Source of the DNA: Mesotoga sp. Brook.08.105.5.1
GTDB taxonomy: Bacteria > Thermotogota > Thermotogae > Petrotogales > Kosmotogaceae
Direction of reading: 5' to 3'
Length of the DNA stretch: 53,408 bases
NCBI RefSeq assembly: GCF_002752635.1
Contig: NZ_AYTW01000045.1
Span: 1 to 53,408 of the forward strand
A model generated the notes under the pieces. It did not search any database. It was not told where the DNA came from and saw only the letters and a list, made by a program, of their open reading frames with translations. Within the stretch, counting starts at the first letter, position 1. Each line of letters starts with the position of its first letter. Made by a program: the position numbers and the translations under genes. Of the stretch, positions 1 to 53,408 are shown one piece after another.

Positions 1-4
1 CCTC

Positions 5-103
5 CTGGTGCGAAAGCGCCAGCATCACTTCCCCGGATGCCCTTCCGGGCATCACTTCCTCGCGCCAGCGAGCCTCACTTCCTGGCGAAGCCAGCCTTGC
101 ATC
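5..103 (-). repeat. Hairpin-array repeat, locus A
   Basis: On the plus strand the 9-base word CATCACTTC or a variant occurs at 23-31, 50-58, 73-81 and, degenerate, at 95-103. A different short inverted repeat sits in each gap: 5-22 (GAAA loop), 32-49 (CCCGGA/TCCGGG type), 59-72 (CTCGC/GCGAG) and 82-94 (CTGGC/GCCAG). On the minus strand this is the same unit as the larger array at 7063-7280, word GAAGTGATG then hairpin. The order of hairpins matches locus D at 44454-44555, so A and D look like copies of one element. The following bases to about 240 are pyrimidine-rich and resemble the tail at 44556-44690. Function unknown. Confidence 0.75.
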
Positions 104-259
104 TTATTCCGCTCTTTCCAACCTCTAACCTGCAACCCCCGACCCCGATCTTTTTTTCTTAAACTTGCATCCTGCAACTGATATTCGCTCTTTCCAGCCC
201 GCTATCTGCTACCCGCGATATGCTATCATTTTTACACTACTTCCGGAGAGGGTGAGAGG

Positions 260-1444
260 ATGTTTGAGTATAGAAGGATCGAAAGTGTGAAGGACTATCT
301 TGATCTTATGAGGTTTTCTTTTGGGATTCCTGGCGGCTGGATGAGATCAGCGTCGAAACATGCAAGTGAAGTCTTCGATGACGATCTAAGAGACCCTATT
401 GGGGCCTATGACGGTTCTACTCTTGCCGCCGAGTATCTTCTGCTTTCTTTGAAGATGAGACTCAGAGATTCAGTCGTTGCGATGTGTGGAATTGGGAACG
501 TTTGCACAAGTCCTCTATACAGGGGCAAGGGTGCCGTCAAGTTCCTTATGGAAAGATCACTGGAGACTATGAGGGAGAAAAAGCAGGCAGTCTCGCTACT
601 ATACCCTTTCAATGCCGGCTTCTACAGAAAGCTGGGATGGGAGGAGTTTGATTCGATGCTCAGGGTTAAATTCTCTCCGGGTATGATTAACGTTCCTGAG
701 CAGTATTGCGAAGTGAATACAGAAGAGATGGAAGATGCAGACAGCGATATTAGAGAGTTCTATAACGATTATGCAAGCAGTCATTACACTATGATTCTGA
801 GAGACGGCGAAATGTGGAAGAATGATTTCGAGTTCAGAACCGATGAGGATGTTTCGAAGAAATTCGTGAAATTCAAGAAAGAAGGAAAGACCACAGGGAT
901 GCTTCGCTATGTTTTTCTGTACGACAACTTTGACAAGGACAGATCGCTGAAGTTTGTAGTTACGATGTTCCTCGCGGATGATATAGTCACCAGACATGCA
1001 ATGTTCCGTTTCTTGAAGGGACTCTCTCTTCAGATAGGTCATGTTCACGCATATCTTCCTCCGGATTTTGTTCTCTGGCCATATCTAAGCGATAGGCCCT
1101 CGGAGATGAATATCATTTTGAGAACCATGATCCGGATCGTCGATCTGGAGTTGCTAAATGGTCTGAAGATAAACGCACCAGACATGCGGGTCGGCATAAA
1201 GATAAGTGATAAACAGGCTTCGTGGAACAACGGTGTCTTCGAAATGTGTATGAAGGATGGCGAGCTCTGCTTCTCTCGTTCCGATTCTTATGATCTCGAA
1301 TGTGATATTGAGACCTTATCCTCTGTAGTTGGTGGAAAGAGTGATTTCAGGGAGATGATCGAGTTTGGCAGAGTGAAGGCGACGAACAGCTACAATGGTC
1401 AAGATCTTTCAAAGACTACACCATTTGTGCTTCAACACTTCTAG
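260..1444 (+). CDS. Eis-like GNAT N-acetyltransferase
   Basis: A 394-residue protein with the length and layout of Eis-type acetyltransferases: two GNAT-like domains followed by a sterol-carrier-like C-terminal domain. The acetyl-CoA loop is visible at residues 85-92 (PLYRGKGA, the R-x-x-G-x-A pattern of motif A), preceded by the beta-strand GIGNVCTSP. The chain ends in a phenylalanine, as in Eis enzymes where the terminal carboxylate takes part in catalysis. Family members acetylate amines such as aminoglycosides, polyamines or lysines; the substrate here cannot be told. The ATG at 260 follows a GGAGAGGGTGAG ribosome site. The gene stands alone and is closed by a hairpin terminator facing the next, convergent operon. 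Confidence 0.82.
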   Translation: MFEYRRIESVKDYLDLMRFSFGIPGGWMRSASKHASEVFDDDLRDPIGAYDGSTLAAEYLLLSLKMRLRDSVVAMCGIGNVCTSPLYRGKGAVKFLMERSLETMREKKQAVSLLYPFNAGFYRKLGWEEFDSMLRVKFSPGMINVPEQYCEVNTEEMEDADSDIREFYNDYASSHYTMILRDGEMWKNDFEFRTDEDVSKKFVKFKKEGKTTGMLRYVFLYDNFDKDRSLKFVVTMFLADDIVTRHAMFRFLKGLSLQIGHVHAYLPPDFVLWPYLSDRPSEMNIILRTMIRIVDLELLNGLKINAPDMRVGIKISDKQASWNNGVFEMCMKDGELCFSRSDSYDLECDIETLSSVVGGKSDFREMIEFGRVKATNSYNGQDLSKTTPFVLQHF

Positions 1445-1467
1445 TTCTTTCAGACTAAAATAATTGT

Positions 1468-1494
1468 GCCCCGGAGTCGACCCGGGGCGTTTTG
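1468..1494 (+). terminator. Rho-independent terminator after the acetyltransferase gene
   Basis: Perfect 7-bp stem GCCCCGG/CCGGGGC (1468-1474 with 1482-1488) around a 7-base loop, followed by a short T run. It lies between two convergent genes. The preceding A-rich run (1456-1463) could let it work in both directions. Confidence 0.8.
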
Positions 1495-1515
1495 ATTTGT
1501 CAAATCCTTCCAACT

Positions 1516-2277
1516 CTAAACTAAACCCAGTCCTCCGTCTGAAAGTATAACCTGGCCAGTTATCCAGTTTGATTCCTCCGATGCAAGAAATACCATGAGG
1601 CCGGTGTGGTCTTCGGGATGTCCTATTCTTCCGGCAGGGGTTCTTTCTTCTATTCTTTTCAGAACTTCTGGATGCTGTGAATAGAAAGGCGACGAAAAAG
1701 GAATGGTCTCAGTTGGGCCTGGTGCAATTACGTTCACTTGAATGTTCAGTGAAGCGAGTTCAAGGGCCATCACCCTCGAAATAGCTATTATTCCAGCCTT
1801 GGCAGCGCAGTGGCCAGCGTGTTCCCTCTCTGGAAAGAGCCCTCCGACCGAGGCCAGATTGATAATCTTTCCACCACCGTTCTTTGCCATCATCTTTGCT
1901 ACTGCCTGACTTACCATGAACACTATCCTCACGTTTATATGCCACTGTCGATCAATCTCATCAATTGGGTGGTTTAGAAAAGGCGCCCTGAATATGTAAG
2001 CGGGGCAGTTAAGAAGGATGTCTACCTTCCATGTATTCTCTTCAATCAGATTGGAGATCTCGTCCACATCTTTTTGATTGTCTATGTTTGCGCATATCGT
2101 CGAGCAGAATCCTCTTTTCGTTTGCTCGAGCTCTTCCTTAAGCGTTTCAAGCTTATCTTCGTCTCTATCCAGTATAATGACCTTCGCGCCCTCGTTTACA
2201 AAGGCTCTGGCGGCCGAGCCTCCAACTCTCCCGGTCCCGAAAATCAGTGCCGTTTTTCCTGTCAGTCTCTCACTCAT
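1516..2277 (-). CDS. SDR-family oxidoreductase with altered active site
   Basis: A 253-residue short-chain dehydrogenase/reductase with a Rossmann fold. The dinucleotide loop is GTGRVGG (residues 14-20), and the C-terminal QVILSDGG segment is typical of the classical SDR group. The active site is unusual. The usual NNAG is NCPA (about 90-93), the serine is present in NLASVGG (Ser143), Lys160 is present, but the catalytic tyrosine four residues before it is His156 (HCAAK). The DNA reads clearly as His. Either chemistry has changed or catalysis is weak. It is the last gene of the GntR operon, six bases after the phosphorylase gene, so it probably acts on the sugar or nucleoside imported by that operon. 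Confidence 0.85.
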   Translation of the reverse strand: MSERLTGKTALIFGTGRVGGSAARAFVNEGAKVIILDRDEDKLETLKEELEQTKRGFCSTICANIDNQKDVDEISNLIEENTWKVDILLNCPAYIFRAPFLNHPIDEIDRQWHINVRIVFMVSQAVAKMMAKNGGGKIINLASVGGLFPEREHAGHCAAKAGIIAISRVMALELASLNIQVNVIAPGPTETIPFSSPFYSQHPEVLKRIEERTPAGRIGHPEDHTGLMVFLASEESNWITGQVILSDGGLGLV

Positions 2278-2283
2278 AGTTCT

Positions 2284-3096
2284 TCACCCCTGATCGGCAA
2301 TCGGGGGGAGAGTGAAGTTCTTTCCCCGCCTGATTGAGATTTCGTGCCAGTTGTTGTACTTCAAGGCCCCCTCGCATGCTGCCCTAATCGCATTCTCATT
2401 TGAAGGAGGCGGGTCCGGCCTCTCCCCTTTCGGTATGTTCGATCCGACAGTGCAGATAGTTACGGCCTTGATCTTCAGGAGAGAAGAAAGAACGTATAAA
2501 GTCGCCGCTTCCATATCGAGTTGAAGAGCACCGGCGGCGATCCATTCTTCCAGCTTTCCGTGTATCGTAGATGGGAAGTTTTCTCTCAGAAGAGCGGGCT
2601 TTGTAGCATAGAAGGAATCCAGTGAAAGCCCCATGCCTACGTGGTAGTTTACACCGGAATCATCGCAGGCAGAAACCAGTGCCATGAGCAGTAGATAATC
2701 CGCCACAGCCGGGAAATTCTCCGGGATGAAGAGGTTTGAAGTTCCGGAGTATCTTATGCAGCTTGAAATAACCATAAGATCTCCTGGCTTCACATCAGGC
2801 GCCAATCCTCCGGAGGTTCCAACGCGAATTATCGTATTCACTCCAAGTTTGTTGAGTTCAACTACGGCGATCTCAGTCGAAGGGCCTCCGATTCCGCTTG
2901 AACATACTGTGATCGGCAGTTCCTTGTATTTGCCGGTAATCGTTATGTAATCCCTGTTGTTTCCAACCTCTTCGACATCGCTCAAGTACTCTCCTATCTC
3001 ATAGACTCTAGCCGGATCGCCCGGTAGAAGAGCTGTCTCCGGGAGAGAGCTGGCAGAAATCTGCAAGTGATTCTTTGCGTTTTTTGAAGTGTCCAT
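2284..3096 (-). CDS. Nucleoside phosphorylase (PNP/UDP family)
   Basis: A 270-residue member of the uridine/purine nucleoside phosphorylase family, which splits nucleosides with phosphate to base and ribose-1-phosphate. Visible motifs: LPGDPARV near the N-terminus (phosphate loop), SSGIGGPSTEI, RVGTSGGL and the ribose-binding DMEAATLY. The Gln-x-Arg pair that reads uracil in uridine phosphorylases is absent: the equivalent stretch is YATKPALLR. The paralogue at 17382-18167 keeps it. The base specificity is therefore probably different. It lies just downstream of a sugar-type ABC importer, which suggests that the importer carries a nucleoside or related glycoside. Confidence 0.85.
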   Translation of the reverse strand: MDTSKNAKNHLQISASSLPETALLPGDPARVYEIGEYLSDVEEVGNNRDYITITGKYKELPITVCSSGIGGPSTEIAVVELNKLGVNTIIRVGTSGGLAPDVKPGDLMVISSCIRYSGTSNLFIPENFPAVADYLLLMALVSACDDSGVNYHVGMGLSLDSFYATKPALLRENFPSTIHGKLEEWIAAGALQLDMEAATLYVLSSLLKIKAVTICTVGSNIPKGERPDPPPSNENAIRAACEGALKYNNWHEISIRRGKNFTLPPIADQG

Positions 3097-3100
3097 ATAA

Positions 3101-3943
3101 TCATCCTTTCAATCCAGTTCCGCTTATCCCCCGAACGAAATACTTCTGGAGGAAGAGGAAGAGAATGACCGGCGGAAGGCTTCCGGCGATGGCCGAGCTG
3201 AATAAGTTCGCCCAGCTGGTGTTTTCTGTTGATCTGTGTGCCGCTATGGCTACCTGCACAACTTCGAATCTGCTTGAATGGGTTGCTACAAGAGGCCAGA
3301 ACAATGAGTTCCACTGGAACATGAATACCATAACAATCACGGTCACTATTGCCGGTACGCTCAATGGAATAGCTATCTTCCAGTAGATCCTGAACCAGGA
3401 AGCACCGTCAATCCTTGCCGCTTCCATTATCTCTGAAGGCACTTCGGAGAAGAACTGCCTGAACAGGAAGATAGCGAGGCCGTTGGCGACACCGGGAAGG
3501 ATCAGGGCCCAGTATGTGTTGTCTATCCGCAGCTGCTTAATGAGGATATAGAGGGGTATGACAATCGATTCGAAGGGAACCATGAAGGTTATCAGGACTA
3601 TTGTGAAAAGGACCGCCTTGCCCCTGAACTCGAATTTAGCGAGCGCGAATCCTGCCATTGAGGCCACAAGAATTGTTAGGAGAATCGTTGAGACTGAGAC
3701 GAGGAGACTGTTCATAAGGGCTCTCCCAAAGTTCAGGTTTACGAATATGTGAACGAAGTTCTCTAACGTAGGATTAGTAGGAACGAAAGTTCTCCAGGTG
3801 AGGGGGTTTGCATATTCATAGAGTGGGCTGGCTGGCCTCAACGCAGATGCGATTACCCATATAAGCGGGATCAGGAAGAAGAGGCTTATTATGCCTAGAA
3901 TGGCGAATAGAACTAGAGTTTTCCACGGACTTCTTTTCTTCAT
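3101..3943 (-). CDS. Sugar-type ABC transporter permease (MalG/CUT1-like)
   Basis: A 280-residue inner-membrane permease with six predicted hydrophobic segments. The EAA coupling loop that docks on the ATPase is at residues 168-195 (EVPSEIMEAARIDGAS). It pairs with the permease just upstream on the minus strand (gap nine bases) and the binding protein beyond. No ATPase gene lies in this operon, so the importer must borrow a shared CUT1 ATPase encoded elsewhere, a common arrangement in Thermotogae and Firmicutes. Confidence 0.9.
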   Translation of the reverse strand: MKKRSPWKTLVLFAILGIISLFFLIPLIWVIASALRPASPLYEYANPLTWRTFVPTNPTLENFVHIFVNLNFGRALMNSLLVSVSTILLTILVASMAGFALAKFEFRGKAVLFTIVLITFMVPFESIVIPLYILIKQLRIDNTYWALILPGVANGLAIFLFRQFFSEVPSEIMEAARIDGASWFRIYWKIAIPLSVPAIVTVIVMVFMFQWNSLFWPLVATHSSRFEVVQVAIAAHRSTENTSWANLFSSAIAGSLPPVILFLFLQKYFVRGISGTGLKG

Positions 3944-3952
3944 GATTCCACC

Positions 3953-4825
3953 TCAATACTCGAATCGAGCCCTGGTGAATCGCAGCTCGAGGAAACTGAA
4001 TAGAAGGATAATACCAAGCAAGATCGTGGTAATGGCCGAGGCCCTTCCCATGTCGAGATTGACGAAGGCGCTCTTGTAGGATTCGTACATGAGAAGGTTG
4101 GTCGAACCCATGGGGCCACCCTTGGTAATTATGTAAACCGGCGCGAAGCTCAGGAAGTTGAAAGCGGTATTTGCAACGAGAACGAACGATATGGTTCTCG
4201 TTAGCAATGGGAGAGTTATCCTGAACGTCTTCCTGAATGTAGAAGCTCCGTCAATGTCAGCCGCTTCGTACAATGTTTCCGGAATGTTCTGCAGTCCAGC
4301 AAGAAAGTACATCATCCAGTAACCGGAACTTCTCCATACGTTCAGCAGGACAAGCCCCCAAAGAGCCTGATTCGGAGAGGCGAAGAAGGGCTGGGGTTTG
4401 AAGCCAAACATGGTTAAGAAGCTGTTGGCCAGTCCGTTGTAGGGATCAAGCATAACCATCCAGATCACCGAAACGACCGCGAATGAAATCGCCGCAGGCA
4501 AGAAGAAAACTGTTCTGAAAAACTTGGTGAAGAAATGGCTTGAGTTCAGAAGCAGTGCCATTGATAACGATGTCAGCACGATCAGCGGGTTGACAACTAT
4601 CGAGTAGATTAGGGTAACGGAGAACGATTTCCAAAAAACGGGATCGTATTTGAAGAGATATTCGTAGTTTTCGAATCCCACGAATGACTTTACCCCTGTG
4701 AAGCTAGTCGTGGTGAGGCTCTCAATAACTGAAACACCTATAGGCCAGATCTTGAAAACGACTAAGAATGCGAGCGCGGGGAGAACGAAAAGCCATGCCA
4801 CTTTATTGTTTCGAAACATCAGCAC
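3953..4825 (-). CDS. Sugar-type ABC transporter permease (MalF/CUT1-like)
   Basis: A 290-residue membrane protein of the MalF/UgpA type. Hydrophobic segments start at about residues 10-28, and the EAA loop lies at 180-200 (NIPETLYEAADIDGAS). The open frame starts with GTG at 4825; an ATG two codons later (4819) follows GGATGG at better spacing and is an equally good start. It forms the importer with the adjacent MalG-like permease and the binding protein at 4869. Confidence 0.9.
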   Translation of the reverse strand: MLMFRNNKVAWLFVLPALAFLVVFKIWPIGVSVIESLTTTSFTGVKSFVGFENYEYLFKYDPVFWKSFSVTLIYSIVVNPLIVLTSLSMALLLNSSHFFTKFFRTVFFLPAAISFAVVSVIWMVMLDPYNGLANSFLTMFGFKPQPFFASPNQALWGLVLLNVWRSSGYWMMYFLAGLQNIPETLYEAADIDGASTFRKTFRITLPLLTRTISFVLVANTAFNFLSFAPVYIITKGGPMGSTNLLMYESYKSAFVNLDMGRASAITTILLGIILLFSFLELRFTRARFEY

Positions 4826-4868
4826 ACCATCCGGAATACCCTAAGGTCAAGTACGATCCCAAAATCGA

Positions 4869-6116
4869 TTATCTGTATCTTCTAAGTTCTCTATCTATTC
4901 TTGCCGCGACTTCCTCAAGCGTGCTTCTCGGGTCGGCACCATAATGAATTGAGTTGAATGCCTCTCTGAGCATGAGCTCATACTGAGAATAACCCGGTGT
5001 TCGCGGCCTCGGAACTGCCGTTGTCTCCATCTCAGTAATAAACAGCTGCCACATGGGGTTGTCGAATACCTGGGGGAGTGCTTCGTAAACATCGGATCTA
5101 GCAGGCGCTATTCCGTTTAGATTGTGCCATGTAATCACGGCGTCTTTACCAGTTATGAACTTCGTGAAAGCAAGGGCCGCATCGAGCTTCTTCGTCTTAG
5201 AGTTGATTCCGACATGCCAGCTGCCCGTAGGAGTTACCGCAACTCCGCCATCGAAGTATGGGAAGGGGGAGAGTCCGTAATCTAGATCGGGATATTGGAG
5301 CATTCTTCTTATGTTCCACTCGTTCCCCAGCATCATTGCTGCTCTTCCGGTTCCGAAATACTCTCGTGAGATAGCCGAGTCACTTAGACCTTGAGGGCTT
5401 ACCTTCCATTCATTAAACAGCTTCCAGTAGAACGTCGAGCCTTCCACAAAAGCATCTGAAGTGATGTATCCCTGTGAGACAAAACCATCGTCAGAGAGTA
5501 CTGATGCACCGAGAGACTGAACCATAGGGAAGATAAGATAGGGTCTGTCTATCTGCTCAATTACCAGGCCCCAGATATCTGTTATGCCGTCTCCGTTCGT
5601 GTCCTTTGTAAGCTGCTTGGCAATTTCAGCAACCTCTTCCCACGTCAGCCTCTCTTCAAGACTCTCCGGAGGAAAGGGGATACCATATTCTTCAAAGATA
5701 GCCTTGTTATAGAAGAGACCTGCGGAAGAAGTTCCGTAAGGTACGGAGTAGAATGTTCCATGATAACTGCCCTCTTCTATGGAGGCATCGAACCAGGCTG
5801 CCATCTCTTCTTCGGAAAAGTGCTCGTCGAGAGGGAGAAGATAACCTCTTGCCGCGTAAGAAGCGGTATTGGGTCCGTCTACGATGTAAACGTCGGGAGT
5901 ACCGTCTCCGGCGGCCAAACGGACTTCAATTGTCTGAAATAGCTGGCCAAAAGGAACGAGCTGAATGTCCACATCGATTCCCGGATTCGCAGCTTTGAAC
6001 GCGTTGATCACCTGCATGACCTGATCTTGCGGCCACCCCATCCACAGAACTTCGAGCGTAGTAGCCGAAAGAACGACACCCAGTAAGAGAACGATCGCAA
6101 GTACGAGCTTCCTCAT
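4869..6116 (-). CDS. Extracellular sugar-binding protein of ABC importer
   Basis: A 415-residue family-1 solute-binding protein. It starts with a signal peptide (MRKLVLAIVLLLGVVLSA, cleavage expected near residue 18-20). The mature part has typical landmarks: VDIQLVPFGQLFQTIE, GDGTPDVYIVD, a GTSSAGLFYNK hinge segment and a C-terminal WQLFI/ALAFTKFITG region. It captures the substrate outside the membrane for the two permeases downstream. The family covers sugars and oligosaccharides; the neighbouring phosphorylase suggests a nucleoside or ribosyl compound, but this is inference. Confidence 0.9.
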   Translation of the reverse strand: MRKLVLAIVLLLGVVLSATTLEVLWMGWPQDQVMQVINAFKAANPGIDVDIQLVPFGQLFQTIEVRLAAGDGTPDVYIVDGPNTASYAARGYLLPLDEHFSEEEMAAWFDASIEEGSYHGTFYSVPYGTSSAGLFYNKAIFEEYGIPFPPESLEERLTWEEVAEIAKQLTKDTNGDGITDIWGLVIEQIDRPYLIFPMVQSLGASVLSDDGFVSQGYITSDAFVEGSTFYWKLFNEWKVSPQGLSDSAISREYFGTGRAAMMLGNEWNIRRMLQYPDLDYGLSPFPYFDGGVAVTPTGSWHVGINSKTKKLDAALAFTKFITGKDAVITWHNLNGIAPARSDVYEALPQVFDNPMWQLFITEMETTAVPRPRTPGYSQYELMLREAFNSIHYGADPRSTLEEVAARIDRELRRYR

Positions 6117-6145
6117 TTCGCCACACCCCCTGTTGAGCTAATGTA

Positions 6146-6886
6146 TTAACGTCTTCTGATGAGCTTGAAAGTGAACTTTCCTGATGGCAAATAACTCTTC
6201 GAGTACAAAACCTTTCTATCTTGAACGTCGTAATGAATCTGCTCAAGCAAGAGCACCGAAGTGCCTACGTCGATCCTCAGCTTTCTTGACAATCCTTCGT
6301 CAGACTTGAAAGGAATGAGATCACACTCTGCATATCTTATGTCGATATTATAGTGTTTTCCAAGACCCTCAAAGACGGAACCCTGAATTCTCTCCGGGTC
6401 TATTTGAGAAACGAATGATCTCGGGATCACGTCAACACAAACAGCAACCGGGATCTCGGAAGAGTACTTCACAGTCTCAAGAAGATATACTATGCTCCCT
6501 TCCTCCAGTTCAAGGAGCTCGCCGGCCCTTCCATCGCACACACACTCTTCGAACTGTATGACCTCGCTTCTTGCAGAATGGCCTTGAGATTCAATGAAAC
6601 TCGCTATGCTTGAAAGCCTTTCTATACCACCCTTGATGATCGGGTATCTGTCTGTAACAAAAGTGCCGACCCCGTGCCTTTTGAGGAGAAGCCCCTCCTT
6701 CTGAAGAAGACCAATCGCCTCCCTTAGAGAGTTTCTACTCACACCGAGCTTTCTTGCCAGGTCATGTTCAGAAGGAAGCTTCTCGCCGGCCTTCAGCTCT
6801 CCGCTCAGTATGAGGTTTCTCATTTCGCTATGGATCTTTCCCGAAAGAGAAGTATGAATATGATAGTTAAGATCGATATCCTTCAT
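6146..6886 (-). CDS. GntR/HutC-family transcriptional regulator
   Basis: A 246-residue repressor-type regulator. The N-terminal winged helix-turn-helix spans about residues 15-80 (GEKLPSEHDLARKLGVSRNS then LLLKRHGVGTFV). The C-terminal UTRA-type effector domain (about 95-246) is typical of the HutC subfamily, which often senses sugars or amino-sugar phosphates. It is the first gene of the operon that includes the importer, phosphorylase and SDR. The perfect palindrome TGTAGGATGTCCTACA just upstream is its likely operator, which implies autoregulation. Confidence 0.9.
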   Translation of the reverse strand: MKDIDLNYHIHTSLSGKIHSEMRNLILSGELKAGEKLPSEHDLARKLGVSRNSLREAIGLLQKEGLLLKRHGVGTFVTDRYPIIKGGIERLSSIASFIESQGHSARSEVIQFEECVCDGRAGELLELEEGSIVYLLETVKYSSEIPVAVCVDVIPRSFVSQIDPERIQGSVFEGLGKHYNIDIRYAECDLIPFKSDEGLSRKLRIDVGTSVLLLEQIHYDVQDRKVLYSKSYLPSGKFTFKLIRRR

Positions 6887-6906
6887 CTACACCGCCTCTC
6901 TTATGA

Positions 6907-6955
6907 TGTAGGATGTCCTACAAGTAGAATATACACTATTCATCGTCAAAAACAA
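6907..6955 (-). promoter_or_regulatory. Promoter and likely GntR operator
   Basis: A perfect 16-bp palindrome, TGTAGGA-TG-TCCTACA, lies at 6907-6922, 20 bases upstream of the regulator's start. Upstream on the minus strand are TATATT (6933-6928) and, 16 bases further, TTGTTT (6955-6950), a plausible sigma-70 promoter. A TTGACG at 6949-6944 is an alternative -35. The palindrome would sit at about +1, where a bound repressor blocks initiation. The palindrome is seen directly; its recognition by the GntR protein is inferred from position. Confidence 0.6.
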
Positions 6956-7062
6956 AAACTGCAGAAACTTTCTGGTTCAGGTTCACTGTTAACGAGCTGC
7001 CGTCCGAAGAGCCGATATTCGCTGAATGCTGGGAAGAGCCATTGCCCAGAAAAGCATTTGGG

Positions 7063-7290
7063 GACGCAAGGCTGGGCAAGAACGGCCCAGGTCGCAATGC
7101 CCGGAAAAGCGTCCGGGGACGCAAGGCTGGCGAAGACCACGCCAGGACGCAAGGCTGCCTTTGGCAGGAAGTGAGGCCCGAAAGAACATCCGGGGAAGTG
7201 ATGCGGCGAAGAGCATCGCTGGAAGTGAGGCTCGCTAGCGCGAGGAAGTGATGCCCGGAGAAACGTCCGGGGAAGTGATACCGCTTCGCA
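7063..7290 (+). repeat. Hairpin-array repeat, locus B (nine units)
   Basis: A regular array. A 9-base word (GACGCAAGG in the first half, changing to GAAGTGATG/GAAGTGAGG in the second) starts at 7063, 7091, 7118, 7146, 7168, 7195, 7222, 7245 and 7272. The period is therefore 22-28 bases, mostly 27-28. Between words lies a 13-19 base inverted repeat that differs from unit to unit: for example CTGGGC/GCCCAG at 7072-7090, CCCGGA/TCCGGG at 7100-7117, CTGGCG/CGCCAG at 7127-7145, CTGCC/GGCAG at 7155-7167, CTCGC/GCGAG at 7231-7244. No credible gene overlaps it. This is the longest of four copies in the window. It is not CRISPR-like, because the constant part is only 9 bases and the variable parts are palindromes. 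Confidence 0.85.
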
Positions 7291-7845
7291 GGAGGCCTCT
7301 CAGGTCAACCATCAACGGTTCACCGTTCTCCGAGCAGAGCTTCAAGACCTATCAAGTTCTTTGGATGATGATCTTAGGTCCTCCCTTGAGGGAGGATTTA
7401 AGATCAGGATCATCAAGAGCCAAATACAGTTATACTGCCAAAGGAGAAGGAGCATAATGTGATTTCTTTTTGGCTCCCTAACTAATGGGTAATGATGAGC
7501 TCTCGAGAGGTAATTAAAGAGCTCTGCTAGGCTTTTGGAGATCCAAGATACTTGCTTGACACCTATGCATTCCACATTTTTCTATTTTTTGGAGAGTATG
7601 GTTTGCCCAAGAACGAAGAACAGGTACTCGCTCTGGAACTAAGAATAGATCCTTGCTCTGGAGTCTCTCTTTGGCTATTTGTACTCTTACCAACAACGAA
7701 CAATCCACCACCAACTATTTTTCAAGGTTCTTTCCCCAACGTCACCTGCTGGCACGTTCTTCAGAAGCCCCTGCCTGTTCCGAACAAAACTGAATTCTCT
7801 TCATCTAATATAATGGAGGTAATACACAAGTTTCTGGAGGTTGCG
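7291..7845. other. Intergenic spacer with repeat fragments
   Basis: No gene is supported here. 7309-7335 holds an AACGGTTCACCGTTCTCCGA fragment of the second repeat family seen at 42420-42655 and 44010-44190. 7367-7397 contains an inverted pair, TCTTAGGTCCTCCCT and AGGGAGGATTTAAGA, around a short loop, a strong hairpin. 7604-7700 has the AAGAACGAAGAACAG and GCTCTGGAAC words that recur near 42851-42890. The open frame through 7552-7845 is an upstream extension of the binding-protein gene, not its start. Confidence 0.6.
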
Positions 7846-9474
7846 GTGAGAAGATTTAGTCTGGCTATTCTCATACTCGTGTTCGTTTCAAGTTCTTTCA
7901 CAGCGGTTCTGAAAGTAAGAGAGACAGGTGATGAGTTCACTTACGCTGAGGTTGCCGGGGGTACGATCTACCTCCCAGTGGATACTACTTTCAGCTTCTT
8001 GCCGGGGTTTGAGCTTTCAGAAGGGGATTTTTGGGTAACGTTTGCGATTCAGGATCCGCTATTCAGATTGGCAAGCGGTGACGAGTTGAGCCCCTCTCTC
8101 GTAGAGAAGTTCGAATGGAGAGGCTCGAACACGCAACTGTTTATCGAGTTGAGGAGAGACATTTTCTGGTATGACGGCACTCCTATAACCACTGCAGACA
8201 TAGAGTATTCGGTTAGAGCGTGGCGCAATACGGATAGTTCTCCGTTATTTCAAACACTTAACGATCCTAGATATGAAGGGCTGACGATAATAGACAGCAA
8301 ATCGGTGGTTTTCAGTTTCACTTCGGCATATCCGGAATTCATAAACTCCCTGAGGACGGGGATTCTTGCAAAACATGTTTATCAAGACAAGCTAGGAATT
8401 GCCCCCGAAAACCTCAAGACAAGTCATGAGATGGACAAACCTCCTCTAGAAGCATCTTCGGGTCCGTTTCTTCTTGATCAGAAGAGTGTGAAGGGCAACA
8501 TTGTTCTCAAGAGGAATCCGAACTGGCACGGAGAATCTGGCGACGACCTGTTCCCTCTCGTTTTCGATAATTGGCCTGAAAAGAGTCTCCTTGATGAGAT
8601 CAGGCTTGTCGAGGTGGCGGAACCTTCAGACAGGATCGATATGTTCGAAAGGGGTGAGCTCCATCTGCTTTTCAACGGACCTGAGGAGAACGAAGCACTT
8701 ATAAGGTTATCTTCATCAGAAACCTTCACTTCGGGAAGCTTTCCGGACGGTACTTATCATGTTGTTTTGATAAACCACAGGAACGAATTGCTTGCGGAGA
8801 AGGCGGTAAGACAGGCCATGAAGATGTCTCTAAACTATGAATCGCTTCTCGAAGCTATTCCGAATTCCATGAAGACGTTCATTCCTATCGATCCAAGAAC
8901 AGCACTCTTCAAGACACTGGAGGCTCAGATAGTGGATCTCCCATACGATCCGAAAAGGGCGAAGAGTCTTCTTGCAAATTCTGGCTATCCTAATGGCATT
9001 ACTTTGAAGATTAAGATCTATCATGGAGTTGAGACGAAATTGCTTGAGGAACTAAGAAGAAGCTGGGATAGAATAGGGGTGAAGCTTGAAGTCGAAAAGC
9101 TTGATTGGGGCACCCTTCTTCGCGACATCAACGGTGCGAATTACGAGCTGGCCTACCTTCGAGTTCAGGCTTTCGAGTACCCTGAAATTGCTCCCTGGAC
9201 CAATGAATACGAACATGATTTGAGTACGGGATGGGAAGTCGGTTATCTGAACCAGCAGATTTTTAGGATTTTGAGAAGAGCCGCTATAGAACCTGATTGG
9301 GCAAGTCGGACTCCTTATTATCTGGGTGCATACAGGATCTGGACAAATGATGTTCCGGTGTTGATTCTGGCCCACAGTCTTTCTTATGTGTTCTGGAACA
9401 GTGAGCTTGAAGGTCCCGTTCCAGGGAGAGGAGAGCTGTACGAGAATCTCGCCGAGTGGTTTTTGAAAAGGTGA
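7846..9474 (+). CDS. Family-5 solute-binding protein (peptide/oligosaccharide type)
   Basis: The protein is about 542 residues from a GTG at 7846, chosen because CTGGAGG lies five bases before it and it begins directly with a signal peptide (RRFSLAILILVFVSSSFTA). The frame is open further upstream into repeat-derived sequence, which is not coding. An ATG at 7813 is a weaker option. The mature part is an SBP_bac_5 domain of the DppA/OppA type: early LSPSLVEKFEW, FWYDGTPITTADIEYSVRAW and late DPKRAKSLLANSGYPNG are family signatures. In Thermotogae such proteins bind oligosaccharides as often as peptides. No permease or ATPase genes lie nearby, so it is an orphan component. Confidence 0.85.
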   Translation: MRRFSLAILILVFVSSSFTAVLKVRETGDEFTYAEVAGGTIYLPVDTTFSFLPGFELSEGDFWVTFAIQDPLFRLASGDELSPSLVEKFEWRGSNTQLFIELRRDIFWYDGTPITTADIEYSVRAWRNTDSSPLFQTLNDPRYEGLTIIDSKSVVFSFTSAYPEFINSLRTGILAKHVYQDKLGIAPENLKTSHEMDKPPLEASSGPFLLDQKSVKGNIVLKRNPNWHGESGDDLFPLVFDNWPEKSLLDEIRLVEVAEPSDRIDMFERGELHLLFNGPEENEALIRLSSSETFTSGSFPDGTYHVVLINHRNELLAEKAVRQAMKMSLNYESLLEAIPNSMKTFIPIDPRTALFKTLEAQIVDLPYDPKRAKSLLANSGYPNGITLKIKIYHGVETKLLEELRRSWDRIGVKLEVEKLDWGTLLRDINGANYELAYLRVQAFEYPEIAPWTNEYEHDLSTGWEVGYLNQQIFRILRRAAIEPDWASRTPYYLGAYRIWTNDVPVLILAHSLSYVFWNSELEGPVPGRGELYENLAEWFLKR

Positions 9475-9946
9475 ACTTGGTTGACTTGATAGATCATAGC
9501 CGACTGACAGATTGGTGACCCGCCACTCTTGCGCGGATATGAGAGGGATAATGCAGAGAGAGTTAGGATCCTCCGGCGAATGTTTAGAGAGCACGGAGAA
9601 TGAGTGAGATGAGGACACGGTCAGCAAGAAGTGAGATTGGGTGCGACTACAACCGTGGCTTTCATGTTTTCAAACCAGGCGGCCCATCTAGAGACTTGAG
9701 CTTGGGCAGGTGCAGCGATTGCATCCGACACTCACTTTGGCAGTGATCTGTCACCAAGAGAAGGTATTGAAAGCTCGACGTTTTGATATTAATCAGTGAT
9801 TTGGCAATTTGGTCGACCATAAGCAGTCACCATTTCTCTGGAGAAGCAATCTGTTTTGGTCAGCCCTTTGGGAGCAAGCTTCGAGATCGTGAAAGTTTTG
9901 GGAGTTCACAGTCGGCAACGATGAGGACATAAAGGGGGTATTCGAG
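9475..9946. other. 472-bp gap without recognised gene
   Basis: No open frame with a ribosome site, no tRNA and no clear terminator was seen. The sequence is of ordinary composition and repeats short words such as CAGTGAT and GTCACCA/GGTGAC (around 9517, 9737-9755 and 9822-9833). It could be a decayed gene or an untranslated leader. The final 20 bases hold AAAGGGGG, the ribosome site of the next gene. Confidence 0.5.
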
Positions 9947-10867
9947 ATGCTCTATCTTGAAAAGGAACCTTTGAGAAGAGCCCAGTACTTTATTCTCGAG
10001 AGTGGAAGAGAATTGGAAAGAAGGCTCTTTTCGTACCATTTCATGGATGGCCCGGCAAATGATGTTGTCGAGGAAATCGCCGGTTATCAGAATTTGGATG
10101 GAGGTTTTGGAAACGGAATAGAACCGGATTTCAGACTACCAGCTTCATCTCCAATGGCGACAAGTATAGCACTTCAATATTTGCGAGATTTCGATGAGGT
10201 ACCTCTCGCAAAGGGGATTATCTCAAAGTCAATTGAATACCTTGACAACACATATGTTCCCGAACGGAAGGGATGGTTTGCAGTTCCGAAAGCCGTCAAC
10301 GATCATCCGCACGCTCCGTGGTGGGAGTACGACGAAGAAAAGGGAATGTGTGCGATTGATGCGAATTGGGGAAACCCGACCGCTGAATTAATTGGGTATC
10401 TGCACAGATACAGGGAGTACACAAGTCTAGATACAGACATGCTTATCCTAAAGGCGATCGAATATCTTGAAAGCAAAGACGAGTTCGGTTCCTTTCACGA
10501 AGTTTTCTGTTTTGTGAGACTCTATAGACAGCTTGAAGAAGAAACGGCTGCCAAGCTCATGCCAAAGCTGTCTGAAGCCGTATGTTCTCTTGTGAGCAAG
10601 GATGAAGAAGAATGGAGGACGGAGTATGTGGCCAAACCGCTTGACTTCGTGTCCTCCCCTGACGAGTTTTTCTGCATCGATCAGAATCTGATTGAAGAAA
10701 ATATCGAGTACTATATCAGGGAGTTTCAGACGCATGGCAAAGTCAAGCCCACCTGGTCCAAGAGCTTCTATGACGGAGAAATGGCCAAGTCATGGGATGA
10801 ATGGGTTGCTATAATTACGTTGAGGGCGCTAACTGTTCTCAAGTCTTTTGGAAGAATCGTTCTTTGA
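9947..10867 (+). CDS. Alpha/alpha-toroid (prenyltransferase-like) protein of unknown function
   Basis: A 306-residue soluble protein, rich in helices, with no signal peptide. Its QNLDGGFGNGIEPD segment (about residues 45-58) is the QxxDGGFG-type turn of alpha/alpha-toroid proteins such as prenyltransferase beta subunits and terpene cyclases. Further repeats of aromatic and acidic residues follow (PWWEYDEEKGMCAIDANWGN at about 124-143). It lacks an obvious zinc-binding set or a DxDD cyclase motif, so it should not be called a prenyltransferase. AAAGGGGG precedes the ATG. It is 22 bases upstream of the KDPG aldolase start and is probably cotranscribed, which hints at a carbohydrate-related role. 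Confidence 0.6.
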   Translation: MLYLEKEPLRRAQYFILESGRELERRLFSYHFMDGPANDVVEEIAGYQNLDGGFGNGIEPDFRLPASSPMATSIALQYLRDFDEVPLAKGIISKSIEYLDNTYVPERKGWFAVPKAVNDHPHAPWWEYDEEKGMCAIDANWGNPTAELIGYLHRYREYTSLDTDMLILKAIEYLESKDEFGSFHEVFCFVRLYRQLEEETAAKLMPKLSEAVCSLVSKDEEEWRTEYVAKPLDFVSSPDEFFCIDQNLIEENIEYYIREFQTHGKVKPTWSKSFYDGEMAKSWDEWVAIITLRALTVLKSFGRIVL

Positions 10868-10889
10868 ACACTATGAATGGAGGGTTGGA

Positions 10890-11498
10890 GTGAAGAATAT
10901 CATTCTGCAAGAGAAGATAATGGCTGTTATAAGAAGCGATAGTGTCGATAGATGTGTAGAGATAGGGAGGAGCTGCTTTAAAGGTGGCATAAAGATCCTC
11001 GAGATAACATTCACGGTTCCAGACGCACCGAAGGCTATATCGATTCTCTCTGAAGAGATAAAGGGGGCTTACGTTGGAGCTGGAACGGTTATCACTGACG
11101 AACAGTTTAACATAGCGGTTAAGAGCGGCGCAGAATACGTGGTAAGTCCCCACTTGTCCGAAGAGCTTGCAATACGGTCAAGGGCTCTCGAGACGCTTTA
11201 CCTTCCGGGGATAATGACGCCTACTGAGTATGTCAAGGCCACAGGGCTCGGCTGTTCTATGGTTAAAGTCTTTCCTGGCGACGTTCTTTCCCCATCTTTT
11301 GTCAAATCTCTGAAAGGACCGTTCCCCGACGCTCTCTGCGTAGTGTCCGGAGGGGTCAGTCTAGACAATATCGACAAATGGTTTAAGGCAGGCACCGCCG
11401 CTGTTGGTATAGGATCCGATCTGACTAAGGGGACTCCGGAAGAGATAGAGGAGAGGGCAAGACAGTACGTCGCCAAAGTCAAGAGTTTCTTTGGATAA
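10890..11498 (+). CDS. eda: KHG/KDPG-family aldolase
   Basis: A class I aldolase of the 2-keto-3-deoxy-6-phosphogluconate family, about 202 residues from a GTG at 10890 preceded by GGAGGG. The frame is open to 10848, but that would overlap the previous gene and add 14 residues without family resemblance. Visible active-site parts: the catalytic glutamate in ILEITFTVP, VGAGTV, and the Schiff-base lysine in SMVKVFPGD. The C-terminal VSGGVSLDN and GIGSDL phosphate loops are intact. It cleaves KDPG or a related keto-deoxy acid to pyruvate and an aldehyde. A second family member lies at 27217-27843. Its last 20 bases overlap the end of the convergent pyrD gene. Confidence 0.9.
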   Translation: MKNIILQEKIMAVIRSDSVDRCVEIGRSCFKGGIKILEITFTVPDAPKAISILSEEIKGAYVGAGTVITDEQFNIAVKSGAEYVVSPHLSEELAIRSRALETLYLPGIMTPTEYVKATGLGCSMVKVFPGDVLSPSFVKSLKGPFPDALCVVSGGVSLDNIDKWFKAGTAAVGIGSDLTKGTPEEIEERARQYVAKVKSFFG

Positions 11499-12405
11499 AT
11501 CTTTGAGTGATCTCATGTATTCCAGATAGTGAATGGATTTTCATGAAGGTCTCTATGAACTCGACGATGGATTTGGGCAGACCCGGATTTACCATGTTCA
11601 TGGTTCCAATGGATATTGCGCCTGCACCTGCCATAATGAACTCAACAGCATCTTCTCCTGAGGAGATACCTCCCATTCCAATTAAAGGAAGGTTTGCTTC
11701 TCTGCTGATTTCATAGATCATCTTAATCGCTATTGGTTTGATCGCAGGCCCTGACATTCCACCGGATAGGGCACCTAATGCAGATCTGAATCTGTTTATG
11801 TCAATCTTCATGGCTGGCACAGTATTTATCAGCGATATTGCCGATGCCCCTGCCTTTTCTGCACTTCTGGCGAAGGAAGCATCTATAGATTGGAAAGGGC
11901 TGAGTTTAGCGATCAGCGGGTATTTGCTGGTCTTGCTGCATTCAGATACGACATTGCCGATTCTCTCAGGGCTTGACCCGAAAGAAAGCCCTTCTGAATC
12001 GACGTTCGGGCAGGAAAGATTTAGTTCTATGGCGGTTGCCCCATCGATATCATTAAGTCTGTCAGCTATCTCAACAAACTCAGATACTGAATTTCCGCTT
12101 ATACTAACTATTACTGGAATTTCCAGTTTTCCATACCCGTCTTTGTAGTCTTCGATAAAACTGAGAACGCCGGGGTTTTCGAGGCCGACCGAATTTATCA
12201 TTGAGGAAGGACCCTCGAGGATTCTCAGCTGAGCGTTACCCGCCTTCGGGTTCAAAGTGATCGTCTTTGTTACCACCGCTCCGACATATTCAGATTCCAG
12301 AAGGTCAAAATACGGTTTGGACAGTCCAAAGGTCCCTGAAGAAATGATTATGGGAGTACGCAAAATGCCTATACGTCCAAGATTTGCTCTCAGATTACAT
12401 TTCAT
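11479..12405 (-). CDS. pyrD: Dihydroorotate dehydrogenase B, catalytic subunit (PyrD, class 1B)
   Basis: This FMN subunit interconverts dihydroorotate and orotate. The start taken is the ATG at 12405, giving 308 residues. It follows GAGGTT, overlaps the end of pyrK by 11 bases and begins with the family-typical MKCNL; the frame is open 12 codons further up, inside pyrK. Substrate contacts of class 1B enzymes are present: TKT (Lys47), MINSVGLENPG (Asn71), NLSCPN (catalytic Cys132, flanked by Asn129 and Asn134) and INT further on. The FMN phosphate region GGMSGPAIKP and GMGGISSGEDA is intact. Together with PyrK it would use NAD. No pyrB, pyrE or pyrF lies here, and the operon context suggests that the enzyme runs in the orotate-reducing direction. 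Confidence 0.88.
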   Translation of the reverse strand: MKCNLRANLGRIGILRTPIIISSGTFGLSKPYFDLLESEYVGAVVTKTITLNPKAGNAQLRILEGPSSMINSVGLENPGVLSFIEDYKDGYGKLEIPVIVSISGNSVSEFVEIADRLNDIDGATAIELNLSCPNVDSEGLSFGSSPERIGNVVSECSKTSKYPLIAKLSPFQSIDASFARSAEKAGASAISLINTVPAMKIDINRFRSALGALSGGMSGPAIKPIAIKMIYEISREANLPLIGMGGISSGEDAVEFIMAGAGAISIGTMNMVNPGLPKSIVEFIETFMKIHSLSGIHEITQRFIQRNS

Positions 12406-13165
12406 TCCATTCAACCTCTTCCATTTTGAAAACCGGTCCATCTAGACAGACTCGCTTGCTACCGTGTTTTGTATTGATAGTGCAGCCATAACAGACCCCG
12501 ATGCCGCATGCCATATGTGCTTCAAGAGATACCTCAACTTCTCTCTTGTAGAGAAAGGGCTCAAGCGCCTTCAACATTCTTGTTGGGCCGCAACAGTAGA
12601 ATCTGTCGTAGTTTTCAAGATCAATTTCCTTCAACGTATCAACAACGTTTCCGATGATGGGGTAAGGTCCTTTGTCAACGGTAACTAAAACTCTGTTTGC
12701 TCTCTTCTGAAATCCTTCGATGATTTCTCGAGGGATCTCCTCGGGTTTTGAGAAACCGAAAATAGTGTCCGTGTTACAGTCTGAATAAAATAGCCTTCGA
12801 GAAAGAAGATTCAGTGAAGCAATTCCGCATCCCCCACCAATCAGAAGCGATCTAGTGTTGCTAGACACGGTGAATCCATTTCCCAGCGGTCCTATGAGAT
12901 CAACAATAGATCCGGAATTGAGTTCACTCAACCATTTTGTCCCCTTTCCAATAATCTTTATGAATAGGGATAGGCTTTCACTTGAGACATCGAAGACGGA
13001 AAATGGTCTTCTCAAAATCATATCTTCTCCATAACAACCGATTTCAACAAACTGTCCGGGGAGGGTCTGTCGGGAGATATCTCTAGAATTAAGAACCAGT
13101 ACATGCCCGTCGGAACTAACCCTTTCGTTTCTTATCACTTCGCATTTTTCATTCACAACATTCAT
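12395..13165 (-). CDS. pyrK: Dihydroorotate dehydrogenase B, electron-transfer subunit (PyrK)
   Basis: A 256-residue ferredoxin-reductase-like protein that passes electrons between NAD(H) and the FMN of PyrD. It has the FAD-binding RRPFSV (residues 52-57), the nucleotide motif GGGCGIASL, and the PyrK-specific [2Fe-2S] cysteines Cys220, Cys225, Cys228 and Cys240 near the C-terminus (CGIGVCYGC and the later VCLDGPVF). It overlaps pyrC by four bases (ATGA) and pyrD by eleven, so translation of the three is probably coupled. It marks the dehydrogenase as NAD-linked, as in the orotate-fermenting clostridial enzyme. Confidence 0.92.
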   Translation of the reverse strand: MNVVNEKCEVIRNERVSSDGHVLVLNSRDISRQTLPGQFVEIGCYGEDMILRRPFSVFDVSSESLSLFIKIIGKGTKWLSELNSGSIVDLIGPLGNGFTVSSNTRSLLIGGGCGIASLNLLSRRLFYSDCNTDTIFGFSKPEEIPREIIEGFQKRANRVLVTVDKGPYPIIGNVVDTLKEIDLENYDRFYCCGPTRMLKALEPFLYKREVEVSLEAHMACGIGVCYGCTINTKHGSKRVCLDGPVFKMEEVEWNEM

Positions 13166-14379
13166 ACTGAATCTCCAATGAAGGGGTAGACTATTTTTCC
13201 AGAGGCTATGGTATACTTAACCTTCGCATCTAGTTTCTTCCCCAGGAAGGGAGTATTCTTCCCTTTTGAATACATAGAGGACTCTTCGACAATCCATGAC
13301 TCATTGGGATCAAAAAGGATGATGTCGGCTCGTTCTCCCTCTTCAAAACAAGCGGGGTTTATTCCCAAGAGATTCGAAGAATTAAATGTAAGAATCTTAG
13401 TCAATGCTTGTAGAGAGAGAAGCCCTTCACTGACAAGGGCAGTGTACGAGAGCGGAAAAAGTAGTTCTACTCCCGAAAAGCCTCTAGCAGGTACTTCAGA
13501 TGTTTTTTCTTCTAATGTGTGTGGGGCGTGATCCGAAGCAATAATATCTATCAAACCGGAGATTATTGCCCATCTGATCGCTTTTAAGTCATCAGCTGTT
13601 CTTATAGGTGGATAGACCTCATAAAAGCCGTCGGACAGCCCCTCGCTGGTTTCTATGAAGTAATGGGGACACGTTTCTATTGTGAATCTGATGTTCTTTT
13701 CTCTTGCTCGTTTGAGAAAATCAATTGAACTGGCTAGGCTGACGTGCTGAAGATGAAGCCTACCGCCGATCCTCTCGTTAAGGATGACATCCCTGCAAAT
13801 GACAGCATGCTCTGTGTTTCCCAAACTTTTGTCAAATTCCGGAATTTCGGGATGTTCGGCTACCAGGACACCTGTTTCTTTTGAAAACCATAGAACAGCG
13901 GCCATGTCGCTATTTCGATCTACGGGAAGACCGTCATTGGTGAATACTATTGCGCCGGCTTCATAAAGCTCTTTCCAGTTGTTTCGCCTGCCTGACAGGT
14001 TTTGGTTTATTGAACAGGACTGCAGAACTCTTATAACCGTATCGTTTTGAAAGGACCTGACATAATGATAGTTTTCAACTGAGTCCGGGCAGGGCATTAC
14101 ATTAGGCATGGCACACAGTGAGGTAACACCGCCGGAGGTCGCTGCCAGGACGCCGCTTTCCAGAGTTTCTTTCCACTCATACCCCGGTTGTCTCAAGTGT
14201 ACGTGGGGATCTACTATTCCAGTTATTGCAACAAGTCCTTTGGCTTCAATGATGTCTGCATCGCTGCAGTCAATTCTTGTATCTATCTTCTTTATCACAC
14301 CGTCGTCGATCAGAATGTCATAGGTTGTCCTGCTGGATCTTCTCCAATCTACGAGATTTGAATTTCTAATTAGAAGCAT
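13162..14379 (-). CDS. pyrC: Dihydroorotase (PyrC, type I)
   Basis: A zinc amidohydrolase that reversibly closes or opens dihydroorotate and N-carbamoyl-aspartate. Start at 14379 (405 residues), because GGAGG lies five bases before it; the open frame extends four codons further. The metal motif DPHVHLRQPG gives His59 and His61, and later metal ligands appear in HLQHVS and ASDHAPHT. Arg63 (of HLR) and Asn93 (of AMPN) are the pair that holds the substrate carboxylate in dihydroorotases and are absent from dihydropyrimidinases, so orotate-type rather than uracil-type substrate is favoured. GFSGVEL, typical of type I enzymes, is present. It overlaps the upstream hydrolase gene by 14 bases. Confidence 0.9.
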   Translation of the reverse strand: MLLIRNSNLVDWRRSSRTTYDILIDDGVIKKIDTRIDCSDADIIEAKGLVAITGIVDPHVHLRQPGYEWKETLESGVLAATSGGVTSLCAMPNVMPCPDSVENYHYVRSFQNDTVIRVLQSCSINQNLSGRRNNWKELYEAGAIVFTNDGLPVDRNSDMAAVLWFSKETGVLVAEHPEIPEFDKSLGNTEHAVICRDVILNERIGGRLHLQHVSLASSIDFLKRAREKNIRFTIETCPHYFIETSEGLSDGFYEVYPPIRTADDLKAIRWAIISGLIDIIASDHAPHTLEEKTSEVPARGFSGVELLFPLSYTALVSEGLLSLQALTKILTFNSSNLLGINPACFEEGERADIILFDPNESWIVEESSMYSKGKNTPFLGKKLDAKVKYTIASGKIVYPFIGDSV

Positions 14380-15592
14380 GTGAACCTCCAAAGATTTCTA
14401 GCATCGCATTAAGTAGTTTGGAGAATGAAGTTAGATCCATCGCCTCTCTTGGTGAATGACTTACTCCCGTAGGATTTGGCAGCAAGATAAGAGAAGATGA
14501 GAAATACTTCGAAACCTCCGCAATGTCGTGCCAGGCTATGCTATTCATTCTTGTAGAAGAAAGTCCCTTAACTGTCAAACTGTTTTGGAGGTATTCGAAG
14601 TAAGCGCTGTCCATTGTCGCGGGATCCATAGCGGAGAGCTCCGACGAAGAGAATTCTATAGCAGCCCCTTCGGATACGGCTCTACAATAATCTGTCAGAG
14701 AGCCTTTGAATTCTTCGAGAGAACGAACTGAGAAACCTCTTATGTCTACGGTAGTCTCGGTCTCTCCAGGAATCATATTCATTACATTTGGAGTATTAAC
14801 TAGCCTTGTTACGGTCCCAACGACCTCCTCTGAAGACATTAGCTTGCTCAACTCGCTTGCCTTTAATATGGCAGAAGTTGAAGCCAGAAGCGAGTCTCTT
14901 CTTGCCGAGAGATTCATAAGGCTCGAATGATTGGTCTCACCTTTGAAAGTGAAACTGAGTCTCCTTTGACCGGCAATCTTCTCAACAAATGCAAGATCCA
15001 AGGCTTTCTTTGATAACTCTTTTGATTGATCCACATGTATTTCGATGAATCTTGTTCCTTCTTCAACAAACGGCTTTTCAACTTGTGAAAAGCTCTGAAA
15101 ATCCGCCTTTTCCATTAGTTCAGTCAGGGATACTTTTTCCCCGATCAATGTTTCATAGTCCCCCAAAGCTTCTTCTCCCTTGAGGAAGAACACCGATCCC
15201 AACGATGCCCGGCCGAACAGTGAGGACTCTTCGCAGTTGAAGGCGCATAATTCAATACGTTCGCCCTCGGCCTTTCCTAGAAGACTCAGAAGTAGGATTC
15301 CAAATACAACGCCCGCAGTTCCGTCATATCTGCCGCCACTTGGAACCGAATCATAGTGAGAACAGAAAACTACTTTGTCATTTCTCCGATTTTCTCTCCC
15401 GCTGGAGGTCAAGATGTTTCCCATTCTATCGACATAGACTCTCTTTCCAACTTCACTCAACCTTTTCGCCAGATACTCAAGGGCAAGTCTGTTTTCCCTT
15501 GTGAAGGGAAGACGAGTAACTCCTTCATCTGTCGAGGTGAATTTCGATACCCTATCTATTTCTTCCGATACTAGATATTCGAGACCGCTCAA
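14366..15592 (-). CDS. N-carbamoyl-L-amino-acid hydrolase / ureidosuccinase-like M20 peptidase
   Basis: A metal-dependent amidohydrolase of the AllC/HyuC branch of family M20, which splits N-carbamoyl-amino acids to amino acid, ammonia and CO2. I favour a TTG start at 15592 (408 residues): AAGGAG lies six bases before it and overlaps the stop of the upstream permease. The ATG at 15622 would lie inside that gene. Metal ligands are visible: CSHYDSVPSGGRYDGTAGV has the His and the bridging Asp, FNCEES the catalytic and metal glutamates, EIHVDQ a further His, and VSHSPRE the last His. Next to PyrC its natural substrate would be carbamoyl-aspartate, giving aspartate. Allantoate or beta-ureidopropionate remain possible. 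Confidence 0.82.
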   Translation of the reverse strand: MSGLEYLVSEEIDRVSKFTSTDEGVTRLPFTRENRLALEYLAKRLSEVGKRVYVDRMGNILTSSGRENRRNDKVVFCSHYDSVPSGGRYDGTAGVVFGILLLSLLGKAEGERIELCAFNCEESSLFGRASLGSVFFLKGEEALGDYETLIGEKVSLTELMEKADFQSFSQVEKPFVEEGTRFIEIHVDQSKELSKKALDLAFVEKIAGQRRLSFTFKGETNHSSLMNLSARRDSLLASTSAILKASELSKLMSSEEVVGTVTRLVNTPNVMNMIPGETETTVDIRGFSVRSLEEFKGSLTDYCRAVSEGAAIEFSSSELSAMDPATMDSAYFEYLQNSLTVKGLSSTRMNSIAWHDIAEVSKYFSSSLILLPNPTGVSHSPREAMDLTSFSKLLNAMLEIFGGSHASN

Positions 15593-15602
15593 GCTAACTC
15601 CT

Positions 15603-16370
15603 TCACTTTGCCGCCGATTCATGCCAGAACAGCAGTTTTTCCTGCAGTTTCTTCATTCCAATATCCAGGAAGAAGCTGAGAAGACTAATTACAATGATTA
15701 CAGTCAACAGTAAAGTTATATCGTACATTTCGTTCCCGAGAATCAGAAGAAATCCAAGCCCGGCCTTTGAACCCATCATTTCTCCTATAACTGCAGCCGT
15801 AATCGACAGCACAAGGGCAACACGCAATCCAGTCATCAGATACGGCATCGAGTTCATGAGTTCAAGTTTGAACATAACTTGAAGACGACTTGCCTTCAAA
15901 ACCTTCATCAGGTTGTAGTAGTTCTTTTCAGTTGATCTTACACCGAGTATCATGTTTATCATCACAGGGAACAGAGTAACGAGAGCAATAAGAACCACTT
16001 TTGACAATATTCCAAGCCCGAACCATAAAACAAAGAGTGGGGCAAGAGAAATTTTTGGAGCAGTCTGGAATATGAGTATGTAAGGGGAGAGCGCCTTCTC
16101 GAGAATCTCTACCTTCGCAAGAACGTATCCAAGTACTATTCCAATCACCGCTCCGGAACTGAAGCCTATAGCTATCTCTTCGAGCGTTGCCAAGAAGTTC
16201 TTTTGCAAAACGGAGTTCTTGACCAACTCAATGAACTTGAAGAGAATATCTTCAGGCGGAGGAAGGATATGTGTTGGAGTATTGAAAATCGTGACCACTG
16301 CTTTCCACACAACCAATACAGCCACAAGAAATAAAAAGCTCATTAGTCTTGAATTGATCTTCTTTTTCAA
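15603..16370 (-). CDS. ABC transporter permease (SsuC/ThiX-like), second of two
   Basis: A 255-residue inner-membrane permease of the nitrate/sulfonate/pyrimidine type (BPD_transp_1 fold) with about six hydrophobic segments. The cytoplasmic coupling loop is in VRSTEKNYYNLMKVLKASRL. It starts with TTG after GGAGG. It is about half identical by eye to the permease at 18164-18946 (shared ILPPPE, IGFSSGAVIG/IGFSVGSILG, QTAPKISLAPLFVLWFGLG/QATPKVSLIPLFVIWFGLG). The two may form a heterodimeric channel with the ATPase at 18946 and the binding protein at 16400. Confidence 0.88.
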   Translation of the reverse strand: MKKKINSRLMSFLFLVAVLVVWKAVVTIFNTPTHILPPPEDILFKFIELVKNSVLQKNFLATLEEIAIGFSSGAVIGIVLGYVLAKVEILEKALSPYILIFQTAPKISLAPLFVLWFGLGILSKVVLIALVTLFPVMINMILGVRSTEKNYYNLMKVLKASRLQVMFKLELMNSMPYLMTGLRVALVLSITAAVIGEMMGSKAGLGFLLILGNEMYDITLLLTVIIVISLLSFFLDIGMKKLQEKLLFWHESAAK

Positions 16371-16399
16371 AATCCTTCCTCCTTACCCGAAGATTTAGT

Positions 16400-17365
16400 T
16401 TACAGTCTTGGTACTACGAAATCGGCCGCGTTGACATCTGTGGTTATCAGATCGTACTCTCTCATTATGTCAATAGTCTGCTGCCATCTCTCAACGTTTC
16501 CAAATCCAAATCCAAAGGCTTCGGTATCTTCGCTCTGCCAGAGGTAACCCGCATAGATCTCGGAAAGTATGTCGGCCATGTATTCCTCTCTGCCAATATA
16601 TGTTGGCGCATACTTCGCGATTGCCACTACAGTGGCTTCCTTCATGTTATCTGGATCTGAGAGATAGGCCATTACTCTGCTCAAAGCCCTTGTGAACCTA
16701 ACAGCCAGATCCCTGTTTTCATTCAGGATTTTGTCTCCGGTTACCACGACGTTTCCGAATGAAGGAAGGAACTCGTCTGACTTGAATTCATCTACTTCGA
16801 TTCCCTGATACCTTAGTTCGAAAGTTCTGAGCATCGAGAAGCAAATTGCATCTACTCTCTTGTTTACGAGAGCCGGAACGATAGCTTCGGTTCCCACAAT
16901 CTCAAGCTGGATGTCATTCAGTGAAAGCCCGTTCTTCTTCAGAAGTATCTGTAGCTGCACATAATTGGGGCTTCCATAACCTGTTATTGCCACTTTCTTC
17001 CCTTTGAGATCCTGGGGTGTTTCAATACCGCTTTCCTTAAGGAAGATAGTTGAGCCGAGTCCGTGTTGGTAGGTAGTATGAATAACATTTACAGGTATTC
17101 CCTGAGCTCTTGCCGTTATGACAGGTTCACCATTGGGGAACCCGAATTCAACATTTCCAACTGCTACGTTTCTTATGATGTCTGAGGCGCTCCCAAAAAG
17201 ATAGTCTACTTCAAGACCTTCCTCTTCAAAATAACCGAGCTCTATTCCCATGTAGATGGGAATGTAGTAAGGAACTGCGGAACCCTCAATTTGCAGGGTT
17301 ACTTTCTGGGCAAAAACAAACATGCTTACTAGAACCAATAAAAACACAAGTACTGCCTTCTTCAA
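16400..17365 (-). CDS. NMT1/THI5-like ABC substrate-binding protein
   Basis: A 321-residue periplasmic-type binding protein (SsuA/TauA/THI5 superfamily) with a signal peptide (KKAVLVFLLVLVSMFVFA, cut near Gln20). Landmarks: YYIPIYMGIELGYFEEEGLE, the NVEFGFPNGEP hinge region and DLKGKKVAITGYGSPNY. Members bind sulfonates, nitrate, or pyrimidines such as the thiamine precursor; the neighbours point to a pyrimidine or carbamoyl compound here. It begins with TTG after GAGGAGGG. It lies between the second permease and the uridine phosphorylase gene. Confidence 0.88.
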   Translation of the reverse strand: MKKAVLVFLLVLVSMFVFAQKVTLQIEGSAVPYYIPIYMGIELGYFEEEGLEVDYLFGSASDIIRNVAVGNVEFGFPNGEPVITARAQGIPVNVIHTTYQHGLGSTIFLKESGIETPQDLKGKKVAITGYGSPNYVQLQILLKKNGLSLNDIQLEIVGTEAIVPALVNKRVDAICFSMLRTFELRYQGIEVDEFKSDEFLPSFGNVVVTGDKILNENRDLAVRFTRALSRVMAYLSDPDNMKEATVVAIAKYAPTYIGREEYMADILSEIYAGYLWQSEDTEAFGFGFGNVERWQQTIDIMREYDLITTDVNAADFVVPRL

Positions 17366-17381
17366 ATCAATCCCTCCTCGT

Positions 17382-18167
17382 TCAGAGTGTTAAAAAGTCT
17401 GTTTCAAGTGCAGTTTCTATTGCACAAAGCTGAGCTGACCTGTAATCAATAAGCCATTCATCTGTCTTTCTGTTTCCATGAACTGCCAGGATATTTGCTG
17501 CCTTCATTCCCATAAGGCTTGCCAGAGTAAAGATCGTCTCGGTTTCCATATCGAAATTGATAACGCCGGCTGATGAGAGTTCTTCAGGCAAACTGGAACC
17601 AGGGATTTCAAAACCTTCAATACACCGACCCTGTCCGGCATAATAAGAGTCAACAGTAGCGCCTATACCTACGTGAGCCCTGATCCCCTTTTTCGAAGCG
17701 CTTTTGGCCAGTTCTACGACCATAAATGGATCAGCAACGGCCGGGTATTCTACTCTGACATACATTTTGGAACTTCCGCCTAGTCTTACTGCGCCGGAGT
17801 TGATTATCATATCTCCGCACTTAATGTCCTCTCTAAGCGCTCCACAACCTCCCACTCTGACAACTCTTTCTACACCAAGCGAGTGAAGTTCCACCATAAC
17901 TATTTCCGATGAACCACCTCCAATTCCGGTTGAACAAACGCCAAACTCCTTCCCTCCGAAAGTGCCGATTCCTGTTGAGAATTCTCGATTGACGGACAGA
18001 TATTCAAAGGAATCTGCCGCTTCTTCGAAGAGCTTTAGTCGGTCTGGATCACCTGGAAGGAAGAACAGCTTCGGAACCTTTGAATCTATGCTCAACTTCA
18101 GATGCGGAAGTTTACCGTTTTCGATGGGATTGCTCGCTGTTGGTTTTCTGAATCCTTCATTCATCAC
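17382..18167 (-). CDS. udp: Uridine phosphorylase
   Basis: A 261-residue nucleoside phosphorylase that converts uridine and phosphate to uracil and ribose-1-phosphate. It shows FLPGDPDRLKLF, CSTGIGGGSSEIVMVEL, VRVGGCGAL and NFDMETETIF. It keeps AGQGR, the Gln-x-Arg pair that recognises the uracil ring in uridine phosphorylases, at the place where its paralogue at 2284-3096 has lost it. This makes a pyrimidine nucleoside the likely substrate and supports a pyrimidine role for the operon. It overlaps the first permease gene by four bases. Confidence 0.87.
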   Translation of the reverse strand: MMNEGFRKPTASNPIENGKLPHLKLSIDSKVPKLFFLPGDPDRLKLFEEAADSFEYLSVNREFSTGIGTFGGKEFGVCSTGIGGGSSEIVMVELHSLGVERVVRVGGCGALREDIKCGDMIINSGAVRLGGSSKMYVRVEYPAVADPFMVVELAKSASKKGIRAHVGIGATVDSYYAGQGRCIEGFEIPGSSLPEELSSAGVINFDMETETIFTLASLMGMKAANILAVHGNRKTDEWLIDYRSAQLCAIETALETDFLTL

Positions 18168-18946
18168 GTTCCCTCCGTGAAAGCCAATTTCGACTCATGC
18201 CAGAACAAGAGTTTCTTTTCTATAAGCTCAATGCTCCAGTAGAGAATTAATCCCAGGAAAGTGGTAGCAATTATTGACGCCATCAGAAGATTTGCGTCAT
18301 ACAGAGAACTGCCGTAAACGAGCAGATAACCGAAGCCTCTGTCTCCAGCCATCCATTCTGAGACTATTGCTCCTATTATTGATTGCACCATCGCGATCTT
18401 GAGTCCTGCCATGATTAAGGGAGTGGCCATCGGGAGTCTCATCTTGAGAGTTGCCTGGCGTTCCGATGCTCCGAGAATTGTCATTAAGTTCTCGTAGTCC
18501 TCCGGGACAGATCTAAGTCCCAAGATTGTGTTTATCATCACCGGAAAGAAAGCTGAAAGAACTATGAGCAATAGCTTTGACGGCATCCCGAGTCCGAACC
18601 AAATAACAAAGAGAGGAATGAGAGATACTTTTGGTGTGGCCTGAATAAGCATGACATATGGTGAGATTACTTCTTCAAAGGTTCTTGATTTCGCTGAGAA
18701 GTATCCGGCCGCGAAGCCCAGAATAGATCCAACGGAGAAGCCAATCAGTATCGTATACAGGGTTACCCAGCCTTCTCTAATGAAAGTGCCGTCTGCAACA
18801 AGAGAGATAAACCTCTGTCCTACAGCCTCTGGAGGTGGAAGGATAAATCCCGGAACATCTCTGATGATTATGTATCCCTTCCAAAAACCCAGGAAGAGAA
18901 CCAGGAAAAGAATCGAGATTATTGCTATCAAGACTTTCCTGTTCAT
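18164..18946 (-). CDS. ABC transporter permease (SsuC/ThiX-like), first of two
   Basis: A 260-residue membrane permease, paralogue of the one at 15603-16370. It has a hydrophobic N-terminal segment (VLIAIISILFLVLFLGFWKG), the QATPKVSLIPLFVIWFGLG core and a coupling loop in VPEDYENLMTILGASERQ. Its ATG shares one base with the stop codon of the ATPase gene, so the two are translationally coupled. Confidence 0.9.
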   Translation of the reverse strand: MNRKVLIAIISILFLVLFLGFWKGYIIIRDVPGFILPPPEAVGQRFISLVADGTFIREGWVTLYTILIGFSVGSILGFAAGYFSAKSRTFEEVISPYVMLIQATPKVSLIPLFVIWFGLGMPSKLLLIVLSAFFPVMINTILGLRSVPEDYENLMTILGASERQATLKMRLPMATPLIMAGLKIAMVQSIIGAIVSEWMAGDRGFGYLLVYGSSLYDANLLMASIIATTFLGLILYWSIELIEKKLLFWHESKLAFTEGT

Positions 18947-19710
18947 TATTTGAGCATCTCCCTTAGCTCTTTGACGTAGGAGTAAAATTCCGGAGTAAGT
19001 TTTGAATCTTCATTTCGCGGTCTAGGCAATTCAACCTTCATATCCGCGACAACTCTGCCGGGCTTCGTACCCATGACGATTATCCTGTCTGAAAGATACA
19101 CTGCTTCGCTAATACTGTGAGTCACAAAGATCACTGTCTTTCTGGTCGATTCCCATATTTCGAGGAGAACGTTGTTCAGATTGTCTCTGGTTATTGCGTC
19201 AAGAGCTCCAAAAGGTTCGTCCATAAGTAGTATTGGAGGATTGTAGGACAGGGCTCTCACAATAGCCACACGCTGTCTCATTCCACCTGAAAGCTGTCTT
19301 GGGTAGGAATTTTCAAAACCCAGAAGCTTCGCGAGTTTGAAAAGATTCCTGACATTGCTTTCATCTGCTTTCTCCTTGTTACCCATGATTTCGAATGGAA
19401 AGAGAGCGTTTTCTATTGCTGTTCTCCAGGGCAAAAGAACGGAATCCTGGAATACGAACCCAAAGGGAGGGGTCTTACGATTTTCTTTCTCCGTAATCTC
19501 CACCGTTCCAGAACTTGCCTTAAGAAGTCCCGAGACAATCTTTAGCAGTGTTGATTTTCCACAGCCCGAGGGTCCCAGCAGTGAGACGAACTCACCTCTG
19601 TTGACTGTAAATGAAACATCATCCAGTGCAACAAATTCCTTTCTGTCCTTTTTTGTCCCGCTCGAGAAGACCCTTCCAACGTTACTTACAATTACCACCT
19701 GTTCACTCAT
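18946..19710 (-). CDS. ABC transporter ATPase (SsuB/TauB-like)
   Basis: A 254-residue ATPase that energises the importer. Walker A GPSGCGKST (residues 46-54), Q-loop FQDSVLLPW, signature LSGGMRQR (140-147), Walker B ILLMDEPFGALD and the switch His in VTHSISEAV are all intact. It is the second gene of the operon, eight bases after the IclR regulator gene. Confidence 0.93.
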   Translation of the reverse strand: MSEQVVIVSNVGRVFSSGTKKDRKEFVALDDVSFTVNRGEFVSLLGPSGCGKSTLLKIVSGLLKASSGTVEITEKENRKTPPFGFVFQDSVLLPWRTAIENALFPFEIMGNKEKADESNVRNLFKLAKLLGFENSYPRQLSGGMRQRVAIVRALSYNPPILLMDEPFGALDAITRDNLNNVLLEIWESTRKTVIFVTHSISEAVYLSDRIIVMGTKPGRVVADMKVELPRPRNEDSKLTPEFYSYVKELREMLK

Positions 19711-19718
19711 GTCAACCT

Positions 19719-20462
19719 CTAGAAAGTGTATTTGCTGATGTCCACAGCAGTCTTTTTTAGATTGGCAACAATTTCCTCATTTATTCTCTTTGTACTGAAT
19801 CTCTCTTTCGGCGCAATCGCAGTTATACTGGCGACAACGCTCCCTGCAGAATCGAAAACAGGCACTGAGACAGCTCTTAGTCCCGGCTCAAATTCCTCGT
19901 CGCAGAAAGCAAAGCCTTCTTGCCTAACTCTTTCTAGACGAGCCTTATAATCCTCTACCGGACAAGTCTCGATTTCAGGGTCATTAATAACGTGAGATTT
20001 ACATATTAGGTCTAGCGCTCTTTCCTTGTCAATATTTGCGGCAATGGCCAACCCGGCAGCCGTGCAATGAACAGGAAGATAAACGCCAGATCTGGCCCTG
20101 AAACTGAAGACTCTGTCGCTTTCAACAGTCAACACGGAGGTTACCCCGTTTTCCGTAAGCTCACTTAGGAAGACCGTTTCATTAATCTTGTCTTTCAGCT
20201 CAACAAGACAATTCTTAAGGTTGACTACATTCATCTTTCTAGAGATCTCATTTACCAGGGGTATTATTCTTGGGCTAAATCTGTAGCGTTTGGCCTCTTC
20301 AAACTTAGTCAAGACTTCGCAGTCTACAAGATCGTTAAGTATTCGGTGAGAGGAGGACATAGGGAAACCGGATTTTCCCGACGCTTCCTGAACCGTTGTT
20401 CCGCTACTATCAGAATTGGCAACGATTTCGATCATTCTTAGCACTTTCTGGAGATAAGTCAT
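19719..20462 (-). CDS. IclR-family transcriptional regulator
   Basis: A 247-residue regulator, the first gene of the ten-gene operon. The N-terminal winged helix (about residues 1-70) contains GTTVQEASGKSGFPMSSSHR. The C-terminal effector domain carries the family's YLPVHCTAAGLAIAA and GFAFCDEEFEPGLRAVSVPV patterns. IclR proteins mostly control catabolic genes and respond to small aromatic or organic acids, which fits orotate or a related acid as inducer. GAGGTGG precedes the ATG by three bases. A palindrome within the upstream promoter is the likely autoregulatory operator. Confidence 0.92.
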   Translation of the reverse strand: MTYLQKVLRMIEIVANSDSSGTTVQEASGKSGFPMSSSHRILNDLVDCEVLTKFEEAKRYRFSPRIIPLVNEISRKMNVVNLKNCLVELKDKINETVFLSELTENGVTSVLTVESDRVFSFRARSGVYLPVHCTAAGLAIAANIDKERALDLICKSHVINDPEIETCPVEDYKARLERVRQEGFAFCDEEFEPGLRAVSVPVFDSAGSVVASITAIAPKERFSTKRINEEIVANLKKTAVDISKYTF

Positions 20463-20477
20463 ATTCCACCTCGCGGA

Positions 20478-20506
20478 ATAGTAATTCTGCTAAACAGAAT
20501 TATCAA
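20478..20506 (-). promoter_or_regulatory. Promoter of the IclR/pyrimidine operon with operator in the spacer
   Basis: On the minus strand TTGATA (20506-20501) and TACTAT (20483-20478) are separated by exactly 17 bases. Most of that spacer is a perfect 8-bp inverted repeat, TAATTCTG-N5-CAGAATTA on the plus strand (20482-20502). A protein bound there would cover the promoter. The start codon is 16 bases beyond the -10 box, so the leader is very short. Binding by the IclR protein is inferred. Confidence 0.65.
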
Positions 20507-20644
20507 CATTATTCTACACGGCCACCGTCATATCACCCAACGTTCCCTGAAGTGTTTATGGTTGATCAGAGATAATTATGCTCGATTAATGGTTGCAATC
20601 TTATGAATTCTTAATTTTTTGACTTATTAGGATGATTCGAAATG

Positions 20645-22054
20645 TTACTTTTCCGGAGTGTATTCTTGAAAGTTGAATGAGCGTTGAATAAGATCGTGAG
20701 CCTGCGATAGGTCACTTAGTTCTCCAAGGCCCAGCATCTGCACTATGATGTTACCTGTGGCAGTCCCTTCTGCCGGTCCTGCAACTACCGGAAGCCCTGT
20801 GTAGTCTGACACCAGCTGACAGAGAAGTCTGTTGCGAATGCCACCGCCTACCATTCTGATATTCCTTATTGACCGGCCGGTTATTGACTGCAATTGTTTT
20901 CTCGTCTGCTCTGTCTGGTAAGCGATTCCTTCGATCGCGGCTCTTACTATCTCTCCCCTGTTTTGCAAAGAGATCCCGAGCTTCTCGGCTTCAGAGAGTA
21001 TAGCCTTCTCCATGTTTTTTGGTTTCTTGAAGGCTTCGGATTCGACATCGATCTTTCTCTCATAGCTTCTGGCGGTCTGCGCCATCTCGGTCAACGCATA
21101 GTGATCGAGATTCGGATCCGATTTCATCCACTCCCTGAGAAGTTCCTGAACCAGCCAGAGACCGGTTAGATTCTTGAGCAAGCGGTACTTTCTTCCGTAG
21201 CAGCCCTCGTTGGCAAGGTTGTTTTCGATGACATCTTCATCTCTGGAAGGTTTGTCGATCAACACCCCTTCCAGGCACCAGGTCCCGGCGCTGACGAACA
21301 TCGAATCATCTGAAAGATTCATGGATGTTACGGCCGATGCCGTGTCGTGGCTTGCGGGGAAAATGACCTTCATGCCCTTTAAACCGAGCTCTTTCGAGAT
21401 TGAGGGAAGCAGTTCTCCTGCGATTTCGCCGGGATCTACAATAGGAGTCATTATCTCAGGTAGATCGAAGAATCTTATCAGCTCTTCACTCCAGTCGTTT
21501 CGATCGGGATCGAAGAGCTGAGTGGTAGTGGCGAAAGTGAAATCTGTAAGCTTCTCCCCTGTAAGGAAGTAGGTAAGCAGTGAGGGCATCGGGAGAAGGG
21601 TATCTGCCTTCTTCAGGTGACGGCTGTTTTTGCGTTTGAGAGATATAAGCTGATAGAGAGTGTTGAATGGCTGAAACTGTGTTGGAGCTCTGTCGAAGAT
21701 CCATCGCTTGCCGGCCTTCTTTATTGCGTAATCCATGGAATCGTCCTTGAACATGTCCCTGTAGTGTCTCGGGTCACCCTGAATCGAGCCGGAACGGTCG
21801 ATCAGCCCGAAATCCACTCCCCAGGTATCGATTCCTACGCTGCGGATCTCAATTCCTAGAGAGGAAGCGGCCTTTATGCTGTCCAGAACATTCCTGTATA
21901 ACGAGATCAGATTCCAATGAGTAGATCCGCCGATGTGGATGGGTTCGTTCGGGAAACGATGTACTTCTTCCAGAACCAGCCTGTTTCGATCGTACTTTCC
22001 AACAAATGCTTTGCCATCGGAGGCACCGATGTCTATAGCGAGGAATCCGATCAA
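20645..22054 (-). CDS. rhaB: Rhamnulokinase-type FGGY kinase
   Basis: A 469-residue FGGY sugar kinase. GIDTWGVDFGLID (about residues 76-88), the FLAIDIGASDGKAFVG phosphate loop and the C-terminal MVGGGIRNRLLCQL are characteristic of rhamnulokinase rather than xylulokinase or glycerol kinase. It would phosphorylate a ketose at C1, L-rhamnulose or a close analogue such as L-fuculose. It is the last gene of the sugar operon and overlaps the PfkB gene by four bases. No rhamnulose-1-phosphate aldolase (RhaD) gene is present; the transaldolase-like protein of the operon may replace it. Confidence 0.88.
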   Translation of the reverse strand: MIGFLAIDIGASDGKAFVGKYDRNRLVLEEVHRFPNEPIHIGGSTHWNLISLYRNVLDSIKAASSLGIEIRSVGIDTWGVDFGLIDRSGSIQGDPRHYRDMFKDDSMDYAIKKAGKRWIFDRAPTQFQPFNTLYQLISLKRKNSRHLKKADTLLPMPSLLTYFLTGEKLTDFTFATTTQLFDPDRNDWSEELIRFFDLPEIMTPIVDPGEIAGELLPSISKELGLKGMKVIFPASHDTASAVTSMNLSDDSMFVSAGTWCLEGVLIDKPSRDEDVIENNLANEGCYGRKYRLLKNLTGLWLVQELLREWMKSDPNLDHYALTEMAQTARSYERKIDVESEAFKKPKNMEKAILSEAEKLGISLQNRGEIVRAAIEGIAYQTEQTRKQLQSITGRSIRNIRMVGGGIRNRLLCQLVSDYTGLPVVAGPAEGTATGNIIVQMLGLGELSDLSQAHDLIQRSFNFQEYTPEK

Positions 22055-23040
22055 CGATCTACACCCCGTTCCATAAGGAACTGGTTCACTTCGCTTTCGG
22101 TTGGCATCGAGCTTGCTCCGCCATATCTTGTTGCGACGATCGCAGCCTCTGCGTTGGCAAAAGTCAGAATGCTTCCCAGAGCTTCTTCGGTAAGATTATG
22201 CAGTTCTTCATCGTCCATATTGTAGAGCCTCGAGATTACTGCGGCCATGAATGAGTCTCCACAACCGGTGGTCTCGGCCACTCTTACTTTGAATCCCTCT
22301 CTCCTTACAGAAGTCCTTCCGCGATAAACAATAGATCCCCTGCTGCCTAGGGTAAGGAAGACGAGTGTGTCCGGTCTGACTTCCAGTCGGGATAGGGCCT
22401 TATCCAGACTGTCGCTGTCACATATATATAGCAGGTCGTCGTCGCTGAGCTTGAGAATATCGACTCTGGAGATGATTTCTTTGACTATGGCCCTGAATGA
22501 ATCGTGTTCTTCTATTGCGCTTCTTCGAATGTTGGGGTCGAATGAAGTCTTGACTCCTCCTGAACTGAACCTTTCGAACAGCTCCATATAAGTGGATGCC
22601 GACGGTTCTTCGAGGAGTACTATGGCGCCAAAATGGAAGATGGAAAAATTCAGAGGGTCGATCTCTCTTATTTCTTCTGATTTGAGCGATAAATGAGCAG
22701 CGTGGTCCCAGTAGAAGCGAAATTCAGGTTTGCCTTCGCCATCCAGCGCAGCAAATGCTATCGGAGTCTTTGTGCCTCTTTCTCGTACGATGTAGCCCGT
22801 GGATATTCCGAGAGACTTCAAATACTCGAGTAGTGCGTTACCAAATTCATCCATCCCGATCTTCGCAAGAAATTCCATAGGAACTCCAAGCCTGTGAAGG
22901 CCGGCAGAGATGTTGAAAGGGGCGCCACCCGGTTTCTTCTCGAACAGGGTGGTACCTTCCAGGCCCTTCATCGGTTCTCTAGAGATGAAATCGAAGAGGA
23001 TCTCTCCAGAGCACAGAACCGGCTTAGGCCGATCCTTCAT
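22051..23040 (-). CDS. PfkB-family carbohydrate kinase (fructokinase-like)
   Basis: A 329-residue ribokinase-fold kinase. The first PfkB signature region is GGAPFNISAGLHRLGVP (about 34-50) and the second, with the catalytic base, is ETTGCGDSFMAAVI (Asp near residue 248). The glycine-rich GGAPFN start resembles fructokinases and keto-deoxy-gluconate kinases. A KDG-kinase role would connect with the KDPG aldolase encoded at the head of the same operon. It overlaps neighbours on both sides by four bases, so it is tightly coupled. Confidence 0.88.
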   Translation of the reverse strand: MKDRPKPVLCSGEILFDFISREPMKGLEGTTLFEKKPGGAPFNISAGLHRLGVPMEFLAKIGMDEFGNALLEYLKSLGISTGYIVRERGTKTPIAFAALDGEGKPEFRFYWDHAAHLSLKSEEIREIDPLNFSIFHFGAIVLLEEPSASTYMELFERFSSGGVKTSFDPNIRRSAIEEHDSFRAIVKEIISRVDILKLSDDDLLYICDSDSLDKALSRLEVRPDTLVFLTLGSRGSIVYRGRTSVRREGFKVRVAETTGCGDSFMAAVISRLYNMDDEELHNLTEEALGSILTFANAEAAIVATRYGGASSMPTESEVNQFLMERGVDR

Positions 23041-23684
23041 AACTTGAAGTCTCCCTCGAATCTATCGAGATCATCTGCAGGAAAGCTTCCCTTTATGTAT
23101 TCTTTCGCAATTTCTATTGGGAGAGTGAGATCGTGGACCCCGAGAGAAAGAAGCTTGTTTGCGCTATCGATATCCTTAATGCTTGCCGCTATTATTCGAG
23201 GGGCATTTGAGTGCCAGTCTCCGATCTCAAGCATTTCGGTGATCCTCTCCTCCGGATCGATTCCAGCCTTCTTCATTCTGTCGAAATACACGGCAACGTA
23301 TTCGACTTCCATGCTGAGCGCGGCGTAATACTGCTCTACCGTGTAAACTGCCGTTGCACAAACACCGACACCAATCTCATCAAGCTCAGGAACAAATGAC
23401 GACGCCTTTTCCGGGTCCCAAGGAAGCTTTACGGTGAAGAATTCGGGGTCGAAATCACTCTTCTTGATGAACTCCTTCACTTTCTGTATCCAGTTTGTCG
23501 ATGATATGCTGCCTTGAACAAAGTGACGCTCTCCCGGGACCTTCGAGAGAAACTTCATTGCGTCCATTAGGCCCCATCCGGGTCTGTCGCGTTTCAGGAT
23601 AGTCGGGTTAGTTGTTATTCCCGCAAAAACAGGTTGGTTAACGAGTTCAACGCTTTTTTCGCAAATTCCGTCAATGTATAACAT
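23037..23684 (-). CDS. Transaldolase / fructose-6-phosphate aldolase-like protein
   Basis: A 215-residue class I aldolase of the TalC/MipB family. Start at 23684, because GAAAGGGG lies seven bases before it; an ATG two codons upstream is too close to the ribosome site. It has the family's FAGITTNPTI start, the Schiff-base lysine in FTVKLPW, ATAVYTVEQYYAAL, YVAVYFDRM and RIIAASIK. Several positions differ from the usual TalC sequence (VKLPW for VKIP, VYFDRM for PYVGR), so the substrate may not be fructose-6-phosphate. Sitting between an isomerase and two kinases, it may be the carbon-carbon cleaving step of this pathway. Confidence 0.82.
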   Translation of the reverse strand: MLYIDGICEKSVELVNQPVFAGITTNPTILKRDRPGWGLMDAMKFLSKVPGERHFVQGSISSTNWIQKVKEFIKKSDFDPEFFTVKLPWDPEKASSFVPELDEIGVGVCATAVYTVEQYYAALSMEVEYVAVYFDRMKKAGIDPEERITEMLEIGDWHSNAPRIIAASIKDIDSANKLLSLGVHDLTLPIEIAKEYIKGSFPADDLDRFEGDFKL

Positions 23685-23726
23685 AATCATGCCCCTTTCC
23701 CAAGCATTCGTTTCTTGAATTGCAGT

Positions 23727-25145
23727 TTACTCTCCAAGAATCTGGTAATCAATACCCTTTATATCACAGAACTGTACCAGTTCCTCAACGAAATCACCGT
23801 AAACCCCGTGAGTATGGTTACAGGGGTAGTATCTCAAGAAAGTCTCCATATCCGTATCCAGCTTCACATATGCATGTGGCCATTCGATCTGAACCTTCTC
23901 CGACAGCTTCTTTTCTTCGTCTTCGGAGAGCTTAATGAACTCTCCCGGTACTATTGTCATGATGTACTCGCCGTTCTGTCTTGCAAGCCTGGCAAGGGTA
24001 ACTCGCCCAGGTGCCGCGAAGTGCTTTACGGCTGCTCCTCCGGCAGGGAAGTAGAAGTCCTCTGGAAACAATTCTACCTTTTTCAGATTAACTTCGGGAT
24101 TCATCGATTTGCCGGCAAAAAAAGTCGCGTGAGTGCCCGAGTTACAGAGATCTAGCAGGTTTTCTTCCTCGAAATAGTGTCTCACATCTGCAAAGAGAAC
24201 TGGAGCCTGAGCGATGTGTTTGAAGATCTCCATGGTCAGCGCCCCGTCCATATCTGTTTCCGTTGCCGCTACTATTGTGTCTTTTGGGCCATGCCAGTCA
24301 TACGGATCGTTGAGGAAGGCCTCTACTATATCCATCGTTGCGTAGTTGTTCGTCATTTCGGGCTGGCCTTTGAAGCCCACAAAGTCAAGTTCGTACTCCT
24401 CGATAATGCTTAAAGCAGCTTCGTAGAGTGCAATCTGTTTTTCGAGTTTTTCGGGAGTAAGCTGTTTCCCATCATACTTAACTGTCGCCAGTCTTTCCAG
24501 CCATTCTCTTGCCTTTTTCGTGACGTCTTTTGGTACTTTTTCCGCTCTGACTACCAGTTCATACTGGTCGATCTGTTCCACATCGACACCGAACTCCTTC
24601 AGCCACTGATCACCGTTCGCCGTGGCGGTGTACATTCCCATCGGGCGGCCACCGAACATACCGTATCTTTCACCCTTTAGCCTTGCGGCCGCCGACGCAG
24701 CCCTCAAAAAGTGCATGACTCTCTCGATTACATCCGAATCTTCGGGATTGCCCCATACCCTTTCAGGCATTATTCCGACCTGCTCTAGGGCACCTGCTGC
24801 CGCCAGCTGGCCTACCATACCCGGGTAAGAGGGATTGATCTGTCCATAGGTGAGGAAAGGACCTGGTGCATAAAGCGAAGCTATAACTGAAAGATGCGGC
24901 CAGCACCAGATAGCGTAGTTGAATATCGTGGCCTCAACCTCGGCCTTCATCAGTTCCTTGCCGGCCTTCTTCGCGAGCGAAGGCTTCCAGACTATATCGG
25001 AGGCTGTGACAACTTCCACTTCACCCGTTGCTTCAAGGGCCTTAACCAGCCTGTCTTGAAACCCCTTGTTCATTTCGATCAGATCGTTGTGAACAAAATC
25101 GCGCCCGTCGGAAAAAGTGATCACTCCAACCTTTCTCTTTTTCAT
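23727..25145 (-). CDS. L-fucose/L-arabinose isomerase-family protein
   Basis: A 472-residue aldose-ketose isomerase of the FucI/AraA superfamily. The manganese ligands and catalytic residues are recognisable in FKGQPEMTNN (Glu), ETDMDGALTM (Glu and Asp) and CNHTHGVYGD (His). It would convert an aldose, probably a 6-deoxyhexose such as L-fucose or L-rhamnose, to the ketose that the rhamnulokinase then phosphorylates. At 472 residues it is shorter than E. coli FucI (about 590) and closer to the compact bacterial/archaeal group. It starts 40 bases after the LacI gene and is preceded by AGGAGGA. Confidence 0.85.
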   Translation of the reverse strand: MKKRKVGVITFSDGRDFVHNDLIEMNKGFQDRLVKALEATGEVEVVTASDIVWKPSLAKKAGKELMKAEVEATIFNYAIWCWPHLSVIASLYAPGPFLTYGQINPSYPGMVGQLAAAGALEQVGIMPERVWGNPEDSDVIERVMHFLRAASAAARLKGERYGMFGGRPMGMYTATANGDQWLKEFGVDVEQIDQYELVVRAEKVPKDVTKKAREWLERLATVKYDGKQLTPEKLEKQIALYEAALSIIEEYELDFVGFKGQPEMTNNYATMDIVEAFLNDPYDWHGPKDTIVAATETDMDGALTMEIFKHIAQAPVLFADVRHYFEEENLLDLCNSGTHATFFAGKSMNPEVNLKKVELFPEDFYFPAGGAAVKHFAAPGRVTLARLARQNGEYIMTIVPGEFIKLSEDEEKKLSEKVQIEWPHAYVKLDTDMETFLRYYPCNHTHGVYGDFVEELVQFCDIKGIDYQILGE

Positions 25146-25185
25146 TGAGCATTCCTCCTCTTTTCAATGTTTTCTTCGAGCTTAT

Positions 25186-26214
25186 CTATATGAGCTTTGA
25201 CACAGATTTTCTCTGAAGCAGTTCCGCCTTCAGCACAACTTTCGATTTCTCACCTCTTGTTCCGTCTATTTCGCTCAGCATAATCGTGGCGGCAATCCTA
25301 CCTATGTCCTTCACAGGCTGTCTGATTGTCGTCAAGGGTGGCTCGATCAGTTCATTCATGGAATGGTCATCGAAGCCTACAATCGACAGATCACCGGGGA
25401 GTTTCAGGCCCATCCGCCTTACGGTTGCAACTATGACCTCATTTAGAAACTGGTTTGTGGATATGATCGCATCCGGTCTCTTGTCCGATTTCAGAACAGA
25501 TTCCAGTGACAGCGAAGCCCTTTCCGCGTCCACTGCATTTTCGATAATCCAGTCTTCATTGACCTCTATCGCCAGCATATTGCAGGCCTCTTTGAATCCC
25601 CTGAGCCTCTCCTCAATCGTATAGATTCCTCTTTTGTGAAGGACTATACCAAGCTTCTCATGGCCGTTATCCCTGAGATGTAAGACTCCCTGAAGAATCG
25701 CCTGTCGGTTATCGAGAGTTACCGAACTGATTCTCTCCATTCCCTCGAGAATTCTGTCGTAGAAGACGACAGGAATGTTTCTCCTGACTGCCTCTCTGTA
25801 GAGTTTTGAGTTGTTCCTTCCGTCTTCTCCTTGACAGGGCGAGGAAAGTATCCCCTCTACACCATGTTCGAGGAGCCATTTGATGTAGACTCTCTCTTTC
25901 TCGAAATCCTCGCCGATATCACAAACTATGAATTTGTAGCCTCTGGGAAAGAGTACGGTCTCGATTCCGCTCATGAAATCCAGAAAGAATGGATTCCTGA
26001 TATCCGACACGATGAGACCCACGGTCTGGGTCTTTCTTGTCTTCAGGGATTTTGCGGAGGAATTGGGAATGTAGTTCAATCTCTCGGCTGCGTCAACTAT
26101 CTCTTTCCTGAGTGAAGGACTCACTCCCGGCTCATTGGAAAGCGCTCTAGATACAGACGACGGCGATATGTTCAATTCGTTCGCTATTTCCTTTATCGTA
26201 ATCTTCTTAATCAA
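25186..26214 (-). CDS. LacI-family transcriptional regulator
   Basis: A LacI/GalR repressor, about 342 residues. The helix-turn-helix TIKEIANELNISPSSVSRAL is followed by the hinge NYIPNSSAKSLKTRKT and a periplasmic-binding-protein-like sensor domain (VGLIVSDIRNPFF onward). The frame is open to an ATG at 26256, but that codon lies inside a TATAAT box, and the LacI-type palindrome at 26232-26245 follows it. Transcription would start about 26248, so the true start is probably the TTG at 26214, with a weakly spaced AAAGG before it. It likely represses itself and the isomerase, aldolase and kinase genes downstream. Confidence 0.85.
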   Translation of the reverse strand: MIKKITIKEIANELNISPSSVSRALSNEPGVSPSLRKEIVDAAERLNYIPNSSAKSLKTRKTQTVGLIVSDIRNPFFLDFMSGIETVLFPRGYKFIVCDIGEDFEKERVYIKWLLEHGVEGILSSPCQGEDGRNNSKLYREAVRRNIPVVFYDRILEGMERISSVTLDNRQAILQGVLHLRDNGHEKLGIVLHKRGIYTIEERLRGFKEACNMLAIEVNEDWIIENAVDAERASLSLESVLKSDKRPDAIISTNQFLNEVIVATVRRMGLKLPGDLSIVGFDDHSMNELIEPPLTTIRQPVKDIGRIAATIMLSEIDGTRGEKSKVVLKAELLQRKSVSKLI

Positions 26215-26231
26215 TGAAAATCGCAACCTTT

Positions 26232-26260
26232 CGCAAACGTTTGCGTTCATTTTCATTATA
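26232..26260 (-). promoter_or_regulatory. Internal promoter with LacI-type operator
   Basis: TATAAT on the minus strand at 26260-26255 with a poor -35. Nine bases downstream is CGCAAACGTTTGCG (26245-26232), a perfect 14-bp palindrome of the LacI/CcpA operator type. The operator would lie just after the transcription start. It gives the LacI, isomerase, aldolase and kinase genes their own promoter within the larger operon. Confidence 0.7.
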
Positions 26261-26330
26261 CTATGGGCCGTTCTTGATTGAAAAGCAAAATGGAAACGGA
26301 GACTCGTAGAAAGAGCTCATGAAGAAGAAG

Positions 26331-27230
26331 TCAGTCTTTGTATGTTTTCCTTGACAGATAGAGTATTCCAATTATGTTTGGATTGGGTTCTACAGAGGAA
26401 AGCTCAACCTTAAACTTCTTTCCTGGAATTCTGTAGTGGTTCTCTTCAATAACCTTGAGTAATCTGTCGAAATAGTACCGGTTCTTCCCAAGACTTCCTC
26501 CGATTACCAGTACAGAAGGATCGTGAGAATCTATGAGATTGCAGAGGAATCGTCCAAGCGTTTCAGAGGCTTCGGTTATCAGTTCTTTGAAGAGCGGTTC
26601 GTTCAACTGTGCGCGATCAATTATCTCTTTTGTAGAGATCTCGATTCCAAGCGAATCGTGCACTCTGTTCTCGAGGCCCCTGCCGCCTGAAATCGCTTGC
26701 AAGCAACCGCGGCGACCACACGTGCAAGGCGGGCCATCCGGGTTCACTATTGTGTGGCCGATTTCCCCCGCTGCGTTGTTTGCTCCACGGAGGACCTTCC
26801 CTTCAACGACCATTCCCATCCCTATTCCCGTGCTGACAGTGACGTAGATGAGCGATTCAATATCCTTTCTGAATGCCCATTCTCCAAAAGCCGCCGCATT
26901 GCAGTCGTTTTCGACCGCTCCTACCGGTCCGAGAAAAGAAGCGGTCTTTTTGTATATCTCAATATCTTTCCACCCTAGATTTGGCGACCAGAGCAAAGTA
27001 CCTGTTGCAGGATTGACGGCACCTGCCGTGCAAAGCCCCCAGCGGTTAACATCTCTTCTTCCTTTCATCCGAAGACAGACATCACTCAGTCGCTCAAAGA
27101 AACCATCAACTCCTTCGGCCGGTTGCGTTGAAAACTCTTCCAATTCATAAGCTTCCTGTTCGCTATCGCCGAAAACCGATACGAGGGTTTTGGTACTCCC
27201 TATGTCGATCGCTATATCAACTGCTGGCAT
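26331..27230 (-). CDS. ROK-family sugar kinase
   Basis: A 299-residue ROK protein without a helix-turn-helix, so an enzyme rather than a repressor. The phosphate loop IDIGSTKT (residues 9-16), catalytic Asp in VENDCNAA (Asp109), EIGH (156-159) and the zinc motif CTCGRRGCLQ (Cys169, Cys171, Cys176) are intact. Typical products are glucokinase, fructokinase or N-acetylmannosamine kinase. The glutamate usual after GCL is Gln here. It overlaps the aldolase gene by 14 bases and is the second gene of the operon. Confidence 0.88.
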   Translation of the reverse strand: MPAVDIAIDIGSTKTLVSVFGDSEQEAYELEEFSTQPAEGVDGFFERLSDVCLRMKGRRDVNRWGLCTAGAVNPATGTLLWSPNLGWKDIEIYKKTASFLGPVGAVENDCNAAAFGEWAFRKDIESLIYVTVSTGIGMGMVVEGKVLRGANNAAGEIGHTIVNPDGPPCTCGRRGCLQAISGGRGLENRVHDSLGIEISTKEIIDRAQLNEPLFKELITEASETLGRFLCNLIDSHDPSVLVIGGSLGKNRYYFDRLLKVIEENHYRIPGKKFKVELSSVEPNPNIIGILYLSRKTYKD

Positions 27231-27843
27231 TTACGGCTCTCCGAATTTTCAGGATTCTTTCAAGAACCTCCCCTTCTTTTCCTTCATCAAAGAGATTCCT
27301 GTTTGCTATGTAGGAACCAATTCCAAGCGCAACGGCTCCTGCTTTCATGTATTCGTTGGCGTTTTCGGCCGTTACTCCGCCAAAAGGCATGAACTTGACA
27401 GTGGGAAACGGACCCCTGTAAGCTTTGAGCAGCTGCAGACCTTCAGAACCGCCGGGGAAGAGTTTCAGGAAGCTGAATCCGTTGTTCAGTGCCTTCTGTA
27501 TATCTGTAGAAGTGTAGACTCCGGGTATGTAACTAATCCCGTCCCTTGCCGACAACTTCGCGATTTCCTCGCTAAATCCAGGGCTGAGAACGAAATCGGC
27601 ATTTGAGCGAAGCGCTCTCGAATAAGCAGTATCATCGTATATAGTACCGGCCCCGATCACGAGCTTCTCATAGAATTCCCTCTTGAGTTGATGCAATATC
27701 TCTGAAGAGGATTCATCGGAGAAACTGACTTCCAGAACCGTCAATCCGTTTTCCAGAAGCATTTCACACAACTTCCTCGATTGATTGAGCGTAAGACCCC
27801 TTATTATTGTCATGACCTTTTCATTCATCAGTTTTTCAAACAC
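27217..27843 (-). CDS. KHG/KDPG-family aldolase (sugar operon)
   Basis: About 208 residues from a GTG at 27843, eleven bases after GGAGG. The open frame extends 16 codons upstream without family resemblance, and an ATG five codons downstream is also possible. Catalytic glutamate in LEVSFSDE, VIGAGTIY, Schiff-base lysine in SFLKLFPGG and the phosphate loop PFGGVTAEN are visible. It leads the sugar operon. With the PfkB kinase it could process a keto-deoxy-gluconate-like acid, or it may act on a keto-deoxy-galactonate-type intermediate. Confidence 0.87.
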   Translation of the reverse strand: MFEKLMNEKVMTIIRGLTLNQSRKLCEMLLENGLTVLEVSFSDESSSEILHQLKREFYEKLVIGAGTIYDDTAYSRALRSNADFVLSPGFSEEIAKLSARDGISYIPGVYTSTDIQKALNNGFSFLKLFPGGSEGLQLLKAYRGPFPTVKFMPFGGVTAENANEYMKAGAVALGIGSYIANRNLFDEGKEGEVLERILKIRRAVNASS

Positions 27844-28026
27844 AACAAAATACCCCTCCTTTCTCGTACGGGCAGAAGTGATTCTCTGCACTTAGTATAT
27901 CAGGAGGTATCGCCTCATTTCCCGCTTCCTGGAAAGGAAACTACTCAAGCATTTGGTTTTCTCTGATTTTTCTCCCCGCATTGAGGTAATCGCGGATTGC
28001 CGAAAAGATTTCCCGATCTTTCAGCG

Positions 28027-28800
28027 CTATTCAACAGAGACGCTTGCGTACAGTATCGAGCTATTTCCATCGCTTTCAACCGGGCTAGAGAATCCGAATT
28101 CTATTAGAGAGACTCCTCTTTTTAGGGCTTCGAAATCGAATGACTGCTTCCCGGTCTCAATGCCTGTCACTGTAAAGTTTGAAATGTCACCCGGAGAGGA
28201 TTGGCTCTTAGAAGGATCGATGTACCTGTTAGCTATGAGTCTCAGGATTTCACCATTGCTCTGTATGCTCCATAAAAATCCGGCAGAAGAATCTTCCTCA
28301 ACGGTCACTGAGAATAGATCACCCGGGTTTACGGAACCCGAAGAACTGCCAAGGACCGTTACATAATCGGGAATACACTCGCTTAGAGTTCTGTCATCCA
28401 CTTCTACATTGAATACCCTTATGTCAACAGCTTTTTCTTCGCCTTCCCATTCTCTGTAGAGCTTGAAAATGACTACAAAGCTTCCCAAGGATTCGGGACT
28501 GAATAATCAGGTTACTGTCGAACCGCCTCCTTGGACGGCGTTTTCAGATTGGTCAACGGAAACTTCTTTCGAAAACAGCGAAAACGCGTTGGCTTTTGAT
28601 GGATAGTAATGCCATGTATAGCCAGTCGAAGCGTTCTCCTCCAGTTGGACTTTCAGCCGTTGCTCATAGCTGACCCTGTTTATCACAACCGGGATCTCTG
28701 ATTCTCCCGAATTTCCGATTCCGGCAAGAGGAGTTCCATAGAAAGCCAGGAAGACAATCGTCATTATGAAAGAGATTTTGTAATGGTTTTTAAAAGTCAT
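28027..28800 (-). pseudogene. Two-domain chagasin-type (I42) protease inhibitor gene with in-frame stop
   Basis: One reading frame from the ATG at 28800 (AGGAGG seven bases before it) to 28027, broken by a single TGA at 28509-28507. The first 97 residues have a signal peptide (ISFIMTIVFLAFYGTPLAG) and the first loops of an I42 cysteine-protease inhibitor: ENASTGYTW and GGG. Directly after the stop, in the same frame, come FVVIFKLYREWEGEE, which is the third (RPWE-like) loop of that domain, and then a second domain with EEDSSAGFLW and a final strand ending VSVE. So the stop divides domain 1. Without it the protein would be 257 residues. A TTG at 28488 could restart the second half, but no ribosome site is seen. 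It may be a true nonsense mutation, read-through, or a sequencing error. Confidence 0.8.
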
Positions 28801-29108
28801 AATTACCTCCTACTATGCTCCTGTTGCAAAACCTTTATGCAAAGATTAGACGATCTCAGAAATAAAGGATCAAAAGAAAAAGGGTATTCAGGTAAGATGT
28901 CACCGCTCTAAAGTAAGTCCCTCCGAATTCATGGTTAATTGTCGGCGGAACGGCCGGAATTCAATAGCGACAACTCCTTTATGACAACGGCTTATACATC
29001 TAATGCGGCTTTCTCGTCATTCCATCGGATAATGTGGTTTTTTAGCACTCAACTAATCAATCATTCGTGTTAATATTTCTTAATGATATAAAAAAGGAGG
29101 GGAAGTAA
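28801..29108. other. Divergent intergenic region
   Basis: 308 bases between the inhibitor gene and the heliorhodopsin gene, with no open frame of interest. GAATTC occurs at 28926 and 28956 in a GC-rich stretch. The last 60 bases before the heliorhodopsin gene are very AT-rich (TTAATATTTCTTAATGATATAA) and probably hold its promoter. AAAAAGGAGGGG then serves as ribosome site. Confidence 0.45.
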
Positions 29109-29874
29109 ATGGAATCCGCCTATAAAAAGCTTCGTATCTACAACCTAATAATGGGTTTTTTGCACCTTGTACAGGGAATCATTATGCTCATAGTCAGTAA
29201 TGATTCTGCTTTGACGATTACGAGAAACTACCTGGAGTTCGACAGGGAGATAATGAGGCTTGTTCCCGCAACGGAGAACTTCATGGATTTGAAGATGGGG
29301 CCTTTCATAGCAAGTTTTCTCTTCATGTCCGCCATAGCGCATTTAATAGTCTCAACCTTTGGTTTTGGGTGGTACGCAAGAAATCTTCAGAGAGGGATTA
29401 ACTATGCCAGATGGTACGAGTATTCCATCAGTTCTTCCGTGATGATTGTTGCCATCGCAATGTTCTCGGGAATGTTGGACATAGTCAGCCTCATGCTCCT
29501 CTTCACTGTTAACGCGCTCATGAATCTCTTTGGACTTATGATGGAACTTCACAATCAGACAACCGAAAGGACAAACTGGACGTCCTTCATTTTCGGCTGT
29601 ATAGCCGGGGCGGTTACCTGGATAGCTGTCTTCATCTACTTGTTCACATCTCTTGGAAAGGCGAATGTTGAGTTCCCGTCTTTTGTCTATGCAATTCTCA
29701 TTACTTTCCTCGTCTTCTTCAACAGTTTTGCTATAAACATGTTTCTTCAGTACAAGAAGATCGGTCCTTGGAAGAACTATCTTTTCGGAGAGACTTATGT
29801 ATGTTCTTCTCAGCCTTGTCGCTAAGAGTGTACTTGCGTGGCAGGTTTTTGCCGGAATGCTCAGGCCAGTTTGA
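29109..29874 (+). pseudogene. Heliorhodopsin, frameshifted by a 4-bp duplication before the last helix
   Basis: Residues 1-230 are a seven-helix-type membrane protein with heliorhodopsin hallmarks: ARWYEYSISSSVM (Glu104 at the counterion place), then MMELHNQ and NSFAINMFLQYKKIGPW. As read, it stops at 29825 with CSSQPCR. In the +1 frame the sequence continues YVLLSLVAKSVLAWQVFAG to a TGA at 29872-29874, the conserved end of helix 7 with the retinal lysine. The frames are separated by TATGTATG at 29796-29803; removing one TATG restores a 253-residue protein. Then Glu104 and Lys238 are 134 residues apart, as are Glu107 and Lys241 in heliorhodopsin 48C12. AGGAGGGG precedes the ATG. As sequenced, it cannot bind retinal covalently. 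Confidence 0.85.
29796..29803 (+). repeat. Tandem TATG duplication disrupting heliorhodopsin
   Basis: Two direct copies of TATG. Deleting one copy rejoins the reading frame of the conserved helix-7 end. Two copies is too few for an efficient slipped-strand switch, so a single duplication event or an assembly error is more likely than phase variation. Confidence 0.7.
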
Positions 29875-29950
29875 TAGAAATCTCTGAGGAGTATTGGGTG
29901 GGGTCCCGAAAGGGGTCTCTTTGTTATGATAATTCCAGGAGGGCATCGAT

Positions 29951-30688
29951 ATGCCAAATCTCTACTTTTACGCCGGTTCGGCCAATCCGGAGCTGTACGA
30001 GCTTCAGAATGAATTGATCGACCCGGAAAGGAAAATCGAGAAGGTCATGCAGGAGTTCTGCGATTTCGATGGCAGTGTAATTGTCGATGTTGGGGCAGGA
30101 TCAGGCTTCCACTCGCATATGTACGCCGGCACTGCCTCTGTGGTCTACGCCGTGGAACCGGATTCCGGAATGCTAAGACAATTGATTTCAAGGCAAGCCC
30201 GTGACTTCAGATCGAACTTCTCTGTGGTTAAGGGATTTGCCGAGGATCTACCCTTGAAATCTGATCTGGCAGATATCGTGCACGCGAGACTTGCGTATTT
30301 CTTTGGTCCGCCTGTGAAATACACCGGGAGTTGCGAAGAGGGGATTGAAGAAGTCAAGAGGGTACTGAAGACCGACGGGCATTTCTTCAATATTCAGAAC
30401 AATTACTCTTCCGGCCAGTATGCGGATTTCCTCAAGCTCTCATACGGTCGGGATCTGAAAAGCCTCCAAAAAGAGATTTCCGAATACTTCTTATCAAAGG
30501 GCTTCTTAGAAAGGGTTGTAAGGACGAAATGGAGAGCAAAAAACCGTGAGGAAATTGAAAAGGCTCTTACGCTCGAATTCCCAATCGAGAAGGTGGGGCA
30601 AATTATGAAAGCCATCTCCGGCAACGAGTTCTCACACGACTTTTCAATATTCATCTTCAGGAAAACATCCAGCGGCGAAAATGGTTAG
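29951..30688 (+). CDS. SAM-dependent class I methyltransferase
   Basis: A 245-residue cytosolic methyltransferase. Motif I is VIVDVGAGSGFHSH (about residues 43-56), the acidic end of strand beta2 is VEPDSGML and motif II/III is FAEDLPLKSDLADIVHARLA, the Methyltransf_11 pattern. The substrate is unknown. It starts after CAGGAGGGCATCG and lies 76 bases beyond the restored end of the heliorhodopsin gene on the same strand, so the two may be cotranscribed. Confidence 0.8.
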   Translation: MPNLYFYAGSANPELYELQNELIDPERKIEKVMQEFCDFDGSVIVDVGAGSGFHSHMYAGTASVVYAVEPDSGMLRQLISRQARDFRSNFSVVKGFAEDLPLKSDLADIVHARLAYFFGPPVKYTGSCEEGIEEVKRVLKTDGHFFNIQNNYSSGQYADFLKLSYGRDLKSLQKEISEYFLSKGFLERVVRTKWRAKNREEIEKALTLEFPIEKVGQIMKAISGNEFSHDFSIFIFRKTSSGENG

Positions 30689-30855
30689 AGTCTATCTCTA
30701 GGCCTTTTGGAATTGCTTATTGAATTATCATAGACACATAGTCTTTTCCTGGATCATCGGAGGTTCGTCAGTTCAGAAGCTTTCGGCTTATTGCTGAGGT
30801 AATGATGTAAAATGATGGACGATGAAGTTTTGTAATACCCTGTACCGGGTTATGG

Positions 30856-30914
30856 TATGATACTTTTATCGATAAGTGGGATATTTCACAAAATTCACAT
30901 GAAGGGGTGGTGCA
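30856..30914 (+). promoter_or_regulatory. Putative promoter and leader of the Mbx operon
   Basis: TATGAT at 30856-30861 is preceded by TGG (extended -10). No good -35 lies at the normal distance; TTGTAA at 30830-30835 is 20 bases away. CCCTGTACCGGG (30838-30849), palindromic except at one symmetric pair, overlaps the promoter and could bind a regulator. GAAGGGGTGGTG precedes the first ATG. Weak evidence only. Confidence 0.35.
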
Positions 30915-31406
30915 ATGGCCCTGCAATTTATCTCTCTACTGGTAATCTCCTTTATCATCTGGTTGGGTTTTACTGGGAGTTTTGCTCTTGCCGAGGTACT
31001 TCTTGGGCTTGTGGTTTCTGTTGTCGTTGCCATCATCTTGAGCAAATATTCAAGATTCCGGATCGGTCTCGATTTTCCTGTTCGCGTCTTCAGATTCGTA
31101 TTCCTCTTCGTTCCAATCTTCATTTTGGAAATGGTTAAGGCAAATATCGATGTAGCCAAAAGAGTTTTGAATCCCTCTCTTCCTATAAACCCTTCGATGG
31201 TCGAAGTTGAAACGGATTTGAAAGGGGAGATCTCGAAGCTCACTCTGGCCAATTCGATAACTCTCACTCCGGGAACCTTGACTGTAGACATTGGTGAAGA
31301 CCGTCTCTTGGTTCACTGGATAGACAAGAAGGCCGATGAACCCGAGAGGGTAAGAGAAGCGATCTCGGGAAAGTTTGAGAAGAGAATAGGGGGGATCTTC
31401 GAATGA
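30915..31406 (+). CDS. mbxA: Mrp/Mbx antiporter subunit E (MbxA, MrpE-like)
   Basis: A 163-residue membrane protein of the MnhE/PhaE family, with two or three N-terminal hydrophobic segments and the conserved cytoplasmic region RVLNPSLPINPSMVEV and LTLANSITLTPGTLTVD. It opens a 13-gene operon that combines a multi-subunit cation/proton antiporter with NuoB, C, D, H and I-like subunits. Mrp E, F and G build part of the ion-translocating module. Its end overlaps the next gene by four bases. Confidence 0.9.
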   Translation: MALQFISLLVISFIIWLGFTGSFALAEVLLGLVVSVVVAIILSKYSRFRIGLDFPVRVFRFVFLFVPIFILEMVKANIDVAKRVLNPSLPINPSMVEVETDLKGEISKLTLANSITLTPGTLTVDIGEDRLLVHWIDKKADEPERVREAISGKFEKRIGGIFE

Positions 31407-31657
31407 TAGGCTTCTCCATCTTCTTTTCGCTAATTCTCGCCGGCGCCGCACTGACTCTCTACAGATTGCTGAGAGGGCCGACGGTTCCAGACAGGGTCGC
31501 AGCGCTAGATATATTGAACGTGATGATTACTAGTGCAATAGTATTGTTTTCTCTAATCGATGGCAATCCTCTTTTTCTAGATATAGCGCTTGTATATGCT
31601 GCGCTCTCCTTTCTTGAGACCATAGTGATTGCCAGGTATTTGGAGGGGAGAAGATGA
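31403..31657 (+). CDS. mbxB: Mrp/Mbx antiporter subunit F (MbxB, MrpF-like)
   Basis: An 84-residue, three-helix membrane protein of the MnhF family, identified by LYRLLRGPTVPDRVAALDIL and the following ALVYAALSFLETIVIARYLE. It is overlapped by four bases on each side (ATGA junctions), so translation is coupled through E, F and G. Confidence 0.9.
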   Translation: MIGFSIFFSLILAGAALTLYRLLRGPTVPDRVAALDILNVMITSAIVLFSLIDGNPLFLDIALVYAALSFLETIVIARYLEGRR

Positions 31658-31998
31658 TAATACTGGATATTCTGGGATATGCGCTCTTATCCGTAGGCGC
31701 ATTTTTCTTTTTTCTGGGAGGTCTTGGAATGCTGAGGATGCCCGACGTTTTTAACAGGCTTCAGGCAGGGACGAAGGCGACTACACTGGGCTCCTTCTCC
31801 GTGATACTCGGTGTGGGGCTGATAAATCCTCAGTGGCTATTGAAGACAATAATCATAGTTGTATTCATAGCTATTACAAATCCCGTCGGGAGTTCAGTGA
31901 TCGCCAGAACGGCCCTGAAGAAAGGAATAACACCGATAACTAATCTGGAATCTCAAAAGGAACCGGACTGTCTCCCCGAAGGTGGTGAGGAAGTGTGA
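31654..31998 (+). CDS. mbxC: Mrp/Mbx antiporter subunit G (MbxC, MrpG-like)
   Basis: A 114-residue MnhG/PhaG-type membrane protein with three hydrophobic helices. The conserved GGLGMLRMPDVFNRLQAGTKAT stretch is present (about 25-46), followed by NPVGSSVIARTA. The hydrophilic tail is short. It sits in the same order as in archaeal mbh and mbx operons. Confidence 0.9.
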   Translation: MIILDILGYALLSVGAFFFFLGGLGMLRMPDVFNRLQAGTKATTLGSFSVILGVGLINPQWLLKTIIIVVFIAITNPVGSSVIARTALKKGITPITNLESQKEPDCLPEGGEEV

Positions 31999-32237
31999 GT
32001 GTATTCTCGTTCATAATCGGAGTAGTGATGGTGGGACTGGCTATTTTCGCAATCGAAGCGAAGAAGCTGCTGAACTCCGTGATAATGCTCTCCGCAATGA
32101 GCCTTCTGTCTGTCATACTGTTTGTCATCATGGAGGCCCCAGATGTCGCAATAACGGAAGCTTCTGTTGGAGCCGGCCTCACCACGGCAATATTCCTCCT
32201 CTCCCTCAGGAAGCTGAAGCGAGCTGATGTAGAATGA
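31995..32237 (+). CDS. mbxD: Mbx subunit D (MbhD-like membrane subunit)
   Basis: An 80-residue membrane protein of the MbhD/DUF4040 type, homologous to the N-terminal part of MrpA helices: EAPDVAITEASVGAGLTTAIF is the diagnostic segment. It starts with GTG inside a GTGA overlap with the G subunit, after GGTGAGG. Confidence 0.85.
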   Translation: MSVFSFIIGVVMVGLAIFAIEAKKLLNSVIMLSAMSLLSVILFVIMEAPDVAITEASVGAGLTTAIFLLSLRKLKRADVE

Positions 32238-32992
32238 AGCGGATACTCTCTGTAATTATTGCCCTTCTGTTCTTCTTCATGATCGTAACAGTTCTGAATT
32301 CCGACTCTTCCGATTCTATGGGGATTCCAAGATATGGCGAAGTGAAGCTCTCCGAAAGAGTCTCTGCGAAATACATCGAGAAATCGGTGAATGAGAATCA
32401 GGATGAGATTCGTTTCGGAGTAACTGCCGACGCCGAGACTGGTTCGGCAAACATGGTTACTTCGATTGTCGTCAACTACAGATCATTCGACACCCTCGGA
32501 GAGGTGACGGTACTCTTCATTTCGGCAACCGGAGTTGGACTGCTTCTTGGAGGGGGAAGAAAGAGGATAGGTTCTGTAATATCCGTAAGTCCCGTCGTCA
32601 AGACTGCCTCGCGCGTGATCGCCCCAATGCTTATGGTTCTGGGGATATACATATTTGTTCACGGCCATCTCACGCCAGGCGGAGGATTTCCCGGAGGAGC
32701 GATAATGGCAGCCGGTTTCTTGCTTCTCGTTGCGGTTGACGATGAAAAGAGAGCTTATAAGGGACTTAAGATACTGGAGGGTACAATGGGACTGCTCTAT
32801 GTTTTCATAGGGATAGCCGGTCTGCTGATCTCAGGTTCCTTCCTGGAAAATTTCCTTCCCACGGGCGTTGTGGGAGAGCTTTTCAGTGCGGGGATAATTC
32901 CCGTTGTTTACTCGGTAATCGGTCTCAAGGTCGGAGCAGAGCTTTCCGGAATTGTGGATGACTTCATTTCGGAAGGGGGCGATGAGATATGA
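32234..32992 (+). CDS. mbxF: Mbx subunit F (MbhE + MrpB-like fusion)
   Basis: A 252-residue membrane protein. The N-terminal half carries the MbhE-like pattern (VVNYRSFDTLGEVTVLF). The C-terminal half from about residue 118 is an MnhB/MrpB domain (GIYIFVHGHLTPGGGFPGGA). Fusion of these two parts, with one gene instead of the separate mbhE and mbhF, is what distinguishes mbx-type from mbh-type operons. Four-base overlaps on both sides. Confidence 0.87.
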   Translation: MKRILSVIIALLFFFMIVTVLNSDSSDSMGIPRYGEVKLSERVSAKYIEKSVNENQDEIRFGVTADAETGSANMVTSIVVNYRSFDTLGEVTVLFISATGVGLLLGGGRKRIGSVISVSPVVKTASRVIAPMLMVLGIYIFVHGHLTPGGGFPGGAIMAAGFLLLVAVDDEKRAYKGLKILEGTMGLLYVFIGIAGLLISGSFLENFLPTGVVGELFSAGIIPVVYSVIGLKVGAELSGIVDDFISEGGDEI

Positions 32993-33339
32993 TTCAGTAC
33001 TTCTCTATGATGCTTGTCGCCGCTGGTTTATACGGCCTTCTTTCGCAGAAGAATCTCGTGAAGTTGATTATCTCCTTAAATATCGCGGAGATCGGAGTCA
33101 ACCTCTTCATTGTTTCTATTGGTTACGTAGAAGGGGGAGCAGCTCCTATTTTGTCTTCGGTCAGCAACAACTCATCGCTTCTTTTCGTCGATCCTCTTCC
33201 CCAGGCTCTGGTTCTTACTTCAATAGTCATTGGGGTGGGCGTTACGGCCCTAGCCCTTTCTCTTATTGTTTCTGTAAACAAATCAAGGGGTACGATAGAT
33301 ATTTCGGAGCTCTCGAGTGGCGGAGGTGATCGCGAATGA
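32989..33339 (+). CDS. mbxG: Mrp/Mbx subunit C (MbxG, MrpC/NuoK-like)
   Basis: A 116-residue NuoK/MnhC-type three-helix protein: GLLSQKNLVKLIISLNIAEI and the acidic residues in helices 2 and 3, then DPLPQALVLTSIVIGVGVTA. In complex I and Mrp this subunit links the antiporter-like subunits to the rest of the membrane arm. Confidence 0.9.
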   Translation: MIQYFSMMLVAAGLYGLLSQKNLVKLIISLNIAEIGVNLFIVSIGYVEGGAAPILSSVSNNSSLLFVDPLPQALVLTSIVIGVGVTALALSLIVSVNKSRGTIDISELSSGGGDRE

Positions 33340-34784
33340 ATCCCGTATGGTTGATAGCGATACCCCTCGCACTAGCCTTTGTTAGCGCCTTCTGGAGAAC
33401 TGTTTCCGGTTGGGCTCTGATTATAGCCGCCTTCTTCAACGCCTTCGCTGGAGTCTTCGGGGTTATCTTCCTCACCGCTACAAGTTTCTCTATTGGCGGC
33501 TGGAAAGCTCCATATGGTATCAGTTTACTCGTTAACGACGCAACTAAGCTCTTGCTTCCCATCGCAAATATACTATTTCTCTTTGCAGTGTTGAGTTATC
33601 TACGAAAAGGGGAAGAGACTACGAAGTACTCGGTGGTCTTCTTGGTGGCTCTTGCCTCACTGAACGGGATCTTGTTAACCAACGATCTCTTCAACCTCTT
33701 CGTCTTCCTCGAGATCGCCGGAATCTCCGCCTACCTTCTGGCATCTACTGGAGAAGGCAGCGATTCAAAGGTTGCATCGTTCAAGTATCTGATGATAGGA
33801 TCGGTAGGATCGCTGTTGTATCTTCTTGGGGTCGCGATTCTTTACGGGGCGGCCGGCACACTCAACATTTCTGAACTCGCCGCAAGGGTATCTTCCGGGC
33901 AAATCAGCGGGGATGTCACATTAGTCTCTTCGCTGCTAATTGTCGCGGGTCTTGGTGTTGAGTCGAAATTGCTTCCCTTTAACGGCTGGGTTCCCGACGT
34001 TCTGACTAAATCATCTCGTGAAGCAACATTAGTTCTTGCTTCGGTCTATCCTCTTGCAATGGTGTATGCCTTTTCAAAGGTTATTCTCGCCGTTGGAGAC
34101 GATCGCGTTCTGCACCTTGTCGTCCTTCTTGGGATAGCCACGGTCCTTGTAGGGGAAGTTATTGCTTTCGGCCAGAAGTCTTTGAGAAGGACACTTGCCT
34201 ACTCCAGTATCGCTCAGTCCGGTCTTGCGATCTTTCTTGTCGGTATCGGGAGCGTTGAGGCAGTTACGGGATCGATTATGCTTCTTATAAACAACGCCCT
34301 CTCGAAGTTTATGCTCTTCTCCATTGACGACCAGGTTATCGATGAAGCGGGCAGAGACGATAGAGACACTCTTTACGGATACGGTCGAAAGTCGCCGATA
34401 GTTGGAGTAACATTCGTTGTCTCTGCGCTTTCTATCGCAGGTATGCCACTCTTTTTCGGCTTCAGGGGAAAGCTGAACGCGATCTCGGCCAGTTTCGAGG
34501 CCTCTCTTGCTGTTCCGGTTTTAATTCTCATTGCAGCTGCCATTGAAGTCACATATTACTTCAGGTGGATCTTCACCTTCTTCAAGCCGGTCGGAACAGT
34601 TCAGGCGCCTGAGAAGAGGATTTTGCCCTCGGTGGAGTTTCTTGCCTTCGGGCTTGTGCTAAGTACTGTAATAGTCTTCCTCGGGGTAAGCTCCGGGGAG
34701 GCTTTCACAATGTTTGAGAGAGCCGCGGATTCTCTGGTAAATGGCGTTCTGGCAATCGGGAAGGCCATTCTGGGAGGGATGTAG
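33336..34784 (+). CDS. mbxH': Mrp/Mbx antiporter-like subunit (MrpD/NuoN type)
   Basis: A 482-residue, about 14-helix proton/sodium-translocating subunit. The key charged residues of the half channels are visible: the helix-5 glutamate in FVFLEIAGISAY, the helix-7 lysine in GVESKLLPFNGWVPD, and a further lysine in NNALSKFMLF. First of two antiporter-like subunits in tandem; in the archaeal mbx operon the corresponding pair is H' and H. Which of the two is H' here I cannot decide without alignment. Confidence 0.87.
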   Translation: MNPVWLIAIPLALAFVSAFWRTVSGWALIIAAFFNAFAGVFGVIFLTATSFSIGGWKAPYGISLLVNDATKLLLPIANILFLFAVLSYLRKGEETTKYSVVFLVALASLNGILLTNDLFNLFVFLEIAGISAYLLASTGEGSDSKVASFKYLMIGSVGSLLYLLGVAILYGAAGTLNISELAARVSSGQISGDVTLVSSLLIVAGLGVESKLLPFNGWVPDVLTKSSREATLVLASVYPLAMVYAFSKVILAVGDDRVLHLVVLLGIATVLVGEVIAFGQKSLRRTLAYSSIAQSGLAIFLVGIGSVEAVTGSIMLLINNALSKFMLFSIDDQVIDEAGRDDRDTLYGYGRKSPIVGVTFVVSALSIAGMPLFFGFRGKLNAISASFEASLAVPVLILIAAAIEVTYYFRWIFTFFKPVGTVQAPEKRILPSVEFLAFGLVLSTVIVFLGVSSGEAFTMFERAADSLVNGVLAIGKAILGGM

Positions 34785-36617
34785 ATGAATATACTCTTTG
34801 TGTTAGCGGCATCTCTCTTTGCCGCTCCGTTGTTCTTCCTCGTCTCAAAATTGAAGAAGAGTGTCGCCTATATAGCTTACGCCACATTCCAGGTACTCAT
34901 TTTTCTCTACGTGTTTTTCTGGGGAGGAACCGGAGCATCATATGAAGTAGTTGGTATCACGAGTAAGCTTAACTTCAATTTTTCTATGAACCCCGTTAAC
35001 TGGTTTTTCGCTTCGATAGTGATGCTAATAATATCCACGACCGCGGTCTTTATGTTACCCCTGAAGAAGAGCCCAGTCAAGATCTTTCTCTTGAGTCTTG
35101 TTACAGCAGGAGTATTGGGAGCAGTTTTTTCGGCTGATTTCCTGACTCTAATGATCTTCTGGGAGATCTCGACCTGGTCTTCTCTTTTGCTCATTATCCA
35201 GGATAAGGAAAAGTCGACCGGAGAGGCGATAAAGTATGCCGCTATCGCGGCAATTGGCAGTTATTCAATGTTGTTTGCGATCTTCTATATGGACAGCAGG
35301 CTGGGCACTGTCGAGTTTTCCAGTGTGGCTTTGAAGATCGAGAGCCAGCCGATTGGAGTTCAGCTCACGATTTTCATAGCCTTGGCAATAATGGTTCTTG
35401 CGAAGATGGGAAGCTTCCCACTCCATACCTGGCTTAGAGGGTCACATTCTTCCGCACCGGACGAATTTAGCCCCATCCTGTCCGGAGGACTCACAAAACT
35501 CGGCGGTTTTCTGCTCTTCATTATGTCGATAGTGTTTCCCTCCTTCAAGGTTTTCGGTAATCTTCCTCTACTCAATGGCATTCCGATCGTAAATTACGGA
35601 TTTGCCTTACTTGGAGGTATTTCAATAGTCGTGGGAACGGTTATGGCTATTCGGATGGAAGACGCTAAAGAACTCATTGCGTTTTCGACTGTAAGCAATT
35701 CAGGCTATATAGTGTTGGCCCTTTCAATTGGCGGAACATATGCAACTGCAGGAGGAATGATGCACATTTTAAACCATGCCATGGCATCTGCTGCCGTGTT
35801 CATGGCGATAGCTGCCGTAGCCTACAGGACCAAGACCACCAGGATGCACGAAATGGGAGGACTAATAGTGAAGATGCCCTTCACCTTTGCCGTTTATCTC
35901 GTTGCGATCATTTCGGTGGCAGGAATCCCTCCTACAAGCGGATTTGTCTCCAAGTGGTTGATCTATCAGCAGCTTGTGCAGGATGGGTTGCCATTTTTGG
36001 CCTTTGCCGCTTTCTTTGGAAGCATAGGGTCCTTCATGTATGTCTTCAAACCGCTGGCAGGGATTTTCCTGGGACAACTGAAGCCCGAGCATGAGAAAGT
36101 TAGGGAGGCTCCGTTGATTATGCTTGCTCCAATGGCCTTTCTGACACTTCTTACTATTTTCTGGGGAGTCTTCCCCAGCAACGCAATTAGATCTATAAAC
36201 AGGATTACGGAATCGATCGGCGGAGGAACTGTCGATGTGACTTTCTCGAGAATCGTCGCGCTAACTGGGCAATGGGATTCCGTTTTGGTCACAACTGTCT
36301 TCGTGATAGGTTTGGCAATATCATTGTTGATCTTCATGCGCGCAAAGAAGGCCAGGCATGTAGATCTGCTAGACAATTACACTGGCGGGGACTTTCTGTA
36401 CACCGCAGAGCTCTATCACTTTTCTTACAGAATGTACAGGCCGTTCGACAGGTTATTTGAAAAGTGGCCTTCGATGGAAAACTGGCTTTCATCGACTTCC
36501 GAAAAGATCAAGGAGCTTGGAGCCCTGTTCAGGGCGGTCTTCTTCAACCGGAATCCTCAGGTGTACATTGCTTTGACTGTTATCGTGCTTTTTGGCGCCT
36601 TCTGGTGGTTGAGGTGA
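34785..36617 (+). CDS. mbxH: Mrp/Mbx antiporter-like subunit, long (NuoL/MrpA type)
   Basis: A 610-residue membrane protein of the same family as its neighbour but longer. Charged channel residues: Glu in LMIFWEISTWSSLL, Lys in VLAKMGSFPLHTWLRGSHSS, and Lys in GGLTKLGGF. After the 14-helix core a tail of about 100 residues (from LDNYTGGDFLYTAELYHFSY) includes an amphipathic stretch and a last hydrophobic helix, reminiscent of the lateral arm of NuoL. It begins right after the stop of the previous gene, following GGGAGGG. Confidence 0.87.
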   Translation: MNILFVLAASLFAAPLFFLVSKLKKSVAYIAYATFQVLIFLYVFFWGGTGASYEVVGITSKLNFNFSMNPVNWFFASIVMLIISTTAVFMLPLKKSPVKIFLLSLVTAGVLGAVFSADFLTLMIFWEISTWSSLLLIIQDKEKSTGEAIKYAAIAAIGSYSMLFAIFYMDSRLGTVEFSSVALKIESQPIGVQLTIFIALAIMVLAKMGSFPLHTWLRGSHSSAPDEFSPILSGGLTKLGGFLLFIMSIVFPSFKVFGNLPLLNGIPIVNYGFALLGGISIVVGTVMAIRMEDAKELIAFSTVSNSGYIVLALSIGGTYATAGGMMHILNHAMASAAVFMAIAAVAYRTKTTRMHEMGGLIVKMPFTFAVYLVAIISVAGIPPTSGFVSKWLIYQQLVQDGLPFLAFAAFFGSIGSFMYVFKPLAGIFLGQLKPEHEKVREAPLIMLAPMAFLTLLTIFWGVFPSNAIRSINRITESIGGGTVDVTFSRIVALTGQWDSVLVTTVFVIGLAISLLIFMRAKKARHVDLLDNYTGGDFLYTAELYHFSYRMYRPFDRLFEKWPSMENWLSSTSEKIKELGALFRAVFFNRNPQVYIALTVIVLFGAFWWLR

Positions 36618-36621
36618 TCAT

Positions 36622-37533
36622 ATGTTTATGAATATCGTAATTACAATACTTTCGGGGATCGCTCTTCTAGTGGTTGCGTTTGTATATACCGTGACTCTTG
36701 AAGGAATTGCAAGAAAGATTGAGGCAAGAATTCAGAGGAGATACGGCCCGCCTTTCTGGCAGAACTTTATAGATATCTTCAAGTCGCTGACGAAGTACTC
36801 GATTTCCCACGGCTTCATCTTCGACTTTGGAATACTTATGGCACTGGGAGGGACGATTGCGACGGTCTTCTTCATTCCGGCCGGCAATCTCGCCGTCTTT
36901 CCGGGAATCGACAATGTCTTTGTGGTGATCTATCTTCTGGCTATAGGCCTCCTGGGAATGGCGATGTCTGCCGTGGGGTCGGGAAATCCAAATGCATCCA
37001 TAGGAATTGGAAGGGCACTGGCCCAGATGCTCGGATATGAGCTCCCCTTCATGATAGTCATTCTCGGGGTCTTCTTCCACCATGGGACTTCATCTCTATC
37101 CGATCTGGTAAGCATTCAAATTGCGCAGGGAACTTACAACGCTTGGTTAATGCCAATTGGTGGAGTAGTTGCCTTCGTCTCTCTGATCGGGATGCTTGGA
37201 AAGAAGCCCTTTGACACCTTTATTGCCCCGGCAGAGATAGCTTCCGGTCCTCTAGTGGAGTACAGCGGTAAGTATCTCGGCATGCTAATGATTCAGCACG
37301 CATTGGCGACATTCATTGAGATCGGACTGTTTGTCAACCTCTTCCTCGGAGGCGGCAGGACTTTATGGGAATTCCTCTTGAAGTTCCTTATAGTGTACTT
37401 CTCAATAGTAATCATCTCCGCCACTATTCCAAGATTCAGGGTCGAGCAGGCGATCAAATTCTACTGGAAATGGCCGCTCATTTTCTCCTTCGTACAGGTA
37501 ATTATAGTGGTCTTCGTCATGGGGAGGCGATGA
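36622..37533 (+). CDS. mbxM: NuoH-like membrane subunit (MbxM)
   Basis: A 303-residue, eight-helix subunit of the NuoH/ND1/EchB family, which joins the soluble redox arm to the membrane arm. Family features: RRYGPPFWQNFIDIFKSL (about 32-49), the acidic loop in LGYELPFMIV, and AEIASGPLVEYSGKYLG. Such subunits are shared by complex I and membrane-bound hydrogenases. Confidence 0.92.
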   Translation: MFMNIVITILSGIALLVVAFVYTVTLEGIARKIEARIQRRYGPPFWQNFIDIFKSLTKYSISHGFIFDFGILMALGGTIATVFFIPAGNLAVFPGIDNVFVVIYLLAIGLLGMAMSAVGSGNPNASIGIGRALAQMLGYELPFMIVILGVFFHHGTSSLSDLVSIQIAQGTYNAWLMPIGGVVAFVSLIGMLGKKPFDTFIAPAEIASGPLVEYSGKYLGMLMIQHALATFIEIGLFVNLFLGGGRTLWEFLLKFLIVYFSIVIISATIPRFRVEQAIKFYWKWPLIFSFVQVIIVVFVMGRR

Positions 37534-37534
37534 A

Positions 37535-38074
37535 ATGAGTAATGAATACAAGGCATGGGAAAAAGTGGCAAATATGCTCAGATCGCGCTCACTGTGGATG
37601 CTTTACTACTGTACCGGATGCGGGGCTATAGAGCTGCCTCCAACGATGACTTCGCGCTTCGATATGGAGCGTCTCGGGATTGGGCCTATGGCAACTCCTA
37701 GACAGGCCGACATTCTTCTGATTACAGGATACTTAAGTACGAAGACTCTCAGGAGAGTCGTTTACTCGTACGAACAGATGCAGTCGCCGAAGTATATTGT
37801 CGGCTTCGGCTCCTGCACACTGAATGGAGGAATATATTATGACTCATACGCAACGATCAATAAACTGGATCTCTATGTGCCTGTGGATCTTTATCTGGCC
37901 GGTTGTATGCCCCGCCCGGAGGCAATAGTAAGCGGTTTCGCCGCGCTGATGAGCAAGATTGACAGAGGAGAGGCCAACGGTTGGAAAGAGTATCAGGAGA
38001 AGAACGATTGGTACAAGAGTAATCAGATAGAGGCTCTCGGGGAGGTGTATGTACACGATGAATTCCATGAATGA
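37535..38074 (+). CDS. mbxJ: NuoB-like [4Fe-4S] subunit (MbxJ)
   Basis: A 179-residue soluble subunit holding the cluster next to the membrane. The ligands are Cys26 and Cys29 (CTGCGAIE), Cys94 (GFGSC) and Cys124 (GCMPRPEA). The CxxC spacing is the hydrogenase-type arrangement, not the tandem CC of complex I. It starts with GATGAAATG after GGGGAGGC. Confidence 0.92.
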   Translation: MSNEYKAWEKVANMLRSRSLWMLYYCTGCGAIELPPTMTSRFDMERLGIGPMATPRQADILLITGYLSTKTLRRVVYSYEQMQSPKYIVGFGSCTLNGGIYYDSYATINKLDLYVPVDLYLAGCMPRPEAIVSGFAALMSKIDRGEANGWKEYQEKNDWYKSNQIEALGEVYVHDEFHE

Positions 38075-38573
38075 GGTACTCAAAGAAGTGATGACTATTG
38101 CCGGAGAGTTTTCGATTAAGGAAGTAACCGCCCGTGAGTTTATCATATTTGTTGAAGCTTCAAGGCTGAACGCGATTCTTGAGATCTTGAAGAGAAAGGG
38201 CTTTTCTCATCTCTCACTCATAACAGGCGTCGACAGGATAGAAGACGGAGTTTTCGAGGTTTTCTACACACTTTTTAGATGGGAGACGGGAGAGACTCTG
38301 TTGGTGAAAAGTTCGGTGAGTAGAGATGCGCCCGTCATCACAACCGTGATGCACCTTTGGCCTACGGCAAGGTTTTATGAAAGGGATGTTCACGAGTTCT
38401 TCGGTATAGTTTTCGATGGTAACCCCGACCTAAAACCACTCATACTCGAAAACTGGAAGGAAATGCCCCCGATGAGAAAGGACTTCGATCCGCAGAAATA
38501 CTCGAACGATCACTTCCCGGACAGGCATTACGGTGCCGAGTTCCTGGTCGAAGGGGGCGATGAGAGTGAGTAA
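38049..38573 (+). CDS. mbxK: NuoC-like subunit (MbxK)
   Basis: A 174-residue member of the 30-kDa complex I subunit family: HLSLITGVDRIEDGVFEVFY and the C-terminal REVHEFFGI-like segment ERDVHEFFGIVFDGNP with KEMPPMRKDFDP. It overlaps the NuoB-like gene by 26 bases. The ATG at 38049 has GGAGG only three bases before it; the ATG at 38058 may be the real start. Confidence 0.87.
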   Translation: MYTMNSMNEVLKEVMTIAGEFSIKEVTAREFIIFVEASRLNAILEILKRKGFSHLSLITGVDRIEDGVFEVFYTLFRWETGETLLVKSSVSRDAPVITTVMHLWPTARFYERDVHEFFGIVFDGNPDLKPLILENWKEMPPMRKDFDPQKYSNDHFPDRHYGAEFLVEGGDESE

Positions 38574-39672
38574 GGAAGTGAAGCTATTCTTGGGACCTAA
38601 CCACCCAGGGATGCATGGCAATTCAAGCGTTCACCTTTATGTGGAGGGTGACACTGTCGTCAGGGCGAGACTCGTTCCTGGCTTCCTTCACAGGGGTTTC
38701 GAGAAGCTAATGGAGAGAAGGGGCTGGATGCAAAATCTGGCCCTGATCCCCCGAATCTGCGTGCCCGAACCGGACATTAACGAAATGGTTTATGCGATGG
38801 CGGCCGAGGCGCTCAGCGGAACGGAGGTACCAGAAAGAGCTCACTGGATAAGGATGATAATTCTCGAGCTGGCGAGAATCGCTTCCCACCTTATGGCTTT
38901 GGGTGGAGTCGGAGGATCTACCGGTCTCTACACAATTTCACACTGGACTCTTGCTGACAGGGACAGGATTCTAGATATCTTCGAGAAGATTACCGGCGCA
39001 AGGGTCTATCACATGTATATCGTTCCTGGAGGCGTAAGAAAGGATCTGCCCGAAGGAATCGAGTCTGAGATTCTTGAATTCCTGGATTACATAGAAAGCA
39101 GGAGCGATGAATTTGAGAACCTGCTTCTGAAAAACAGGATAATCAGAACGAGGACAGAGGGGCTCGCGCTTCTAACAAGAGAAGAGGCGCTTGAAATAGG
39201 TGTAACCGGCGTGGGACTGAGAGCCACAGGTTTGCCGTATGACATAAGAAAGATCGATCCATATGCTAAATATGACAGCGTGGTTTTCGACGTTCCTACA
39301 GCAACTGAAGGGGATGCCTTTGCCAGATTTACCTTGAAGTACTATGAGATGAAGCAGAGTATCAGGATATTGAGGCAGGTACTTGAGAAAATGCCAGAGG
39401 GACCTGTAAACGCAAAGATCTCATCTGGCAGCGCGCTCAGATGGAGGGTGCCGGAGGGGACCGTCTATACTCACATAGAGTCATCCAGAGGCGAGTACGG
39501 ATACTTCGTTGTCTCAGATGGAGGGGAGAAACCTTACAGGATAAACGTCAGAGGGGCTTCCTTTCCTCAGGGTTTGTATGGTGTGGAGAAATTGCTGGCA
39601 GGAACAAGAATAGAAGATGTTGCTCTCTGGCTAACCACAATGGATTTCTGCCCGCCAGAGATCGATAGATAG
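38560..39672 (+). CDS. mbxL: NuoD/NiFe-hydrogenase-large-like subunit without metal site (MbxL)
   Basis: About 370 residues from the ATG at 38560, which follows GAAGGGGG; the open frame extends nine codons further into the NuoC-like gene. The fold is that of the 49-kDa complex I subunit and the hydrogenase large subunit (GPNHPGMHGN near the N-terminus). A NiFe site needs CxxC near both ends. Here only single cysteines remain, in RICVPEP and DFCPPEI, so no NiFe centre can form. This matches Mbx (sulfane reductase type) complexes rather than a hydrogenase. Confidence 0.87.
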   Translation: MRVSKEVKLFLGPNHPGMHGNSSVHLYVEGDTVVRARLVPGFLHRGFEKLMERRGWMQNLALIPRICVPEPDINEMVYAMAAEALSGTEVPERAHWIRMIILELARIASHLMALGGVGGSTGLYTISHWTLADRDRILDIFEKITGARVYHMYIVPGGVRKDLPEGIESEILEFLDYIESRSDEFENLLLKNRIIRTRTEGLALLTREEALEIGVTGVGLRATGLPYDIRKIDPYAKYDSVVFDVPTATEGDAFARFTLKYYEMKQSIRILRQVLEKMPEGPVNAKISSGSALRWRVPEGTVYTHIESSRGEYGYFVVSDGGEKPYRINVRGASFPQGLYGVEKLLAGTRIEDVALWLTTMDFCPPEIDR

Positions 39673-39683
39673 GAGGCTGTAAC

Positions 39684-41516
39684 GTGAGCGTATATGATGG
39701 TTTCAAAAAGACTTTCTGGGGTCCTACTGTAGCCTGGAAGAGACTGTTCACAAAGCCGGTCACTATAAAAGTTCCACAGATTTATCGCGAGGCAGCCGAA
39801 AGATACAGGGGGTTCCACGTCAACGACTGGGACAAGTGCTCGGGATGTGGCACTTGCGCAAAGATATGCCCCACCGAAGCCATCAAGATGGCGCCAGTAG
39901 ATATTACGGTAGATATCGGAAAGAAGGCACAGAGACCGGCTATAGACTATGGAAGATGCTCCTTCTGCGGAATGTGTGTCGACATATGCACTACGGGTTC
40001 ACTTAACATGACCAGGGAGTATATTCATATATCCGAAGACCCCGATAGTTTCTTCTTCCTACCAGACGAAACTGGCATCCATCATGATACTCCACCTATA
40101 GGCTATTCACGGGATGAAAACTCGGAGCTGCTCGATCTGGAAAGGGTAGAAATGGAAGAGCTCCCGGGTGAGGAGAGAGTTCAGTCCTTTATAGAATTTG
40201 TCAAGGGATTTTCGAGAGAGCAGGCCATTGCGGAGGCGGCAAGATGTGTGGACTGCGAACTCTGCATAAATGCCTGCCCGGCAAAAATGGATATTCCAAG
40301 ATACATAGAGAGTATCTTCAAGAACGATACAAAGGAGGGCGTCGAATGGATGTACAGGACCAATCCTTTGCCATCGGTTTGTGGGCGCGTCTGTACCCAC
40401 AAATGTGAGACCGTCTGTTCAATAGGGAACAGAGGAGAGCCCGTTGCCATTAGATGGCTGAAAAGATATCTCATGGATCAGGAAGAGACTGAAGACGTTA
40501 TTAAATATGCGAAAGAACAAGAAATAGTCAAGAAAGGAAGCGGCAAAGTTGCGATAGTAGGGGGTGGTCCGGCCGGTCTGTCAGCCGCGTACTACCTTTC
40601 GCTAATGGGTCACTCTGTCACAATCTATGAAAGCAAAGAGCATGCGGGCGGTGTCATGAGATATGGCATCCCACGCTATCGTCTCCCGGATGAAGCACTG
40701 GATGCAGACATAAAAGTAATAGAAGCCTTGGGTGTGAAGATCGAATGCTGCAAGACTGTTGGCAGGGATATCACAATTGAATACCTTCGTGAAAAGTTCG
40801 ATGCGGTTTTTCTCGGAACGGGTTTCATGAAGGGAAGAAGTACCGGAGTCAAAGGTGCTGACAGCGAAGGGGTCTTGATGGCCATGCCTCTTCTCGAGTC
40901 TATTCGTGATTATCTCAGAGGGGATTCAAGCAAGAAACCTGAAGTGCCTGAGAGCCTCGTCGTGATAGGAGGAGGTAACGTTGCAATGGACGTGGCCCGT
41001 AGCGTTGCCCGTCTCCAGAAGATGGAAGGAATGCCGGTAGATGTCAAAGTAACATGTCTCGAATCCTCAGATGAGATGCCAGCCGACCTTGAAGAGATAG
41101 TGGAAGGAAGGGAAGAGGGAATAAAGTACTTTCCCAGTCGGGGACCGAAGGAAGTCATTCTCAAAGACGGCAAAGTCTCCGGATTATCTACCATTGCCTG
41201 TACAGAAGTTTTTGATGGAGACGGGAGATTCAACCCAAGATTCGATGAAAGCGACGAAAGTATGATCGAAGGAAGAATGATTGTCGAGGCAATTGGACAG
41301 GCGCCGGACTATGATTATCTTCCAGAATCGATTAGGGAGAAGGTACAGTTCATACGGGGAAGAATACTCGTGAACGAGAAAGGTCAGACAGATCTTCCAT
41401 GGCTCTTTGCGGGAGGAGATATTGTGAATGGTCCGGATATCATCCATGGCGTTGCCGACGGTCACAAGGCGGCGGTGGGTATCGATGAGTACCTAATTAG
41501 AGAGGTGAAGTTATGA
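39684..41516 (+). CDS. NuoI-like ferredoxin domain fused to NfnB/GltD-like NAD(P)H oxidoreductase (MbxN fusion)
   Basis: A 610-residue fusion. Residues 1-110 are a NuoI/MbxN-type polyferredoxin: Cys52, 55, 58, 62 and Cys92, 95, 98, 102. From about 160 it is a GltD/NfnB flavoprotein: the double cluster region with Cys187, 190, 193, 197 and Cys232, 236, 240, 244, the FAD loop VGGGPAG (291-297), the NAD(P) loop VVIGGGNVAMD (425-435) and the final LFAGGDIVNGPD. It starts with GTG after AGGAGG. In archaeal Mbx the last subunit is the NuoI-like protein alone. Here it is covalently tied to a pyridine-nucleotide module, which suggests that the complex delivers electrons to or from NAD(P) directly. 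Confidence 0.88.
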   Translation: MSVYDGFKKTFWGPTVAWKRLFTKPVTIKVPQIYREAAERYRGFHVNDWDKCSGCGTCAKICPTEAIKMAPVDITVDIGKKAQRPAIDYGRCSFCGMCVDICTTGSLNMTREYIHISEDPDSFFFLPDETGIHHDTPPIGYSRDENSELLDLERVEMEELPGEERVQSFIEFVKGFSREQAIAEAARCVDCELCINACPAKMDIPRYIESIFKNDTKEGVEWMYRTNPLPSVCGRVCTHKCETVCSIGNRGEPVAIRWLKRYLMDQEETEDVIKYAKEQEIVKKGSGKVAIVGGGPAGLSAAYYLSLMGHSVTIYESKEHAGGVMRYGIPRYRLPDEALDADIKVIEALGVKIECCKTVGRDITIEYLREKFDAVFLGTGFMKGRSTGVKGADSEGVLMAMPLLESIRDYLRGDSSKKPEVPESLVVIGGGNVAMDVARSVARLQKMEGMPVDVKVTCLESSDEMPADLEEIVEGREEGIKYFPSRGPKEVILKDGKVSGLSTIACTEVFDGDGRFNPRFDESDESMIEGRMIVEAIGQAPDYDYLPESIREKVQFIRGRILVNEKGQTDLPWLFAGGDIVNGPDIIHGVADGHKAAVGIDEYLIREVKL

Positions 41517-42010
41517 GCGACCTCAAGAGCATTTTGGAGATAGCACTCAGTTTCGAAAAATCCGGTCAGGAGTTCTACAGAAACAATATGCAGAAGGTCA
41601 ATCAATCCGTTGCCAAAAAGACCTTCGGATATCTTATGGATATGGAAGCCTCTCATGTGAAGTTCATCGAGGGTATGATTGAAGCTCTTGAAGACAACAA
41701 GAAGGTTGATTCTGCCCTTCAGGAAGAAGCGGAGGAGATATTCGTAGAGAGACTGAAATCGCAGGCGCTTTCAAACAACTCTTACAGCAGCGATCTTGCC
41801 GATCTTTCGATTCTAAGAATGGCCTACCTCATTGAAAGGGATTTTGTTGACTACTATGAAAATGCCTCCAAAAAGGTGGAAGACATGAGTGCAAAGAAAC
41901 TCATGGTAAGGCTAATGAACTGGGAAAAAGGACATGTTTCTCTTGTCAGAAACCTTATGGAGAGGATATACGAGAAAAACGCAATTGATCTTGGCTTCTA
42001 TCCCTTTTAA
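41513..42010 (+). CDS. Rubrerythrin/ferritin-like diiron protein
   Basis: A 165-residue four-helix bundle protein without a rubredoxin domain. Candidate diiron ligands: Glu20 (and Glu15), the ExxH pair Glu45/His48, Glu116 (and Glu108), and the ExxH pair Glu138/His141. The order and spacing match ferritin-like rubrerythrin domains, which reduce peroxide or store metal. Its ATG overlaps the stop of the Mbx fusion gene (ATGA), so it is the final member of that operon. It may protect the iron-sulfur clusters of the complex; that role is inferred from position. Confidence 0.78.
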   Translation: MSDLKSILEIALSFEKSGQEFYRNNMQKVNQSVAKKTFGYLMDMEASHVKFIEGMIEALEDNKKVDSALQEEAEEIFVERLKSQALSNNSYSSDLADLSILRMAYLIERDFVDYYENASKKVEDMSAKKLMVRLMNWEKGHVSLVRNLMERIYEKNAIDLGFYPF

Positions 42011-42183
42011 TAAGGGAACGCTTTCAAGAAGAGAAATTTCTAGCCATTCGGCTGAAGTCAGTGTGCTGACGGAGGCTAATCAGGTTTCGTTGTACATAGG
42101 ACTGCTGGGCGCTTGCTAAGAGACGCTCAAAAAACCTTTGGCAGTCAACGGTCTATAGTTCTTCGGGAAGAACATCATCGCGA

Positions 42184-42290
42184 GACGCAAGCCTGCCTTC
42201 GGCAGGAGGCGACACCGACTGCGTCGGGAAGTGATGCCCGGAGGAACATTCGGGGAAGTGATGCTGGCACTTTCGCGCCAGGAAGAAAAA
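42184..42290 (+). repeat. Hairpin-array repeat, locus C
   Basis: Same orientation as locus B. Words at 42184 (GACGCAAGC), 42206 (GAGGCGACA), 42228 and 42255 (both GAAGTGATG), each followed by a hairpin: CTGCC/GGCAG with TTC loop (42193-42205), CCGAC/GTCGG (42215-42227), CCCGGA/TTCGGG (42237-42254) and CTGGC/GCCAG (42264-42281). Period 22-27 bases. Confidence 0.8.
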
Positions 42291-42419
42291 GGAGAGGAGT
42301 CGATCTGGATATTTTCGATAACTCCACATGTATCGTTCTGAAGCAAGTTCAGCTTCTCGCTCTTGGTTTTTTTGAGCTTGACCAAAAACGAAGAACAGAT
42401 CCTTGCTTAGAAACGAACA

Positions 42420-42655
42420 ACGGGTTTTTCCAGTCAAGCTCCGCTTGGCCACTCTCGCCTTCGGCGAGGCCAGTTCCACTTCGCGGGCTAGAGCCGCTGA
42501 ACGCCAGAAGTTCCGCTGTACGGTTAAGACCGAGGACCCGCTGAACGCTGCTCAAAACAACGTTGTCCGTCAACGGTCCACCGTCCACCGAGAAGAGCGG
42601 ACCTTCGACAAGATCAAAACCGAGATCCCGAAACAAGTTCGGGATGACGAGGTTA
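42420..42655 (+). repeat. Second dispersed repeat, copy 1
   Basis: About 230 bases closely similar to 44010-44190. It begins with stacked small palindromes with TTCG turns (GCTCCGCTTGGCC, GCCTTCGGC, CACTTCGCGG), continues with GTCCGTCAACGGTCCACCG, GAGAAGAGC and CTTCGACAAGATCAAAACCG, and ends in the hairpin CCCGAAACAAGTTCGGG plus ATGAC. Fragments also occur near 7309, 42138, 43945 and 44290. Confidence 0.8.
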
Positions 42656-43116
42656 GGGAGTTACGAAAATCTCTTCGCAAAAACGATGGAAGAAGTCTTC
42701 GAAAAGCCTCTATCGGAATGACGTCCTCAGTAGCGCTGACAATCGTGAATTGGGCGATCGTCTCTTTGCAAAACCCCAGACTCCAGACCCGCTCCTTGGT
42801 TTGTTCTTGCAACTCACAACTTGGCACTTGCATCTGCTGTTGGTCCTAACCAAGAACGAAGAACAGATACTCGCTCTGGAACGAAGAACAGTTTTCTTCG
42901 GCGAACGGAGAACCAGTTTTGTTGCTCTTCCTACCACGAACCCGCAACCCCCAACCCCGTTCTTTCCAGCTTTCAGCGTATTTTAGCAAGCGGAAAGCGG
43001 TTCTTCTCGATGAGCGGAGGACCGCCAAACGGATAACTCCTTTCTTGAACATGTAATCATTCTAAATAGTCATAAGAAGACCGATAATATTTGTCTAGAA
43101 TTACATGGAGGTATTT

Positions 43117-43818
43117 ATGAAAAGGATTGTCTCAATAATGTTTTTACTCGCATTGATAGGAGTGTTTACTATGGCCAGTTCTGAAATACCAGTAGTTGAT
43201 GCTAATCTGCCAGAAAAGCTAGAAACCGCAACCTTCGGATTGGGTTGTTTCTGGGGTTCTGAAGCGGTATTTGGTGGGATAAGAGGAGTATACAGGACCA
43301 GCGTTGGATACGCAGGAGGCACGAAGGTTAATCCAAGCTATTATTCTCTCGGGGATCACACTGAAGTAGTTCAGATAGAGTTTGACCCTTCAGTTATCTC
43401 TTATGAAGAACTTCTGGGACTTTTTTGGCAGTCTCACAATTCTTATGTGAATTACAAGGTTCAGTACATGTCTCTCATTCTCTATCACAACGAGCAACAG
43501 AAAGAGATCGCCGAAAGGTTCATTGATTTGAAGGAGAACGAGACCGGCAGGAAGGCGGCCACAGAAGTCTCGCGAATGACCGAGTTCTACAGAGGCGAGG
43601 ATTACCATCTCAAGTTCTATCTCCAGAGAGATAAGGAGATTCTAAACGATCTTCTAAGATACTACGAAGACATCTTCGCTTTGAACGATTCAACTGTGGC
43701 GGCCAGGTTAAACTCTCTCCTGGCTGGAAAGGGAGACCCCGACCTTATGAAAAACGAGTACGAAGGCTACGGCCTCCAGGATAGAGCTCTCGAAAAGGTG
43801 AGAAAGATTCTCTATTAG
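43117..43818 (+). CDS. msrA: Exported peptide methionine sulfoxide reductase A
   Basis: MsrA reduces methionine-S-sulfoxide in proteins. Start at 43117, because GGAGG lies six bases before it; an ATG four codons upstream is inside the ribosome site. The 233-residue product has an N-terminal signal peptide (KRIVSIMFLLALIGVFTMAS), then the active site GCFWG with Cys44 and the family patterns VGYAGG, YYSLGDHTEVVQIEFDP and EDYHLKFYLQR. The tail of about 50 residues beyond the core is longer than usual. Export implies repair of surface or periplasmic proteins. The gene is alone between two repeat-rich spacers. Confidence 0.9.
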   Translation: MKRIVSIMFLLALIGVFTMASSEIPVVDANLPEKLETATFGLGCFWGSEAVFGGIRGVYRTSVGYAGGTKVNPSYYSLGDHTEVVQIEFDPSVISYEELLGLFWQSHNSYVNYKVQYMSLILYHNEQQKEIAERFIDLKENETGRKAATEVSRMTEFYRGEDYHLKFYLQRDKEILNDLLRYYEDIFALNDSTVAARLNSLLAGKGDPDLMKNEYEGYGLQDRALEKVRKILY

Positions 43819-44009
43819 AGTGAAAAGAGTTTCGGAAAAAACCAGGTTAGAGTCTGGTCTGGATTAATGGGTAAGAGAGAGAAGTAGATAAAACTCATTA
43901 TCGAGAGCGTAGATTCGATATAAGAGACTTGATAAAAGTTGTACGTCAACGGTCTACCGTCCTCCGAATCTGAATGCCTTCGGCAGGAGTCCATATTAAA
44001 GCTTTCTAC

Positions 44010-44190
44010 TGCCGCAGGCCAGTCAGGCTTCGCCTGGCCAGTCGCACTTCGCGCGGCCAGTTCCGCTTCGCGGGAGAAGAGCCGCTGTACGCTGATGAAA
44101 ACCACGTTATCCGTCAACGGTTCACCGTTCTCCGAGAAGAGCACCTTCGACAAGATCAAAACCGAGAACCCGAAACAAGTTCGGGATGAC
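44010..44190 (+). repeat. Second dispersed repeat, copy 2
   Basis: Near copy of 42420-42655. Palindromic GGCTTCGCCTGGCC, ACTTCGCGCGGCC and GCTTCGCGG, then TCCGTCAACGGTTCACCG, GAGAAGAGC, CTTCGACAAGATCAAAACCG and the final hairpin CCCGAAACAAGTTCGGG. The last 105 bases match copy 1 with only scattered differences. Confidence 0.8.
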
Positions 44191-44453
44191 AGTGAATGAT
44201 TATTCCGAAAAGGATAGATTCCGTCATTCCGACAAAGCTCCTGGTCTGAATCTTGATGCTATTACTTCACGTCTCTTCACGACAAACGGAGAACCACTCA
44301 ACGGTCAACCAGTTTCTCTAGATCTTACGAGCCCGTAGCACCAACCCCGGTCTTTAATAAGCCCAGATCCTGAACAGGAGAACTTCAGGATGACAGAATA
44401 AGTTGGTTTTGATCGGATTGCTTCAGTTTGCTTGCTCTTTTTTTGGTTTTTGC

Positions 44454-44555
44454 CTCCTGGTGGGTAAGCGCCAAAATCACTTCCTCAAATGCCCTTCCGG
44501 GAATCACTTCCTCGCGCCAGCGAGCCCAACTTCCTGGCGAAGCCAGCATCACTTC
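44454..44555 (-). repeat. Hairpin-array repeat, locus D
   Basis: Opposite orientation to B and C, same as A. Words AATCACTTC at 44475 and 44502, CCCAACTTC at 44525 and CATCACTTC at 44547. The hairpins at 44511-44524 (CTCGC/GCGAG) and 44534-44546 (CTGGC/GCCAG) are identical to those of locus A and in the same order; the first two hairpins are partly decayed. Confidence 0.75.
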
Positions 44556-44693
44556 TGTTCTTGCTCTTACCAACCCCCTACCTGCTAACACCGGCCCCGG
44601 TCTTTGCTCCTTCAACTTACAACTTGCATCTTGGAACTGATCCTTTGCTCTTTCCAACCCCCGACCGCCGACCCCCAACCCCGTTCTTACAAC

Positions 44694-45302
44694 TCATCTC
44701 TCAATCAGTTCTACTCCCGCTCTTCTGAATTCCTCAATAGTTCTCTGAACATCGCCTATGTTTGCTTCAACACCTTTTGTTCCATTTATTATTACGTTTA
44801 TCTTGAAGCCGGCCAGGAGAGCATCGTGAACCGTGTATTTGAGGCAGTAGTCCAGAGCTAGTCCGCAGATATCAAGCTCTTCAATTCCGAGTGCTCTTAG
44901 TAGCCCATCTGTTCCCAGTTCCGTTCCGTCGTTTTCTCTGAAGATCGAGTAGCTGTCAACATGGGGATGGGTTCCCTTTCTGATTATGTAGTCAAACCGG
45001 TTGGTCTCAATGTTGGTGTGGAATGCCGCCCCGTGGGTTCCCTGCTGGCAGTGGACGGGCCACAAGACGGGGCCAATTCCTTTTTCATTGTCGAATGGTG
45101 TAAAGGGCTCTTTCCCGTGGTTGACCGCAAAGCTCATATGATTGGAGGGGTGCCAGTCCTGCCCCGCAACTATCGCCTTATACACAGAGTCTCTCATAGC
45201 TCTGTTTATCGCTTCGTTTATCTGGCTTGCGCCGCTCACTGGCAGTGAACCTGTTTCGTAAAAGTCGTTCTGAACATCAACAACTATTAATGCCTTGCGC
45301 AT
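44694..45302 (-). CDS. pncA: Nicotinamidase (PncA-like)
   Basis: A 202-residue isochorismatase-fold amidase that converts nicotinamide to nicotinate for NAD salvage. Start at 45302, seven bases after GAGGT; the open frame continues 15 codons further into the upstream gene. The catalytic triad is visible: Asp9 (VVDVQNDF), Lys109 (IIRKGTHP) and Cys153 (LALDYCLKYT). Metal ligands Asp49, His51 and His55 are in GQDWHPSNH. It is last in a three-gene operon. Confidence 0.92.
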   Translation of the reverse strand: MRKALIVVDVQNDFYETGSLPVSGASQINEAINRAMRDSVYKAIVAGQDWHPSNHMSFAVNHGKEPFTPFDNEKGIGPVLWPVHCQQGTHGAAFHTNIETNRFDYIIRKGTHPHVDSYSIFRENDGTELGTDGLLRALGIEELDICGLALDYCLKYTVHDALLAGFKINVIINGTKGVEANIGDVQRTIEEFRRAGVELIER

Positions 45303-45307
45303 CTTCA

Positions 45308-46336
45308 TCACCTCACTTCTTCCTGGAGTGCCCGAAGTCTTCCGCATAGTTCATCGTCAACTGAACTCAGTGCAAACAGAGTTACTTCGTCCGGTTCGAG
45401 TTCCCTTACTTGCTTTATGAGTTCTATAAACTCATCCCATCTGGAGGCATAGTTGAATGCACCCAGTCCGATTCTGATATTGTTCAGGGAGCCGTGAAGA
45501 CTGCGGATGTTTTTCACCCTTGAGATTACTTCCTCCGGCTCTTTGCCATATGCCATGACAACTGCCGCATCAATAAGGCCGTTTTCCAGCCACTCAAGCC
45601 AGGGTTGAAGACGCTCATGTACGGCTCTCTCCGAATAATCATCATAGACTGCGCAGGATAGCTTTTTGCCCTTGCTTCGAACTGTTTCGGAGATCATCGA
45701 GACCTGTCTTGTCACCGCGTCGATTCTGAAGCGATCGAAGCTATCCGTGCCATTCGACAAGCCTTCTTCGTTCAGCCAATCTCTATACTCGGCCAATGCA
45801 ATCGGGTTGAATCCAAAACTCCTGAAGGGGTACCTTATGAAATCAAGATGGACCTCTTCTATATCGTAATTTGAGATTTCCGAAGCAATCTCCTCTGTGA
45901 ACTCTCTCACGCCTGCTACACCAGGATCGACGTAAGGGCCGAAGACTTCTTCGAGGTTGCAGGACGAATAGTCGAGCATTGAAGTGCCGTTTTCGTCAAC
46001 GGTAATCCATTCAGGATGTCTGTTCACTATGTGTACTGCCGACAAAGGTCTTCGCCTTTCGAAACCCCAAACCAGGTTGACATTCATCCAGGCCGAAATG
46101 TGAAAAGTCTTTCCCGAAGCTTCGGCAATAGCCTTCCTAAGAGCATCGAACGGCTGCACCAATTCCTCTGCAGGCGGAAGCAATGCTGAAGAGTAATAGG
46201 AGTCACCTCGACCAACAACCTGAATGTAAGCTCTACCTACGTTTATCCGATCGAGCCGATCGATCATTCTGCTCAGTGATTCGGGGGAAACAAGCTCTTT
46301 GCTTGTCACCCATACTCCCGGTTCAAGTCTGTTCAT
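45308..46336 (-). CDS. GHL10/YngK-type glycoside hydrolase-like protein
   Basis: A 342-residue TIM-barrel protein of the family-10-like glycosyl hydrolase group (DUF187 type). It has WVTSKELVSPESL at the start, HISAWMNVNLVWG, RHPEWITVDENG, then EVHLDFIRYPF (strand with the likely catalytic Asp), and DAAVVMAYGKE. No signal peptide is seen, although many relatives are exported; this one seems cytosolic. Substrate unknown. It lies five bases upstream of the nicotinamidase start. Confidence 0.75.
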   Translation of the reverse strand: MNRLEPGVWVTSKELVSPESLSRMIDRLDRINVGRAYIQVVGRGDSYYSSALLPPAEELVQPFDALRKAIAEASGKTFHISAWMNVNLVWGFERRRPLSAVHIVNRHPEWITVDENGTSMLDYSSCNLEEVFGPYVDPGVAGVREFTEEIASEISNYDIEEVHLDFIRYPFRSFGFNPIALAEYRDWLNEEGLSNGTDSFDRFRIDAVTRQVSMISETVRSKGKKLSCAVYDDYSERAVHERLQPWLEWLENGLIDAAVVMAYGKEPEEVISRVKNIRSLHGSLNNIRIGLGAFNYASRWDEFIELIKQVRELEPDEVTLFALSSVDDELCGRLRALQEEVR

Positions 46337-46379
46337 CTTTCTCCTCCTGCCGGCTAATCAGCAAGTTTCCGCCTGAAAC

Positions 46380-47246
46380 CTAGATGAAGTCAATCACATT
46401 GGATTTGTCGCTTATTTCGGGGATTATTATGCCCTTGCCGTCCGCCATTACTACCGTTACGCCGGGGCCGTGACCGGTAATTATACAGTCTCCGTGCACA
46501 ACTACTCCGATAGTAACGGAGCCCTCCATATAACCTCCAAGTCCGAAAGAATCGTTGTGATTTTCCAGGGCTACGAAATCGCCTATTCTAAGCCTGTCGA
46601 GACCGACTTTCTTTATGAGTGCCCTGTCATTTGTGATGATGTCGTAGTCGCCACCGGAAGGATCTCCCGATCCTGAGCCGGAACCCATGAGATAACCGGG
46701 TACTATTGCCCTTACTGGGAAGTAGATCTTTCCATCTCCTTCTCCAACGGGTATCCTGTCTAAAAGCTCAGGATCGATATTGTATACCCTGATTGAGGGA
46801 TAATCTTCAAGCACTAATCCCTGACCGAATCCGACAACCTGTATCTTGTCTCCGATCGCCATCCTCTTCTTTATGTCTTCTTTGAAGTGAATCAAGACAT
46901 GATTTATGCCGCCATGCTTGCCTATGACTATTCCCTTCTCCCCCTTTGCATCTCCGCTGATTAAAGTGGCCGAATTTCCGATACAGGAATAACCGACATA
47001 TGCTGAGTTCTTGTCAGCTTCGGAGTTCTTTGTCGAGACATCCGGCTCAACATGGTCGCCAACCATCTTGAAAGCACTGTCTCCAAGAGCAAAATTATAG
47101 GTAATGCCTCCCGTACCCGGGAAAAGTCTTGGAGTCCCATCTACTTCAAGTCTGAAAGGGCTTCTCCTTAGTGGATGTGCAACTTCGCCAGAGACAGAGA
47201 TCTTCACTACAAAAGCTTTGTTTGTCTTCAATGTCTTCTCCTCCAT
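46380..47246 (-). CDS. DUF4438-family protein
   Basis: A 288-residue conserved protein that I match from memory to DUF4438, a family with a Thermotoga maritima structure but no known function. It is rich in beta-strands and glycine (GSGSGSGDPSGGDYD at about 190-204, HGPGVTVVMADGKGIIIP near the end) and has no signal peptide. It is the first gene of the operon with the GHL10-like and nicotinamidase genes. Confidence 0.7.
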   Translation of the reverse strand: MEEKTLKTNKAFVVKISVSGEVAHPLRRSPFRLEVDGTPRLFPGTGGITYNFALGDSAFKMVGDHVEPDVSTKNSEADKNSAYVGYSCIGNSATLISGDAKGEKGIVIGKHGGINHVLIHFKEDIKKRMAIGDKIQVVGFGQGLVLEDYPSIRVYNIDPELLDRIPVGEGDGKIYFPVRAIVPGYLMGSGSGSGDPSGGDYDIITNDRALIKKVGLDRLRIGDFVALENHNDSFGLGGYMEGSVTIGVVVHGDCIITGHGPGVTVVMADGKGIIIPEISDKSNVIDFI

Positions 47247-47278
47247 TTGGTGTTCTTGTTAGCATGTAGTACATATAC

Positions 47279-47319
47279 ATTATATCAACTGAAGAACGTC
47301 GGTCGAAGCGTGATATAAT
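47279..47319. promoter_or_regulatory. Divergent promoters for the DUF4438 operon and ylqF
   Basis: TATAAT occurs on the minus strand at 47284-47279 (towards DUF4438) and on the plus strand at 47314-47319 (towards ylqF), 29 bases apart. Neither has a good -35. CTGGAGG (47325-47331) is the ylqF ribosome site, so that leader is only a few bases long. Confidence 0.5.
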
Positions 47320-47338
47320 CCACGCTGGAGGTAATCAT

Positions 47339-48175
47339 ATGTATTATCCGGGCCATATCCAGAAAGCGAAGAGACAGATCCAGAATTACATGAAGTCCGT
47401 AGACGGAGTTGTCGAGCTGCTTGATGCTAGGATTCCTCTCACTAGCAGGGCTTATGAAGCAGAACGGTTGTTTCAGAACAAACAGCGTATTGTCGTTCTG
47501 AACAAGTCTGACCTGGCCGATCCTGAGATCACTTCCATGTGGAAAGAGCATTTCAGAGCACAGGGAAGCGGAGTTGTAGAGGCTTCACTGAGATCAACAG
47601 ACGCCAGGAATTTCATAATCAGAGAAATCGTACCTCTATTAAAAAGCAGGTTCTACGAGAAGAGGTTCATGGTCGTCGGAATGCCAAACGTTGGAAAGTC
47701 TACCTTTATCAACAGACTCAAAGGCAAGAAATCACTGGCTGTAGGAAATAGACCGGGGATAACGCGTGGAGTACAATGGATAAATGTCTCTAAAAGCATT
47801 TCCGTTCTCGACACGCCGGGAATTCTATACTCTGAACTTCGCTCTCTGCAAGTAACGACGAAACTTCTAGCGGTAGGTTCCCTACCGTACGAGAAGTTTG
47901 GTCCGCTTGATGCTTTCGAAATGGTGCTTTCCTTAATTGTCGAAAGATACGGTAAGGTTCCCCTTGAGGATTACCTTGGTGAGAAATTCGCCAATGGAGA
48001 AGAGTTTGTCGAGAAGTTCTGCAGAAGAAGAAACTATCTTGCCAAACAGGGAGCGCTCGACACAACCAGAGGAGCCCACACTTTTCTCAGAGAGGTCGCG
48101 GCCGGGAAGGCAGGAAGGTTTTCCTTCGAAGATCCCAAAAGCTTTTACAGTACCGATTCGCCCGAAACAGAGTGA
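47339..48175 (+). CDS. rbgA: Ribosome biogenesis GTPase YlqF/RbgA
   Basis: A 278-residue circularly permuted GTPase needed for late assembly of the 50S ribosomal subunit. The G-motif order is permuted as expected: G4 NKSD (residues 55-58) comes first, then G1 GMPNVGKS (114-121) and G3 DTPG (about 158-161). The N-terminal MYYPGHIQKAKRQI is typical of the family. The last 31 bases overlap the end of the convergent radical SAM gene. Confidence 0.93.
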   Translation: MYYPGHIQKAKRQIQNYMKSVDGVVELLDARIPLTSRAYEAERLFQNKQRIVVLNKSDLADPEITSMWKEHFRAQGSGVVEASLRSTDARNFIIREIVPLLKSRFYEKRFMVVGMPNVGKSTFINRLKGKKSLAVGNRPGITRGVQWINVSKSISVLDTPGILYSELRSLQVTTKLLAVGSLPYEKFGPLDAFEMVLSLIVERYGKVPLEDYLGEKFANGEEFVEKFCRRRNYLAKQGALDTTRGAHTFLREVAAGKAGRFSFEDPKSFYSTDSPETE

Positions 48176-49380
48176 TCTCTCGCTCTGCTTCTCAAATCGG
48201 CCCATATTTGATCAATAAAACTGTAGGTCAGCCACTCTTCGATGATGTGGAGTTCCCTTGTGCCCAATCTGGTTGGTTTGATGATGTCACTCTCTCTTTT
48301 GAGATACCCTCTTGTTATTGTCGAGTAAAGGAGAAATCTCATCCTCAATGGAAGTCTTCCAAAGTGTTCTTCAACACTGCCGAGATCGAGGTGGCCACCG
48401 TAAAGCGCCCAGAAAGAGTAATAGAGAATCGCCGAAAACTTACCCATTTTGATCGTCTTACTGACCGGAAGCTTCCCGGAATCGACAAAGGAGAAGTATT
48501 CATCGAGAGAAAAGGTATTAGTTCGAAAATCCTTTCCGTTGAAGGAAGAGGCGCTCGTGCCAATTCCCATAAAGAACTCACGTGAAACAGAGCTGTACTT
48601 TCTCTTTTCTCCCCTCTTTTTGAAGGTCCAGAGAGAATCTCTAACATAACCATTTGTGAGAGCGACGTCTTCAAGTTCTTCCAGTATCTCGAGTTCCTTC
48701 TCGGGATCGTTCTTAGTGTTTTTGTAGGCCGTGTCTGCAAAACGCATCATTGGATAGACTGATACCTGTTCCGGGCCGTAAGAAATAGCCGTCTCAAGAT
48801 CCTCAACGATTCTTCCCCGGTCAAGTTGGTAATCGAAGATCAAGTCTACGTCTACAAAGTCAAAGCCCGCCGAAGTAGTCTCGGCTATCGAATTATGCGA
48901 AACGCTGGAATCCTGTCTCCTTCGCCCCATAGAGTTCAAAGTGAAATCGTCGAAGGATTGTATTCCCAGACTGACGAAGTTAACGCCAGTCTCTCTTATT
49001 TCTTCAAGCCTCTTAATGGAAACATCTGCCGGGTGGATTTCAAGAGCGATTTCGCCATTCGCCATTTCCCTGAAATGAGAGACAACTCCCTTTAGAAGGT
49101 TCAGGTCATAAGAAGGTGTTCCACCTCCTATGTATATGGAACTGAATTGTGCGATTTTTTGGAGATCGGATTCGCGCTTCAAAGTCGTTAGGTATTTGTT
49201 TGTCAGTTTAGAGTCGTATTTGATTTTGTTGTAGGGGCAAAAGCTGCAAAACTCCGGGCAAAATGGTATGTGTATATACAGCCCTGGGGATGAATTAAAG
49301 CTCAGTGGTCCAGCACCATCCGCGTCCTCTATTATAAACAGCCTTTTGCCAAGTTCCATAACTCTTTCGGTAAGACTCAT
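48145..49380 (-). CDS. HemN/HemW-like radical SAM protein
   Basis: A 411-residue radical SAM enzyme of the coproporphyrinogen-oxidase-like group. The [4Fe-4S] ligands are Cys41, Cys45 and Cys48 (CPEFCSFC), followed by PYNKI, the IYIGGGTPS strand and GVNFVSLGIQSFDDF. Relatives include HemN, the heme chaperone HemW and heme-degrading ChuW-like enzymes. The extra aromatic after the third cysteine (CPY) resembles HemW-type proteins, but the exact role cannot be assigned. GGGAGGG precedes the ATG. Confidence 0.78.
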   Translation of the reverse strand: MSLTERVMELGKRLFIIEDADGAGPLSFNSSPGLYIHIPFCPEFCSFCPYNKIKYDSKLTNKYLTTLKRESDLQKIAQFSSIYIGGGTPSYDLNLLKGVVSHFREMANGEIALEIHPADVSIKRLEEIRETGVNFVSLGIQSFDDFTLNSMGRRRQDSSVSHNSIAETTSAGFDFVDVDLIFDYQLDRGRIVEDLETAISYGPEQVSVYPMMRFADTAYKNTKNDPEKELEILEELEDVALTNGYVRDSLWTFKKRGEKRKYSSVSREFFMGIGTSASSFNGKDFRTNTFSLDEYFSFVDSGKLPVSKTIKMGKFSAILYYSFWALYGGHLDLGSVEEHFGRLPLRMRFLLYSTITRGYLKRESDIIKPTRLGTRELHIIEEWLTYSFIDQIWADLRSRARDHSVSGESVL

Positions 49381-49765
49381 TTTTTGCCCTCCCGCTCCAT
49401 TCTAGTACGTAAAGTGTGCTAATATAATATATGTTTTGAGCATATATCTTATTCTATTTGGATTACATCCCACATTTCTCACCTTTTTGACGTTGAACTC
49501 ACCGGAATTATCGATTCGCGGCTAGAAACATCTTCGAATATGGTCTTACCACTTACCATGCGGTTCCTGCTGAAACCACACGGTCTTTGGTTCATCTGTT
49601 GTTTTCTACAGCACTCAGTCAGGATGAGTTAGTGGATGGGGATTGTCATTGAGATGCTATCCTGCTACTGTCCTGTTCAAATGTGAGCTATCTGCTCTTC
49701 AACGAAAATGTGTTCATCAAACAGCATCCGGGGTATATCTCAGATTCTCTCCTCATCTGCTGTGT
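49381..49765. other. Intergenic region between radical SAM gene and insertion sequence
   Basis: 385 bases with no supported gene. The AT-rich 49419-49455 (AATATAATATATG) probably holds the radical SAM promoter on the minus strand. The left end of the insertion sequence should lie somewhere between about 49440 and 49765, but I found no convincing terminal inverted repeat. Confidence 0.45.
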
Positions 49766-51484
49766 TTAAGTCACTATTGGTGTACACAAACACTCTGGAT
49801 CAAGAAATACCGAAGAGTCGAGTCCCAGAGTTTCAAGAAACGACTGTTGTTGTTCTGTCGGACCCTTTAACAGCCATCGTTGGCCTTTGAGTAGTATGAC
49901 CTGAATACCAAGAAAGACTGTTGTCATCATGAACGCAGTGGGTTTGTTTGTCTTTTTGTTATCCCAACCAGGAACGGTAGAGTTCGTTTGCTCCAGGTAT
50001 AACCTCATGGATCGTTCCATAAGCCTCCATACCATAAGGGCAATGATCAGGATCATACCAAGAGCATCAATACGTGAAGGTGTCTTGAGAAACAGATCAT
50101 TTACTACCAGCGGGTCTTTGAGAAATGCAAAGTCACTCTCAACGATGTATTGTCCCTTGTAAGTTCGAACGATTCCTTTACTGTCCAAAGCGTCTTTGCC
50201 CTGAGCCGGGACGTTGGTCAACAAGACAAAACATCCAGCCATTTCTTTCTCTCTTTCTATCCCTTCAGTCCGTTCATTGAGTTTGTAAGAAAGCTGGTAG
50301 TGAGTAACTGTGGGAACGGGTCTGTCCTTGGGCGGGCGTCCCCGTTGTCTTACTTCCACTGGATCAATGCTGACAGAAACCTTGTGGAGCCTATCCGAAA
50401 GTTTCTCTACCTTTAGTGCTGCTGCTTCGGCATCAGCGTAGCAGAAGTATACCTTTTGGATACGCTTCAGTTGTTTGGAGATCGAGCTCTTCGATGCAGC
50501 AATTTGTCTGTCCAGTTTCTTCTGCTTTCTTTTGTCATGTGAATCAGAATGAACAACAACGGCTCTGTAGGATGTATCATACAGCTTCACAGATGTCTCA
50601 TAAGCTTTGTATTGTGTATGAGAACGAGCGTCAGTATCTGAAGGCTCTGCTACAGGTCCTATGTACTCCCATTGCTTTGCATTTACTGCTTCAATGATGG
50701 CTGCTTTACACTCATTATATGTTGCAGGTAGACGAGAGATGAAACGGTTCGTTCCTATTGCCTTCAGATTGTCCTGAGTGACCATGGCAGAATCAGCAAC
50801 GTAGACAAATGCCCCCGATCCAAGCCCGTGCTTTGCCATGATGGAGCTTATGCGTGACAACATCTGGTTGTTCGATGTCTTATCCGATGCATTTCCATCC
50901 AGGGTTCTGCCAAAGATGGGAACTCCCCTGTCTACACACAGCAGTTCTGTCATGAATTGTTTGAGTTGAGGCTGATAATCTTTGCTGTGACCATAAGTGA
51001 TCAATGGCCCTGGGGGTGGTTCTTCTTCCTCACATTGGCGATACTCTCCCCACACACTGGTAGAGGTAGTATCGTAACTGAGAGTTCTCAAGTCAAGCTT
51101 GAAAATAGATGCTGCACGCTGACCTATCTCTGTAATTATCTTCGATGTCCCACAGGCGAAGACGGCATCAAGGGACCTGGCAAGGTTGGTATCATTGAAG
51201 CTGTGGACATCAATCTTCTGTCCCAGCAATAACTCGGTATCCTGAGTTGCAAGAAAGTTTTCCAGCCTGTATAAGGGGCTCCTTCCTGACAAAACATCCA
51301 GTACCATGGCTTGAACCACCAGCCCGGGACGCAGTTCCATCTTTGAAGAAACCATCTGGTCTACAACTTCTGCCAGTTTGAGTTTCTTGCAGTATGCTGC
51401 AGCAATAGGAAGGAAACCATGATTATATACGCTCGCATCTTTCAGTCCTGCCAGTTCATCAGGTAAGTGATCATGATCTTTCAT
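49766..51484 (-). CDS. IS1634-family transposase
   Basis: A 572-residue DDE transposase of the IS4 superfamily, IS1634 group. Catalytic residues: Asp138 (LSYDTTSTSVWG), Asp231 (VYVADSAMVT) and the Glu in YIVESDFAFLKDPL, about 90% of the way through the DDE core. It is uninterrupted and near full length for the family, so the element may still be active. It overlaps the accessory ORF upstream by 14 bases. Confidence 0.92.
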   Translation of the reverse strand: MKDHDHLPDELAGLKDASVYNHGFLPIAAAYCKKLKLAEVVDQMVSSKMELRPGLVVQAMVLDVLSGRSPLYRLENFLATQDTELLLGQKIDVHSFNDTNLARSLDAVFACGTSKIITEIGQRAASIFKLDLRTLSYDTTSTSVWGEYRQCEEEEPPPGPLITYGHSKDYQPQLKQFMTELLCVDRGVPIFGRTLDGNASDKTSNNQMLSRISSIMAKHGLGSGAFVYVADSAMVTQDNLKAIGTNRFISRLPATYNECKAAIIEAVNAKQWEYIGPVAEPSDTDARSHTQYKAYETSVKLYDTSYRAVVVHSDSHDKRKQKKLDRQIAASKSSISKQLKRIQKVYFCYADAEAAALKVEKLSDRLHKVSVSIDPVEVRQRGRPPKDRPVPTVTHYQLSYKLNERTEGIEREKEMAGCFVLLTNVPAQGKDALDSKGIVRTYKGQYIVESDFAFLKDPLVVNDLFLKTPSRIDALGMILIIALMVWRLMERSMRLYLEQTNSTVPGWDNKKTNKPTAFMMTTVFLGIQVILLKGQRWLLKGPTEQQQSFLETLGLDSSVFLDPECLCTPIVT

Positions 51485-51806
51485 AAGCTCTCTCCTTCAT
51501 AAGTGCCAGGTTGATCTGTGTGATTTCTTCCACGATCTCCTGTAGTCTGTGATACTGTTCAATCCCTTTCAAAGCAGCAGATACCTGTGACTTTGGAACA
51601 TACTTCTGGCGTTGACGTCCTTCTTCTTGAACTACAAGGTAATGTCGAGGACCATGACGATTACCTGTATGACAGGAACAATTGCGGCGTGAACAGGTGG
51701 AATATCTCTCAAACCATGATCCGTGGATAAGATGGGATAGAGTGCTCAATTCTTTGAGCAATATTGCTCTTCTAGCGAGTAGTTTTTCAACATATGCATT
51801 TGACAT
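51471..51806 (-). CDS. DUF6788-type IS accessory protein
   Basis: A 111-residue small protein from the ATG at 51806. The frame is open upstream to 51887, but that part is AT-rich and unlike the family. It has a basic cysteine-rich centre (CSRRNCSCHTGNRHGPRHY) followed by KYVPKSQV and a helical tail, as seen in small ORFs that travel with IS1634-like transposases. It may bind zinc or the element's ends; unproven. Confidence 0.72.
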   Translation of the reverse strand: MSNAYVEKLLARRAILLKELSTLSHLIHGSWFERYSTCSRRNCSCHTGNRHGPRHYLVVQEEGRQRQKYVPKSQVSAALKGIEQYHRLQEIVEEITQINLALMKERAYERS

Positions 51807-51925
51807 AGCACTATCATAGCATATATAATAAATGCTATACAAGACAAAGAGAAAAGACTCTTTCTGAAATGCCCGAGAAAATAACAATCAAAGATGTGCA
51901 GAAAGGTGAGGAATGGAGGTGTTAC

Positions 51926-53272
51926 ATGAAAAAGGACGTAGTGATAGTGGGAGGAGGTCCCGCCGGTATAGTAACGGCGACAACGGCAAAAAAGACATAT
52001 CCTGACAAGAGTGTAGTGGTAATTAGAAAGGAAAGGGAAGGAGTCGTCCCATGTGGAATTCCATACATATTCCATACTCTTCCGACTGTAGAGGCCAATA
52101 CCATGCCGATAAAAGGTGCGCAGGATCTGGGAATCGATTTCATTTTTGATGAAGTCGAGGAAATCAGTACTGATTCCAAGAAGGTCAATCTCTCCGGTGG
52201 GGAGTCTATCGAATATGAGAAATTGGTTATTGCCACGGGTTCGCAGCCCATATTACCTCCAATAAAGGGCAGTAAGCTTTCAGGTGTATTTACTATAGCC
52301 AAGGATAAAGAGTATCTGAAGACTGTATATGCTGCTGCAAAATCGGCGAAGCAAGTCGTAGTCGTTGGTGGAGGTTTCATAGGAGTGGAAGTTTCGGACG
52401 AGATCCTCTCCGATGGCAAGGAAGTCTACCTTGTTGAAGCCGTTGACCAGATACTCATGGCAGCCTTTGACAGGGAATTTGGAACAATGGTAAGTGAAAG
52501 ACTCGAGAAGAAAGGCATGAAGCTACGCACCGGGATGAAGGTCAGTGAGATAAAAGGAGAAGACAAGGTATCCGGAGTTCTACTTGACAACGGCGAAGAG
52601 ATCGAAGCAGATATGGTGATACTTGCAATAGGTTACAGACCGAACGTGAAGCTTCTGGAAAATATCCGCGTTCACAGGGGTATAACCGGTGGAATATGGG
52701 CCGATGAATACATGAGAACCAGTGTTGACGATGTCTTTGCCGCCGGTGACTGCGTCGAACACAAGTGCTTCTTCACGAGAAAGCCGAGTAGGTTAATGCT
52801 GGCATCTACCGCGGCTTTTGAAGCGAGAGTTGCAGGTTCAAACCTCTTCAGCCTCAAGATGGTTAGGGAGAATCACGGAAATCTTGGAGTGTTCTCTACT
52901 TCTGTGGCCGATTTAACGGTCGCCGCCGCGGGACTCACGGAGTGTACGGCAAAGATGGAGAACTTTGATTACGTGGTTGGCGTTGCAAAGGGAATAGATA
53001 GACATCCCGGTTCGCTTCCCGACAAGTCGGAAATTTTCGTCAAGATGATCTTCTCCAAGGAGAGCGGAATTCTTCTTGGCGCGCAGATGGCGGGCGGAAA
53101 GAGTGTTGGAGAGATGGTCAATATTATCGGTCTCGGTCTACAGAAAGGAATAACCGTGAACGATTTCCTCACGATGCAGATCGGTTCCCATCCACTGCTT
53201 ACTGCCGCCCCTACTACCTATCCGTTGACTATTGCAGCTGAAAACGCTCTAATGAACTTGAGAAAGGAATAA
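51926..53272 (+). CDS. CoA-disulfide reductase / NAD(P)H sulfur oxidoreductase-like flavoprotein
   Basis: A 448-residue FAD enzyme from the ATG at 51926, six bases after GGAGG; the frame is open 19 codons further up. FAD loop IVGGGPAG (7-14), single active-site cysteine Cys43 in VVPCGIPY, NAD loop VVGGGFIGVE, and FAADGC-like VFAAGDC. Cys43 matches the position of the catalytic cysteine in staphylococcal CoA-disulfide reductase. Relatives reduce CoA disulfide, polysulfide or sulfur (NSR), or oxygen (Nox). In an anaerobe with an Mbx complex, a sulfur-linked role is the best guess. The insertion sequence ends just upstream and may have displaced its promoter. Confidence 0.88.
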   Translation: MKKDVVIVGGGPAGIVTATTAKKTYPDKSVVVIRKEREGVVPCGIPYIFHTLPTVEANTMPIKGAQDLGIDFIFDEVEEISTDSKKVNLSGGESIEYEKLVIATGSQPILPPIKGSKLSGVFTIAKDKEYLKTVYAAAKSAKQVVVVGGGFIGVEVSDEILSDGKEVYLVEAVDQILMAAFDREFGTMVSERLEKKGMKLRTGMKVSEIKGEDKVSGVLLDNGEEIEADMVILAIGYRPNVKLLENIRVHRGITGGIWADEYMRTSVDDVFAAGDCVEHKCFFTRKPSRLMLASTAAFEARVAGSNLFSLKMVRENHGNLGVFSTSVADLTVAAAGLTECTAKMENFDYVVGVAKGIDRHPGSLPDKSEIFVKMIFSKESGILLGAQMAGGKSVGEMVNIIGLGLQKGITVNDFLTMQIGSHPLLTAAPTTYPLTIAAENALMNLRKE

Positions 53273-53288
53273 GAAACACTACAAATAG

Positions 53289-53320
53289 AAGAAGCTACCC
53301 AGAGGGTAGCTTCTTTTTCT
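53289..53320 (+). terminator. Rho-independent terminator after the CoA-disulfide reductase gene
   Basis: Perfect stem GAAGCTACCC/GGGTAGCTTC (53291-53300 with 53304-53313), loop AGA, extended by A-T pairs and followed by TTTTTCTT. Confidence 0.9.
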
Positions 53321-53354
53321 TGACTTTATCACTTGGACCCATAAAACAAAGAAG

Positions 53355-53397
53355 ATAGCGTCTGAAACCCGCATGGTTTCGTAAACGCTATTTTTTT
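53355..53397. terminator. Second terminator-like hairpin
   Basis: Stem ATAGCGT/ACGCTAT (53355-53361 with 53385-53391) and inner stem GAAACC/GGTTTC (53364-53369 with 53375-53380), followed by a run of T. It may be a back-up terminator or belong to a convergent gene beyond the window. Confidence 0.7.
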
Positions 53398-53408
53398 GTC
53401 TATATTTT

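Follow-up and report, generated by a model that had tools for sequence, protein, structure and literature searches.

Within the 53,408-nt window, by which we mean the whole stretch of DNA analysed here, the divergent intergenic region between a gene for a GntR-family regulator (6146-6886, minus strand) and a gene for an ABC transporter substrate-binding protein (7552-9474, plus strand) carries a plus-strand array in which nine 9-nt words alternate with hairpins before a closing cap (7063-7295). The words start at 7063, 7091, 7118, 7146, 7168, 7195, 7222, 7245 and 7272; their spacings of 28, 27, 28, 22, 27, 27, 23 and 27 bear out the nine units with a period of mostly 27-28 that the initial annotation had described (27-28 in six of eight cases). 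The linkers are hairpins of 13, 14, 18 or 19 nt, located on the plus strand at 7072-7090, 7100-7117, 7127-7145, 7155-7167, 7177-7194, 7204-7221, 7231-7244 and 7254-7271. A degenerate first hairpin with a CCCA...TGGG stem precedes the first intact word (7045-7062, plus strand), and the array runs on to 7295 with the cap hairpin CCGCTTCGCAG followed by the terminal tag GAGG (7281-7295, plus strand). This cap contains one mismatched pair and differs by one base from the common cap CTGCTTCGCAG.

The three further intergenic loci that had been reported for this architecture are likewise arrays of the same kind. The first occupies the contig start on the minus strand (1-103), with its cap hairpin and GAGG end at position 1; the next (42184-42285, plus strand) consists of four hairpins, the last of which is a cap followed by GAAG; and the last (44453-44555, minus strand) has partly degenerate words (GAAGTGATT, GAAGTTGGG) as well as a cap hairpin and GAGG. 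An array of a second family, in which the 6-nt word GCCAGT alternates with short hairpins, lies at 44018-44072 on the plus strand. In the same genome (G000), arrays also lie close to several contig ends, at distances of no more than a few hundred bases, namely at 1-103 of the window and at the starts of contigs C1, C7, C12 and C28, which means that assemblies may break at arrays.

The same architecture is found at dozens of sites between genes in 7 of 10 Mesotoga genomes, including the closed genome of M. prima (G001), and hardly anywhere else. A genome-wide search, as had been proposed for this repeat, recovers 116 copies (64 + 52) of the 11-mer GGAAGTGATGC in the own 2.99-Mb genome versus 2 of the reversed pattern, and the arrays are thus found both elsewhere in the genome and in relatives. 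Among the 101 genomes searched, the 11-mer has at least 12 copies in each of these seven Mesotoga genomes, 0-2 copies in the three without the array family (G003, G006, G007) and no more than 5 in any of the 91 genomes from other genera. A covariance model of word, hairpin and word, whose copy numbers are lower bounds as at most 113 candidates per genome were scored, matches in 7 of 10 Mesotoga genomes and, with two matches, in one other genome of the family (G010); of the 61 genomes searched, 10 from Mesotoga and 51 from outside it, the remaining 53 gave no match. In G010, which belongs to another genus, a single array-like stretch sits on a 3.2-kb contig of a draft assembly (L229, G010:C104), and may reflect either horizontal transfer or mis-binning, which look alike here.

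In M. prima, 157 word matches form 68 arrays, the distribution of which is uneven along the chromosome (G001:C1): 675 kb (215-890 kb) contain no match to either word pattern, and nine arrays crowd together at 1,251-1,270 kb. Match positions at about 1,793-1,847 kb recur some 76 kb further on at 1,880-1,929 kb (L177 and L114), which points to a duplicated region, and the one pair of array copies compared there is 100% identical over 658 bp including flanks; some M. prima arrays are consequently counted twice, except in counts of distinct sequences. The GC skew of this genome, both raw and at four-fold sites, yielded no usable origin or terminus for a comparison of replication strands.

For a closer analysis of words and stems, we drew on sampled stretches of two genomes (the window, L036-L053, L104 and L111 of G000; L154-L193 and L114 of G001), which contain 424 units of word, linker and word; the loci L001-L033, which overlap, and L034-L035, which lack arrays, were left out. 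Of the 424 linkers, 317 form an outer stem of at least 5 bp, versus 0.64 expected upon shuffling of each linker; together with the 116 versus 2 copies of the 11-mer, this excludes chance. The hairpins fall into classes of 11-13 nt with a 3-nt loop, of 14 nt with a 4-nt loop, and of 18-19 nt with a 6-bp stem and a loop of 6-7 nt, their stems being mostly 5-6 bp long and starting with C-G. Instead of ever-changing hairpins, as initially perceived, we find a limited vocabulary with recurring cores, in which 12 outer 4-bp stems cover all 343 hairpins with perfect outer stems. Likewise, the word does not simply drift but takes two main forms, G[AT]CGCAA.. and GAAGTGA.., each tied to particular hairpins. 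Constant cores can be found inside exchanged outer stems: 16 of 99 cores occur with at least two stems, one of them with up to six, and identical cores carry multi-base compensatory stem changes.

Pairing is maintained while the stems vary, as had been claimed. In 60 aligned units, taken from 129 distinct 36-mers that had been selected for having at least five of six pairs, the covariation score is 0.523, compared to 0.097 +/- 0.018 in shuffles and at most 0.081 with slid partners. In these units 97.2% of cells are paired, a percentage inflated by that preselection, and 68 cells differ from the commonest pair on both sides, these counts following sequences and not independent events. Two further covariation measures do not rise above shuffles (both-side-changed pairs, 3 vs 2.9; further pair types, 10 vs 10.8). 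Imperfect pairs, summed over the hairpin classes, comprise 25 G-T and 25 A-C; without an excess of the former, nothing points to tolerance of G-U in an RNA from either strand, and selection at the RNA level, one of the options suggested initially, is not required.

All units of one array point the same way, with words and hairpins arranged head-to-tail. The commonest caps are nearly confined to the 3' end of the array, CCCGCTTCGCGGG being terminal in 24 cases and internal in one, and CTGCTTCGCAG terminal in 13 and internal in none; CTGCCTTCGGCAG and CTGGCTTCGCCAG can be either terminal or internal. Of the 92 terminal hairpins that were recognised, 66 are followed by GAGG or GAAG; at 21 of the 113 distinct ends of arrays no terminal hairpin could be recognised. 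By our own reading of the sequence, a unit on the minus strand may be described as a 4-nt tag (CTTC, CGTC or CGAC), a hairpin, a 3-nt tail and a 2-nt spacer. The 424 words after a linker provide CTTC 223 times, CGTC 158 times and CGAC 33 times on that strand, and the 92 recognised terminal positions CCTC 39, CTTC 27 and CATC 8 times. Neighbouring hairpins are of the same type in only 2 of 240 cases (22.2 expected overall, 8.4 within arrays), which shows that arrays are not built by simple tandem duplication. The order of modules is also non-random, since in 29 of 38 cases the hairpin after the CTCG 14-mer is the CCCG 18-mer. Finally, for 18 of 188 triples of consecutive units A-B-C, the shortened order A-C is found elsewhere, so that arrays differ by whole units.

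Short loops mostly follow a rule on the minus strand, reading C-GNA-G or C-GNNA-G with the closing pair: among distinct hairpin-like sequences, GNA is found in 18 of 23 13-mers and 3 of 4 11-mers, and GNNA in 8 of 9 14-mers, while the subset with perfect stems gives 10 of 14, 2 of 2 and 5 of 6, respectively. In the GCCAGT family, all 12 distinct minus-strand triloops on stems of at least 4 bp are GNA, and the C-GNA-G loop rule is thus common to both families; arrays of this second family also occur at L038, L039, L224 and L225 and may adjoin those of the first. A wider d(cGNNAg) loop rule exists, and GNA-like triloops are found in RNA too, so that the loop rule is not proof of a DNA-level role. 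Nearest-neighbour folding shows no strand preference for triloop hairpins with either DNA or RNA parameters; the 14-mers slightly favour the minus strand with both, and 78 of 105 18-19-mers favour the plus strand by a small advantage with DNA parameters. GNA trinucleotide loops form extraordinarily stable DNA minihairpins, according to the passage of PMC6479982 that cites Yoshizawa 1997.

Array content has turned over at two orthologous sites whose flanks are about 73-95% identical. At the GntR site, four species (own, G001, G002, G004) carry arrays of different content within flanking DNA of about 73-75% identity; a remnant is left in G009, and there is no array in G008 or in G003, G006 and G007, the genomes without the family. 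The second site (window 42010-43105, with a gene end at 42010) has a left flank of 91% and a right gene of 89-92% identity. Here M. prima has no array and instead contains CGTC-type and other repeats, the array of G009 differs from that at 42184-42285 of the window, and G002, whose left flank is 95% identical and whose contig ends at this site, has a GCCAGT array.

CGTC REPs, which include the CGTC-3 family of M. prima and Kosmotoga olearia, are described in the relevant text of PMC3733652 as having 9-bp stems that almost always start with AT, as occurring mostly as head-head dimers and as not being associated with a transposase. Such elements are present in the same genomes, where CGTC-tagged palindromes number 58 versus 12 for the reversed tag and TGTC-tagged ones 105 versus 70, with 22 copies of one TGTCATCCCG... 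sequence among them. Examples of CGTC/TGTC-tagged 9-bp palindromes with variable stems can be seen at L034 (about 3886-3916) and L223 (about 940-1070). Judged from the text description in PMC3733652, this AT-starting family is probably CGTC-3. The word and hairpin arrays are a distinct family. They share with the CGTC REPs, as portrayed there, the nature of intergenic short palindromes with variable stems and no associated transposase, as well as an unpaired 4-nt tag on the minus strand (CGTC, CTTC, CGAC and terminal CCTC) and a short unpaired tail. Unlike these REPs, which that text describes with AT-starting stems of 8-9 bp, loops of 4-5 nt and mainly head-head dimers with negligible head-tail ones, the arrays have 5-6-bp stems that do not start with AT, loops of 3, 4, 6 or 7 nt, and a head-to-tail arrangement with a 9-nt junction and caps. 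Their tags fit the superfamily rule of CGTC or TGTC/CCTC given there only in part. The initial statement that the array fits no REP was accordingly too strong with regard to the REP-like minus-strand anatomy, and correct in that CGTC-family stems, loops and dimers are not reproduced.

High copy number, intergenic position, grouping and presumed spread at the DNA level are also features of GTAG REPs, BIMEs and REPINs. BIMEs alternate the orientation of REPs according to the portion of PMC2817692 that treats them, whereas array units all run in one direction. No GTAG stands beside the stem in the words, and GTAG-tagged 9-bp palindromes number 10 versus 11 in the reversed control. Neisseria dRS3 is one palindrome family, in contrast to the arrays, which string about 12 stem types with common cores on a constant word. 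Like dRS3 (CGTC-1 in the description of PMC3733652), the arrays are hairpin repeats that cluster and are interleaved with other families in long intergenic regions. PMC12306157 contains a program-based count of the REPs in M. prima and remarks that the motifs of Thermotogota match no others; its passages on M. prima REPs do not describe the arrays, and we found no prior description of this architecture in the open-access PMC literature.

We propose, with a probability of about one half, that the arrays are Mesotoga-specific composite REP-like DNA repeats whose units are gained, lost and shuffled, probably via single-stranded hairpins. Of the options raised initially, that of a repeat replicating in the manner of REP elements still ranks first. 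The family would live at the DNA level, and we infer a mechanism based on single-stranded DNA: whenever the minus strand becomes single-stranded during replication or repair, each unit could fold up as a minihairpin that carries CTTC, CGTC or CGAC as its 5' tag and has a 3-nt tail. If tags or words were then cut or took part in strand exchange, units and whole arrays could be copied, inserted or lost, and replication template switching between the arms of a stem may help perfect stems to persist. The mover would not be a RAYT kept beside the arrays. Our analysis found no transposition event, excised intermediate or mobilising enzyme, and movement could also be passive, by word-word recombination and segmental duplication; in 182 of 1,011 array pairs the shared sequence extends past an array end into the flank, although some of these pairs are overlapping windows of one site.

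The strongest rival takes this passivity further and supposes a mutational repeat, in which replication template switching makes and keeps the hairpins by quasi-palindrome correction and recombination between words shuffles the arrays, with neither a dedicated enzyme nor structural selection. The multi-base compensatory changes on identical cores, the equal numbers of G-T and A-C among imperfect pairs and the local segmental duplications all speak for it, as does the ability of template switching to create and maintain stems that is argued for in the pertinent part of PMC8794818. Template switching is also reported, in the corresponding part of PMC8604942, to invert spacers, and this is unmatched here, since inverted loops are absent from the 23 distinct hairpin-like 13-mers and from the 40 commonest 18-mer loops listed. 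Dedicated caps with terminal tags and the avoidance of identical neighbours would be unexpected from such a process alone, and we regard it as a possible but unlikely account. We are somewhat more doubtful about the arrays as modular mobile DNA, in which hairpin cassettes of 22-28 bp, bounded by a 4-nt tag, would be added serially beside the cap in fixed polarity, by a logic resembling that of integrons; single-stranded C-GNA-G minihairpins would be read by a putative enzyme, and the GCCAGT family would be an independent case that follows the same rule.

Strong stem covariation and polarity with caps might also be expected of functional RNAs, that is, transcribed multi-hairpin RNAs or 3' stabilisers of mRNAs. 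The absence of a G-U bias on either strand and the lack of any Rfam match at gathering score in the window stand against such a role, as does the difference in array content beside genes of about 91% identity. Gene context points in the same direction. None of 51 arrays in sampled G000 loci and one of 60 in G001 lies within a predicted ORF, and the 83 arrays that could be classified with our crude gene calls (27 more being too near the locus edge and one lying in a predicted ORF) comprise 17 in convergent, 17 in divergent and 49 in co-directional settings, the latter 22 in the same sense and 27 antisense. Among the 98 gaps between genes that served as background, each at least 100 bp long, 21 are convergent, 30 divergent and 47 co-directional. 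There is no clear preference for a gene context, including gene 3' ends, and this spread argues against terminators or 3' stabilisers as a general role. The terminator cluster considered in the initial annotation is also at odds with the finding of no terminator-like site at 6880-7560 (0.6 in shuffles). Altogether, we consider functional RNA highly improbable.

Mobilisation by a RAYT, in which a Y1 transposase would copy the units as it does the REPs and REPINs of other bacteria, appears very unlikely. The REP-like order of tag, hairpin and tail on the minus strand would suit it, and the REP-associated Y1 transposase that the initial annotation suggested searching for does exist in the own genome, where a profile search gave three matches to PF01797 (Y1_Tnp). 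One is a degraded gene, interrupted by in-frame stops, that begins about 360 bp downstream of an array (L036 3712-4074, G000:C16:133711-134073). Two closely similar intact genes of 288-291 aa are located at L034 (2977-3852) and L035 (2725-3591, minus strand), and their fetched flanks (L031, L032) contain no exact array word; another dispersed repeat, around 'aatggagtctgtccctatttt', crowds intergenic regions at L034 and L035. Yet the transposase does not track the arrays across the genus. Its 13 matches are distributed over 5 of 10 genomes, comprising three of the seven with arrays and two of the three without the family; there is no match in G001, the closed M. prima, which sets the arrays apart from RAYT-mobilised GTAG REPs, nor in G002, G005 and G008, the assemblies of G005 and G008 being incomplete. 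At least three words are present in the fetched flanks of only 2 of the 13 Y1 loci. For want of a correlation with the arrays across the genus, we reject a RAYT as their current main mover.

We likewise give little credence to an array of protein-binding sites, with one site per word and hairpin for a nucleoid protein, gyrase or a replication or segregation factor. The near-constant word and core, the spacing of 22-28 and the locally uniform orientation of arrays in M. prima, with 17 switches among 68 arrays versus 33.7 expected, are compatible with it. Their erratic presence does not fit such a function, given that the family is missing from three Mesotoga genomes and that arrays at orthologous sites turn over, and the uniform orientation could stem from local duplication. 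Short repeats at regular spacing also recall CRISPR arrays, which we reject in line with the initial annotation, because the constant part has 9 nt in place of a repeat of 24-48 bp, the linkers, instead of being unique foreign spacers, are palindromes shared by different arrays and genomes, and no plasmid or phage matches to the array were found. This lack of matches also led us to reject a plasmid or phage origin.

The arrays are thus best filed among bacterial palindromic repeats, as a Mesotoga-specific family of polarised, capped and modular hairpin arrays. As a dense natural set of hairpins with changing stems but constant pairing, loop class and polarity, they can help to separate selection for structure from mutational upkeep by template switching, two explanations that are readily mistaken for each other. 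Their limited vocabulary, their caps and their differences by whole units show that palindromic repeats of bacteria can be assembled as ordered strings of modules, which here persist without a RAYT and may be moved by some other enzyme, if by any.

Follow-up and report, generated by a model that had tools for sequence, protein, structure and literature searches.

A heliorhodopsin gene split between two reading frames

The window analysed here is one whole contig (C45; 53,408 nucleotides) of the 2.99-Mb draft genome of Mesotoga sp. Brook.08.105.5.1, which is assembled in 61 contigs. On its forward strand, an open reading frame (ORF) at positions 29109-29825, with a TAA stop at 29823-29825, encodes a protein of 238 amino acids that corresponds to helices 1 to 6 of a heliorhodopsin followed by a foreign ten-residue end (TYVCSSQPCR). 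A putative Shine-Dalgarno-type site (AAGGAGGGGA, 29095-29104, same strand), recognized from its sequence, precedes the start codon. Residues 8-230 of this protein matched positions 1-222 of the Pfam Heliorhodopsin profile (PF18761) with an E value of 6.4e-89 and 297.9 bits, and the counter-ion glutamate of helix 3 is present as Glu104 in the motif ARWYEY, where it is invariant in our alignment. The displaced C-terminal part of the gene is found at 29797-29874 on the same strand, where helix 7 with the retinal lysine (AKS), MYVLLSLVAKSVLAWQVFAGMLRPV and the original TGA stop are encoded in another frame. In that frame, a match at 29788-29862 to profile positions 219-242 reached 29.9 bits (E = 7.1e-7), and both parts thus exceed the curated cut-off of 26.7, with scores far beyond chance, while being adjacent and in profile order. 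A sequence-only reading of this locus had described just such a gene, with helices 1 to 6 in one frame and the helix-7 end with its AK lysine in another, and the profile searches bore out both statements. Its assignment of the tail to heliorhodopsin was also correct, since the intact genes of relatives include the tail, which is 96% identical to residues 230-254 of the protein from the congeneric genome G001.

The gene is flanked by a divergent gene for an I42 (chagasin-like) peptidase inhibitor (28027-28800, reverse strand), which carries Pfam PF09394 in both of its halves and is broken by a TGG to TGA change at 28507-28509 (codon 98), and downstream by an intact gene for a class-I methyltransferase (Pfam Methyltransf_11; 29951-30688, forward strand). 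In G001 and G009 the heliorhodopsin gene occupies the corresponding position, next to the genes for the I42 inhibitor and the methyltransferase, and the divergent heliorhodopsin/I42 pair is also found in G006.

An inherited TATG pair beside a net one-base change

To locate the break, we aligned the gene with its relatives, as the sequence-only reading had advised. Intact heliorhodopsins of 254 residues are encoded in five of the nine other genomes of the genus (G001, G003, G006, G007 and G009), and the genes of G001 and G009 are 90% identical to that of the window at the DNA level. The heliorhodopsins of G001, G009, Kosmotogaceae bacterium UBA1373 and Thermotogales bacterium Thermo_02 show 82-97% protein identity; their genes encode 254 residues in one frame and carry AGT or AAC/AAT as codon 229, whereas the window has ACTT at this place (29793-29796, forward strand). 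More precisely, G001 and G009 read GAA AGT ATG TAT GTT CTT, versus GAG ACTT ATG TAT GTT CTT in the window, and AGT is also the codon of G006. This replacement adds a net one base and is the only net frame change that the alignment places in the gene; it is also the only uncompensated frame change inside any ORF across the 21-kb part of the window collinear with G009. It could be a one-base insertion accompanied by a substitution, or one compound change or error, and it sits outside any homopolymer run, so that it is not a homopolymer miscall.

The sequence-only reading had instead blamed a TATG duplication. The tandem pair that it saw does exist (TATGTATG, 29796-29803, forward strand), but an identical pair is present in the two nearest intact relatives, G001 and G009, where it is read in frame as part of Ser-Met-Tyr-Val. 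TATGTATG is therefore ancestral and was inherited, and it is not the lesion. That reading had also relied on the observation that removing one TATG restores exactly the Glu-Lys distance of heliorhodopsin 48C12. The arithmetic is right, since the distance becomes 134 as in 48C12-type chains (E107 and K241 in our alignment), but it is 135 in all five intact congeners, so the match to 48C12 is a coincidence and we rejected it as proof of this repair. Such a repair would moreover yield Glu-Thr-Tyr-Val and a protein of 253 residues, versus 254 in every intact congener.

The same comparison bears on whether the gene might still be usable, through programmed +1 frameshifting or through phase variation at the TATG repeat. 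A one-base shift would suffice, and a short tandem repeat adjoins the site. However, no shift is needed in the intact relatives, of which the two nearest share both TATG copies; no alternative TATG copy number was seen, and, as the lesion is missing from the relatives, there is no conserved slippery signal. We therefore hold this explanation to be extremely unlikely. As for the strain-level on/off variation envisaged by the sequence-only reading, the actual change is from AGT to ACTT and two TATG copies are found in the broken window as well as in intact G001 and G009, so that phase variation by copy number finds no support.

A recent mutation or an error of the draft assembly

Recent decay and an assembly error, the two other explanations offered by the sequence-only reading, are both sensible. 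Comparisons of the window gene with G009 (dS 0.50, dN/dS 0.041) and with G001 (dS 0.56, dN/dS 0.030) show that strong selection acted on the gene right up to the tip of this branch. Such dN/dS values of 0.03-0.04 rule out an old pseudogene, so that the break must be either very recent or an error of assembly. Only three amino acid replacements (V4A, F79L and T250M) are unique to the window, all at sites that are invariant in the other five proteins.

A break at the tip of a branch is also the appearance expected if the gene of the strain is intact and the draft contig is simply wrong at 29793-29796. The division of the draft into 61 contigs and the high conservation of the rest of the gene are both compatible with this explanation, as is the rarity of broken copies: the Schiff-base lysine is in frame, with no internal stop, in all 80 heliorhodopsin loci fetched from other, named genomes (0 broken). 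Several observations speak against it, however. A substitution combined with an insertion outside any homopolymer run was found, the lesion in the adjoining I42 gene is a substitution and not an indel, and frame-broken genes show no clear excess over G001. Concerning this last point, disabled orthologues were sampled in both directions, giving 8 of 103 G001 genes disabled in the present genome (G000) versus 6 of 100 G000 genes disabled in G001 (2 contigs), rates that are about the same but rough, because spurious ORFs account for part of the breaks. A general frameshifting of the draft assembly was rejected on these counts.

The I42 gene provides a further argument. An intact copy of 257 amino acids exists in G009, whereas frameshifts have disabled the copy of G001, a different kind of lesion from the nonsense mutation in the window. 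Gene loss thus recurs at the heliorhodopsin/I42 locus, which favours a real mutation. Furthermore, no heliorhodopsin was found in G004, a genome that is 98% complete, showing that its loss is tolerated within the genus. Weighing these observations, we think that a heliorhodopsin gene inherited within the genus was very recently inactivated by a small mutation in this genome (probability of roughly 0.66), and we infer that the living strain carries it. A sequencing or assembly error in the draft is the less likely explanation, although it deserves to be kept in mind.

The nearest genome, G002, is silent on the allele: it is 93% identical downstream, but its contigs C361 and C210 end at the equivalents of positions 28410 and 29949, exactly around the heliorhodopsin and I42 genes (loci L109 and L108). 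No other copy of the broken allele was found among the viral contigs searched.

Predicted product, relatives and genomic context

If the contig is right, the change of AGT (Ser229) to ACTT would put the final 25 codons into the wrong frame and the ribosome would stop at 29823, within the former helix 7, giving a product of six helices that would lack the Schiff-base lysine and be unable to hold retinal. Structure models were of only moderate confidence (mean pLDDT 73-74 for the window ORF and for the intact relative L011). In the L011 model, helix 7 spans residues 224-250; codon 229, where the frame is lost, thus falls within the first turns of this helix, ten residues before Lys239. The window ORF was modelled with six confident helices, and not with the seven membrane helices of a heliorhodopsin in one polypeptide; its residues 226-238 have a pLDDT under 50, and the helix-7 Schiff-base lysine is absent from this ORF, being encoded only in the displaced frame. 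In rhodopsins in general, the Schiff base cannot form without the lysine. Considering that the break precedes the lysine in helix 7, the main product presumably cannot bind retinal and would be dead.

Another conceivable explanation is that helices 1 to 6 and a helix-7 peptide of 25 amino acids, started at the ATG at 29797, are made separately and assemble together with retinal. Bacteriorhodopsin that has been split is able to reassemble. The tail does open with an in-frame ATG preceded by GGAGAG at good spacing, and the peptide is nearly unchanged (96% identity to G001). Nevertheless, about 9% of all ATGs in a sample of the genome have such an upstream ribosome-site core, and this ATG is merely the ancestral Met230; the cut falls inside helix 7 and not in a loop, and the tail carries T250M at a site that is invariant in relatives. 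A functional split protein thus appears very improbable, and loss of function through a recent mutation stays our preferred reading.

The sequence-only reading found a light-binding protein unexpected in such an organism. This surprise was unwarranted given the intact genes of five of nine congeneric genomes and the heliorhodopsin of Mesotoga infera, which belongs to the same genus and family, has been expressed and purified with retinal and shows absorption at 539 nm (Kim et al. 2021, PMC7807009). The M. infera gene is intact, whereas that of the window lacks an in-frame helix-7 lysine. The proteins of Thermoplasmatales archaeon SG8-52-1 (PDB 6is6, 7u55; E = 4e-80) and 48C12 (6su3, 6su4; E = 4e-58) are full-length homologues of the intact relative, and these too are intact, unlike the window gene. 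Heliorhodopsin is thus already known in this anaerobic lineage, and the broken allele adds one more case to an ordinary class of events, in which a single lineage loses a gene already known in its genus; little turns on it by itself. Together with its intact, near-identical relatives, this natural null allele could be of use in studying the role of heliorhodopsin in an anaerobe in whose genome no phytoene synthase was found (the controls of this search worked). Considering this absence, the organism would need an external source of retinal. A search with PF15461 (beta-carotene dioxygenase) gave no match, nor did its control, so that absence of this enzyme is not thereby shown. The record on the TATG repeat is also corrected, in that it is not a switch.

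In a phylogenetic tree, the heliorhodopsins of the genus form one clade with full support, while their relation to those of the sister genus (G010 and G014) is weakly resolved, so that the family may have acquired the gene either once or twice. Within the genus, the gene is placed elsewhere in G007 (L112), beside an isochorismatase gene, and in G003 (L113), beside MFS and FMN-reductase genes, so that it moves and has no strict partner gene. I42 is moreover a multicopy family in these genomes, so that its pairing with heliorhodopsin does not argue strongly for a functional link.

Elsewhere in the window, a block of about 9.1 kb at approximately 11500-20640 has no counterpart at the corresponding position in G001 and G009, in which its two flanks join directly. 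Its genes encode a dihydroorotate dehydrogenase-like protein, an amidohydrolase, an M20 peptidase, an NMT1-type ABC transporter, a phosphorylase and an IclR regulator, and the block is probably an accessory island for nucleobase or pyrimidine catabolism.
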